Assembly (NCBI GenBank): GCA_021234155.1
Contig: JAJEKV010000100.1
Location: forward strand, 906,116-970,115
Direction: 5' to 3'
Origin: Isoetes taiwanensis
Lineage: Eukaryota > Streptophyta > Lycopodiopsida > Isoetales > Isoetaceae
Length of the DNA: 64,000 nucleotides
Positions 1 to 64,000 of the stretch are shown here, piece by piece. How positions within the stretch are numbered: position 1 is the first letter of the stretch; every line of letters begins with the position of its first letter. The translations under genes and the position numbers were made by a program. Under the pieces are notes generated by a model. That model made no database searches, had not been told where the DNA came from, and was given only the letters and a program-made list of their open reading frames with translations.

Positions 1-2340
1 CGCCGGGGAAAAGAAGCAAGATTTTCTTGGCTATAGATTCCTCAAACAACAATGCTCTACCTCAAACAAAGAATTGTCAACAATAATGTCTTGATGGTTT
101 ATCAATAGGATTCGATCTTGAAATCAAGAACACCGTCAATAATAGCAAATACCGCCTCGATAGACTTTTGCTTGATGCTCTTAATATTTTTCATTTCTAA
201 TATAAGGGCTATATTAACATTTAATTCAACCCCACATTATCAAAATTTGCATTCAACTAGAAAGTATCCATTTGCAAAAAATAATCAAGGCATCAATAAT
301 ATCTAGATAGTGTTAAGCTATTGATAAAGAATACTTGATGTTTCAGAAAACTTTTCCTTTCAAAGCGACCATGTTTCTTGACCACAACCGATACATGAAC
401 CATCTAGAAAAGATGGTGTGCACATTCTTATTTTACAATTGCTTGCTTCCAGAAACTCTGGCAAGAATATGCTCTTGTTTCTCATTTTTGATGAAAAAGC
501 TTTCACCCATTAATGAAGGCTTCTTAATTCATGTTCTCCAGCTATGGTCATGTAACAAAACCATGGCAAAACACGATATCCACTTTTATGATTATCTTAA
601 GTAGTGAACATGCAAGAGGAACAAACAAAACTAGAGAAACAAAGTGACGTAAAACCACACTAGAGAGAAACTCGTATCGGGGGCTAGAGCGGAGGAAACT
701 ATTGCATATACAACCCAAGAGTGAATTAAAGTAATGCTACATGAAAGCGAGAATAATGCTTTAAAATTATAGCCTGCAACATGGGCAACTTAGACCCATC
801 GTATATTTGGGAAAATGTTTCAATGAAAATACAAAGCCCCAATTTGTTTTCTTGAATATATCCGGACATGCATCTAGCCGCAATGACTCCCAAACATAGA
901 ATAGTCGGTCTTGAAAAAAATGTTAGCGAGCTAGGTCATCTTTGCCCATGGTGGGCATAACACCGCAATTTTAAGTTCCATAAACGCCGGGTTAAATAGA
1001 GTTGATAAGCACCATCCAGCTGAAATATGGCAGATGTTTCATATGACCCATCCTGCAAAAAAAGAAGCAGCAGGTTACATGTGTACAATGCATAACATCC
1101 AAGAAAGTGGAAAAGCATGTTATGGTTCCTCAGGAAATCTGGGAAACCATAATGTTATCCTGGACAATGCATTATAAGAACCTTATCTCGATTAGATGGC
1201 GAGAGAGGTAATAGCATTTTCCGCCACAATAGCTGTAAGAGTTAAGCAGAATTCTCTCCTTCCATTTGATCACGGGCGCCTTCCTTTTCAACTCCTATTG
1301 GTAACCAAGTAGACTACGGAAAGACAAATCTGAGAACTTTATAAGCAGAGATAAAGCACTTTGGCATGCACAGCATGCATTCGGAACACCATAGCTTAGC
1401 TTCATCATATGATCCATCTGAATCCAGGTTAGAAGCAGATCTCGTTTACCATTGAAGCTCAAAATCGACTTATCTGGTGGGAGACAATGGGTATCTTCAT
1501 TTCTGAGCAAAATCGAAAAGAGAAAGGAAAAGGAAAAGCGGCTCGTATTCTCGATAGCATATATATGAGACGAGAAGATCTTGTATGCATAATCGTTGAT
1601 TACATTTACAATGGAGTTACACGCTTATTTGCACGGAAGTCTGAGGATAAAGCGAGGGGAAATAATGCCCTGTTTATCCATTTCATCAGCAGGCATAAGG
1701 CCCTGCACATCTGGCATCGGACAGCAAAAGGAGAAAGCAAAATAAGCGAAGATCAAGAATAAGCAAAAGCCAAAAATCTAGAAACTGCCAAAAATTTAGA
1801 CGGAAGATTAAACGGAAGTATTCCTAGAAGGAATAACGGTTACCTTTTTGCTCTTTTGCTTGCTTTTTTGCTATCCATCTCCACGAACCACGCCGGTCCG
1901 GATTCCCAGTTAGGCACCCATGAAAAAGCATCAACAAAAAATATGGAAAATGTGCATGAAGCTGGATCTAGGCCCTTCTCCAGTATCTGCTCTTTGATGC
2001 CAAAAACGAATGCTTTGGCTATGGCTATGATAGGAACAGAACTCCACGTAGCGATTGCAGCAGGGCAAGAAATGCCAAAGGAGGGCCTATCCTCGTCTGG
2101 AGGGCCTTGAAGCACAGGCGCAATGCCTAAGGCGCTACCTCTTACTTCACGAAAACAAAGAAACCGGCATCATAACCGAAAGTCTGATTGTAAAATCATC
2201 TGTTTTGGGATTCTTCCTTCCGCCGCACAAGGTTATGCGCCTCGCCATAGAAGAATTTGGCGCCATTCTTGCCATGCAAGAGAAAAAATGGGTTGCGGGT
2301 TTTCGCTCTCTTTTCCTAGGGTGGATTTAATTATGCCTTC
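1..2340. other. unassigned DNA with exon-like pieces
   Basis: I recognise no gene here. The best coding candidate is on the minus strand at 1841-2115: an open frame of about 90 codons whose end (AAAAAG followed by GTAACC near 1840) looks like a 5' splice site. The plus strand is also open across the same bases, so the signal is weak. No family motif, signal peptide or membrane segment is convincing. The stretch could be the 5' part of a minus-strand transcript or plain intergenic DNA. Confidence 0.25.
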
Positions 2341-2953
2341 GCCACGTTGTAGCTTTTATTAATTAATATGCCACATTTATCAAGTGCGTTTAATTGCAAT
2401 GGCTTTATGCACTAATATATATTTTTTTTCTTTCAAGCAATTTACGCAAGTCACCTCACTATCACTATGCCACCTCAAAATAAATGCTTAATTGCCTCAC
2501 CCCCCATATTAATTGCGGTGAAATTTCTTTGCATTTAACCAAAAAAAAAATGGTTGTCATCGATCTTTATAACATGGCCCATCAATAAATATTTTGTCAC
2601 CTCATTATTTCCTCATTAAATAAAAGGTACCACCTTACTTTTTTTAAAGAATTTCTTTGCACTTTCCCCTACCTTTGTATTGAAGGCCCAGATTTTGCCT
2701 TCCCCCATCCAACGGTTTAGACATGGGGTAGGTGGATGCCCATGCATAACCCATACATGCCCCCATACAAAATAAAGGGCATGTGGCACGCCACCTCATC
2801 AGAAAGAAATTTTCATGTGTATGCCCATCATGCACCACATGAGATGGCGGCATCATGGCCTTCCATTTTCAATTGGACGGCTGGCATTAATCTCTATATA
2901 GATGGGTACATCCTTTCCTGGGACACATAGAATAGTTTTATATATATAATGAT

Positions 2954-3200
2954 ATGACATATCTTATACACTTGTAACATATATATGACATATGATTTAT
3001 ATTATGACATATGTCATATATTAAAGATATATAATGAGATATATGACGCTTGTAATATATATATATATATATATATGACATATCTTATACACTTGTAACA
3101 TGACATATGATCTATATTATGACATATGTCATATATTAAAGATATATAATGCTTGTAATATATATATGACATATCTCATACACTTGTGTATATATATATA
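2954..3200. repeat. AT-rich tandem repeat, unit about 121 bp
   Basis: Two nearly full units and a partial third unit start near 2954, 3075 and 3166. Each holds the phrase ATGACATATCTTATACACTTG and a palindromic ATATGACATATGTCATAT core. A (TA)n run of about 20 bases lies between units 1 and 2. The array is non-coding. Confidence 0.75.
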
Positions 3201-3210
3201 TATTCAAAAC

Positions 3211-3458
3211 TTTCTGGTGTTCTCGGGATTAGTAGAGCGGAAGTTTGCCATTTGGCGGGACTTCTTGGGTGTTGTAGATGGTGATGGTCGGTTTGTACAG
3301 CAGTAGAGTTGTAGTTTTTCTGTGAGTTTATTGTGGAGTGTTGAGGTATCGCTGTCTCTTTGGGGTAGTTCTCCTTCCTCCTCACTTGCTTTGTAACATT
3401 ACCATCTTTTAATACGTTGATGACACAGTTCTTCAAAAAAAAAAAAAAAAAAAAAAAA
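3211..3458 (+). mobile_element. possible truncated retroposon (LINE-type) 3' tail
   Basis: About 220 bp of G/T-rich sequence ends in TTTGTAACAT, then a TTTTAATACG-type stretch, and finally 24 uninterrupted A residues (3435-3458). Plant L1 LINE 3' ends often look like this. No reverse-transcriptase frame remains and I could not find a clear target duplication. A processed pseudogene is the alternative. It lies about 90 bp upstream of the TATA box of the oxidase gene. Confidence 0.35.
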
Positions 3459-3545
3459 GTAAGCATATTAAAATAACTATTGGAAAACAATAAAAATATG
3501 GACTCTTCACATGTTGGGTTGAATTTTTACCACATAGCCCAACTC

Positions 3546-3553
3546 TATATAAA
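3546..3553 (+). promoter_or_regulatory. TATA box of the oxidase-like gene
   Basis: TATATAAA lies about 60 bp before the predicted start codon at 3610. That would place the start of transcription near 3576-3585 and leave a short leader. No competing ATG occurs between that point and 3610. Confidence 0.55.
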
Positions 3554-3609
3554 CAAAGCAGATTGGATTCCATCTTGTAAGAAGTCTCTAGCTCTTAGAT
3601 TTGTAATTA

Positions 3610-6600
3610 ATGGCCCCAAAGGTCTTAGTAATAGGAGGCGGTGTTATTGGCTTAACTACAGCATGGGTCATGTTAGAGAAAGGGTTTGATGTCACCGTTG
3701 TTGCAAAAGAGTATGTAGGAGGTGAAAAACAATTGACATCTGAAATTGCAGGGGCTCTTTGGGAATGGCCACCAGTAGTTTGTGGTTAGTAACTATAGTA
3801 TATAGTGAGTTTACTTTACTGTTAATCAGTGATCAACTTTGCAACGTTGCCCACCCTTAAAATGCCCCGTGACCCTTCCAAATAAGGGAATTTTTTTATA
3901 AGATATTATTGGTTTTTAATTAATAATAATATTTTAGTTTTTATTATTCTATTATTAATGTACAGTATATACACTCTTAGTCTATATTGATGTAAATCCA
4001 AAGATATGGGTTTTTATGTATCCCAAAAAATAGAAAGCAAAACTTTGCAAATTGCAATTAACCAAAGAAAATCGTATCTTTAATTCATTAATGCATGTGG
4101 GCGGAAAAGCAACGGACGGACTAGCTGGGCGGGAACTGGGAGGGAGGATCAGGAGAGGAAGAGGAGAAATCATAGAGGAAAAGAAACGAATGCAATGGAA
4201 AGATTACAAATTACAAATTTAGAATGCTCGATTCGATGCTCACTGTCCTGATTTCGATTCATTGCTAGCAACACAGCACTGGTCTGGTACGTTTCTGTAA
4301 CAAATCCGTTTCATGTAAAGTTTCTGTAAAGTTTCTGTAAATCCATTTCTGTAACGTTTCATGTCAATCACGTTTCATGTCAATCACGCAGCCATAACCC
4401 ACAAATCCGGCAGGCATAGCTCACAAATCCGGTCTGTCCTCCAAATATTCTGTTGTAGATTTGCTGCAAGTCATCAATTTGTTTTATACAGTAGCAGCAG
4501 ATCATGCATTGCCAATCGTAAGTGCTTACAGCAGGAAATAGATAAAAACGTATTGACAACCAAAATCAAACAGGACTCATCTGGAGCAGAACGAATTTAT
4601 CTGGAGCAGAACCTTTATCTGGAGCAGAACGAATTTATCTGGAGCATAATCTTTATCTGGAGCAGAACGAATTTATCTGGAGCAGAACAAATTTATCTAT
4701 CGCTGATCTATCTGAATCTGATAGAAGAGATTAGAGCAAGCAATTCTTTGTGAAGACAGACAAGGTAAGTAAATTTTATCTTGTAATTTATTTCACATTA
4801 CAGTTTCAGAATTTATTCAGAAATTGCCTTTATCCTTTATTCAGAAATTGCCATGGCTCCCCGTTTGGGACGTCCAATGAAGGACACGAGGCAAACAACA
4901 ATCCATGCCATGTTCTCTATCTCCAATACTAGAGCTAATACTAGCACATCAGAAGGTTTTATTGATTTGAATGAGCCTGTAACTGATGAGAATGACCAAA
5001 GAGTGGAGGATATGATGGAAGCTGTGATAGGGGACGATTTAGAAGAGACCGATGATAGGTTGGACAGAGAGATAGGTGCAGGCAGCAAAAAGAAACAAAA
5101 GAAAAAGAAGAGAAAATTTCGGGAAGAATGGAAAGTAAAACATCCATGGGCTTATGGCATTATTGATCCATTTGGTATTGAAAGAGTGAAATGTGCTTGG
5201 TGTATTGAAAATAAGATGAGTAATGCATTTTCTTTGCAAGGGAGTAGCACAGTTCAAAAGCAAGCTCTTGAGATCCATGAGAGATCTAAAAGTCATAAAA
5301 AAGTTACGGAAATTATGGCAGATAAAAGGAAAAAGGTGCATGTACCTTTGAAGTTTGATGAAATGACTCAAATTGAGCATAAGAGAGTGGTAAAAGTTAT
5401 GCAATTGATGTACTATGTTGCAACAAGGGACCAGCCCTTAGAAGAATATGCTTCTTTGTGCCATCTCCTCAAGTTTTCAGATACACCTGATATGCCACTT
5501 AGCAATGAGTATTCTGCTTACACCAACACAAAAATGCCGAGTAAGGAATTCTTGCATGCTATGAAAACGGTCTATTTCCAGAAACTCATTAGCGAAGTAT
5601 GTGATAGCCCATACTTCTCTTTGTTAATAGATGAGTCTACAGATTGCACTTTGACTAGTTACATGATTGTATACGTCACATACATTATGGATAGAGGCAA
5701 TGGGCATGTTGCTACAAGGTTTCTTGGATTGATTGAGGTTTCTGATTGCGATGCATCACATTTACATGTTGCATTATGTGATTTTTTACTTGATTTGGGA
5801 CTTGAGAAAGAAAAAATGATAGGTTTGGCAACGGATGGTGCTGCAGTAATGACAGGAATACATAACGGGGTTGCCGCAAGATTTAAGGAAGAAGTTCCCT
5901 CACTAATTTCAGTGCATTGCATTGCACACAAAGAAGCTTTGGCCGTTAAAGATGCTTTAAAGGAATTTCGCATATGTGATTTGGTAGAAAAAGTTGCGCG
6001 CAAGATAAAGAAATGGGTTGGTAAATCACATATTCGACATTCTTCTGTTAAGTCTCTTGCTTTGGCATATAACTTGAAGCCATTGGAGTTGTTACGAATT
6101 CATGATGTGCGTTGGCTTTCTCGAGGGCAAGTTATATCACGCATGGTTACTTTGATGCCCGTATTGATGAACATTTGGTCTAAGGAAAATGGTGAGCTTT
6201 TTCTAGCTTTCACTAGTCTTAAAGTGCAATTTTTTATTCACTTGCTTGCGGATGTGCTCTTTCATTGTAATATCTTGAATGAGTTATTTCAAAGTCGTAT
6301 TGTTGATATCTCCCAAATTGGGACGGATATTGCTATCACCAAGAAGCAACTTACAAGCCATTTCTTGGTTGGTGAATTTGGCTCGAAGGCAAAGCATTTT
6401 TCCTCGTTTCAAGAAATGGCTAGGCATGGCTATCTTGCTTACAAAGATGTGGATGGAATGATTCATCATCAAGGCCTTCATCTTGGTCCAATTTCTTCTA
6501 AGGATGACACATTGCATTTATCTACATGGGCATCTTGCGTTGCGGAAGGTAAGTCTTTTGTAAGAAAAATCATTGATTCCCTTGACAAAAGATTTAGTGA

Positions 6601-8491
6601 TCTTGATTTATTTGATGCATCAAAGATATTCTCACCTCGTGACTATGTAGTGGATGATGATGAAGAGCATGCAGCCACATGTGAGAAATGGATTGAGGTA
6701 CTCATTGCTAAGTTCCATGGAAAGATAGATGCCAACAAATGTAGGCTTGAGTATATAGATTTTACTATAAGGTTGGGTGGCCGTTGTCCAAGAAAATCTT
6801 TACATGAGGCATGGATGCTAAGTGGTTTTGAGATGGATTTTAGTCAAACGTATCCTGAAATGAAGAAGTTGTGGCAAATGACTTTGGTAATTCCTGCATC
6901 TACAGTGGAATGTGAAAGAGGGTTTTCTAAAATGAACAACATCAAGGATGAGGATAGAAGCAGGTTGAACTTCAAAAGCTTAAGCATGTTGATGTTCATG
7001 TCACTAAATGCTCCTAAAGAGATGAAGGATGTAGATTGGTTATCCATCTACAAAGAGTGGGAGAATGAAAAAGAGAGGCGCATCAAAGAACTTTAATTAC
7101 TTGCATAGGGCTTTGTAATGCCTTAACTATGGTATTATAAGCTAGGTTTTTTTGTAAGTATAAGGTAAGATTTTATTTAAAGTATTTGCCATTTGAAGTG
7201 TTTTTTTTGCTGAAATTGTATATTGAATTATAGAAAAAAGGGTAATCTGATAGAGCTTAAAAAAAGGGTGTTTTAAAATTTACCATGCACAAATAAGGGC
7301 ATTCTGAAATGTGCCCTTAAAAAAAAATAGCAGGCCCGCCCTTATAAGTTGATCACTGCTGTTAATACATTATATAATCTTGTGTTCTCTTTATGTAGGA
7401 TCACATACCAACCAAACTTCACTTGCTAGATCAAAGGATTGGTGCCAAGTTGCATATAAAAGATTTAAGAGTATGGTAATGCTTGAAATTGGAATAAGCA
7501 TGAAGATGTCAAATTTTTTCTTCAAGGAGCGCTTAGAGAATAATGATTACCAATATAAGAAGATGAGGGAGATTGAAGCGAATGTGGAAGGGTTCAGAAG
7601 AGATGCCAAAATTATTGAGGAGCTTAACATCAACCTTGATTATGGGCTAATAGATGCTTATCAACATCTTGCTCCTATAATTGACACTCCAAAATATATG
7701 CGTTTCTTAACTTCACATCTTCGGGATAAGTGTGACCTCCTAATTCACACAATAGAAGGGGACCTCTTGGACATTGAGTATCAGTTGCTAAATGAATTTA
7801 ATGCTGACATCATTGTGAATTGTGCAGGTTTAGGTAGTATAGAACTAGCTAACGATGATACCATGGCACCTCTTAGAGGTGCATTGGTTCGAGTTATTAA
7901 TGGAAAAAATGCTCCCATTGTTAAAGAGGCAATGTCAATTTCCCTAGATGGCAGGGAGGCAGCTGCTGATATGGTCTATATCATTCCTAGAAATGATGAT
8001 ACCCTCCTACTTGGGGGGCTTGCTGAATTTGGCGAGTGGAACACTGATATAAACCTGGTAATTGTTGTCCTCTCTTTCTATAACCAACATATTTCGTATT
8101 ACTCTCTTCTAAGACAGTTTTATCCTTGTTTTTCTAGGACAATTATCCCCTCGTTAAAGATATGTTTAAAAGGTGTCAACATTTTTATCCACCTTTACAC
8201 AACGCATGTCTGGATGAGTCATGCCCGGTTGTCGTAGGCCTACGACCATATCGTCTGAACAATGTCTGTCTTGAGAGAGAAAGTAGACGCCCAAAAAGTC
8301 GTATCATCCACAATTATGGCCATGGGGGTTCTGGTAATATAAATAGCTTATCATATGAATCGATATATGCAGGTTAACATTATGCATTTTATGTAGGGTT
8401 CTCCTTCTCATTTGGTTGTGCCGAAGATGTTGCACAAATTGCGATTTCAATCATGAAAGAAACAGAAAATGAAAAACGTGCACACCTTTAA
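3610..8491 (+). CDS. D-amino-acid oxidase-like FAD flavoenzyme (4 exons)
   Basis: Exons 3610-3784, 7399-8057, 8138-8333 and 8397-8491 join in frame to 1125 nt (374 residues plus TAA), a normal length for the DAO/DASPO family. All three introns are GT..AG. The N-terminus carries a Rossmann FAD-binding motif (GGGVIG after VLVI). Exon 2 holds a VNCAGLGS segment, a RGAL segment and VYIIPRNDDTLLLGG, which contains the family's conserved active-site Tyr. Exon 3 has VGLRPYR with the substrate-carboxylate Arg, then IHNYGHGGSG. Exon 4 ends the helix after GHGG. The family oxidises D-amino acids to 2-oxo acids, ammonia and hydrogen peroxide, usually in peroxisomes. The final residues (AHL) are not a typical PTS1. 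The residue equivalent to human Tyr224 appears to be Ala, so substrate choice may differ. Intron 1 contains a complete hAT transposon; without it the intron would be 74 bp, like introns 2 (80 bp) and 3 (63 bp). Substrate preference is not inferable. Confidence 0.9.
3819..3826. repeat. hAT target-site duplication, left
   Basis: CTGTTAAT directly precedes the left terminal repeat and matches the right copy at 7359-7366 in all eight bases. Confidence 0.95.
4288..4390. repeat. GTTTCTGTAA / GTTTCATGT repeats in hAT leader
   Basis: GTTTCTGTAA-type and GTTTCATGTCAATCAC-type words recur several times in about 100 bp, the latter twice in direct tandem near 4357-4388. Short repeated words near hAT ends are often transposase binding sites. 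That role is inferred here. Confidence 0.6.
4578..4700. repeat. ATCTGGAGCAGAAC repeats in hAT leader
   Basis: Six copies of a 17-20-bp unit built on ATCTGGAGCAGAAC lie head to tail, alternating GAATTT and CTTT spacers. They fall inside the transposon, 150-270 bp before the transposase start. They could bind transposase or shape its promoter; no direct evidence separates these. Confidence 0.8.
4853..7096 (+). CDS. hAT-family transposase, intact frame
   Basis: The 747-residue protein would cut and rejoin the ends of the surrounding element in the nucleus. A Lys-rich run near residues 79-88 is a likely nuclear localisation signal. Residues 114-148 form a BED/TTF-type zinc finger (Cys114, Cys117, His142, His148). 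The RNase-H-like core shows LLIDESTD with the first catalytic Asp at 260, ATDGAAV with the second Asp at 328, and the hAT-specific CxxH pair (Cys356, His359). The C-terminal dimerisation region contains IPASTVECERGFS, where Glu688 is the likely third catalytic residue. The start sits in a strong context (GCCATGGC). The C-terminal form recalls ZNF862/C17orf113-like hATs more than classic Ac. No stops, frameshifts or missing key residues are visible. The nearest possible upstream intron would be only 39 bp, so I do not predict one. Confidence 0.92.
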   Translation: MAPRLGRPMKDTRQTTIHAMFSISNTRANTSTSEGFIDLNEPVTDENDQRVEDMMEAVIGDDLEETDDRLDREIGAGSKKKQKKKKRKFREEWKVKHPWAYGIIDPFGIERVKCAWCIENKMSNAFSLQGSSTVQKQALEIHERSKSHKKVTEIMADKRKKVHVPLKFDEMTQIEHKRVVKVMQLMYYVATRDQPLEEYASLCHLLKFSDTPDMPLSNEYSAYTNTKMPSKEFLHAMKTVYFQKLISEVCDSPYFSLLIDESTDCTLTSYMIVYVTYIMDRGNGHVATRFLGLIEVSDCDASHLHVALCDFLLDLGLEKEKMIGLATDGAAVMTGIHNGVAARFKEEVPSLISVHCIAHKEALAVKDALKEFRICDLVEKVARKIKKWVGKSHIRHSSVKSLALAYNLKPLELLRIHDVRWLSRGQVISRMVTLMPVLMNIWSKENGELFLAFTSLKVQFFIHLLADVLFHCNILNELFQSRIVDISQIGTDIAITKKQLTSHFLVGEFGSKAKHFSSFQEMARHGYLAYKDVDGMIHHQGLHLGPISSKDDTLHLSTWASCVAEGKSFVRKIIDSLDKRFSDLDLFDASKIFSPRDYVVDDDEEHAATCEKWIEVLIAKFHGKIDANKCRLEYIDFTIRLGGRCPRKSLHEAWMLSGFEMDFSQTYPEMKKLWQMTLVIPASTVECERGFSKMNNIKDEDRSRLNFKSLSMLMFMSLNAPKEMKDVDWLSIYKEWENEKERRIKEL
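7359..7366. repeat. hAT target-site duplication, right
   Basis: CTGTTAAT directly follows the right terminal repeat and is identical to 3819-3826. Confidence 0.95.
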
Positions 8492-8499
8492 TTGTGTAA

Positions 8500-8700
8500 G
8501 TCCATCACTTCTATCTACAAGGGTTTTTCCTCCCACATGGGGGGTTTTTTCATCCCAGTGGTAGAGACACATTGTACAGGGTTTCTGTTCAATTCTTTTG
8601 TGTTTGGAAACTTTCGCTATATTGTATCACCGTCTCATAGGCCAGTTGGCCTCCGTGGACGTTAAAATATACTTCCTTCCGTCCTTTCTTCTATCTGTCT
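8500..8700 (+). repeat. retroposon-like repeat with CTTCC tail
   Basis: This stretch follows the oxidase stop codon. It shares an ordered set of words with 32600-32745 and 33500-33652: a G-run followed by TTTTT, a TTTGTGTTTGG-type word, then GGCCTCCGTGGACG before a TTCC-rich tail. The shared 3' part and simple tail suggest a SINE-like family. It may also serve as 3' UTR of the gene. Confidence 0.4.
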
Positions 8701-8879
8701 AAAAAATGGACTTCATAATTTACATAATGACACCTTTGATTGTGCAAGACCCACCACTTTTATATTTCTATGTGATGGGATGAGTTCATAGTCTACACAA
8801 TGAGATGGGTTCTTCCATGTGGAGATTCAGGTATAATGTATTCTATGAGATGTCTAATATATTAAGTATGAAGATAGAA

Positions 8880-9780
8880 TTGGTAAACCATCAAGCCCCA
8901 TATATATTTATATATATTACAAGTCTTTGTACTATCAATGGGTCTATGAACTATGGTCCATAAACATTTGGGAACAAATCCAAGCTTAAATAGATCAAGG
9001 TCTAAGAATGTCAAGAATTAGGTTAGAAGAAGTCAAATAAAATTCAATTGAGTTGCACTATGACCTCATAACATGCACACCACTGTCAATGCTATCTCTA
9101 TGCTATCTTTGATAGTTATTTACAGATGTAGCAGACATAGTTATTCACTGACAGGTTGGTTAGCAATGGGGCACAACCACATACCAGATTACCCCTTAAG
9201 TTCAAGCAACAAAGATTTCAAAAAGAATTTTAGGCTTCTTTATCTCTAGTCTCCGCTTTGATATTCTCACCCTAAAAATAACAATATAATGGTACAAAGC
9301 TAAAGGACTAACATAGCCAAAAAAGAACATATTATAGGGCCTTCTTGTTCATAAAAATCACTGGATACCCAATCTTGGACTCTATGGTCAAAGGCATAGC
9401 TCAATCATGGTCCAAAGGCGTCTTCTCTAATCACATTATAAGACTTGTTTAGCTCAGCATATGTAAAAAAGCTTAGCAGAACCTGTGTATACACAAAGTT
9501 GGATGCAAATAATGACGTTGAACTGGTAACACTAGCTCACTATTGTTTTCGGTAAAGAGTCGAGTTAAATTTGAATTTAAAGTAAAAGGGTGCCTGAAGA
9601 TTTTAGCATGGAATGTGTTTGATTTTGTCATTACATTAATTACTTGCTAGAATTCAAGAAGTCAATTTTCGCATTGGAGAAGTCATGCTCACCCTAGTGG
9701 GCAAGGCTAATTATGAAAATTCCAACAACTATTCATTTTCATGTGAGGATGTTTCAGAAACGATTGCAATGCAATAATGT
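8880..9780. other. no gene seen; fragment of (TA)n repeat family at left
   Basis: Around 8900-8990 the words ACAAGTCTTTGTACTATCAA and GGGTCTATGAACTATGG match the right flank of the (TA)n repeat family at 24534-24600 and 61335-61390. The remainder is AT-rich and shows no credible coding or RNA signal. Confidence 0.4.
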
Positions 9781-9783
9781 ACT

Positions 9784-9942
9784 AGGGAAAGTTCTAGTCG
9801 AGGAAATTCCTCGAGGGAATTTCTCGAGGCGGAGCCGCGAGACGAGGCGGCGCCCAAGCGGCGAAGCCGCAGCGCCGCCAAGTCTGGCGGCCCGCCGAGA
9901 GAATATTCCCGAGGGAATATTCTGAGACATAGAACTTTCCCT
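9784..9942. mobile_element. 159-bp GC-rich foldback element (MITE-like)
   Basis: AGGGAAAGTTCTA at 9784-9796 is matched by its exact reverse complement at 9930-9942. The interior also folds back over most of its length, with GGAATTT/CTCGAGG and GGCGGCGC arms pairing imperfectly. The middle is far richer in G+C than its surroundings. CTA on the left and TTA on the right of the GGGAAAG core would fit an imperfect PIF/Harbinger-type TWA duplication, but this is weak. No coding capacity. A structured regulatory hairpin is the alternative. Confidence 0.65.
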
Positions 9943-9944
9943 TA

Positions 9945-10724
9945 CGTAATAAACACTTACTTCAAATTACGTTTTTAAGTACTTATCTTCTCAGCTATGG
10001 CGAGCACATTGAACAAATAAAAACTCTGAAAGGAATACAATAGAAGCTCTAAAAAATAGTTGAAACTCTAACTATTGAGATCAAAGCCCAGAATCAAGCA
10101 GAACAAGCTTGGATTCAGAGTATCATGAGTATGATCTTGGCTACACAAAGCATTTAGCAAGGAAGACGTTGAAAAAAAGAAGATATGAACTCTGCCTGAA
10201 GCTTCCCAATGTTTTTGTTGATTCCTAAACCGCCAAGATCGACCTAAACTGCTTCTGAACATCATCTCATTTAACTCTGTCTCACTTTCGGCCAAAAGAC
10301 TCAACAAAGCTTGAAATAGTGATATGGCGGCCTTCGAAAAACTCTGGAAAATGAAACCTTGAACTGAAAACTCTGGAAAACTCTGGATAAACTCTGAAAA
10401 TCTGGCAAAACTTGGAGAACGACAAATCTGGCTATGGCGGCCTTCCAAAAACAAGTACCGACGCATGCGCGCCGCTTCTTCAACCCTAAAGCGCCCTAGA
10501 TTGGCTATGCCTTCCTGAAAAAAAAGCCGCCGGTTGTCTATGGCGCCCGCAGCTGGCTATGGCAGAAGCGCCCGCAGATGGCTATGGCGCCCACAGTTGG
10601 CTCCCGCAGTTGGCTATGGCGCCCACAGGAATTTGAGCGGCGCCGCCATGAAGAAGCGGAGGAACGTTTACGCCATATAAAAATGACGTAATATACAAGT
10701 AATTTGAAGTAAGTGTTTATTACG
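9945..10724. mobile_element. non-autonomous element with 26-bp perfect inverted repeats
   Basis: The 26 bp at 9945-9970, beginning CGTAATAAACACTTACTT, recur exactly inverted at 10699-10724. The 780-bp element encodes no recognisable protein. Its interior contains AACTCTGGAAA repeats (about 10330-10400) and a GGCTATGGCGCCC array. Its left end is only 2 bp from the foldback element at 9784-9942, so that insertion may have destroyed its left target duplication; I see none. Confidence 0.6.
10535..10632. repeat. GGCTATGGCGCCC tandem array
   Basis: About five imperfect units of 18-24 bp built on TTGGCTATGGCGCCCRCAG lie head to tail inside the inverted-repeat element. The same GGCTATGGC word recurs singly elsewhere in the window (for example 9997, 10432 and inverted at 39107 and 39150). 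Confidence 0.7.
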
Positions 10725-10998
10725 CAAAAAATAAACCTTGCCACCGCAATATAATCTCTTTTTAATTGCACCTTGATTGCCCCATCCCCTACATTCTCTC
10801 AAACTACCCTTAGATTTCCGTTCAATTTCTCAGGTTCTCTCTCAAGCTTCTGTGCCATTACCATATCGCAGCGAAATAGAAAAGCATATAAATCTGAGAG
10901 TGTAGTTATTCTTCGCATGAAAAGTATCTTAATTGTTTTTATTCGATGGGCATCGATTCCTGGTGAAGGATGTCCCCTATTTTCAGTGTCCGGGCTGT

Positions 10999-11516
10999 TG
11001 TTAGGATTTGAATAGAATATACTCAATAAACTGATTACAAGCTTTACAATCCAATGATCTTAGTGAAAAGCCAAGAAGTGGTCACTAATTTTCACTTGAT
11101 CATATACAAGTCAATAATGACTATACAATCAGGCGCTCAAACAATCTCCTGCTCCATATCTCGACCTGCAAGCCCCCCCTGTCTATCCATTACTCCAGTA
11201 TTTATCTCCATATTTACCTTCCAATCTGGGTGCATCCACTTGTCAAATTGTGCATAGAAAGTTCTCCAACTTGCCTAAAAATCAGGAGTAGATAGACTTG
11301 CCTTCCTTAAAATTCGGTCCTAGTTGACTTTGACTTTGACTGGTCAACGCTAACCCTAAGTGGCGGGCAGGGGGGTGTCTCAGGCGTTTTAGCGAGCCCA
11401 AAGAACACCCGGGTAGGGGGTGCCCGCCACCTTTGACTTTGACTTTGACTTTGACCTACTGCCACTGCTTCTCATAGGTCTTCCCATAGCTTTAAATAAC
11501 ATGACACCATTTAACA
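10999..11516 (-). repeat. copia 3' LTR (518 bp)
   Basis: On the plus strand it begins TGTTAGGATTTG and ends TTAACA. It lacks an 11-base stretch (CCTTCTCATAT) present in the other LTR, and reads CCCAAAGAACACC where the partner reads CCCAGCAACACC. Confidence 0.93.
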
Positions 11517-14500
11517 CTTTCCCTTCATGTTATTTTTCCTTGCAACTGATCATTTGTCTCAGTCTACTAAATTTTAACTCTGTCAAAGCCTTAGTCAAAA
11601 TATCCGCTAAAGCGCATATCGGTTTGAACATATTCTTGACTCAATGATTCTTTTTTCACTAGGTCCCTTATGAAATGCATCTCCAAATTTCGATATGCTT
11701 GGTCCTTTCATGTTGTATTGGATTTTTTCGTCATTCCTATGCAATCAGACTGTCGTAAAAACAATTTCAAAGGTTTTCTTTGTTCTATACCTATTTCTTG
11801 TAGCAACCTTTCACTCCATACTATTTCCTTAGCGGAAGAGTTGCGTTTGCATATTCTCGCTCTCAGATGAGATGAAGTGCTATTGCCTTTTGCTTCCTGC
11901 ATTTCCATGAAATGGGCCCTCCTCCTAGCATGCAAATAATTCACGAAGTTGATTTTCTTTCATCGTGGTCTCCACCCCAATCGAATCACAAGATGATAGC
12001 AACTCCATGTTATCGTAATTAAATTGTATCCCATAATCTACGGTTTCTTTCAAATATCTTAGAACCCTCTTACGCCTTTTGCTAAGTGCTCTTTTCCAAA
12101 GTTATGACGGTATCTACTTAGAATATTATTTGCAAATGAAATATCGGGTCTTGTGTGACTAGATAAATATAGTAAGCGTACCAACTAACTCTTGATATGG
12201 AATGTTTTCCATTTTCGACTGCCATCATTCAAATTCAAGGTTAGTTTGTTACACGGAACCATGGGAGTTTTTACCACCTTACAATCTTCCATGTTGAATC
12301 TTTTGAGCATCCCCGCAATATTCTCACCTTGTGTCAAAGTAAGAACACGTTTGTCTCTATCTCAAGACTTCAATTCCTAAAAACTTTTAAGTTCACCCAA
12401 AGTCTGTCATTTTAAAACCGATTCTTGAGAATGTCTTTGCATTTTTGTAGCACATCAAGATTGCTACTAACCATCACATTGTCATCCACATATAATGCAA
12501 TATAGCATACTTCATTCCCATCCTTAAATAAATAAATATTTCCATCATCCTTTAGTTTTATAAAACCTTGTTCCCTTAAATATGAGTCCATGCAAATATA
12601 CCATTGTCTTGGTATTTGTCTCGACCCATATCTGACCTTTTTAAGTTTCCACACTTTATCTTTCCCTTGCTCAAAGCCAGGGAGGTTGCATCATAAAGAT
12701 ATCCTCCTCCAAGTCAGCATTCAAGAAAAAGAAAGTAGAGACATCCATATGATGTACCTCAAAATTCTTAGCATTTGCTATCGCTAACAACATCCCCGAT
12801 ACTTGTCATTTTTACTATAGGGAAAAAAGTTTCCTCATAGTCAATTCCTTCTTTTCGTGTGTATCCCTGTGCTACTAATCGAGCTTTATACTTAATTGAG
12901 TGAGGTTGTACTCCTCGCTTGATTTTAAATATCCATTTACACCCCCAATCGCATGTCTACCTTCGTGCAAGTTTACAAGCTCATACGCCCCTCGTTCTCT
13001 TAAATGCATCCAAAGCTCATCATTCATGGCAATTTTCCATTCTTTTTTGCATCAACCACACTTATAGCTTCTCTATAAGATTTTGGTACTTCAGTATCCA
13101 GCAAGGCAAGGATTTCAATAAGGTTTACACCTGCTGCTTCACTTTGTATTCTTCTACTTCTACCTGTGTTATCTCTTCCAAATCTTTCATGATCAACATA
13201 AGCCTCTTGTTGCAAGATTCTGCATTTGTAGTTCTTCTACCGACCTTTATCGTGTTACCTCCTTTTCTATAGTATCACCTACACTATCCGGCGACTTCAA
13301 AGCACCAACTTGTTGAGAGGAGAGTTTATTGGCATCCCGCTCATCATCATCATCAATAAAAGTTCGTATTCAATTTTCGAACTTCCTTTTCTTTAGGGTT
13401 AACAGAGAAAAACTTTATGTTTTTATAAGATTGAGATTAGTCAAATGTCACATCTCTACCGATCAAAATCTTTTTTCCTTTGTGGATCAAATAACTGTAT
13501 GCCTTGGATTCTTGATCATATCCTACAAGAAAGGCTATTCTTGCTTTCGATCATCCGCCTTTAACCTTTGTTGCTTTGGTACATGAACAAAGCTTACACA
13601 ACCAAAACCCCGGTGTCTCATAGTTTGGTTTAACTCGACCATAGCTCATCCGGGGTCATTCCACCGACCGCTCTATTTGGTAACATATTCTGAACTTTCC
13701 TCTGCTTTGTTAAGACAGACTTCCTCCCACAAATAATTGGGTAGTCCTGTGTGTTTTATCATAGCTCGGACAAAGCATTTAAAATTGTCCTATTTTTCCT
13801 TTCAGCAATGCCATTCGTTTGTGGAGAAAAACTACATGTAAACCGTCTCTTTATTCCCCTTACTTTGCAAAACTTGATAAACTCGGATGACATGAACTCT
13901 CCACCACGGTCGGATCGAATACATTTCACTTTTTTTTCCCTGTTTCTAATTCCACTTCAAGTAAAGCAAACATTTTATAAGCCTCAAAGGCTTGATCTTT
14001 AGTTCTAAGACACATGCATGTTGTCTTTCTACTAAAGTCATCAATAAAGGTAATGAAATACCTTTTTCCCGATATTCCTCTAACATTAAGAGGACCACGA
14101 GAGATCTGTATGCACTAGCTCCAATACCCTTTAGTTTTTCTCTTTGCCCTTTTAAAAGGCAATCTTGCATGTTTTCCTAGCATGCAACCTAGGCAGATTC
14201 TTGGCTCATCAACTTCATTTTTGCTTTGATTATTTTTTGTTTAATCATAGTATCTATGGTGCTATGATTAACATGACATAACCCTCGATGCCAAGTGTCC
14301 ATATCGGAATCATAAATGTAATTAACTGAGGGCAAACAACCACTATCCAAAGCAAACAGATTACCAAATCTTCTTCCAAGAAATTTGATCTCATTATTCA
14401 AAAGCACTTTACATTGATACTTGTCAAAAACAACGATGTAATCCATGTCTACTAAGCGGTAAATGTAAAATTAAATTTCTGACTAGTGAAGGTACACACA

Positions 14501-15746
14501 AAACATCCTTCAAGTTTACTGCTCTCCCTTGAAGGTCATACAATTCTAACATTCCCGTGCATTGAACATCTTGCAACTTCCCATTTCCTAACTTGATATG
14601 CTTAATTCTTCCTTCCTTTTCCTCCTTGAATAATTTGGTTTGAACCGGTCACGGATTTTTTACGCTCCACTATCTAATATTAACATTTCATCATCATTAT
14701 TAGATTTTTCTTTTGAAACAACCAAAATGTCATAATTACTTACCTCAGCATCTTCATCCTCTTCACTTGATTCTTCTTCAATATCTTGCACCAAATTTAC
14801 AGTAGACCTTTGTGTGTCAGGATTCCTTCCTCGACCTCTAGAATAATTTCTCCCTCTACTTGGTCTGCCTCTATTCATTTTGTCGCTTGAGCACTTGTTT
14901 GCAAAGTGACCTCTGCCTCCACAGCTTAAAGCACTCAACTTCTTTCAATTTAGGACAATTTATCTTTAAATGCCCTTTTACTTTTGCAAATTGAAAACAA
15001 GGACCTATTTCACTCTTATCTTTAGCACTTTTTCCGAAAAACTTTGCCTTGCCCTTACCTCGCATACAACACATTATTTTCAATGTCATCATCATACAAT
15101 ACCTTATTTTGTTCAAACTCGTTTGAATCATTTCTTTCTTTGCCTCTCGGTTTTGGCCACATTCCTAATAAGAGTTGACAACTGCTTGTTCCCCTCAATT
15201 TGCTCTTGCCACATGCAATAATTTTTCTTTGTTCATCAAGAACACCCCAAAGACCTTCTAAAGTCCGCCACAATGTTATCAAACTTAGAGAAAAACTTTG
15301 GTAAGTCATCACCTTCTTTTACCCTTAGCATCCTAAGTGCTTTATCAAGAACATCAACTGAGATGACGTTTTTCCTCATAGTTTTTGAGCAGAACTTCCA
15401 AATATCACTAGGGGACTTTCCCTTATCTTCAAAGAAAATTGAAGCCCCAACTTTGCTGGTCAAAATACCATATGCTTCACTAAGTTTAACAACTTCATCC
15501 TTACCACTTTTACTTGAGTCTACTTCACCGGACTCTTTGAAGTTTCACCGGACTTTCCGGAGGTAGAACTTCTTCTTGCGACCACAGAGATCGCATCCCC
15601 ACTTGAACTAGTTCCTTGAACTAATTCCCGAGCCCTTCATTTTCAAGAACATTTTTATTTGTTCCTTCCAAATCTGGAAAAAGCTTTGGTCCCCTTCATC
15701 TTAATTGCAATAGAGTTCAACAACCCTGCTCCAAACCTGCTTGACA
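11517..15746 (-). pseudogene. copia gag-pol polyprotein, frame-broken
   Basis: Reading minus-strand pieces from high to low coordinates, the copia polyprotein is recognisable but split over several frames. A gag body lies at 15236-15463. A CCHC zinc-knuckle region lies at 14880-15010, with CGGRGHFANKC intact and a first knuckle whose second Cys reads Phe. Protease begins at LDSGA (about 14660). The GAG-pre-integrase WHRGLCHVN lies at 14189-14446, and an integrase C-terminal landmark QTNGIAERKNRTI near 13770-13830. Reverse transcriptase has LYVDDNVMV at 12412-12654, and RNase H remnants resembling SSHTRPDISFANN lie near 12120-12180. The domain order and size are normal, so the breaks are small indels rather than deletions. 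Some may be sequence errors, given the near-identical LTRs. As written it cannot make a functional polyprotein. Confidence 0.85.
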
Positions 15747-15761
15747 TGGCTCTGATACCAC

Positions 15762-16288
15762 TGTTAGGATTTGAATAGAATATACTCAATAAACTGATTA
15801 CAAGCTTTACAATCCAATGATCTTAGTGAAAAGCCAAGAAGTGGTCACTAATTTTCACTTGATCATATACAAGTCAATAATGACTATACAATCAGGCGCT
15901 CAAACAATCTCCTGCTCCATATCTCGACCTGCAAGCCCCCCCTGTCTATCCATTACTCCAGTATTTATCTCCATATTTACCTTCCAATCTGGGTGCATCC
16001 ACTTGTCAAATTGTGCATCCTTCTCATATAGAAAGTTCTCCAACTTGCCTAAAATTCAGGAGTAGATAGACTTGCCTTCCTTAAAATTCGGTCCTAGTTG
16101 ACTTTGACTTTGACTGGTCAACGCTAACCCTAAGTGGCGGGCAGGGGGTGTCTGTGCGTTTCTAGCGAGCCCAGCAACACCCGGGTAGGGGGTGCCCGCC
16201 ACCTTTGACTTTGACTTTGACTTTGACCTACTGCCACTGCTTCTCATAGGTCTTCCCATAGCTTTGAATAACATGACACCATTTAACA
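15762..16288 (-). repeat. copia 5' LTR (527 bp)
   Basis: It adjoins the tRNA primer site and matches the other LTR along its length apart from a few indels and substitutions. It contains a run of TTTGAC words near 16204-16227. Confidence 0.93.
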
Positions 16289-16981
16289 GCTGTGGCTCAA
16301 ATAAGTCGAATTCATTGTCTCTTTTAACAAGTAGCATTTGTTGAACAGTCTACAGAAAATGCATCTGCACACACTTGCAACCTACTCAAATTGTGAATGT
16401 TAACTCATTCAAGGATTGTTATCTCAATTGGAAGCCCAATTTCTTCAATTACTAAGTTTCCCAAACAAGTGTATAGCGTGCAGAATCATTTGACAACTTG
16501 GTGAAAAGGCAAGAACCTTTAACTTGAAGTTCTACATTGCTAACAACCTTGGGTGCACCTTTCAACTGGACAAAATCAACAACATTAATTCTTCATTTAC
16601 ACACGAGCTTTTATTTCATACATTCTAACAACTGATCATTTGTGATCATTAAAAAATCAAGCTAAATTTAAATTAAAATGGAATTGTACCATTTGTTGGC
16701 ATAACAAAATAGTCATAAATGATATTGTCAAAGTTATGCCAACCCTCATTCATACAACCATTGCAATTGCAATGCCAAGTTCTCCTTGTTTGCATATCCT
16801 ATAGTTGATTGTCATTAATAAAAGAATGCAATGCTAAGTTCTCCTTGATGTGTGCATACCCTACAATTATTTGTCATTAATAAAAGCGTCCCAATTGCAT
16901 GCAGAATGGATACTGCCAAATGTAACCTTATACATATCCTGCAATTACTACCCCTCAAGATGCCATGTTTGGGTTCGGGCT

Positions 16982-17030
16982 CTTATGCATTCCTCTTGCA
17001 TGTCTCTTATGCATTCCTCTTGCATGTCTA
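16982..17030. repeat. 22-bp tandem duplication
   Basis: TCTTATGCATTCCTCTTGCA is present twice in direct succession. Confidence 0.7.
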
Positions 17031-17744
17031 CGACACATTTCAAAGCAAGCACATCTTCATCACATTGCTCATACCGATTAGATATTTATTACATTTAAGC
17101 TTAAGTTTTTTTGCCGCATTTTTTTTTAACACTAATGCAACACCAAGTTGTCCTTGCTACGCGCATACCCTGCAGTTAATTGTATTCCATGCCTCAATCC
17201 ATTGGAACGTGCCATTCAAGAAGTATATGAGTTGTCTAAGGTCAAGGAAGGCCTCTTACATACAGAAAGACTCTCAGTTGTCTGCATAAGGCAAGGATTA
17301 GATGAGACTAAATCAAGACAATGAGCATGACGAAAAGAAAGAATTTGCTAGTGCACAATAGACTAGAAACATAACATAATATACAAAATCAGTGCAACTT
17401 TGTGAAAGGCACTAATCTGCAGATTTTTAGGCAAGAAAATTAAAGGAGAAAAGCACACAGAAAACTATTGTGGCCCGCGTTCACAGAATAGCACATTGAG
17501 TCTAATATAGATATCAAATGCTATTAAAACAGGAGCTACATATGACCTGATTTCTACACTAACAAATCAGATTTCTACACTAACAAATCAGTAGCTTAAT
17601 AACATAAAAATGAGAAAACAACAGATAGATTACTATGAACGGGACCACTGTCTATAAAGCAAAGCAATCTTACCCTATGGCTATATGATCAGAGAAGGCC
17701 CTTACTTTACTAGGCCCCTTATAAAGATAAAAGCTAGAAATCTG

Positions 17745-17880
17745 TTATTGCCAATCTGTTACTGCCAATATGTATGGCAAGTACAATGGCTACTATTATT
17801 GTCAATCTGTAACGCAAGTACAATTGCTAAATGGCTACTGTTATTGCCAATCTATATGGCAAGTATAATTGCACAAGGTC
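17745..17880. repeat. minisatellite of TGCCAATCTGTA-type units
   Basis: Words such as TTGCCAATCTGT, GGCAAGTACAATGGCTACT and TATTGCCAATCTATATGGCAAG alternate about three times with small changes. The array is non-coding. Confidence 0.6.
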
Positions 17881-20800
17881 ATCATGATGTTTCATTTTAT
17901 CAAATCCAACTCTTAGGGTCCAATAACATCCATTCCCAGTCGTTTCTCACTAGTAGTTTCTCACTGGTCAGATATAGGTTCGTACATGCACATGCTGTAG
18001 ACTAGAAAGATTCTGCACGCTACACTGCCCTTGGAATTGAATAGTGCATTACTGCAAATAAATTACAACTCCATATATAAGTTCAAAGCCCATATAGGAG
18101 ACATAGAAATTTACCTGGCATCTGTTGGAGCGCACTGATCCCGGAATGGAAAAAATCGTGACAATAATAGCTAGCATCTGTTTTGCCAAGGAAGAATTTT
18201 ATCTGTTCTGCAATTCCAACGATACCCAGCTGCTAGTTTGACTAAGCTAACTCTGTTGACCAAGTTCCGGAAGTAAAAAGCAAAATTATCATAACAGAAA
18301 GCAAGTGCAAAGCTTAAGGATAAGTTGCCAATTGATGTAGTACCAGTTTCGGCATGTTTCAAGCAACCCTCGACCAGCCTCTGCATCTCAAAATAAAGCT
18401 AAAAATTTTGTTCTTCGAAATGCAATACAAAACCTGCCCTGGCTCAGTGATTAAGAGTGCCGCTAAAGCATTTTTATGTCATCTTCCTTCTTCTGGCATA
18501 ACCCCAAATCCTTCCCAATGAACAAATTTATACTGAAAATAAACAGAAAAAGCAAGCGAGTGCAAGGGAAGCAATTTTTGTACGAGTCGAAATTAGCCAG
18601 TGTCGTGTGGAAAATACTTTTTCCTTGCAGTGATTGCATCCCTCAGGAAGCCGGTGGAACAGCCAGCCACAACAACGTTAGGAAAAGCCAAAGACACATC
18701 ATAGAAACAACATAGATAATTGCCATGCGATCTTAAGAATGGACTAACGAAACACCGATTTCAAAACTTAATGCTCAAAGAAAAATTGGCATAAATAGCA
18801 AGCACAACATTCCAAACGGAGTCCAAGGCTTCCTAGAGCAAATACACAAAGCTCAATCCCCAGAAAGAAATGACCTGAGCCATGATCTTCTGTCCTTGTT
18901 TGCAATGGCAGCAACTTTGCAGATACAATATGTGCTTTCAGCTTAATCTTTGTATATTGATGTTGAAAGCTTGCAACGGACTTGCAGAGTTGCATGATGC
19001 ATAATCGCCTTGTTGACCTCCAATACATTGTGATAATCCTTGAAAAATTAAATATCGCAAATCTCCCCACAATCGTCACAAAATACTACGTAAATAATGC
19101 AACACAGATTAAAACTAAAAAAAGATCAATATAGCCTAAAATTGACCACAAATTAGAATATGATATATGTCAACAACATAAAAGCTGCACGTAGTTTTAC
19201 CTTCACTGCTCGACCGTCCTCTAAATGAACCAATAGCTCTCGCTTATTACAATCCGCCCTTGAAGGCCATGTTCCCAATGAACTTCTGAACCTATAATAA
19301 GCACAGGTCAAGCAACTTTTCTTTGCAAACATACTCAGGCACAGGTCAAGCAAGTTTACTTTTGTAAAATTTATGGGTACAAATCCAACATAAAAGAAAG
19401 GCATAGACATAAAACATATCCAACACAAAGAAAGGACTACAACATATGCATGTAGGCTAGTTGTTGACCTCTATCAAGCCATATCCAGGGACATCTATTC
19501 TAGGTACAAATGATATAATTGGTGGTGTCTGAAAACAGCATCAAGCATTTACAAATTAAGACTTATATTTGGCACCTAAGGTTGAAATTCGTAGTTAACA
19601 GTTATCTCCATCTTTTGCCACATACGAAATGAATATTCTGTTACAGATTCCGTTAGGGCATCTAGTGGAGGTTTCCCAGAGAATGAAGATGGGGAAGGAT
19701 CAATCAAGGGGGTTCACTACATTCTGCACATGGTCCTTTAACAACAGGGTGTTTGACACCTCCAATATTATCAGATCCAAATTGTGGTATGGTATTTTTC
19801 CAAGAAGTGTCAGTATTTGGTACAGAACAGAAATGATTTGTCTAGCTTGAACTTTTAACTCTTTAGGGTAGGCACGAGCAAATTGTATAAGCCAAGATTA
19901 TCCCCAATAGCTTTTATCCTAAAATGTAATTGCTACTTCACATTTGTTTGATTATGCATACTGGCCTTTTTAAATTTATTGGCATCTATTCAGATATGCT
20001 ACGACATGCAAGAAATGGATTGCAACAGAATTATGGACATAAAGCTGCTATTTACAGCCATGAATTTGGAAGAAAACGAGATATTTCAGTTAACCGGGAC
20101 TCATTAAAAGAGAGCTTACAGATGAGCATCAAGACTCTAGAAAATTCACGTCCCCCCAAGGCAAGCGCTGACCATCATTTTCGTTTTGTACATTTGCATA
20201 TTTTGAACTTCTCTTGAAACACACTTCGTTCAATCATTTTTACTTATCACATAGTCATAAGATGCCTACAATGTTGATCGTATAGCAATGGACTGCTCTC
20301 CAGCTTATACTGCAATGACTTCTGGAACCTTCCTTAGGCAACAACACAAAAATAATTAATGACATATAGAGAAACAGAAAGAAGGAAATTATGATTAATG
20401 GTGATGAACAAAGCACATCCTTGGCTTCATTTTCCGTAAGTAGATTCATCGTTATCATAAGGAAACTTTAATTGCCTAAATAGCTACAAAGAAAAGACTG
20501 AATTGTACTTCAAAACAAAATCCAAAAAAAATTGACTGGCATGCAAAAGGGACACCCATTTAATATCACTAATTTCATGCAACAGATTCTTACTGGCTAT
20601 AAGGATTGGTCCACAACTGAGCCTGAATGTCAGTTCTGTTTGAAGCATGAAGAAAACAAACGCATTCTTCCATCTAACCTCAGTGGCCTCAAATGATCAT
20701 TTGGTAGCCAGCATCAGCTGGTATTTAAAAACATCTGTACAGATTTATTTGGTAGATAACGTGAGCTGGAATATAGAATAATTGTCATGATATCTGTATC

Positions 20801-21136
20801 AGTATTTGTCAATGCCAAGAGCTTCAAACATCCATTCCTACTTCATGAAATATGATGCATGGGACAAAATCAAAGAGTCCTGGCTCTTGATAAATATTTC
20901 CAAAACTCACCTTAAGCTTACATTTATCCTGGCCTACTCTCAGATACCACTCATTTATAAAAGCGACCTGAAATTTACAATCTCTAGGACTGATAATTTG
21001 TTACTTCCAGGGAAAATGTCTATCACCATAAGTATGAATGGAGTGCTCAACATGACCAGAGGGCACAAACTCTGCAACACCTCAGCCCATTCTATCACTT
21101 TTTCCCACTTGTTACTTTAAACCTGGACAATATACT

Positions 21137-21238
21137 AACCCCATCTTAAACAACATAGTCCTTGCCCGTTTGTTTATATTTGCCACCAACCCCATCTTAA
21201 ACAACATAGTCCTTGCCCGTTTGTTTATATTTGCCACC
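21137..21238. repeat. 51-bp perfect tandem duplication
   Basis: The 51 bp beginning AACCCCATCTTAAACAACAT occurs twice head to tail (21137-21187 and 21188-21238) with no differences visible, which suggests a very recent event. Confidence 0.9.
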
Positions 21239-21989
21239 AGCCTACGAAGTTGCCATTCAAATCTCTGCATGTGCATGACATTTATCCACCTTTTCACCAT
21301 TCATCAAAGCAAAATACAAAGCTTCCTACCAGAGAACTCGGCCTGCATGCATCTACCTCCATGCTGCCAATATTTGGACTGCTAACCTTCAGGTCAGCAT
21401 ATGCTCATGCAACCTCTTTAACAAACCTCAATCAATCCGGGCGCACTAGTGGGATCATCAGGGCTGCAAAATTCTTATTTATGAATTTTATAATCTAACT
21501 ATGTTCATCAGCTACACATTATGCAATATCAAAGGAGCTCAACTATAGTGCAACATAACCTTGCCCATGAATGCAACTAAAAGGCCCATAAACCCTGCAA
21601 ATCGCATTTGTCTTGGAATGTCAGCATTTACATGCAAAGACATTTGAAGAATTTGCATCTGGCGGACACCGGAACAAAAGGAAACACGAGTAATGCTGGC
21701 ACCACGCCGTGTCGCTTTTACTTTTGTTCACACCATCAAACTAGGATTAATGTCTTACATGAGAAAGAAAGCCAAAATGAACAGTCAATTCTAATGAACA
21801 ACGAACAATGGCAGGGAACACCGTGCAAAATCCCAACCCTAAATAAAAAATGGAGTCATTTTAAAAGAGAAAACAGGCCCAATAAGTGGCAACTGTGTCA
21901 TCATTCTTGACGCTAACCTGCTAGGATGCATAACGCAATGGCAGATCCAGCGCCTTCTTTCTCAGCATTTGAAGCTGGGAGCACCTAAT

Positions 21990-22180
21990 GTATCACCAAT
22001 TTAAATAAAAACTCTCGACGCCCATCCATGTGGTGTAGTTGACATGGAAGAAGGAAGGAAGACTCCAACCGCCAGGTCCACCAACGACGATTTCTTTGGC
22101 AGAGAAGCTCTGGATAGTGGCAGAAAGGCTAAGAACTGCCATGCAAAAACTCTTCTCTGGATGCCTGCCATAGCCAGAAA
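21990..22180 (-). pseudogene. phytocyanin-like fragment
   Basis: The minus strand encodes a hydrophobic, signal-peptide-like stretch followed by AKEIVVGGPGGWSLPSF and NYTTWMGVESF. That resembles the start of the blue-copper phytocyanin (plastocyanin-like) domain of plant cell-surface proteins. A following IGDTL in another frame fits the next conserved strand, but the frame is interrupted and the copper-ligand region is not seen. The best signal-peptide start (MAGIQRRVFAWQF) is also in another frame. I read it as a truncated, frameshifted relic. Homology is judged by eye only. Confidence 0.4.
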
Positions 22181-22216
22181 ATTCTAAGCACCCGTAAAAT
22201 GGACTTAAAAACATAG

Positions 22217-22587
22217 GCGGAACCATGGTTTTGGGCGAATGAATGCTACGCACGATATTCACATTTGAAACTCATATTGGCTTTACAGGTAAGTTGTTAG
22301 GCCTAGTTCTAGGTAAAGTTCTTCAGCTCTATATATCACAATTCACATATTTCTTGTGCAGCAAATTTCCTATCTGCATGTTTCATTTATTTCAATGCTT
22401 AACCTTTGAGCATAGATTGGTAAACTGAGACGTTTATTTGCTATAACTGAAGGTTTACTTGCAGGCTTATTTTAGTCTTGCCTATGGAGCTGTTTACCAT
22501 GTTATTCTATTTGGGCAGAATAATTATGACAACAGCAACATCACAGATATGGAGAAGAATCCTAACGCAGGGGAGCAAAGAGGCTAA
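22217..22587 (+). CDS. two 3'-terminal exons of an unknown membrane-protein-like gene
   Basis: Exon 22217-22288 ends CTTTACAG before GTAAGT. The next exon, 22465-22587, follows TTGCAG. Together they read EPWFWANECYARYSHLKLILALQ, then AYFSLAYGAVYHVILFGQ and a polar tail ending GEQRG and TAA. Both splice sites are strong and the frame passes through the junction. The middle is hydrophobic enough to be a membrane segment. I do not recognise the family and could not identify upstream exons. It may be the end of a real gene starting near or before 19.6 kb, or a fragment. Confidence 0.45.
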
Positions 22588-23649
22588 TCAATAAAGAGAT
22601 CTAAGAGCAACTCCATTGGAGCCATACGGTCTGTGCAACCTCAAATCTCTGTAGTTTGTAGGCATGCATGCCTGCAGATTGATGCTCTATAATACTCTGA
22701 ATTATAGCACGTTGAATGGAAAGAGGACTTTAGATGCATCAATCCAAGAAAAAGAGTTTTGGTTCATTTGGATGTAAGTCCTAACTCAGCTATTCATAAT
22801 GTGTTATTGCTTATACAGGAGACAACCAACCTCTTAGCAGAATATCTTAATTGGTTTCCATAGCATCTGGTATTTAGCACATTGCAAATTATAAGTGCAT
22901 GAAAGATGGAACATCTTCTAAATATGATGTAAGACACCATGTTAAACACAATCTAACTGATTGCTTCCTTGTCTATTAACGCAACTAGATTTTAGCCTGC
23001 TAGGTCATCCCTTCACCTTGCTAGCTTGTCTGGTTAGACAACCTCCTTCTTTTAGCAAAATAGCTTAATTGGTTAACTCTGTGATTGGCGGCTTCAGGGA
23101 TCTAAGGGATGGCTTGCTTGTTGATTAAAGCAACTCAGCTCAAACGATCTAGCTCCCTTCGCCACCTAGGCATTCCTACAATACTGCGCAACTTCAAGAT
23201 TTACATTTACAACACAAATTCGTCTCTTCCTAACGGCAAGATAGAATAATAACTAATCTACGAATATCCATAATTATATTAATAATCTGTTACATTTGGA
23301 AGGAACATGCCGAAACCAAATAGAGACCAAGATGCACTAACCAAAGACAAAACAAATAAATGATGAATCCACAAAATTTTACACACCTCAAACTACTCGC
23401 GCCTCGGTACTTCTTACGCAATGAAAAAACCACTGCCCAAACATACCCAGACCAGGGCCTACATGGAAAAAGCACTGAAGAAGATCGAATATTGGGAACT
23501 TGCGTTTTTCTCTTAGAATAATACCTGGTAGATTGGGTTCTATGCGCAGTATGGTCTTCAGACAATGCTGCATATCATTGGAGTTTACGACAAAACATAG
23601 CTCCACAAATGTTATGCAAAAAGGGAACCATAGCACCAATCATATCTAT

Positions 23650-24050
23650 CAGGAGCCCGCCGCCTTAGCCGAAACAATGACCATCCATGTTGAAAAAAAG
23701 GGGAACATATCGATTATTAAAATAGAGCCGACAAAAATGGAGCGTAACAAATTGCAATTATTAGCATCTCCAAACCTCACTTTTGCACGGATAAAAAAAA
23801 ACTTGGCCTGAGAATCATCGGATGCGCCAGAATGGAAAGAAGATTTTGCTTCAGCTTCATCGGCGTTATCCCGCTCAAAGCAACAGAGCCGCGACAGATT
23901 ATAGCTTAAAAACACGACAGAAAGGAGCAAGATTAAGAATCTGATATGTCGATGACCTCCCAAATACAAACCAGGAGAAAAATCTCGCCTAAAAATGATG
24001 GGGGTCCATCCATGGCGCATTCGAAAATAGAAGAAACTATCGCCCAAGGT
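23650..24050 (-). CDS. possible first exon with one membrane segment
   Basis: An open minus-strand frame contains RFLILLLSVVFLSYNLSRL followed by an acidic stretch (FERDNADEAEAK), which could be a type II membrane anchor and stem. Further along the minus strand, 23525-23570 has an open segment ending CTACCAG before GTATTA, a plausible splice donor. I do not recognise the protein, and the open frame alone is weak evidence. Confidence 0.25.
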
Positions 24051-24239
24051 TCAAAACACAGGAGGGCGACTATTCAATTCTTCGTATCCTTCAATCCGGC
24101 CAGAGATCGTTGTGCATTCATGCTCGAGAGCCACAGGCATTGCTCGCAAGGAAGGAGTCCCGCCACTTTCCCTGACGTGGCGAAATAAACAATGGTAGGG
24201 AAGAAATGACCTTCAAAATTAAATGCAATATTAATATAA

Positions 24240-24446
24240 TGTGCCACCTCATCATGTGGCATTTATTGCTATCAAATTATGTGGCAACATCAGGGCCATT
24301 CATCCTGCACGTTCGACGGCTTAGATCAAAAGCCCCAAATAAGGGGGGTGTTTGGGGTGGATTGAGGTGGCTCCACCAGGGCCGTCGGATCTCAGATCTG
24401 GACGGTCCAGGCGGCGACACCAAAATCTCTATATACATTTGGTACA

Positions 24447-24536
<90 letters not shown>

Positions 24537-24540
24537 AGTT
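24240..24540. repeat. dispersed repeat family, copy 1, with (TA)n core
   Basis: It starts near GCCACCTCATCATGTGGC. It continues through TTCGACGGC and AAAAGCCCCAAATA, carries one roughly 95-bp module (24356-24449: GGTGGATTGAGGTGGCTCC to GGTACACTT), then a pure TA run to about 24534 and ACAAG. Copies occur at 31320-31855 and 42345-42830. The apparent proteins here ([13 protein letters not shown] and poly-YI) are translations of the repeat and not genes. Confidence 0.8.
24450..24534. repeat. (TA)n microsatellite, about 85 bp
   Basis: An uninterrupted TA dinucleotide run lies inside copy 1 of the dispersed repeat family. Confidence 0.95.
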
Positions 24541-27500
24541 TTTGTACTATCAATGGGTCTATCAACTATGGTTTATGAATATCTGGGAATAAAATACGAG
24601 TTATTAATAGAGTTGGGTAACTTAGAATTGAGTTAGATGTCATCGGTAAATGATAAAATCCTGTTTGTTCAAGTCAAATTCAAGTATCATAATCTACTGA
24701 TTTATTGTCATCATATCCTCTCGCACAAATGGTTGTATGCATCTAGTTAAAACTAAATTCCTTGACTAATAGCCATTCAATGAAGCTCGCCATCGTTTAT
24801 TAGAACTTCTTGCTGAAGACTCGAGTTAAATTTGAATTAAATTAAAAGAATTTTGTACCAAATCGACCGGTCATTTATGATCGAATTTGTATATGAGGAA
24901 TTTACGATAAAGATTTTGGCACGGAGTTTTATTTGTCTATGTTAATGATCCTATTGGGTTAGACAAATAAGGAAGTCAAAGTTGTCCACCACGAAGTCGA
25001 ACTAATACAACAGTGTAAAACATTTGCGGACCCCATGCGAAAGTTCCCTAATGTAGAAAGTTTCCTAATTTTGTCAAATGATAATTTTTTTTAACAAAAT
25101 GTTTGAGATACGCGCGACATGTAATTTTTACGCAATGCAAAACACTCTGCGGGACATTTCATGCATCTTCTTTTCAAAAGAACCTCTTACGACTTACGAC
25201 AATCTAGTCGAAATAGAGAAAAACTTCTCTCTAGTTCTACATGAGGAGCTAAAACAACAATGGCATAGATAGCAAATGATGGAATAAATTAAAATAACCT
25301 GAGCTCAGTCATAGTTGGGATTTGAACATGTTAACTGCTTGGAAAATTAGGGGTCTAGTAACTAGATTAACCAGATATTAAAAGATGCATGCAAAATAGA
25401 CCATGCAAAAAATGGGGTAAAACCATTAAGAACGTGGGATTATAACATTGAAATATAGAGCACGTGGTTTGATGACGAGTGCTTTTGCTTGATATTTCAC
25501 TGATGATGCAACTAGGGAATAAGGGAGGCCATTATTTTTTACTAAATAAAGTAACTAGAATCAATGTGGAACACTAGATTTCAGCGAGTCTAACTACCTC
25601 CACAATAACTATCTAAAATTTTTCATCATGTGGCTTCACTTCCAATTATAGATGCATTAAAGTTGTAGGGTCCTATGTTTTGATTATGGAACCTTTGAGT
25701 TATTGTCTCGTATGTAGTTAATTTCATTAAGCCCCGCAGGGAACTTAATGACCATTAAGTTCAAGATAAACATTAGATATAATTGTTTCACATGCCTTTT
25801 GGCTAACATACCCTTAGATCACTTGATATATAAATTTACTCCACTTCCATGTTTCTACATGCATTAAAATGTTCAGAATCTATACTTGTAGGCAAAGCAA
25901 TATCACAACCTTCGATGCATTTAACCGTGAAGACTATATTGGATTTGCCAATATTAATTAAGGTCTAGTGCATTGCAAATCTAATCGGTACAAAAGGACA
26001 TATCTCTTGAAAAGCTTGTAACAACTTTATACGCTCACATAACTGCATCAGAGCTACACAATGTAACTGCATTAGAGCTAAACAAAGTTTTTTTCACAGA
26101 TTCGAGACCATAGATTACCTCAAGTACAGGACTGGATCAATCTCTCAATCTCTGCCTTGCATATAATTTATATTCTCCACTCCAGAACTGTCATGGTAGC
26201 TTGAACTCAAAGGAAGATCACAAGATAATATTATCTGCGAATTTCCTTCAAACATAGCCCATCTTAAGCTAATCCGGTGATCTGCTTTCAAGCTACAGGC
26301 TCTGCCAGAGCTGACAACAACCACGTTATTTTAACTCTTATTGGGCGAGGCCCATCAATATTTTCATGTGGATTGCACCATAAAAGAGACACTTAGTCCT
26401 TGAAAATTATACTCATTAAACAACAAGCAGTTACAGGCTAATGGGATATTAGCTGAGTATTCATAGTAAAGCAAGCCCAAACTTAAAGGCAGGGATAGTA
26501 TTCAAACAAAGCTTATTAAGGCATCCATGAAACAATGTCCTCTTGCGCCAGATTTATTTAGAATACCTACAATCAAAGTTGCCAATTAAGAACACAACAG
26601 CAAATGGAAATTAGCATTTCCTGTGATATATCCAAATTGAAATTAGCATTTCCTGTGATATATCCAAATTGGCAGATTGTTGAGCAACAAAAGCAACAAC
26701 CTGATTGAACTTAGAAATATTGCACCAATAACAAACACATTTTCTTTATTTTAAAGCATTATTGCTACCAATTTGGGAAATATATGCCTAATTTATTTTT
26801 AGATCTTCCTCTTGTCCAACGCATGCTCTGGCACAAAAAATAGAGGTTGTTTACGGGAGTTACGGCCATGATTCTAATTAGCTCTAAAATTGAGACAAAT
26901 GTATTTCCATTTATTTGACATGCTTACCTTAGATATTTCAAAAATATGCACCTAGCATCATTTGTGGAACTCCCATTGACCTCTCCAACGAAGCCCCTTG
27001 CGCTAAGAATGGGGCTTCCCTAAAACATTTATACACATCCTTCTTATCTGCTGCTGCAAGTAAACCAGGTTTTAGTTTTCTATGAAGAACTCAAAGTGAA
27101 GTTTTCTTTGAAGTTTCCTTTAATTGGATGAAGTGGCATATATGTGACTAAGTTGTATAATCAAATAAGGCGACACCAACCCCAACTTATACCTTTCACG
27201 AAGGCAAAACCCCTGTTTGCATAGACTGCAATCAACGTGGCAACCTGCAAACATAGAATACCTTTTAGCATGTCTCTAGATTATCTTGAAGCTAGTGAGA
27301 TTTATACCAGTTGAACTGCTATAACAGCTGCAAGAAGGAGAAAACTGGGATGCTCCACAAAAGATTAACTCCTTGATCTTGTCACAAATATTAAAGACTG
27401 CCTTATTATGCTGACTTATATTCTACACATCTGCAAAACACATATTAAAACAATCACGTAGTCCAAAGTACCCAGCACTCACATCGAGCTTCCTTCTACA

Positions 27501-27640
27501 ATCTCCACGGTTCTCAGTGAAGGCATCTTTTGGAATACATGCAAAGTCTCATAGCCAGAAATAAGGCAATAATGAAGGCAGTATTTGAATTTGGCATTTC
27601 CCTAAAAATTTTCAGGGCTTTATTTACCTGTCCACTGCCA
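24540..27640. other. no gene recognised
   Basis: AT-rich DNA without a convincing coding frame or RNA gene. A 30-bp direct duplication built on GAAATTAGCATTTCCTGTGA occurs near 26608-26670. The stretch from about 25.9 kb may be introns or 3' flank of the minus-strand DPH6-like remnant. Confidence 0.3.
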
Positions 27641-28020
27641 ACAATCAGAGAATTCTATGAAACATCTGGTTTAGGCATTCCCTCATAAATGTCAAAGTGT
27701 AAGGCATCGTTGAGATGGGAGCTTTATTGCTTCCAGTGCAGTAAAGCAAGAGCTCCAAGAAATGCACAGGATTGATTGTGGGCAGATTCAAAAGCATATT
27801 TAACTCAGATGACTTACGTGAGGAAGTTCCAAAGAAGATACATTGAGTAAGATATATGATCCATTTCAGCATAGCCCAAACCAATAAAATTGACACAACA
27901 ATGAGAGAGAGATAATATTTTCTTTAATAAATCTGTAAGCTTACCAAAACATCCAACCAAGATAGATTTGCATCTGTAAGAACTTCTGTAAGCATGTTTA
28001 AGCCACATAGAATTGCCTTC
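27640..28020 (-). other. possible further DPH6-like C-terminal exons
   Basis: Downstream on the minus strand, a segment ending GGATGTTTTG before GTAAGC reads LCGLNMLTEVLTDANLSWLDVL. A later stretch contains an AFLGALALLHWK-type frame. Their order fits the end of the DPH6-like gene, but sequence similarity is not clear enough to assign them. Confidence 0.3.
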
Positions 28021-28232
28021 TGAACTTCAACATTGGAAGGTGAATCTTCAACTTTAAGTTGCCTATCTCAAAGATTGGAGGTAATGACTCTTGTCCGATC
28101 TTTGCAGCTGAAAGAGATCAAAGCTTGACAAAACTTTCCATACACCATAATGCTATTTGATGTAGGGCAAGTAAAGCTTGCTTCTATGTGGTCTATTACA
28201 CGCTTTTTAGTGCATGTCAACAAATTCTTTAC

Positions 28233-29124
28233 TGGATAACCATTCTTTACATCTTCTGTTTCATCTGTCAATGCTGGACACCAAAGCAGTGGTTTCACTT
28301 CAACCATAGCCCTGTGTAGAAAAGAAGCAAACTGCTAAAGAGGATACCAATTATATGCAAAAAAATAGAGACTTACGCTTTCAGCAAAGATGAAACTTGC
28401 ACAAATAAGACAAGCATAGACAGAAGCTCTGGTGCAATTCCAAAATAGTTATGTAATTCCCCTTCTATTTCTCTTCTTTCTTCTGCAGTTGTCATTAAAG
28501 ACCAGTATATGACAAGAGAAGCTGCATTAGAAGCTAACGTAATGCCAAAAGCTTGCGCTACTGCATCACAGTTCTTGAGTGTTGTTGACATCTCACAATG
28601 CACCGCCAGAAATCAATACCATTGTTGGAGGATCAAGACCAAGCTGACCAGCCATATATAATAGATTTCCTTCCAAAGTGGCCTGCAAAGAAGTTTATGG
28701 AATGAGAGAAGACCTATGTTGATGAACAGCAGCATGAATCTGAGATCTAAGCTTCCAAACTTGTAGGTTAAGAAAACATGCTGCTAAAGAGAGGATACCA
28801 ATTATATGCAAAAAAGTAGAGACTTACGCTTTCAGCAAACATGAAACTTGCACAAATAAGACAAGCATAGACAGAAAATTCCAAAATAGTTATGTAATTC
28901 CCCTTCTATTTCTCTTCTTTCTTCTGCAGTTGTCATTAAAGACCAGTATATGACAAGAGAAGCTGCATTAGAAGCTAATGTAATGCCAAAAGCTTGCGCT
29001 ACTGCATCACAGTTCTTGAGTGTTGTTGACATCTCACAATGCACCGCCAGAAATCAATACCATTGTTGGAGGATCAAGACCAAGCTGACCAGCCATATAT
29101 AATAGATTTCCTTCCAAAGTGGCC
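28233..29124 (-). pseudogene. DPH6-like (diphthine-ammonia ligase) RidA-domain exons
   Basis: Plant DPH6 joins an ATP-pyrophosphatase domain to C-terminal RidA/YjgF-like domains and finishes diphthamide on eEF2. The minus-strand exon beginning at 29124 reads ATLEGNLLYMAGQLGLDPPT, then, one frame over, EMSTTLKNCDAVAQAFGI and VIYWSLMTTAEERREIEG, ending CTGAAAGC before GTAAGT (28828). A second copy occupies 28683-28377. The next exon (28311-28233) continues in frame as AAMVEVKPLLWCPALTDETED. These match the GLDPPT, NCDAVAQAF and VEVKP landmarks of the RidA part. The frameshift between ISGGA and EMSTT is present in both exon copies, so it predates the duplication or is a shared consensus error. 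No convincing PP-loop (SGGKDS) is seen upstream. I read a decayed or partial gene. Confidence 0.6.
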
Positions 29125-29201
29125 TGCAAAGAAGTTTATGGAATGAGAGAAGACCTATGTTGATGAACAGAAGCTTCCAAACTTGTAGGTTAAGAAAACA
29201 T
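28332..29201. repeat. tandem duplication (about 449 bp) of a DPH6-like exon
   Basis: Units 28332-28780 and 28781-29201 are nearly identical. They differ mainly by an 18-bp gap that removes part of PELLSM coding in one unit and a longer gap near the unit boundary. Each unit holds the whole RidA-type exon with its splice sites. Confidence 0.88.
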
Positions 29202-31319
29202 ATTAAGCATGGCTGAACTTCATAAATGAAGTAGTTCCATGTCTGCACCTGCATGAAGATCACTATGGTTAGGCAAGGAGCAATCTCTACCATGCTTGCA
29301 TGAAAAAAAGAGGGCATGCTTGAATCATACAGAAATTATGGCCCACATCTAGTTGCCAACAAAATCTGATTTTGGCTTTGATGCTATGACCTTCTACTGT
29401 CACACAGATTTACAACAGCAAATTTGAAGAGCTATAACTTCCCAACTTGTAGCTCTGTTTTTCAAGTGTAAATACATTTTGGAAACGACACAAGTTGCCC
29501 TACAAAGTGTGTAAGAGGCATGTTTTCCAAAATTGAAGCTCAAATCACTTAAAACTTGTATTGAACTTCTGTTGTCACAAATTTACAGCAGCAACTTTGA
29601 AGATCGATAACTTCCTAACCGTAGCTCTGTTTTTGATGTGTAACTACATTTCGGAAATGGCACAAGTAGCACTATAAGGACATAGAATAACAGTGGACAA
29701 GACAGAAACTTTAGCATCATTAAACGCCCTCTTACAGATTGCGGCCTACAATTCCAGAAGCACATCTATCTGATGCTCCTGGCTATATATTCAAATGCCA
29801 TGGAGTCTGTAACAAAGCTTGAGCAAGCTCAACCTCCCTTGCATCGTATCAATAAATGCAAGATCCAGGATACCTGACTAATAAGCCTATGAAGGTAGTT
29901 GACAATTGTAGTGATAGATAGGCAACGTACCTTAAGGATTTTGGATCTTTGTAACCCTAAACCTCAGCATGTAGCATAACAGGGCAGCTCACAACTAGAA
30001 AGAGGTCGAAAATGCAAGTCCAGCATAGAAGAATCATCACAAAGATTACGATAAGAAAATAAGCTTTACGTACAGGGCAACAAAGAGGAAGATCTGTTTC
30101 AGACCTGGAAATGTTGGAATGCAAGCCGGTCAGAAAAAAATGGAAGTATATAGTTATGCATTCCATAAATTCTATTTTATTCATTAAATCAGGTTTGGAG
30201 ATTACGCACTTCAAGTCCTCCATCATTCCAGTGTTCATTAGCTGCCATTCTTATTTCTGTAGTTGCAATGTCTCCAATTCCCTACATATGATACCACACA
30301 ATAAACTTTGCAATCCCTTAGATAGAGGCATACAATAAACTTGTGCAACTGTACAACCGTGTGTACAAAAGGAAAACCAAAGCAAAACCAATGCCTTACC
30401 ATAGTATCCTTCTTATCCGCTGAACCTTTGCTCTAGCCTTCATATCAAGCTTTTCAGCATCCTGGCATGCCCGAGCTAGTTATAGAAATCTATGGAACGT
30501 TAGATTCACATCCTGGCATGCCCGAGCTACAGCCTTTTGACATCATCGACTCTAAAACCCAGAATATAGATTGGATATAAGAGTCATAAATCACCTAAAG
30601 CCATGTATCCAAATTTGCATCCAGCATATCCGACTGGCATGTTATCGCCATGAGCAAGGCTCTGTGGGCCAAAAATCTGGCAACAGTCATCAACGACTTT
30701 GATAAGGCAAAACGACACGTCAAAGCCAAAATACCTCTTTTCAGCTAAACCATTAAACAGATCCTCTAGTGGCTGCCAGAATGTGGATATTCTGAGACCT
30801 GAATCCCCTGTTTTGCAAAGATATTAAAACCCAAATATGAAATGGTTCATTCCGGAAGTTAAATTAGCTGAAGCTTGTGGATGAAATCCCCGAAGACGAT
30901 CCTTAAAGCAGAAGCTGAGGCCGAAAATTGAAGGCAAGATCTAGTTTCTAAGCTCCATAAACAAATCCTGTTATGCTTCCCTAGTTCTGCCACAGCCGAA
31001 CAACAATCGCCAGAGCTCATAAGCGGAAATGATGCAGCCACTCGAACAACCGATTAGATGTTAAAAAAGACACCGAGATGGGCGGCCAAAATGGCCGGAA
31101 AGAATCCGACCATGGTTGCGGGAGACAGGAGGAGCAATGCCGAAAGTAAAGTTTTGGAAAACACTAGGGCAAAAAAAATGGAAAAAAAAAGAAACCACAA
31201 CATATTATGTGCCGCCACCTCCTACCTTGCATTTAATTTCGATGATCTTTTTATACGGCCAAGATCAAATCCCTAATCTTTTTATACGGCCAAGATCAAA
31301 TCCCTAATATCGACGGCTT

Positions 31320-31320
<1 letters not shown>
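29202..31320 (-). other. upstream part of the DPH6-like locus, unresolved
   Basis: Short exon-like minus-strand segments occur (for example near 30395-30440, ending ACTATG before GTAAGG). No ATP-pyrophosphatase motif could be confirmed. A leader-like stretch at 30859-31041 could be 5' untranslated sequence. Short tandem duplications lie at 30463-30530 (CATCCTGGCATGCCCGAGCT twice) and 31248-31308 (TTTTTATACGGCCAAGATCA twice). Confidence 0.25.
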
Positions 31321-31855
<535 letters not shown>

Positions 31856-31899
31856 GGTTCTACTATGAGGGACTGCACAAATTCGACTGGAAGCCAATG

Positions 31900-32453
31900 C
31901 AAAGTCATTCAATGAAGATTCTATAAGCATTTTCCTAGATTCTTTATGATTTTTTGAAGATTTTATGAAGATTCCCTTATATCTCCTATGTTCACAAAGA
32001 TTCTTTTTAGATTCTTCTAGATTTCCAAAGATTATGCCAAGATTCTTCAAGATTCTATGTAGATTCTCCCAGATTCTCCAAGATTTTATGAAGATTCCTC
32101 TAAATTTCCTTATATTTCCCTAGATTCAGAGAAGTTCTCTTGATATTTCCCAAGATTCCCTCTAGATTCCCTAAGATTTTATGTAGTTCTATTGAATTCT
32201 CCAAGATTTGATGAAGATTCTCCTAGATTCCTTTAGATTATAGGAAAATTCTCCATGATTCTCCAAGATTCTATCATGATTTCACTAGATTCTCAAGCCT
32301 TTAGAAAGATTCCCTTAGATTCCTAAAGATTCTCTTAAGATTCATCTAGATTCTCTAAGATCCTATGAAGATTCCCTTAGACTTTACATGATTCCATCAA
32401 GATTCCTCTAGATTTTTAAAGGTTCTATGAAGATTCCCTTGGATTCCCTTAAT
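31900..32453. repeat. GATTC quasi-periodic array 1
   Basis: AGATTCC/AGATTCT words recur roughly every 10-25 bases for over 500 bp, separated by variable words such as CTCTA, CCCTTA, TATGAA and CTCCA. No fixed long period is visible, so this is a degenerate short-word satellite. No coding frame. Confidence 0.85.
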
Positions 32454-34262
32454 TTCCCAAAGATTCTCTCGCGTGATTTCTATAGGCTCCACGATCGGTG
32501 GGGGCTGGCCGTCATTGACTAGGCACTACGGGGGGTGGTGCATGATTTGTATATATTGGGATGTTTTCGCATTTTATATGATTAGCACGGTTTGTCGGTG
32601 ATTCTTCGCCACCGGTTTTCCCTCGAAAACCCTTGGGGGGGTTTTTAATCAGGCGGCAAGAATCCGCTTTGCGTTTTGTATTGGGTCCCATAGACCAGAT
32701 TGGTCTCGTGGACGATAAAAGTACCTTCCTTCCTTCCTTCCTTCCTTTGATTTTCCAAAGGTTCTCTTGAGATTCCTTTGATTCCCAAAGATTCTCTTTG
32801 AGATTCCCATAGATTCTATAAAGATTACTCTAGATTCTCCAAGATTGCATCAAGATTCCTCTAGATTCTCTATGTATTTATGAAGATTCCTTGGATCCCC
32901 TCGATTCCTATGGATTCCCTTTAGATTCCCTAAGATTCTCTTGGTATTCCTCTAGATTCTCTAAGACCTCTGACGATTCCCCAGATTCCTATAAATTACT
33001 ATGAATTTCGTAAAATTCTAATATTCCAAAAGATTCTTAGTGTTCGATCACGTTGGCTACAATTGCGTTTAAATAGTGTCAAAGTACCACTCATTGGAAA
33101 GCTCGGCGAGAGGAATCAATGCGGGTGGCTCCCACCTTCATCAGACCCCTCTACCGCAAGCACGTGGCTTTGAAGGCGATTAAACAAAAGGAAGCTTCCT
33201 AGAAAGTCTAATCATAAATATTTTGCCACCTCATCACTTTTTTTTATTAATGAGGGTGACATCTTTTTATTAATGAGGGTGACACCTCACCTCCTTTTAA
33301 AAAAAATCAATTTAATATTAAAAAGTTAATGGCTAGGATTTATGCTCACCTTCCCAAAGATTCTCTCGTGATTTCTATAGGCTCCCTGATCAGTGGGGCC
33401 TGGCTGTCCGCTGACTAGGCACTACGGGGGTGGTGCATGACTGTATATATTAGGATGTTTCTGCATTTTATATGATTATTAAGCGGTTTTTGTCGGTGAT
33501 TCGCCACTCGGTTTTCCCTCGAAAACCGCGCCGGGGTGGGGGTTTTTAATCGAGGCGAGAATCCAAACTTTGCGTTTTTGTATTGGGTCCCATAGACCGA
33601 TTGGTCTCCGTGGACGATAAAAGTACCTTCCTTCCTTCCTTCCTTCCTTCCTTTGATTTTCCAAAGGTTCTCTTGAGATTCCCTTTGATTCCCAAAGATT
33701 CTCTTGAGATTCCCATAGATTCTATAAAGATTACTCTAGATTCTCCAAGATTGCATCAAGATTCCTCTAGATTCTCTATGTATTTATGAAGATTCCTTCA
33801 GATCCCCTCAGATTCCTATGGATTCCCTTTAGATTCCCTAAGATTCTCTTGGAATTCCTCTAGATTCTCTAAGACCTCTGACGATTCCCCAGATTCCTAT
33901 AAATTACTATGAATTTCGTAAAATTCTAATATTCCAAAAGATTCTTAGTGTTCGATCACGTTGGCTACAACTGCGACGAAATAGTGTCAAAGTACCACTC
34001 ATTGGAAAGCTCTCGACGAGAGGAATCCAATGGCGTGGCTCCCACCTTCATCCGACCCCTCTACCGCAAGCTACGTGGCTTTGAAGGTGATTAAACAAAA
34101 GGAAGCTTCCTAGAAAGTCTAATCATAAATATTTTGCCACCTCATCACTTTTTTTTATTAATGAGGGTGACATCTTTTTATTAATGAGGGTGACACCTCA
34201 CCTCCTTTTAAAAAAAATCAATTTAATATTAAAAAGTTAATGGCTAGGATTTATGCTCACCT
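32454..34262. repeat. 897-bp tandem duplication
   Basis: Unit 1 is 32454-33350 and unit 2 is 33351-34262. Each runs from TTCCCAAAGATTCTCTCG, through a retroposon-like segment with a TTCC tail (about 32600-32745 and 33500-33652), a GATTC array and a block beginning GTTCGATCACGTTGGCTAC, to GGCTAGGATTTATGCTCACC. Many differences between the units fall at CAG/CTG trinucleotides. Confidence 0.9.
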
Positions 34263-34590
34263 TTTGATCTAACGGTTAAGATCTGCTACACCAAAGTCAC
34301 TTTAAGGGACCTTCCTTGCACCTTCCTCACAAAAAATCAAGGGCTAGGATTTATCCTCCCCCTTTGATCCAACGGTCCGGGGATGTGGTGCATGCCCCCA
34401 TGCATGACCCATGCATGCCTCCATGCATGCCCATAAGGAATGGATGGCCCTGATGCTGCCACCTCACTGGCCCCACCTTAAACGGACGGCATCCGGGCAT
34501 GTATGAATCAAACACATTATATAGAAAAGTTTCATGATATACCTTTATATATATAACTGATATATATATACAAGTATTTGTACTATGAGG
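33955..34590. repeat. dispersed repeat family 2, copy at 34 kb
   Basis: It runs from the GTTCGATCACGTTGG block through CGACGAGAGGAATCCAATGG, CCACCTCATCAC, AACGGTTAAGATCTGCTAC and GCATGCATGCC-type runs to TATATATATACAAGT. Matching copies are at 60750-61345 and, in part, 43925-44190. No convincing protein is encoded. Confidence 0.8.
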
Positions 34591-34860
34591 GAGTGTACAA
34601 AGTCAAATGTACGTACATTGGGAAGTATAGATTTCCCAACATTCTATAAGGTTTCTAAATTCACCAAAATTTAAAACTACCCAATAATCTAGAGAGATTC
34701 TATAAGATTCTACGAGGTTTTCTAGGAATGTATTAAGATTACCCAAGATACTGCGAGTATTCCTTAATATTATAGCAAGATTCCTTGAAGAAACTCGTAC
34801 ACACACTACAAAGCACACCCTAGAGGTAACGTTCTCGCATGTTTGCATTACGAATGTGGT

Positions 34861-35134
34861 TAAAATGCTTACAAAGATGTTACCACCCTCGACTTCTGTT
34901 GCGGGCATAAGTTAGTGGAAGTGGTTATACTACAAAATTGCGGGCACTACAAAATTGATTGGTAGTTTGTGCTGTAAATGTTTATGAAGATTTTATCACC
35001 CTCGACTTGTGTTGCAGGCATAAGTTAGGGCACGTGGTTATACTATGATGGATTGTACAAAATCGCCTGGTAACATGTGAATAAAATGTTTATGAGGATT
35101 TTTATCATCCCTAACTTGTGTTGCAGGCATAAGT
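34861..35134. repeat. minisatellite, unit about 107-114 bp
   Basis: Three units start at 34861, 34975 and 35082. Each holds a CACCCTCGACTTGTGTTGC-type word and GGCATAAGTTAG, and the first two also a GTGGTTATACTA word. Immediately after, 35150-35340 contains a second two-copy repeat built on TTTCACATG...AAAGCTT..TACTTGTA and GAACACCAAAA. Confidence 0.75.
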
Positions 35135-35339
35135 ATAGCGTCTAATAGCAAGGGTCATGCTAATCCCAAGATTTCACATGTAGTGAAAGCTTCTACTTGT
35201 AGAAGAACACCAAAAATTGTGTTCTAACGCCATGTTTTCCTTATGCTTATGCTTACCCTAATGTCATATTTCACATGCATCAAAAGCTTGTACTTATAAA
35301 GGAACACCAAAACTTGCATTCTGATGCTAAGTGTTCAAT

Positions 35340-36640
35340 ACGCTTTGTTTAGTTGATCAATGAATCATGAGCGGTTGTACCATTCCTCCTAAGATTCCAT
35401 GCAAAACACACCAAGTGTGAAGGATGCAACTAGATTCGCACACGATACCCCTAACATTCCAGGAGATCATTTTTTGACATTTTGAAGGAAGATGCATACC
35501 ACATGGCAAACTTTGCATTTGTGCTAATATAAAGAAGATAAATTCCATGGTCTAGTTACCCCTTACACCTTCCTTACATATTGGTGTAAACATTGAACAT
35601 CCCTAAATGTTTTTAGTGTAGTGGCATTATTCTTTACTATTTGACTCCCAAATTCTCAAGAAATTGACACCCTCCTTGTAGGAGGCAATGACAACAACAT
35701 CTAAACCATAAAAAAAGATACACTATAGCCACCCATGTCTTGCATTTGCAGATGGACATGCATGATTGCATATATTTTTTTTTAGCATGCCATTTTATCT
35801 TTACTTGAAGAGCTTGGCCCGTCGAGAAGTGGAAGCTTACTATTTTACGGTATTGCTCATTATTGTATTCCCCTTATTGTTTGAATGTCAATGGTTAATA
35901 TTGAGTATTCATCCAAAACATGAAAAAAAAAAATGCAAACTTGATCTCCTGTATTTGTCTAGGTATTAGATCATTATTAAATGTGTTTCATATAAGCAAT
36001 TTGCATTCATAAACGTCTGTTGATGAGATGCCCCAAGGGAAGATTTCATAATCCACGAATAGATATTATGTAGCAAGTATGATCTACCACTGGACCCTTA
36101 AGCGTGTTAGACTTTTACTTTACTCCCTATATAATCCTATTGTTCCATATATGACATATACCAATGCCATGCAAATAGCATAGAATATTCAGACAATAGT
36201 GCAAACTATCTGCCATTTAATTGTGGCATATAATTTCATGGCTAATGACATGCAAGAATAAAATGAAATATGAAACATATACAAAGAGGAAATATATACA
36301 AAGCGCAGCAATGGACTTAACCATATTTAGGCTCTACACATTAAGAGTCCATTCCATGTGGACCATAATGATTTTTTTTTTCTTAAATGATCATAAAGTA
36401 TAGTGCACTTTCTACTGACCACAGCAAATGTTGTTTTAGTGGAAAGCAATGTCTAATTCCACAGTATAAAGAATTGACTTGGAAAAAATATCTTAAACAT
36501 AGATGCCATAATCCTTTATCATTGAAGTCCATAAAAGGATGTTTTCAAGTTGAGGCTTCACGTGCAACTTCTAGTGATGGCATATCCACCACAGCATTAC
36601 CAACCAACAAGAAGGCTTCAAAGCTTTCAAAAGGCTCATA
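35340..36640. other. no gene recognised
   Basis: AT-rich DNA with no convincing frame, RNA gene or long repeat. Confidence 0.3.
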
Positions 36641-37475
36641 AATGTGACATCATCTGCCTGGATGCCTAGTGTTTTCATGTGGCAAAACCATTTCGAAGCT
36701 TCTTGCTCAAGTCCATGTTCTGCGTAACCATCCATTAGTGCACTCCATGATACAATATCATGTATTAGCAGCTCGGCAAAAAACTCTATGCCTCCAAAAG
36801 CAAACCATACTTAGCATGAATAGCGTCTAAAGTGTTGCCAATTCATACATCTCCTTCATATTTCTCTTCCCTAACCATTGCATGTAGCTCCGGCCCTTTG
36901 TCTATGGCTCCTAGATTACTGCATGCAAATACGAGTAAAAGTGACAGTAATCGCGGCAATAGTGCCCTTCAGTTTTATTTCCTCAAAGCATTTTATTAAC
37001 AGATTCTGCAATTAGAACATTCCATCAAACATTGCTACAGACAAGAAGCTTATCAAATACTTCTTGTGCCCTTGAAATTAAGCCGAATTTGACATATATG
37101 ACCATCAAAGTACTTCCAACATGGACAACTTTTTCAAATCCCATTTTTGTAATTTTTATGTGTAGCTCTTTGGCCTTGTTCATGGCTCCTATATTGCCAC
37201 ATGTTTTTAATGCCCACATATAAGCAACAGGATATGGAAAAATGCCCTCTAGTTCCATCAACTCAAGATGTTCTAGTGCTTTATTGCCATCATGTGCATC
37301 CTCGACATATCCAGCAATTAGTAGTCCAAGGGACTACAGTCCTGACTGGCAGTTTGCCAAAGACTTCTTTTGCCTCAGGACTGGTAGCTTGCCATAGACA
37401 TTTGCAAATAATCATGCTTACATCATTGGAAAAATGTGGCTGCAAGTACACACAAACGTTGCACCTGTCCATTGA
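36640..37475 (-). pseudogene. pentatricopeptide-repeat (PPR) pseudogene
   Basis: PPR proteins bind organellar RNA through tandem 35-residue helical repeats. Minus-strand pieces in successive frames read EAKEVFGKLPVRTVVPWTT, then YMWALKTCGNIGAMNKAKELH and VHVGSTLMVIYVKFGLISRA with QEVFDKLL. After stops and shifts, near 36655-36790, they read HDIVSWSALMDGYAEHGLEQEA and QADDVTFMSLL. This order of P, L and S-type repeats is typical of plant PLS-class PPR proteins. At least two frameshifts and several stops break it, and no start codon, E or DYW domain is seen. It is a fragment of about 24 repeat-helices' worth of sequence at most. Confidence 0.8.
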
Positions 37476-37771
37476 ACATATTCTAGCTGTTCTATAAACT
37501 TTTTTTAACTAAATGAAAATATCACAGGATGAATTTGCTCAAAACACATCCATTTCCAACCATGTAAGCTCATCCAATATCCCAAGGCGAAACTGCAAAC
37601 TAACTTCAATAGCATAATGCACAGATGAGATTGTCACGACAGGGATTATTAGTACAACATAAATTAAGATGACTAGACGTACATGTGCCTCACAAAAGTA
37701 AAACCGTAAGGTTGCACTCATTTGCTCGCATAATGTACTTTCCCATGCATATTGTCATGCTACATACAACT

Positions 37772-37965
37772 CAAATCTACAAACCATATAATGCCAGAAC
37801 CTGGCACTATTATTGTAGATCTCGAACTAGATGTCTTTTCTGATATCTTCAGATATCTTCCCCTGGGATTTTCCTTCAAGTCGAAATAAAATAGCTTATG
37901 CTCGGCTTGCAAAGTCTTGCAAATCAACTCTACATCTCCAGCTAGACCCTCCATGACAAACTTAT
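37772..37965 (-). pseudogene. Pur-alpha first PUR repeat, fragment
   Basis: The minus strand reads GDVELICKTLQAEHKLFYF, then DLKENPRGRYLKISEKTSSS and RSTIIVPGSGIIWFVDL. This is almost the canonical first PUR repeat of plant Pur-alpha, a single-stranded DNA/RNA-binding protein. The usual continuation (a DLFNYYV-type segment and the next repeats) is not found downstream, and the frame ends within a few codons. Upstream on the same strand (to 38083) the frame is open but without the Gly-rich N-terminus of the family. A lone, well-conserved repeat suggests either one exon of a larger gene that I cannot follow or a captured fragment. Confidence 0.75.
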
Positions 37966-38089
37966 TAATCCGATAACGTTTTCTAAAATTCAAATGATGT
38001 CCTTCGGCAATACCATGTAAACCATCAACTAGACTGTAAGGCAACGTAACTATTTGTCTCAACAAACAAACCCAGAATGCCATGAATTG

Positions 38090-39640
38090 CCTAGGAGGTA
38101 GAGAGCAGTCTCTGAACTGCTGCAGTGCATTGCCGAAGGAGATGACTTCGGATATACGAAAGGAGATAACTTGGAATATGGGTCTCTTCTGGCAATCGAG
38201 CTCAATTGGGGCTCCACGGATATGTAAAAATGGTGCATCCTTGCAATGCTTGATAGTGTGAGAACCAAACTATTTGACAAATGAAGACATAACCTGGACT
38301 GTTTCACATTCTCTTTCTGCTCAAACAACACTGTTTTTGAGCAGTTGTCTTAATACGTAGAGCACCATGCCAAAGCCATTTCTGCAGCTTGCATCGGCTG
38401 CCAACAATTTTTGGCTTCCCTTCTATATCTACAACCATGGAAAATACAAACAAAGCCTAGGGGTCTGGTAATGCTAAAATTTGGATCTGTAATTCTTACA
38501 CTACCTTCAAGCCCTATTGACACAAGAGGAATTAGAGAAAGAACCTGTAGCTACATTCATCCTGTATGCACAGCGATGCGACAACTACCAACTGCATAAT
38601 AATCATTACTTTTCTCGTAGTCACAAATTGTTATCTCTATGGTTTCCTTATGAAGGTGCTGCATTATTCATAGTGCCTTGCCTTGCAGATTAGGGTCTAA
38701 AATAATTGGAATCAAGCTCCTGTCAGATAAAAGTGGCATTGCATGCAATAGACAGTTGTTTGTAGTTTTGTATTTTCCTGTCTTATATCTAGAACGTGTC
38801 AAACCCCATTTTGATTAACCACCATATCAAATGTTTTGCAGTTGTTTGTGTAAGTTCGTGCAAAAATAGAGCCAACTGTAACTGGCAAGTTTGGATATCG
38901 ATAAAGGCCTCTGCCATAAAACCTTACACCTTAACGTCCTTGGCCTCAGCATTTAGCATTTAGCTGTAGGTTTCAATCTCGGCCGTCGATCTTGAAGTGT
39001 TATTTCCAGTAACAATTTTTGTTATGTCCATAACACGAATGTTATGTCCATAACATTTCTTATGCTGCCACGTGAACTTTTTTTTCTTTATTTTTTTGCC
39101 CCTCCGCCATAGCCGGATAGCCGTGGTCGAATATTGCGCCATAGCCGCCATAGCCAGGCCTTCAGGTAAGTTTTAAGGGGTTTCAATTCGGCTTATCGAA
39201 TCCGGTTCCAAATCCGGCTCATTAGATTAGGGCTGCTCAGATCCGGCATCTCTGTTTTAGATTAGATCCGGCTTATTAGATTAGGGCATCTCTGTTTTAG
39301 ACTTCTAATAGCCGGAGCTCTGCATCAAGCGACTACCGTAGTTGGAGGCTCTAACAAGGACGAAATGCCCAGACTCGAAGGAATTTTTCTTCCATTCAAA
39401 ATCTGTGCTGCTGCAAATCCTTCAAAATCCGTGCTGCTTCAAAATCCTTCAAATCTTACTGTTGTTGCTATGCATGAGCCACAAACAGGCATGCGGAAGC
39501 TATCTTAGATTGACTCTATGAAGCTGAAGTGCATAAACTGGCTGCTGTGATGCTAGAATACAGTGCAGGCTCCCGAAGCTAGGCCAAGCTTTTGACTATG
39601 GCTGCCACTGCGCTAAATGCCTCGGCCAAAGACGTTAAGG
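38090..39640. other. no gene recognised
   Basis: Mixed DNA without a supported frame. TTATGTCCATAACA occurs twice near 39020-39052. Inverted copies of the GGCTATGGC word cluster at 39105-39155 and direct AGATTAG/ATCCGGC repeats lie at 39215-39305. Confidence 0.3.
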
Positions 39641-39642
39641 CC

Positions 39643-39730
39643 GATAACGTCCTCCCCTCGGCATTATGGCCCAGGAAATGGCCACTCGGCCATTTTCCTG
39701 GCCCATAACTCCTCGGGAGAGGACGTTATC
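39643..39730. other. 88-bp long hairpin
   Basis: GATAACGTCCTC at 39643 pairs with GAGGACGTTATC ending at 39730. Inside, GGCCCAGGAAATGGCC pairs with GGCCATTTTCCTGGCC across an ACTC loop, giving a nearly complete stem of about 40 bp. It lies 60 bp upstream of a small ORF. It could be a MITE, a small-RNA precursor or a structured leader. Confidence 0.75.
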
Positions 39731-39789
39731 TACCCCCATAAAATAGAAATCCTCTTGTAGAACATAGAGCATCAATTTACCCAGCCATC

Positions 39790-40062
39790 ATGAAACTGAA
39801 ACCAGCAGAGCGAAGAGCTAAACCTGATCTTATGCTTCGCGTTTTGGCACAGTGGCGGAGTAGATCAATAAATAAGAGACAAATAGTTGTGTACATTCCT
39901 TCACGTGATCTGCAAAGACAAGCAGAAGTTTGCGAGTTTGCAAAGATGCAAATTGACACAAGGCGGCCTGAGACTCTAGTGAAGTATTGTATGGAGTTTC
40001 TTGGTACTCTTCTAGAGCCAAGCATGTATCATCCACAACGCGGATTCAAAAGTCGGAAATGA
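39790..40062 (+). CDS. hypothetical basic 90-residue protein
   Basis: The ORF encodes a Lys/Arg-rich protein beginning MKLKPAERRAKPDLM and containing VYIPSRDLQRQAEVCEFAK. It has no signal peptide, membrane segment or domain that I recognise. A CATAAAATAG word about 50 bp upstream could act as a TATA box, and the 88-bp hairpin sits just before that. The opposite strand is also partly open, so coding status is uncertain. It might be an exon of a longer gene. Confidence 0.3.
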   Translation: MKLKPAERRAKPDLMLRVLAQWRSRSINKRQIVVYIPSRDLQRQAEVCEFAKMQIDTRRPETLVKYCMEFLGTLLEPSMYHPQRGFKSRK

Positions 40063-42340
40063 ATACAAAAAGCAAAATAGGCACCGCGATAAATTCAAGC
40101 GGACTAGAAACTCACTTGTCTCAAACAAAATAGAAACCAAACACAACCCAAACTTAAAATGGCCAAAGACCCATATAAGAAAAATAACCTGCGCTAATCA
40201 AAACACAATTAGCTCCCTAGCCATCAAAAGGATTGCCAAGTAAGTAAATGGCTACACTTACAAGAAAAATGGACCAGCTCCATTTCGAAGTCCTCAAGTA
40301 AATGGGCGTGCACACTAAAAATAAATCATAGAATGTCTAACTTTCTGCTGGGCAAAATAAACAGATATGAACAGATTTTACTTACCCAACCCTAAGATAA
40401 GTCTATGATAGTGGTGACAGTAATTACTACTTCTGCAACATATCTGCAAATTGGGAGACAAATTCACCGGATTAAACAGATAACGGATTCTGCCATGGAA
40501 TCCTGCAATAACATAGGTTGATTTGCTCACAACTTAGAAAATAGAACAGTAGATATACTAAAGCTAAGATCATGCTGTTGGCTAGAGCAATCTTGGCCGG
40601 GCACGTACCTGTGAATCCTGAAGAGTAAAAGCCATAAACACTGTTCAAAACATGCTGAAGCTGCCGGAAGGAAAAGGGTACAAAATTTCAAAAACACACT
40701 TTTACTCTTAATTCGTTACCGGCCAAACAAATACAGGCACCATAGCCCTGCTCCCGCTTTGATCTAGAGGCCGTCCGGAAAAGAAACATACCCATGGATT
40801 AGAGTTTGTTAATTGGCTCAGATGATCATGGGAATAACAACTTGGGATTTTACTCCGTCCAAATCTCTGATTGGAATACTGGGATTTTGCAGTAAACATG
40901 GCAGCTCTTCTGATTGGAAAAAACGACGGAATACAACGTAAATATGGTCAACACTTGCTTTTTTACAACAGGGGGCGAAAGCTTCACCACCGCCATAAAT
41001 AACTGTTTGGGCATTTTTTAAAATCCCGAGACAAATCGGCACCATTTCCCACTGTGAAAAACAAATGGGCTAGAATTAGGCCACGATCACTTAATTTGCA
41101 TGTAACGTAAAAGATGCCCTTGCATTTTTGGCCAGCCAGCAAAAACATACGTCTAATATCGCGTGTTTCTCGGATCCACATAATGCACTTTGCCAAGGCC
41201 CACTATTTGTGAAAGCTATGACAAGACAGGGCCGTATTTTCGAAGTCATACCATAGCAAAACATATGGCACATGAGATGCTTATCTAATGTTTGCATAGC
41301 TCGCCGCCATAGGGACAATCGCCATAGTTCATACCTCAAAGTGCAAAACGGTCAAAATCGGCTCAAGCGGCCGGATCTTCCACATAGATCTTCCAGAAAA
41401 ACTACAAAGAAATGTGAAACCTAGCCCATTGGAACTTGCATCTTAGGAAGAAGTCGCCATGGCGTTGTTCTGAAGAAGGCAATGCAGACCCGCATCCAAC
41501 AAATCATACAGCGGCCATACCGGGCGCCTTTAAAAACTCGTGAGCAGAGTAAAAAGGAAAGGATGTGTAAAGATCCGGCATGCATAGAGTATCCAACATT
41601 TAACTCCATGCACCCAAACCTGGAGAAAAATCCAGTAACGCCATTTTTTAAACTTGCCGGATGCCTACTCTGCACATAAAAATTAATAAACACATCCAAA
41701 ATTCGTTGCTTCTAAGAATAGAGTTTCCAAAACGTCAACTCTGGACCGGTTATATGCTATCAACAATGCCAGTCAGAGCTCAACTTAACGCATTATCTTG
41801 TTCCTGAATTCTGATATTTTTTCCCTGTTACGATAAAGCGGAGAAAAACAATCTGCCCGGCAGTTTTGAAGCAGAAAGATCTACATTTGCAAGATTGAAG
41901 CAGGAGGAATTCGAGTGTCGAGTGTTACATAGAACGTACTCTTCAACATGAATATGATCAAGCTTTAGGTCGAAAATATTGGAAATGAAGCCGAAATGCA
42001 AAATTGTGAGGTTGCACGCAAAACGAAATAAAGCTATGAACAAACGGCGCTATGAAAAGAAAACATTATGACCAAATTTAAGAAAGAATCATAACTGTGG
42101 GAAGAACAATTTCTGTAGCAAATGCCGGTTGCCGGATCAAGCATTATGGCAAACCTAGAGACCTTCCGAGAGTTGCGGTTATGGCTATGAATAAAATCCA
42201 AGCCATTCTCGCCAAAACTCAAGAAGCTTCCTCAAACCTCATAACGGAGCCCCAACAACTGGTGTGAGAGCCAAACCGACCAAAGTGCCGTCCCTTTTTT
42301 TTCTTTGAAAGATCTAAGATGAAAATATTACATTCATTTT
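40063..42340. other. no gene recognised
   Basis: Minus-strand frames of 60-90 codons occur throughout but none shows family motifs or paired splice sites. Single inverted GGCTATGGC-like words occur near 41308-41330. The texture resembles a promoter or leader region for minus-strand transcripts. Confidence 0.25.
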
Positions 42341-42344
42341 TCCT

Positions 42345-42830
42345 TGCGTTGCCACCCCATTAATTAGGCGCCTGCCACCTCATCAAAGGCATTAATTGCA
42401 TTATCATAACCCAATTGTTCCAGCTTCCGAGCACCTTCCAATGTAATTTCCACGGCTAGGATTAAATATTCCCTTTGATCCTACGGTGCAAAGATGAACT
42501 CCTGCTGCCACCTCATCACATAGCATTTATTGCACTTAATTTATGTGGCTAAATCTTGTCCATTGATCCAGCACATTCGACGGCCTAGATCAAAAGCCCC
42601 AAATATAGGGGGTGCTTGGGGTGGATTGAGGTGGCTCCACCAGGGCCGTCGGATCTCAAATCTGGACGGTCCAGGCGGCGGCACCAAAATCTCTATATAC
42701 ATTTGGTACACTTGGGGTGGATTGAGGTGGCTCCACCAGGGCCGTCGGATCTCAGATCTGGACGGTCCAGACGGCGACACCAAAATCTCTATATACATTT
42801 GGTACACTTATATAATTGTATATATATAAC
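42345..42830. repeat. dispersed repeat family, copy 3, two tandem modules
   Basis: It begins with GCCACCTCATC words, then TTCGACGGCCTAGATCAAAA. Two successive 95-bp modules follow (42620-42715 and 42716-42809), with a short TATAATTGTATATATATAAC end instead of a long TA run. The modules differ from each other at only a few positions. Confidence 0.85.
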
Positions 42831-42889
42831 CATGAGGGAGTGTATGAAGTCGAATGTACGCACATTAGAAAGTATAACCCAAGTTTTGC

Positions 42890-43190
42890 CAACATTCTAT
42901 TAAGACTGTCCAATATTCTAAAAACATCCCTAGAAGATTCCCTAAAATTCAACAAAGTTTCTCTTGGATTTCCTAAGATCCTACAAAGATTCCACATTAT
43001 TCTACAGGGATTCACATGAATTTGTTTAAGAATCCCTAGATTCCCTTAAGATTCCCCTATATCCCCTTAGATTCCCTAAGGTTCCTTAAGAATACCCCAG
43101 GATTCTCATAAGATTCCCCTATGTTCCCAAAGATTCTCCCAAGGTTCCTTAGATTCGCTTAGACTCTATGAAGATTCCCCTAGTGCGAGA
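42890..43190. repeat. GATTC quasi-periodic array 2
   Basis: AGATTCC/AGATTCT words recur irregularly as in array 1, immediately right of copy 3 of the dispersed repeat. Confidence 0.75.
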
Positions 43191-43289
43191 GTTTTAGCGG
43201 ACGCTCATGGAGTGCGAAGCTAGAACTTCGTAGAGAAGAAGGAGAGGAATAATTTTCCAAAGATTCTAGGCGCCCTTAGTTTAGGAAAA

Positions 43290-43600
43290 AAAAAGGTGTT
43301 GGAAGGAAAACCAAATAGGTTGCCACGTAGTTCACATGACATCAAGCTCGTCCTCATGGTTAAAGATCGAAAGAAAACATGAAAAGAAAGCAAAATATAG
43401 CTTTGCCACGTTCCACATTAAGGTTTTTCTATAATAAAAGGCAAAAAATGTTGCCATGTAGTTACATCAAGCTCGTCCTCATGGTTAAAGTTTGAAAGAA
43501 AACTTAAAAAGAAAGCAAGATATGGCTTGCCATGTTTCACATTAAGATTTTTATATTCTATATTAAAAGGCAAAAAATGCATAAATTAATTACAATGCCA
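43290..43600. repeat. two-copy direct repeat, about 125 bp
   Basis: ATCAAGCTCGTCCTCATGGT starts near 43342 and again near 43466. Each is followed by GAAAGAAAAC, an AAGAAAGCAA word and a TTGCCA-to-ACATTAAG tail. Confidence 0.7.
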
Positions 43601-43924
43601 CCTCAAAATCTATATATTAAATATAGATAAGATATGGTGGCAAATAAATGCACATGCCACCTCAACTAACACCTCATGATTACAATAAATGCTTGCATGC
43701 ACCTAACCACATGCATAGGAACTTCTTGTCACCTTCCTCTCTTATAGTTTGAACGATCCAGATTTCACCGTCCCCCATCTAACGGCCCATGCATGTATGT
43801 GCATATGTATGCATGTGCACATCGTGCCCATCCATGCATCACATGAGGTGGAATTATAACAACCCTTGATTTTGTCATTTGACGGCTAGGATCAATCTCT
43901 ATGAATATGACCCATGGGATGACA

Positions 43925-44190
43925 AAATCACACATCGATCACGCTGGCTCCAAATGCGACAAAATAGTGCCAAAGCACCACTCCTTAGAAAGGTCTCGAC
44001 GAGAGGAATCCAAGGCGTAGGCCCCACCTTCATCCGACCCCTCTACTACAAGCTACGGGCCTTCGAAGACGATTAAACAGAAGGAAGCTTCCTAGAAAGT
44101 CCATTCATAAATACTTTGCCACCTCACTACCTTTTTTATTAATGAGGGTGCCTTTTTATTAATGAGGGTGCCTTTTTATTAATGATGGTT
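43925..44190. repeat. dispersed repeat family 2, partial copy
   Basis: It matches the central block of 33955-34190 (AAATAGTG, CGACGAGAGGAATCCAA, CATCCGACCCCTCTAC, GGAAGCTTCCTAGAAAGTC). It ends with three direct TTTTTATTAATGAGGGTG-type repeats. Confidence 0.75.
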
Positions 44191-45737
44191 CTCTCTTTTC
44201 CCTAAATCTAAATCCTGCAAGTGCAAAATCAGGCAGCAAGTTGATCTTGTGGAAAAAGCATTTATATCTTCTTTGACTATAAACATTTACGAATTAGTGC
44301 TGCATATCTACTTTTTCTAAGATCTTGTACTGGCAGATAGGCCATATTTAGTTGTTCTAACTATCTAGAACATATTTGTGGAAATTTAAATGGAAAACTA
44401 TTTTTAGAAAAGGATGTCTATCTTTTGGATGATTTCTGTACAACTGGAAACTTAATACTCTAAGTCTAGCATATGATATGTTTACTAGCAGTCACTTAAG
44501 CATTGTAATAGACCAGGCATTGACTGGTTTGAATTCAAAGAGAACAGCACTATTCTACTTTTATAAGATCCTTATTGATGCATTGCAATGAACAAATATG
44601 GATTAAAATTGCTTTTTGAAACTCGAATATGTTCTTTTGGCATGTTATTTGTCTAAATCAGACTACATGATATCCCCATAAGATTATCCTTACTGTAAAC
44701 ATGGAACGGATAAGTCTGGCCAGTCTGCTGTGGTGGATGTTTGGTACTAGTCTTTGGATCTGGCCCAGGCTTGTAAGCATGTGTATTTACAAATACGTGA
44801 TTTGATGTTTTGGAATGGTATTTTTTGTTCATGAACAAGTGATAGGATCTATAAGGTTGTCCCAATATACAAGCGGAGCTGATAAGTCTGCCTGACCAAG
44901 GATGTCCTTGGTAAGGTTAGATGTCTGAACCTTGTCTTCGTACAGGGCTAGGGCTTGTTATATATTCTGTGATTTCAGCTTACTGGTTTAACCAGTAGGG
45001 ATCTTATGGATCTTAGCATTTGTTTTCTGAACAATTACAGTACTATTTGCATTGATTCTTTTGAAAGCTGTTAACATGATTCTGATTTTCAGGAAATATC
45101 CAGGTCTAACATAAATCGTATCTAATGGGATGGTGCTATAAAGTCCATTGGACAAACATCTGTTGCAAACGACAATGATGGTGATGCGCAAGCAACAACT
45201 AATCTATGGTACCCGGAACTCAAAATACATGGTTATAATTTGCTGGGACAACCTGCTGAAAACCAAGTTGTGCATACAATACTTTCTTGCAAAAAAAATG
45301 CTAAAAAAGGTATGTCACTTCTTATGCACATGGAATTCATTGTTTATCGTTACAAAGTAAATGTTACATGGTCTTTACAAAGTTTGGTTTGACATAAATT
45401 AAGGATTTGCATAGATTAAAAGCTTTATTCTCTAAGCAAATAAAGTTTATAAAAAGTTTCAGTGCCTACATAGGCATTACATAAAAGAGTTGATCTCTCA
45501 GATCACACATTACAAATAATCATGAGAATGACAGTTGTGATCTTGAATTAGTTCCATGGAATATACTGCACATCAGTCCTTCATTGGCTGCCAACGACTT
45601 GAACAGTACAATATCAACACTCTCTTGGAAGAGCTCAAAATGCACAAGTAAGTCTATTGTATCAATTCATTACAGGTCTGTTTCCGTATAATATTTTGGG
45701 AGGCAAAATTCCTATTGGAATACATAGGTTGCAGGAT

Positions 45738-45761
45738 GGGTCCCTATGTATATAGGGACCC
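45738..45761. other. perfect hairpin GGGTCCCTAT / ATAGGGACCC
   Basis: A 10-bp perfect stem with a GTAT loop, followed by a further GATCCCTATGTAC copy. Equivalent hairpins (TGAGTATAGGG / CCCTATACTCA) lie at 54510-54540 and about 58981-59011 in units A and B, at the same place relative to the last exon-like segment. Confidence 0.7.
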
Positions 45762-46778
45762 CTCCTGATCCCTATGTACTAAAACCAGGGGCCCTATCTC
45801 GCTTCCCGGAAGGAGGTAGGCTAAAATTTATATATATATCTACATATACATATATATCCAATGGCTGGCTAAGGCTCCTTCTCTGATGACTTCATAGTAG
45901 CCATTTTTGTAGGCAGAGGCTCCATTTTCTACACAATAATGGTTTATGTACACTATTTTCTGGCCCCAAGGCTTAGGAATTACCAAACGGATAAATATCC
46001 CGAAATTGATATCTCTGCTTTACCAATGGCTTTACACTGGTGATTCTCCCCAATTTTGATCTTTCCAATGGCTGGCGCTAAGACTATCATGTGGCCTCGT
46101 GAGAGTGCATGCCATCATGACATGAGAACTAGGTACCTGGAAAATCCTTTTTCTTATATTTCTCATTTTGATATCTATCTCAATATTTATTATGTATAGC
46201 ACTTCAATATTTTCGTGAGGATGTCTTTGTAACGTTTGCACACTTGGGCAAAATACTATTATGTTGGACTATGGCCCCAAAATAACATTTAAGGCATGCT
46301 GACAAGGGGGGCACCACGTGGAGGTTATTGCACTTCTCAAATTTTGGATATGGCTTTTTCAAAGGCCTTTCTTAAAAGAAAAAAAAGGGCATGCTTTTTG
46401 TACATGCATGCATTGGACAAGTGTCTCTAAACTAACTTACCTCTTTTATGCACTTGTTTGCTTGTAGCAAAAGGCATCGTGCCTCCTCCTTGCATTTCGA
46501 TGGCCGAAATTGGTTGCCATGTGTTTATTTATTTTAGGTGGAGCAAGGCTACATACACACTTGGTGCAAGGCTACAGTTTCTAGCCCTTATATTCCTCTA
46601 CGTTACTCTAAAAAAAACTTCTAAGCTTCTTTATCATGATGGGACCAAGCAATGATTGTTTCGTAAACATAGCTCATGCATTTTCTCAAAAAAGACTTCT
46701 GTTGTTCATAAGTTGAGAGGTATTTCGCTTTATATTTTTAAGTGAACGTGCATTGATTTTGTGAAGATGTTAAAATTG

Positions 46779-46850
46779 ATAACGATGGGTTTTGAACCCG
46801 GGTCTAGATGGCCAAAGTCTAACTCATTACCAAGTTAGCTAGCTACAAGT
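46779..46850 (-). other. tRNA-like sequence (pseudo-tRNA or SINE head)
   Basis: The minus strand contains TAGCTAACTTGGTAATGAG, resembling a tRNA A box and D arm, a central arm around TTAGACTTTGGCCATCTAGA, and GGGTTCAAAACCC, resembling the T arm and B box, at normal spacing. The acceptor stem does not pair well, so it is probably a degenerate tRNA or a tRNA-derived SINE head. Confidence 0.4.
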
Positions 46851-47188
46851 TAGCATTGTAAATTGAAACTTTCATATTTGTACAGAAAAGGGAAAAAGAT
46901 TTTTGACTGATAACAGGGGTCTTATCTGGGATTGCGACCAAAATAGGGTTGATCAAAATAGGGTTCCATTGCGGCTGCCCTAAGCTTGGCCGCCAATATG
47001 CTCCCTTGCCCAAAAATGGCCGATTCTTGCTTATTTCTTGAGGATCCACATCCGCTGCTAGGCCTTTTGTCTATACATCCTCATCTAACCATGGCATTTC
47101 CTTATCTCCTCTATCCGTGCCTTCTCTCATCTCTGTTCTAATACCATGAAAAAAAAGCTCAAATGGCTGCAATCGTGATGGGCCTACA

Positions 47189-47602
47189 ATGATCTTCATG
47201 TTTCAGTACAAGGGGATTACATACCACCATGCAATCTGTGCATATACGCTACATCTAAACATGGTATTCTTGTTACTGGATACTAGTTCTAGAGATGTCT
47301 TACATGGTATTAGATGTCATGTTTTAAGATTTGTGGGAACTTTATTATCTGAAAACAGAGTTTTACAAGACGTGTGTCAACATCAAAGGAGTACAACAAT
47401 ATCTTCCTGCTTGATTTTTGAAGACTCCAACCTTCATTTCCTCCAGGCTTCATGTTCAGGTCTGTGTAAAGATTTAAGTTATCCAATTAGACTGGAATTC
47501 AAAAACTCACAGGTCTGTTTTGAGCAACTAAAACTAGGTCTTGACATTTTACATGTGAAAGGACCAGATTTCTGTCATGCTGAATTATCAGGAAAAATCT
47601 GA
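47189..47602 (+). CDS. hypothetical protein, 137 residues
   Basis: An open frame within array unit 0, ending LDILHVKGPDFCHAELSGKI and TGA. No domain recognised. The N-terminal part is hydrophobic without a clear signal-peptide cleavage site. It sits before the VTG exon in the unit, where units A and B carry the KLTRPEV exon, but shows no obvious similarity to that exon. Confidence 0.25.
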   Translation: MIFMFQYKGITYHHAICAYTLHLNMVFLLLDTSSRDVLHGIRCHVLRFVGTLLSENRVLQDVCQHQRSTTISSCLIFEDSNLHFLQASCSGLCKDLSYPIRLEFKNSQVCFEQLKLGLDILHVKGPDFCHAELSGKI

Positions 47603-48303
47603 ACTGTGTATTGCACATTTGTTATAGATAATCTCTTATACAGGATCATAATTTAGCATGCTTATATCTGAACAGTCTGTAGTTATGTGTATTTCATCGT
47701 ATTTGGTTAAATTTAAGAAAGATGGGCATAAGGTGAGTAGGCAAGGTTGGGATATCTTTATGAACTATGAAGAAATAGCATATGCGGATCTCTGTAAGCA
47801 GGACTGGTTCTGAACTTTTCAAACTGAAAGCTAAGTTTTATTACCTCCAAATATCTGGTCAGTGGCTTAGCCAGCTAATGGTATGCTAGTATATGGAGCT
47901 ACAAAAGGCTCTTATAAGCCGCTATCTGTGGAACAGGCTGCTCACGTTAGTGAAACTGAAAAAGGAAGTGTTTCATACTCTTACTCTTACTCTTTATCAG
48001 TTATAGTTTTATCATTCCTACTGCTGTTCTACTTGATAATTCTGTTGATAAGGTTGAAGGGCGAAAGCCATGAGATTCTTTTGCTTACCTGTTGGTAGCT
48101 TAGCATTTTACCCTGTTTAAAGGCTAACTTGCTTTGGTTCTACCGCAGGTAACCGGGATCTCATCTACTTACTCTCAAATTGATGATTCCATGAAGCACT
48201 CGGAGCAGTGCATTACTTGCAAAAGCATATGGTTCAAGAACGTTTTAGCTATTAAAAAGGATATTAAAATTCATGACCAAAAAGTCTTCTTTAAGCTCTT
48301 CAG

Positions 48304-49080
48304 GTTCTCTCTTTTCCCTAAATCTAAATCCTGCAAGTGCAAAATCAGGCAGCAAGTTGATCTTGTGGAAAAAGCATTTATATCTTCTTTGACTATAAAC
48401 ATTTACGAATTAGTGCTGCATATCTACTTTTTCTAAGATCTTGTACTGGCAGATAGGCCATATTTAGTTGTTCTAACTATCTAGAACATATTTGTGGAAA
48501 TTTAAATGGAAAACTATTTTTAGAAAAGGATGTCTATCTTTTGGATGATTTCTGTACAACTGGAAACTTAATACTCTAAGTCTAGCATATGATATGTTTA
48601 CTAGCAGTCACTTAAGCATTGTAATAGACCAGGCATTGACTGGTTTGAATTCAAAGAGAACAGCACTATTCTACTTTTATAAGATCCTTATTGATGCATT
48701 GCAATGAACAAATATGGATTAAAATTGCTTTTTGAAACTCGAATATGTTCTTTTGGCATGTTATTTGTCTAAATCAGACTACATGATACCCCCATAAGAT
48801 TATCCTTACTGTAAACATGGAACGGATAAGTCTGGCCAGTCTGCTGTGGTGGATGTTTGGTACTAGTCTTTGGATCTGGCCCAGGCTTGTAAGCATGTGT
48901 ATTTACAAATACGTGATTTGATGTTTTGGAATGGTATTTTTTGTTCATGAACAAGTGATAGGATCTATAAGGTTGTCCCAATATACAAGCGGAGCTGATA
49001 AGTCTGCCTGACCAAGGATGTCCTTGGTAAGGTTAGATGTCTGAACCTTGTCTTCGTACAGGGCTAGGGCTTGTTATATA
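48304..49080. repeat. second copy of the 44.19-44.96 kb segment
   Basis: It is nearly identical to 44187-44960 from GGTTCTCTCTTTTCCC to GGGCTTGTTATATAT. The right side then switches abruptly to ACTATGAGGGACTGCAC, the right flank of the (TA)n family, and a GATTC array. Confidence 0.9.
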
Positions 49081-49125
49081 TATACTATGAGGGACTGCAC
49101 AAATTCGACCGAAAGCCAATGCAAA

Positions 49126-50170
49126 GTATTCCCTAGATTCAAAGAAGTTCTCTTGATATTCCCCAACATTCCCCAAGATTCCCTCTAGATTCCCCAAGAT
49201 TTTATGTAGTTCTATTGAATTCTCCAAGGTTTGATGAAGATTCTCCTAGATTCCTTTAGATTATAGGAAGATTCTCCATGATTTTCCAAGATTCTATCAT
49301 GATTTCACTAGATTCTCAAAGCCTTTAGAAAGATTCCTTTAGATTCCCAAAGATTCTCATAAGATTCATCTAGATTCTCTAAGATCCTATGAAGATTCCC
49401 TTAGAATTTACATGATTCCATCAAGATTCCTCTAGATTCTTAAAGGTTCTATGAAGATTCCCTTGGATTCCCTTAATTTTCCAAAGATTCTCACGTGATT
49501 CCTATAGGTTCCCTTCGATTTTCCAAAGATTCTCTTGAGATTCTCTTTGATTCTCAAAGATTCTCTTGAGATTCTCTTTGATTCTCTTTTGATTTGAGAC
49601 TATAGCAAGCTTGTTCTTCCTTTTGCAACACAGAATCTCCAAACATCCAAAATTCAAAACGAAATTGGAGATGTCAGACCGGTTACCTGATTCAGCTTTG
49701 GCTCCAGGTCCAGGTCGTCCTCACTGGTGTTCTGCTCCAGTTGATTCCCATAGAGTTCATCTATATGCATGCTGCCTTCCTGTGTTTCCTTCACCTCACT
49801 GCTAGTTGGTTGTGTGATGTATTTGCTGATGCCACCCTCTCTCTTAGGGGTCGGATTGCCTGCCAACTGATATTTTTCCACAATGCCCACCAAGAACGCT
49901 TTGCTTGGTTGAGCATAGACCTCCGATTCCTTCCTGCATAGGGCTTGCAGGTCAATGCCTGCGCCCTTAATCAGATTGATCATCTCCTGCCTTGTTAGTT
50001 TGTTCTTGGCCTATCTTTAAAAATCAAAGATTTTCTCAAAGATTTTCCAAAGATTCTCTTGAGATTCTCTTTGATTCTCAAAGATTCTCTTGAGATTCTC
50101 TTTGATTCTCAAAGATTCTCTTGAGATTCTCTTTGATTCTCAAAGATTTTCTCAAAGATTCTCTTGAGTT
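49126..50170. repeat. GATTC quasi-periodic array 3, interrupted by a gene fragment
   Basis: GATTC words run from 49126 to about 49600 and again from 50014 to 50170, where a regular form (AAAGATTCTCTTGAGATTCTCTTTGATTCT) repeats several times with a period of about 31 bp. The gene fragment at 49630-50011 lies between. Confidence 0.85.
49630..50011 (-). pseudogene. intronless copy of the array gene's KLTRPEV exon plus next exon
   Basis: The minus strand is open from GCCAAGAACAAACTAACAAGG to TGA and reads KLTRQEMINLIKGAGIDL, then ALCRKESEVYAQPSKAFLV and LNQVTGLTSPISF. It aligns with plus-strand units A and B. There CTGAATCAG and GTAACCGG are separated by an intron of 730 bp (52454-53183); here they are contiguous. 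That is the signature of a processed copy. It is embedded in the GATTC array and has no unit flanks. It is less degraded than the copies in units A and B, which carry stops. Protein function unknown. Confidence 0.6.
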
Positions 50171-52139
50171 TGCTCAGAAGTTAATTTAAAAACCTATCTT
50201 TGATAGTGTCTCAAATTATCTGCATACTAACATTTGGGTAAGAATCGTGAGGCAGATCAGAAAAAATACAATACTGGCTGCATAACATCTCCAGATAGGG
50301 CACAAAGACATGGCCCTTGGTAAGCAATAAGGATACACCACGTAACATTGTGGAAAAAATGGTACAGGTGCATTTCTGAGCATGGGCAGCATAGCCTAGT
50401 TGGTGGTCTACCCTACTCAGCACAAGCATAGCGGGCAAGACGGAATAACACGATGAGATGTGAAAATAAGGGCATGACCCAGTAAGGTTTGTTTTTAGAA
50501 ATAATTGAGCTTTGTTTTTAGAAACATTTGAGGAGACACGTAGTATTAAGATGTTATACGGTATGTGGGTGGCATCTCTAGTCTTAATGATGGAGCCAAG
50601 TTCTGGGCTAAGGAGAATTAAAATATCGTAAAGTCTTATCTAGACTAATCTGCACCTCCCCTATAAAGGAATATGGCTGCCTGCCAAAGTTAATGCCTAA
50701 GGGCATAAATACAATGCCTATGGGCATAAATACAAGGTTGAACACATGCTGGACACCAAGAAGATGGAAATTAAACAAGCAAGGGTGGACATTATAAAAA
50801 CGCAGAGGTGACCACAAGCAAGGTATAGTTGGCAAAATATTTTCAGGATGGCAAAGGCATGGCCCTACATGAGTAATAGATTAAAGCATTTTCACATTAA
50901 TGGCTATGGCTAGGAGACATAAAAGAAGATGAACGTACTGCACGAGATGCATATGGGAAGGACTAACACATAGCATATGTTCAAGATACTGTTCTGGAAT
51001 GTTATGCCCAGCAGGTTGCCTAGTCTACCAAACAGTAGCATGTTGGTAAAGCTTGAATAACATGAGCAGTTGCAACATAGGTGCATATGATCTACTGCAT
51101 TTGAGTATATTCTGCATAACATCTCCAGATAGCACACAAGGACATGACCCTAAAGAAGTAATAAGAGCAAAGATAGCATACAAGAAGTTAACCGACATGT
51201 AACTTAGGTTCGTGATATCGTTTTGCAATGTTAAGCCTAGATGGCGGTCTGCTCTACTCAGCACAAGCACAGGCGGCAAGAATGAACAACACGGGGAGAT
51301 GTAAAAACAAGGGCAGTGCCCATAAAATGTTATCTTTAGCAATAACTGATAAACCATGTAGCATTAAAATGTTTAAGTGTATAGGTTCAGCATCTCCAGT
51401 CTTAAATTACTGGTGGGCTTGCTTTCTGGGCTAAGGAGAATCACAATACTGTAGGGTCTCCTCTAGACTAATATGCACTTTCCCCATAAGGGAATATGGT
51501 TTTCCGTTAAAATTAATGCTTATGGGCATAATTGCAAAGTTTGACACAAGCTGTGCACCAGAAGGATGGAAATTAAACAAGCAAAGGTGGACAATTTCTT
51601 TTTAAAAAATATGTAGAGGTGACTAGAAGCCAGATATAAGGGGCATAACATTTTCGGATTGCATAAACCATGAAAAATGCTGGTTTTTTTTACATACTAA
51701 CATTTGGGTAACATTCGTGAGATAGAAAAAAAAAAAATACAATCTTGGATGTTTAGGGCTCGTGGTATCTCTAGGGACGAATCTCCCTGAGGCCCTAAGT
51801 TCGATAATGGCGGCAAATGGTCGCAAGTACTCATCCGATATGGTATCATGGTAAAGAATGCCGCATCGTCATTGGGCATGGACAAGTCGGCCTAGCAGAT
51901 GCCGCAGTGATCATGCAAATCGGCTCCATCTCGAACCGGTACTTCTTCATCCCGCTAAATTTACATGGCTTTCTATTTTAGCTAAAGCAAATCATGGAGC
52001 CGACATGGCCACGATGCATGAGACCACATGGTCAAAAAGCGTAGAGGTCGCTTACCGCAGCAAACATTTTAATCTTCATCAAACACATCCGAAACCGCCT
52101 TGGTTCTTGGAGAGCGCCTTTGGTTCTTGCCGTTCAAAT

Positions 52140-53240
52140 GGCCAAGAGCAAATTAACAAGGCCCGGCGATAGGTCTGGATCAAAGGGGCCGGAATTGATC
52201 TACAAGCCCTTTGCAAGAAAGAGGAGGAAGCCTTTGCTCAACCTAGCAAAATGTTTCTAATGAGCATTGTAGAGAAGCATCGGCTGGCAAAAAGCCCCAA
52301 CACAAGGAAGGGTGGAGATGTCGCCTAATATATCACGGGCAACTAGCAGCAGAGTGGAGGATACACGTTATCAAGCACATGGAGCAAGAGCACGAAATAC
52401 AACAAGTGCAGAACAATGAGGACGAAATGGATTTGGAGCTTCAACTGAATCAGGTTCTTTATGAATTAAAAATGTTATTCGGATTTTACAGAGGCAACTG
52501 GTTATGCTTTGCCTAAATAACAATAAATTAACCCTTAAATCTAGGCTGGTCACATGGTGTATAATCTGTAATAGGGCAAAGCAGCAAGTAAATTATATGC
52601 TGAACATGGAGTAAATGCAGAAGAATAGATGTAAACTTACGAATCTTGAATATCTGGTTGTAGAACAGGTATATCTAAATGGTAAGGTTTATCTGCATTT
52701 AGTATGCATAGGCTTGGCCTGAAAGGATAGCCATAGGTGGAGGCAACTCTGTGCCATACGACCAGCAATGGCACAAGAAAGCTGATGGGGCAATGCGCTT
52801 GTACTGTGGCTCATATGAACCGACCTTGAGTTAACAGGAATCTGATATGTCACAACAACCAAATAGCGTGCAATCTGCAACAGAGTTATGATTCGTATTA
52901 CAATAGAATTACAGGACTCCGTTTCCCCTTTGGAATTCAGATCTGGTCCACGTAGGAGACCATAGGCTCCTATGCTGAAATTTAACTGTTATTCTGACTA
53001 TGATATAGCTGAGTATTATGTGCTGAATTCTTTATTTGAGCTATCTTAAATACTGAATTATTTGGATTATATTATGAAGTATATAATTTGGTGAAGGGCG
53101 TTAAGCCGTGCTTGACTATTGCTTACCTGCTAATCCCTCTCTTGGTTACCCATTAGGCTAACACTTGACTGGTTGGATTGCAGGTAACCGGTCTTGCACC
53201 TCCAGATTCCTTGCATTTTTGGATGTTTTGGATATTTTGG
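52140..53240 (+). pseudogene. unknown array gene, unit A: KLTRPEV and VTG exons
   Basis: From 52140 the sequence aligns with the open intronless copy at 49630-50011, but the frame is broken: small indels near 52168 and a TAA at 52326-52328 following KGGDVA. The exon ends CTGAATCAG at 52453. The next segment starts at 53184 after TTGCAG and reads VTGLAPPDSLHF. Visible words include GAGIDLQALCKKEEEAFAQP and MEQEHEIQQVQNNEDEMDLE. No family recognised. The same exon pair lies at about 56608-57700 in unit B. Confidence 0.5.
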
Positions 53241-54154
53241 ATATTATGGATGCAAAGGAAACTATAAAACCAGTAAAAGACTGAAGTATGTGGACACGGC
53301 AGCATTTTTTGACGATTTCTATGAAATCTTGTTGTTAATTGCATCTGACTGAAGGTAACTTTTACAATATTACAATTTCTTTTCAAGTATATGAACCAGG
53401 CTATCCATTTCTGGATCAGCCCGAGTTGACTTTTGGAAAACCGTTAAGCTAATGATGTAAGTTTTTTCTGCTGTAAGCATTTATCAAGTTGTTTGGTATC
53501 TCTTGGTCCTAAGAACTATATGACAGATATAGCAAAATTGAAAGGAAAAGTTAACTGGTACAATAAGCAGCCTATGGGGTCATGTTACTGTGGATTAGAA
53601 CAGTTTGGACTAGTAAAGAATGTGATAATCTAAGGAAATATAAATGAATTGGAAGTAATGTGCGTAGTGAAACTGTGGAGATCACTTGAATTAATATAAA
53701 CATGAAAGAAAAAATCACATAATGATAGAGCATTATACCTACGGATGACTTGTGTAGTTAAGTATGTAGTAGGCCTTTTGTTGGGCCTATAGTGCATGGT
53801 CCTCACATAGATGATCTGTTGTATGAAAGGATGTATAAAACATTGTCAAGGTAGAAAAGGCTATGCATTGAAAATAGCAATAAATGTTGGATCTCAAGGC
53901 TATCTCATTTTATGGTCGAGAACCGATAATTTCTAAAGCCCATGGTTTAGAAAGCCAAGTCTTTGGTCAAGGCTTTGGCAAGTTTATATATTCCACGACT
54001 TCAAGACACCCGGTTTAACTAGTGTGAGTCTTGGAGATCCAACTCTAGTAATATGTCTGCACTGATGAACATGTGGAACAGCATGACTTGTTGTTGCAGA
54101 TTTGATGCATGTGTTTGATAATATACTAAGCATTCTTTCTAGCAGGAAGCAAAT

Positions 54155-54376
54155 ATGGAGAACAACTATGATATCTTACAGGAAGCTATAGATCAACAAG
54201 ATACTCTTGGTCGTAGCTGGATTGATAGTATATGGCAGTGCAAAACAAGGACTAATGGCGTATTGCAGAAAAGGATGGTCATTGGAGGCATGCACATTCT
54301 AGGTAATGCCTACCTTAAAAAAGTTTTTTTCAAAAAAGCATATGCTAAAATAAGTGAGCAATCTGTGTATGACTAG
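54155..54376 (+). CDS. hypothetical exon MENNYD, unit A
   Basis: A 73-codon frame begins just after TTTCTAGCAG. It reads MENNYDILQEAIDQQDTLGR, SWIDSIWQCKTRTNG and VIGGMHILGNAYLKKVFFKK before TAG. A GTAATG directly after GGCATGCACATTCTAG could be a splice donor, in which case the exon would end at about 54302. The identical frame in unit B (58631-58852) is duplication, not independent support. No family recognised. Confidence 0.35.
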   Translation: MENNYDILQEAIDQQDTLGRSWIDSIWQCKTRTNGVLQKRMVIGGMHILGNAYLKKVFFKKAYAKISEQSVYD

Positions 54377-56383
54377 ACTACAAAAGTACGGCCTTTGGCC
54401 AAACATAGCAAGCCCTCGGGCGTAACATTAAAAAGCAAATATGCCACTGATATGCAGTATTGGCGGCTATGGTTTCTTAACATTAGTATAGTCGGCAGGG
54501 GGATCCCTATGAGTATAGGGTCCTCCTGTCCCTATACTCAGCAGGTATTTCACTGCCTTCCGGTTGGAGGTAGGGTTTAGCTTATATATATACATATATA
54601 TATATATATCAAATTAACGGATGGTTTTGCCCAGTACAAGGCTCAGAAGTTAATTTAAAAACCTATCTTTGATAGTGTCTCAAATTATCTGCATACTAAC
54701 ATTTGGGTAAGAATCGTGAGGCAGATCAGAAAAAATACAATACTGGCTGCATAACATCTCCAGATAGGGCACAAAGACATGGCCCTTGGTAAGCAATAAG
54801 GATACACCACGTAACATTGTGGAAAAAATGGTACAGGTGCATTTTCGAAAGCATGGGGGCAAAGATAGCCTAGTTGGTGGTCTACCCTACTCAGCACAAG
54901 CATAGCGGGCAAGACGGAATAACATGACGAGATGTGAAAATAAGGGCATGACCCAGTAAGGTTTGTTTTTAGAAATAATTGAGCTTTGTTTTTAGAAACA
55001 TTTGAGGAGACACGTAGTATTAAGATGTTATACGGTATGTGGGTGGCATCTCTAGTCTTAATGATGGAGCCAAGTTCTGGGCTAAGGAGAATTAAAATAT
55101 CGTAAAGTCTTATCTAGACTAATCTGCACCTCCCCTATAAAGAAATATGGCTGTCACAAAGTTAATGCCTAAGGGCATAAATACAATGCCTATGGGCATA
55201 AATACAAGGTTGAACACATTTGGACACCAAGAAGATGGAAATTAAACAAGCAAGGGTGGACATTATAAAAACGCAGAGGTGACCACAAGCAAGGTATAGT
55301 TGGCAAAATATTTTCAGGATGGCAAAGGCATGGCCCTACATGAGTAATAGATTAAAGCATTTTCACATTTATGGCTATGGCTAGGAGACATAAAAGAAGA
55401 TGAACGTACTGCACGAGATGCATATGGGAAGGACTAACACATAGCATATGTTCAAGATACTGTTCTGGAATGTTATGCCCAGCAGGTTGCCTAGTCTACC
55501 AAACAGTAGCATGTTGGTAAAGCTTGAATAACATGAGCAGTTGCAACATAGGTGCATATGATCTACTGCATTTGAGTATATTTCGCGATAACATCTCCGT
55601 GATAGCACACAAGGACATGACCCTAAAGAAGTAATAAGAGCAGCATAGCATACAGTAAGCACCGACATGTAACTTAGGTTCGTGATATCGTTTTGCAATG
55701 TTAAGCCTAGATGGCGGTCTGCTCTACTCAGCACAAGCACAGGCGGCAAGAATGAACAACACGGGGAGATGTAAAAACAAGGGCAGTGCCCATAAAATGT
55801 TATCTTTAGCAATAACTGATAAACCATGTAGCATTAAAATGTTTAAGTGTATAGGTTCAAAGATCTCCAGTCTTAAATTCTTGGTGGGCTTGCTTTTACG
55901 GGCTAAGGAGAATCACAATACTGTAGGGTCTCCTCTAGACTAATATGCACTTTCCCCATAAGGGAATATGGTTTTCCGTTAAAATTAATGCTTATGGGCA
56001 TAATTGCAAAGTTTGACACAAGCTGTGCACCAGAAGGATGGAAATTAAACAAGCAAAGGTGGACAATTTCTTTTAAAAAAAAAATATGTAGAGGTGACTA
56101 GAAGCCGGATATAAGGGGCATAACATTTTTAGGATTGCATAAACCATGAAAAAATGCTGGTTTTTTTACATACTAACATTTGGGTAACATTCGTGAGATA
56201 GAACGTAAAAAAATACAATCATTGGATGTTTAGGGCTCGTGTATCTCTAGGACGAATCTCCCAGAGGCCCTAAGTTCGATAATGGCGGCAAATGGTCGCA
56301 AGTACTCATCCGATATGGTATCATGGTAAAGAATCTTTGATCGTCATTGGGCATGGACAAGTCGGCCTAGCAGATGCCGCATC

Positions 56384-57680
56384 ATGCAAATCGGCTCCAT
56401 CTCGAACCTGGTACTTCTTCATCCCGCTAAATTTACATGGCTTTCTATTTTAGCTAAAGCAAATCATGGAGCCGACATGGCCACGATGCATGAGACCACA
56501 TGGTCAAAAGCAGAGAGGTCGCTTCACTGGCGACATTTTAATCTTGTCAAACACATCTGGAAACCGCCTTGGTTCTTGAGAGCGCCTTGGTTCTTGCCGT
56601 TCAAATGGCCAAGAGCAAATTAACAAGGCCCGAAGTGATAGGTCTGATCAAAGGGGCCGGAATTGATCTACAAGCCCTTTGCAAGAAAGAGGAGGAAGCC
56701 TTTGCTCAACCTAGCAAAATGTTTCTAATGAGCATTGTAGAGAAGCATCGGTGGCAAAAAAGCCCCAACACAAGGAAGGGTGGAGATGTCGCCTAATATA
56801 TCACGAGGCAACTAGCAAAGCAGAGTGGAGGATACACAGTTATCAAGCACATGGAGCAAGAGCACGAAATACAACAAGTGCAGAACAATGAGGACGAAAT
56901 GGATTTGGAGCTTCAACTGAATCAGGTTCTTTATGAATTAAAAATGTTATTCGGATTTTACAGAGGCAACTGGTTATGCTTTGCCTAAATAACAATAAAT
57001 TAACCCTTAAATCTAGGCTGGTCACATGGTGTATAATCTGTAATAGGGCAAAGCAGCAAGTAAATTATATGCTGAACATGGAGTAAATGCAGAAGAATAG
57101 ATGTAAACTTACGAATCTTGAATATCTGGTTGTAGAACAGGTATATCTAAATGGTAAGGTTTATCTGCATTTAGTATGCATAGGCTTGGCCTGAAAGGAT
57201 AGCCATAGGTGGAGGCAACTCTGTGCCATACGACCAGCAATGGCACAAGAAAGCTGATGGGGCAATGCGCTTGTCTTTGTGGGCTCATATGAACCGACCT
57301 TGAGTTAACGGGGAATCGATATGTCACAACAACCAAATAGCGTGCAATGCAATGAGAGTTATGATTAAGTATTACAATAGAATTACAGGACTCCGTTTCC
57401 CCTTTGGAATTCAGATCTGGTCCACGTAGGAGACCATAGGCTCCTATGCTGAAATTTAACTGTTATTCTGACTATGATATAGCTGAGTATTATGTGCTGA
57501 ATTCTTTATTTGAGCTATCTTAAATACTGAATTATTTGGATTATATTATGAAGTATATAATTTGGTGAAGGGCGTTAAGCCGTGCTTGACTATTGCTTAC
57601 CTGCTAATCCCTCTCTTGGTTACCCATTAGGCTAACACTTGACTGGTTGGATTGCAGGTAACCGGTCTTGCACCTCCAGA
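56384..57680 (+). pseudogene. unknown array gene, unit B: KLTRPEV and VTG exons
   Basis: The frame is clean across MAKSKLTRPEVIGLIKGAGI, LCKKEEEAFAQPSKMFLMSI and VEKHRWQKSPNTRKGGDVA, then meets the same TAA as unit A. The following bases continue the similarity (QSGGYTVIKHMEQEHEI) to CTGAATCAG. The shared stop shows it predates the A/B duplication or marks a true end of the protein. Confidence 0.5.
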
Positions 57681-58630
57681 TTCCTTGCATTTTTGGATGT
57701 TTTGGATATTTTGGATATTATGGATGCAAAGGAAACTATAAAACCAAGAAAAGATGAAGTATGTGGACACTTAGAAGATTTTTTGACGATTTCTATGAAA
57801 TCTTGTTGTTAATTGCATCTGACTGAAGGTAACTTTTACAATATTACAATTTCTTTTCAAGTATATGAACCAGGCTATCCATTTCTGGATCAGCCCGAGT
57901 TGACTTTTGGAAAACCGTTAAGCTAATGATGTAAGTTTTTTCTGCTGTAAGCATTTATCAAGTTGTTTGGTATCTCTTGGTCCTAAGAACTATATGACAG
58001 ATATAGCAAAATTGAAAGGAAAAGTTAACTGGTACAATAAGCAGCCTATGGGGTCATGTTACTGTGGATTAGAACAGTTTGGACTAGTAAAGAATGTGAT
58101 AATCTAAGGAAATATAAATGAATTGGAAGTAATGTGCGTAGTGAAACTGTGGAGATCACTTGAATTAATATAAACATGAAAGAAAAAATCACATAATGAT
58201 AGAGCATTATACCTACGGATGACTTGTGTAGTTAAGTATGTAGTAGGCCTTTTGTTGGGCCTATAGTGCATGGTCCTCACATAGATGATCTGTTGTATGA
58301 AAGGATGTATAAAACATTGTCAAGGTAGAAAAGGCTATGCATTGAAAATAGCAATAAATGTTGGATCTCAAGGCTATCTCAAACCTTATGGTCGAAGAAC
58401 CGATAATTTCTAAAGCCCATGGTTTAGAAAGCCAAGTCTTTGGTCAAGGCTTTGGCAAGTTTATATATTCCCTGACTTCAGTACACCAGTTTAACTAGTG
58501 TGAGTCTTGGAGATCCAACTCTAGTAATATGTCTGCACTGATGAACATGTGGAACAGCATGACTTGTTGTTGCAGATTTGATGCATGTGTTTGATAATAT
58601 ACTAAGCATTCTTTCTAGCAGGAAGCAAAT

Positions 58631-58852
58631 ATGGAGAACAACTATGATATCTTACAGGAAGCTATAGATCAACAAGATACTCTTGGTCGTAGCTGGATTG
58701 ATAGTATATGGCAGTGCAAAACAAGGACTAATGGCGTATTGCAGAAAAGGATGGTCATTGGAGGCATGCACATTCTAGGTAATGCCTACCTTAAAAAAGT
58801 TTTTTTCAAAAAAGCATATGCTAAAATAAGTGAGCAATCTGTGTATGACTAG
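58631..58852 (+). CDS. hypothetical exon MENNYD, unit B
   Basis: The translation is identical to that at 54155-54376. The same acceptor and possible internal donor are present. See unit A for what can be said of it. Confidence 0.35.
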   Translation: MENNYDILQEAIDQQDTLGRSWIDSIWQCKTRTNGVLQKRMVIGGMHILGNAYLKKVFFKKAYAKISEQSVYD

Positions 58853-59112
58853 ACTACAAAAGTACGGCCTTTGGCCAAACATAGCAAGCCCTCGGTAACA
58901 TTAAAAGCAAATATGCCAGCGATATGCGATATTGGCGGCTATGGTTTCTTAACATTAGTATAGTCGGCAGGGGGATCCCTATGAGTATAGGGTCCTCCTG
59001 TCCCTATACTCAGCAGGTATTTCACTGCCTTCCGGTTGGAGGTAGGGTTTAGCTTATATATATACATATATATATATATATCAAATTAACGGATGGTTTT
59101 GCCCAGTACAAG

Positions 59113-60749
59113 GCTCGGTTAATTTAAAACCTATCTTTGATAGTGTCTCAAATTATCCGCATACTAACATTTGGGTAAGAATCGTGGAGGCGGATCGGAA
59201 AAATACAACTTGGCCGCATAACATCTCGGATAGGGCACAAAGACATGGCCCTTGGTAAGCAATAAGGATACACCACGTAACATTGTGGAAAAATGGTGTG
59301 TGCATTTTCGAGCATGGGCAAGATAGCCTAGTTGGTGGTCTACCCTACTCAAAGACAAGCATAGCGGGCAAGACGGAATAACATGACGAGATGTGAAAAT
59401 AAGGGCATGACCCAAGAAGGTTTGTTTTAGAAATAATTGAGCTTTGTTTTAGAAACATTTGAGGAGACACGTAGTATTAAGATGTTATACGGTATGTGGG
59501 TGGCATCTCTAGTCTTAATGATGGAGCCAAGTTCTGGGCTAAGGAGAATTAAAATATCGTAAAGTCTTATCTAGACTAATCTGCACCTCCCCTATAAAGA
59601 AATATGGCTGCCTGCCAAAGTTAATGCCTAAGGGCATAAATACAATGCCTATGGGCATAAATACAAGGTTGAACACATCTTTGGACACCAAGAAGATGGA
59701 AATTAAACAAGCAAGGGTGGACATTATAAAAACGCAGAGGTGACCACAAGCAAGGTATAGTTGGCAAAATATTTTCAGGATGGCAAAGGCATGGCCCTAC
59801 ATGAGTAATAGATTAAAGCATTTTCACATTTATGGCTATGGCTAGGAGACATAAAAGAAGATGAACGTACTGCACGAGATGCATATGGGAAGGACTAACA
59901 CATAGCATATGTTCAAGATAATTGCTCGAATGTTATGCCCAAAGAGGTTGCCTAGTCTACCAAACAAGAGCATGTTGGTAAAGCTTGAATAACATGAGAG
60001 GTTGCAACATAGGTGCATATGATCTATCGCATTTGAGTATATTCTCGCATAACATCTCCGGATAGCACACAAGGACATGACCCTAAAGAAGTAATAAGAG
60101 CAAAGATAGCATACAAGAGAAGTTAACCGACATGTAACTTAGGTTCGTGATATCGTTTTTGCAATGTTAAGCCTAGATGGCGGTCCGCTCTACTCAAAGA
60201 CAAGCACAAAGTGGCAAGAATGAACAACACGGGGAGATGTAAAACAAGGGCGGTGCCCATAAAATGTTATCTTTAGCAATAACCGATAAACCATGTAGCA
60301 TTAAAATGTTTAAGTGTATAGGTTCAAAGATCTCCGGTCTTAAATTCTTGGTGGGCTTGTTTTTTACGGGCTAAGGAGAATCACAAATTTGTAGGGTCTC
60401 CTCTAGACTAATATGCACTTTCCCCATAAGGGAATATGGTTTTCCGTTAAAATTAATGCTTATGGGCATAATTGCAAAGTTTGACACAAGCTGTGCACCA
60501 GAAGGATGGAAATTAAACAAGCAAAGGTGGACAATTTCTTTTTAAAAAATATGTAGAGGTGACTAGAAGCCAGATATAAGGGGCATAACATTTTCGGATT
60601 GCATAAACCATGAAAAATGCTGGTTTTTTTTACATACTAACATTTGGGTAACATTCGTGAGATAGAACAGAAAAAATACAATACTGGATGTTTAGGGCTC
60701 GTGTATCTCTAGGACGAATCTCCCAGAGGCCCTAAGTTCTGATAATGGC
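59113..60749 (+). repeat. tandem unit C, truncated (about 1.6 kb)
   Basis: It matches the first 1.6 kb of units A and B up to CTAAGTTCTGATAATGGC, then jumps into dispersed repeat family 2 (CAAAGCACCATTCATTGG). It carries the heaviest load of CAG/CTG changes. Confidence 0.9.
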
Positions 60750-61345
60750 CAAAGCACCATTCATTGGAAAGCTCTCGATGAGAGGAATCCAATGGCGTGG
60801 GTCCCACCTTCATCCGACCCCTCTACCACAAGCTACGTGCCTTTAAATGCGATTAAACAAAAGGAAGCTTCTGAGAAAGTCTAATCATAAATGTTTTGCC
60901 ACCTCATCACTTTTTTTATTAATAAAGGTGACACCCTTTTATTAATGAAGGTGACACCTCACCTCCTTTTAAAAAAAAATCAATTTAATATTAAAAAGTT
61001 AATGGATAGGATTTGTGCTCACCTTTTGATCTAACGGTTAAGATCTGCTACACCAAACTCACCTTAAGGGACCTTCCTTGCACCTTCCTTACAAAAAATC
61101 AAGGGCTAGGATTTATCCTCCCCCTTTGATCCAACGGTCCGGGGATGTGGTGCATGCCTCCATGCATGACCCATGCATGCCTCTATGCATGCCCATAAGG
61201 AATGGATGGCCCTGATGCTGCCATCTCACTGGCCCCACCTTAAATGGATGGCATCCGGGCATGTATGAATCAAACACATTATATAGAAAAGTTTCATGAT
61301 ATACCTTTATATATATAACTGATATATATATATATATACAAGTTT
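60750..61345. repeat. dispersed repeat family 2, copy at 61 kb
   Basis: It aligns from CAAAGCACCATTCATTGGAA to TATATATACAAGT with 33980-34590, with scattered substitutions. The right flank TTTTTGTACTATAAATGGGT matches 24540 and 8925. Confidence 0.88.
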
Positions 61346-61852
61346 TTGTACTATAAATGGGTCTATGAACTATGGTTTACGAAATATGGGAACAAAATTC
61401 ATGAGATTTCTCTATATAGAATCTTCAACTATAAGTGTCACTTTTTTTATTATCAACTGTCTACATGTTACCTTTAGTTGAACTCCTTCAAAAGAGTGAG
61501 AATTGTAGAGATTGTCATAAGTTATAATGTGTCGTACAACCTTCATTCCTCTACCTTGTTATAAATTTCCTAAAATTCTATAAGATTCCTTGACGTTTAC
61601 TAAGGTCCCATTAAGACCCCCCATTATACTGCAAATGTTCTTCAATATTATGTATAGAACCCCTTAAATATCTTTTAGCTTCTGTACTCAACGTAGAAGA
61701 TTTACCTACATTCACTTAAGATGCCTCTAGATTTCCTAATGTTCCCTTAAGATTCCATTAGATCCCTCAAAATCAACCAATCAAAGATCGGGTCAACCCT
61801 CATGTCAACATCTGTCAATTCCTAGTCAAAGCGCAACATTTTTCTATTAGCA

Positions 61853-62050
61853 CTAGTTACGGTGCCCAGCGTTGCTGGGCATAGTTTCAAAACCTGTAAA
61901 TGATAGGCCGTCAAATCTGGGCAAGCTATATTCAAATCGGCCTTTTGATCCATCCAACCACCATGATGTACACTAAGACTAAAACAAACCCTCACGGTGG
62001 CCGTCAGAACAGTATAATGAGGGCTTTATCAATTGTAGTGAGAGTATAAT
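61853..62050 (-). mobile_element. candidate small Helitron (3' end well defined)
   Basis: On the minus strand, GCCCAGC-AAC-GCTGGGC (61864-61880) forms a perfect 7-bp GC-rich hairpin, followed after 7 bases by CTAG and a T. This matches the plant Helitron 3' end rule: a hairpin shortly upstream of CTRR, inserted before T. The 5' end is uncertain. A TCTCACTACAATTGATAAAG stretch near 62050 (minus) has a plausible TC start, but the preceding base is not the expected A. If correct, this is a non-autonomous element of about 200 bp. Confidence 0.5.
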
Positions 62051-62535
62051 ATGTGCCTTCCAATCATATCATGTTTACAATACTGCTTAATAGCCACAAT
62101 AGATGAACCCATTCATATCATCCTATTATTCTAGAGCTTTCTAGATGATGAACTGCCCTAGATGATGAATTGCCAATAATTAATGTTAAGGCTTGCAAAC
62201 ATCTCTTATAGGAACAGCCAACTGACAATTAAGTTCGTTAACAGGACACATGCGGACGCTGCATGCCTTTGTTCAATAGACTCATTGGTACATGGTGGAT
62301 TCGATAAATGGGGTGGATTTGAGAAAAGGAGTCGATTTGCATTGTCGTGTTGCTTCCAAACCAACTTACCAATGCATTACCAACCATCGATGCTATGATT
62401 GTACCCATTATTACCTGCCACTCATCTTATAAATTATTACTGGAGATTGAACCATAGACATGGTGTGGATCATTTTAAGTTAGATAATATAGCAAGTGCC
62501 ACAATATCTACAGAAAAGTTATTTAGTATAAAAGT

Positions 62536-62620
62536 CGTTGGTTCGTTGAAAACATAAGGTTCTACTGGTTGGGCATCTCGTTGGTTCGTTGAAAACATAA
62601 GGTTCTACTGGTTGGGCATG
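62536..62620. repeat. 43-bp tandem duplication
   Basis: The unit CGTTGGTTCGTTGAAAACAT... occurs at 62536-62578 and 62579-62620 with one or two differences. TGTCATGTACAGGATAGAGA is then repeated at about 62627-62668. Confidence 0.85.
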
Positions 62621-62929
62621 CATTGTCATGTACAGGATAGAGACTATTTGTCATGTACAGGATAGAGATGATCATATCTTCACTGACAATACCCACAAAG
62701 CTACATCTGTTAAAAAAATATACACTCAATGTCGGATGCCAAAATGAGATTAGCACCTCCAAATTCATGCAGAGGACATGCTGTTCAGAGTGTGCACAGG
62801 CAGCTTGACAGGCTACTTACATATGCATATCATGCTAACATGCTGATGGTGCTTGCAACGTTGATAATAAATTACATATTTATTAACTTTAAAACGTATG
62901 TAAAACACATCAAGGTTTGAAGTTGCACC

Positions 62930-63335
62930 CCAATAAAATATCTGACTTGAAATATCAGTAGAGATACCAAAGCCAAACAATCAGACGCTTTATCTAAAGA
63001 AGCCTCAAATAGGCCCCAACATTGATGACAACAATTTTTTGGGGGTTTACGCTGCTCTTCCCAACGGAGTCCCCTAGATCCTCCACAATACATCCTACCA
63101 ATTCTGTGTGCGTAAGAGCATAGCAACTTGCCTACTCAGACAACACCTAAGCAGTTCAGGAGGTTGAGCAAATTGTGTGCCTTACAAACATTTAACATAC
63201 TCCAGGATTAAGTGAGGCAATAGAAGAATCATCACGAATGAATAACATAGATAAATGAATGCTAGGAATGATGCTGAAAGGAAAATACCTGGATCTAGAA
63301 CCTGACAAAATGCCTGTGTCATTGGCTGACCTGCA
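62930..63335 (-). other. possible minus-strand exons, unassigned
   Basis: A 42-base segment at 63290-63331 lies between TTTTCAGTGCAG and GTATTTTCC on the minus strand and reads QPMTQAFCQVLDP in one frame. Lower down, 63010-63120 has an open stretch with ELVGCIVEDLGDSVGKSS. I do not recognise a family, and the join is unproven. Confidence 0.25.
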
Positions 63336-63360
63336 CTGAAAAGAATATCGTATTGCATCA

Positions 63361-63790
63361 GATGCAGTTCATACCTCTGGTGTAGATATATATAGGATTC
63401 AGCAATGGTTCATCGACCAAGCCAAAACCTATGAGGCATAAATCCGCAGCATCCAGCTTTATAACCCATCAGATCCATGCCTTATAAGCACAGAAAGTAC
63501 ACATGATTTTTCTCCATGGAAAGATTAGAACGTGAGCTCCATATTCTGCTCGGCATCATATCAAAACTCAGAACTCAAATCTAAAATCTACAGAACTCAA
63601 TGCTCAGATTCAAAACTGTTTCAGATGCTCAGTGACGGTTTCAGATGCAGTTCATACCTCTGGAGTAAATAGATATAGGATTCAACAATGGATCAAGCCA
63701 AACTCTGTGAGGCATAAACCCGCAACATCCAGCCTTATAGTCATCAGATCCATGACTTATAAGCATGGGAAGTGCCTGTTCAAGCAAGCG
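63361..63790. repeat. two-copy direct repeat, spacing about 285 bp
   Basis: TGCAGTTCATACCTCTGG occurs at 63364 and 63647. Each is followed by about 130 bp of similar sequence (TATAGGATTCA, GAGGCATAAA, CATCCAGC, TCAGATCCATG, CTTATAAGCA) with many small differences. Confidence 0.75.
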
Positions 63791-64000
63791 CCCATGTTGG
63801 CGCCGTACAAATTCTTGGCCATAGCCTCTACCTACCAAGCCCATGCCCTGACCATTAAGCTCTGTGGTATTATGGGAATGACGTACGTCGATTCAGTAGT
63901 GCAACGGAAGAAGGACAGAGGAGGAGAGAAAATTGCAACGAAAATAAAACCTAGAAAAACTTAGAGGTGAAAGATCTCGACCTTTAGATTTGGCACGGAC

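Follow-up and report, generated by a model that had tools for sequence, protein, structure and literature searches.

A hAT transposon of 3532 bp lies in the first intron of a D-amino-acid-oxidase-like gene of Isoetes taiwanensis, in sense to the host. The insertion appears to be an ordinary one, in which the element is spliced out together with the intron and is perhaps weakened in cis; we give this reading a probability of about 0.78. It is a new copy of a known type of element, and its placement is likewise of a known type. The additions to the earlier account are a 116-bp loss near the 5' end of the element, a lone intact transposase open reading frame (ORF) among the scored copies, and a decayed sister locus elsewhere in the genome. 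All coordinates refer to the window, the whole 64,000-nucleotide stretch of DNA that was analysed, in which the host gene spans 3610-8491 on the + strand. The features are as follows.

3610..3784, +, host exon 1, with ATG at 3610
3785..7398, +, host intron 1, GT-AG, 3614 bp
3819..3826, +, left copy of the target duplication (TSD) CTGTTAAT, 8/8 match to the right copy
3827..7358, +, hAT element, 3532 bp
3827..3839, +, 5' terminal inverted repeat (TIR) CAGTGATCAACTT, 13/13 pairing with the 3' TIR
3854..3888, +, three remaining 5' subterminal AAGGG/CCCTT motifs (3854, 3873, 3884)
3910..3911, +, deletion junction, where about 116 bp of other near copies are missing
4559..4712, +, minisatellite-like array in the element leader, spacing 20 and 38 bp
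4853..7096, +, predicted transposase ORF, 747 aa, one exon
7238..7343, +, five 3' subterminal AAGGG/CCCTT motifs
7346..7358, +, 3' TIR AAGTTGATCACTG
7359..7366, +, right TSD copy CTGTTAAT
7399..8057, +, host exon 2
8138..8333, +, host exon 3
8397..8491, +, host exon 4, including the stop codon

The four host exons join into a frame of 374 residues and a stop, as the original prediction had stated. The joined protein matches the Pfam DAO domain (PF01266, 9.6e-30) and aligns over residues 4-366 with 8hy5_A of the PDB (5.6e-24, the best E-value among solved D-amino-acid oxidases). The domain match and the whole-protein alignment support the earlier assignment of the host to the DAO family as a D-amino-acid-oxidase-like gene. 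When the element and one TSD copy are removed, intron 1 shrinks to 74 bp, and introns 2 and 3 measure 80 and 63 bp. These three lengths and all coordinates had been given correctly, as had the nearly 50-fold expansion of the intron (3614/74). An alternative form of intron 3, with its donor after 8327, would be 69 bp long and would keep the frame, giving a protein of 372 aa.

The element has the features of the hAT superfamily, namely an 8-bp TSD, short TIRs and a hAT C-terminal dimerisation domain. The 8-bp target duplication and the 13-bp perfect terminal repeats of the original prediction are both present. Across the whole window, 4458 pairs of perfect inverted ends (at least 9 bp long, separated by 100-12000 bp) have a perfect 8-bp direct repeat immediately outside them, and this element is the only pair with G/C in both end and repeat. 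Five mononucleotide shuffles of the window gave zero such pairs at 9 or 11 bp. The strongest proof of the element is given by independent copies outside the window, which have common ends and their own 8-bp TSDs. An Rfam scan of the window at gathering score and a tRNA scan found nothing. Elsewhere in the window, two overlapping stretches of 6.1 kb (50172-56286 and 54641-60749) are 96% alike and reflect a tandem unit of about 4.5 kb.

These copies come from a search of a 1.658-Gb assembly of 1110 contigs. Scoring 40 of 274 candidates, the DNA search gave at least 76 matching pieces; the protein search, in which 60 of 2087 were scored, gave at least 76 matches. Both figures are lower bounds. 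Fifteen loci were compared with the window, L009-L019 (11) first and then L030-L033 (4). Both ends were found within two mismatches at seven of the first 11, and they are the same ends as in the window. Three of the seven, L011, L013 and L019, have perfect 8/8 TSDs (GAGCCTTT, AATGAATG and TGCGGATC among them) and L017 has 7/8, while in L009, L012 and L016 the TSD agrees at 1, 1 and 4 of 8 positions in register. Among the copies with both ends are two short derivatives, 1388 and 1006 bp long. L010, L014, L015 and L018 yielded no 3' end at the two-mismatch threshold, and L030-L033 no paired ends with a TSD.

The ORF at 4853-7096 is predicted to encode a hAT transposase, and its 747 open residues agree with the original prediction. 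Its translation matches zf-C17orf113 (3.6e-14) and DUF4371 (1.2e-8), both above the curated cut-off, and the hAT C-terminal dimerisation domain PF05699 (2.3e-9; 37.3 bits against a cut-off of 21.4). Together with the anatomy of the insertion, these domains bear out the claim of a hAT transposon in intron 1 with its transposase in the orientation of the host. No zf-BED match is listed at E up to 1, a range in which HMMER filters drop most matches above 0.1; zf-C17orf113 is found instead. A zf-BED domain defines the Ac group of hAT elements and is present in Ac itself, and on this feature the transposase would not class with that group. With the PDB searched up to E 1, the only matches are four transposase sequences, among them two under the name Hermes (E 0.005-0.007, residues 664-717). 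In the Hermes alignment (whole-sequence E 0.005), E688 of the transposase is paired with residue 477 of chain 6dww_A; by arithmetic from the range given for 8edg_A, this residue would be Hermes 572. Hermes 572 is the catalytic Glu, which would make E688 a candidate catalytic residue; we take D260 and D328, placed by motif, to be candidates as well. Its domains and conserved positions suggest that the transposase, open end to end, may still act.

A genome search for near-identical copies had been proposed in the original prediction. Near copies exist, and among the 60 of 2087 candidates scored, only the window copy has a family transposase open over its full length. C361 carries the next best copy, at 91% with six stops, and a copy on C39 is open over residues 1-570 only. 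On C919, a much more distant relative (30% identity) aligns with residues 30-743 and shows no stop there, which makes intact genes possible in related lineages. The pairwise dN/dS between the window ORF and ten other copies ranges from 0.38 to 0.97. In the derivative L015 (C1080:902500-908000), a 729-bp piece of the transposase is 99.86% identical to the window, and the 5' part is about 94% identical, gaps counted; recent shared ancestry or gene conversion could give this pattern. Viral contigs, as well as bacterial and archaeal genomes, gave pattern matches to the transposase, but no relative was confirmed among them. A literature search for C17orf113 together with hAT found no paper, and a search for the element found no title about it; we do not claim its absence from print.

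The element is nearly complete, and its original description as complete needs qualifying because a 116-bp 5' subterminal stretch is deleted. The 116-bp segment, taken from L010, has a match of 80 bp or more at 14 of 15 loci, namely L009-L019 (L010 itself taken in) and L031-L033 (L011 covers 80 and L033 98 query positions). It is matched over 33 bp in the distant L030 and has no match in the window copy. Counted over 350 bp from the 5' end, AAGGG/CCCTT motifs number three in the window copy, nine in L010, L012, L015, L017 and L018, eight in L009, L013 and L019, six in L011 and five in L016, with L014 left out of the count. Six of the nine 5' motifs of L010, the sister locus, lie in the missing segment, which also carries a sense AATAAA that is present in 7/7 other copies counted. 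The motifs of the window element remain crowded at its ends (8 in 380 terminal bp versus 4 in 3152 internal bp), and by analogy they resemble the hexamers bound by the Ac transposase.

The loss of most 5' motifs suggests that the window copy may be mobilised less well than its relatives and may act mainly in trans. Weak cis ends are not thereby proven, because the number of motifs varies in TSD-bearing copies (L011, with a perfect TSD, has six) and because known elements can do with little. According to PMC3260210, wild-type Ac transposition requires the terminal 200 bp, and only three Ac hexamers are needed at the 5' end, which is the number that the window copy keeps. For Tip100, 100 bp per end suffice, as described in PMC12511174.

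A second locus throws light on the age of the insertion. Indels aside, C1093:1401752-1418595 matches window positions ~2965-24449. Exon 1 is identical at the two loci (175/175) and the 5' junction of the element is common to both, so both go back to a single insertion event. The C1093 locus represents a segmental duplicate or, alternatively, a haplotype that has diverged strongly. The insertion is thus not fresh, being older than the separation of the two loci, whether they parted by duplication or as haplotypes. Two long flanking stretches differ at 85 of 10523 positions (~0.8%), a count that leaves out window 2965-3910 and short pieces of 7402-8506. The former region, which is rich in AT repeats, shows 91.5% identity to C1093, with 46 mismatches in 961 columns. 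Within the element 47 of 2796 positions differ (58 mismatches by BLAST over the same stretch), more than in the flanks (Fisher P 9e-5). This faster divergence was not used as a signal, since methylation, conversion or alignment could cause it; the counts of element substitutions between window and C1093 show no C-to-T excess.

The C1093 locus has decayed at its 3' side. The match to the element stops at window position 6758. The remainder of the element with its 3' end, together with the right TSD and the splice acceptor, has given way to about 1.29 kb of repeats of ~425-450 bp. Exon 2 is also incomplete, with three bases missing at its start and 67 bp internally. Satellite-like repeats of ~440 bp form arrays beside and inside this sister locus (C1093:1387738-1393391 and 1405652-1406949), and the same repeat occurs on C909, ~7.2-7.7 kb upstream of the window start. 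An LTR retrotransposon at window 10999-16288 (LTRs of ~520 bp, 96% alike; 5-bp duplication GCTGT) is missing from the C1093 locus, which therefore shows the empty site. Also missing there are the 73 bp immediately 3' of the host stop codon (window 8507-8579).

The course of events that best accounts for these observations begins with a hAT cut-and-paste transposon, which jumped in sense orientation into a 74-bp first intron and duplicated CTGTTAAT, as the anatomy indicates. The host mRNA would most likely still be made through the splice from 3784 to 7399, which would remove the element with the intron and leave a working host gene. We infer that the host tolerates the insertion from its open exons and consensus splice sites. 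The rival view with the greatest claim to attention is that the insertion damaged the host. Transcripts would then end in the element or splice into it, leaving a young pseudogene or chimeric mRNAs of exon 1 and transposase. Mis-splicing or chimeric transcripts could arise, because intron 1 contains strong cryptic donors at three positions (4765, 6549, 7165) and also six cryptic acceptors, whose 13-15 pyrimidines in 20 compare with 14 in the true acceptor; moreover, the element's own gene is in sense orientation, and the sister copy on C1093 is already broken. Against damage, the four exons are open and join at GT-AG introns, although the insertion predates a split now ~0.8% diverged. The element also has no sense-strand AATAAA, ATTAAA or TATAAA, where 9.5 are expected from 200 shuffles, and five of the seven other copies counted are likewise low in these poly(A) signals (P up to 0.01). 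We give this little weight because nearby DNA lacks them too: 25 of 634 overlapping strand-windows, the C1093 sister element included, have zero. Avoidance of poly(A) signals was for the same reason rejected as the cause of tolerance and is kept as a hint. On balance we consider damage to the host somewhat unlikely.

Other readings concern the transposase and the two loci. The window copy could be the one remaining source of intact transposase in its family, protected in the intron of a transcribed gene while its 5' end decays; it would move deleted relatives in trans and hardly itself, and so be fixed in the host gene. We regard this extended account as rather improbable. That the 116-bp deletion or the C1093 copy reflects an assembly artefact or a haplotype, in place of a deletion and a duplication, seems very doubtful. 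Among the stretches compared, the C1093 homology is confined to window ~2965-24449, and a divergent haplotype is possible; however, the loci differ widely, by the 5.3-kb LTR element, the repeats that replace the 3' part of the element and the 67-bp loss in exon 2, and so many differences are unlike two assemblies of one sequence. Early domestication, in which the transposase ORF is kept as a host gene, would explain why the sole end-to-end open family copy (60/2087 scored) has lost six of nine 5' motifs as its cis end decays. Yet the TIRs and TSD are perfect, the dN/dS values against the ten copies indicate no special constraint on the window copy, the sister locus has lost the 3' part of the ORF, and a single lucky survivor accounts for the intact ORF equally well. 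Domestication is hardly credible on this evidence.

Among intronic hAT insertions, the locus is a tidy case, which combines open host exons, an open transposase and a sister locus that stems from the same event but has decayed differently. The loss of motifs is defined at 116 bp and can be compared with relatives that carry the segment. The case could help in studying the splicing of transposon-bearing introns and a possible role of genes as shelters for sources of transposase.

The flaked allele, in which Tip100 lies in an intron of CHS-D, offers a known instance of such a placement. By description, the present element resembles Tip100 (from Ipomoea purpurea) and other hATs of the Tip group, which are autonomous plant elements with an 8-bp TSD (PMC12511174 and PMC3942097). 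The host can be compared with rice genes whose heterochromatic introns are handled by OsIBM2, in which a transposon also lies in a promoter-proximal intron; these genes rely on OsIBM2 against premature intronic polyadenylation, as PMC7145194 describes. Ac/Ds of maize shares with the element an 8-bp TSD, short TIRs (those of Ac have 11 bp), subterminal motifs in clusters (AAACGG for Ac) and internally deleted derivatives, according to PMC3260210. It differs in its ends and in its motif, which is AAGGG/CCCTT in the present element, and the latter has zf-C17orf113 and DUF4371 with no zf-BED match.
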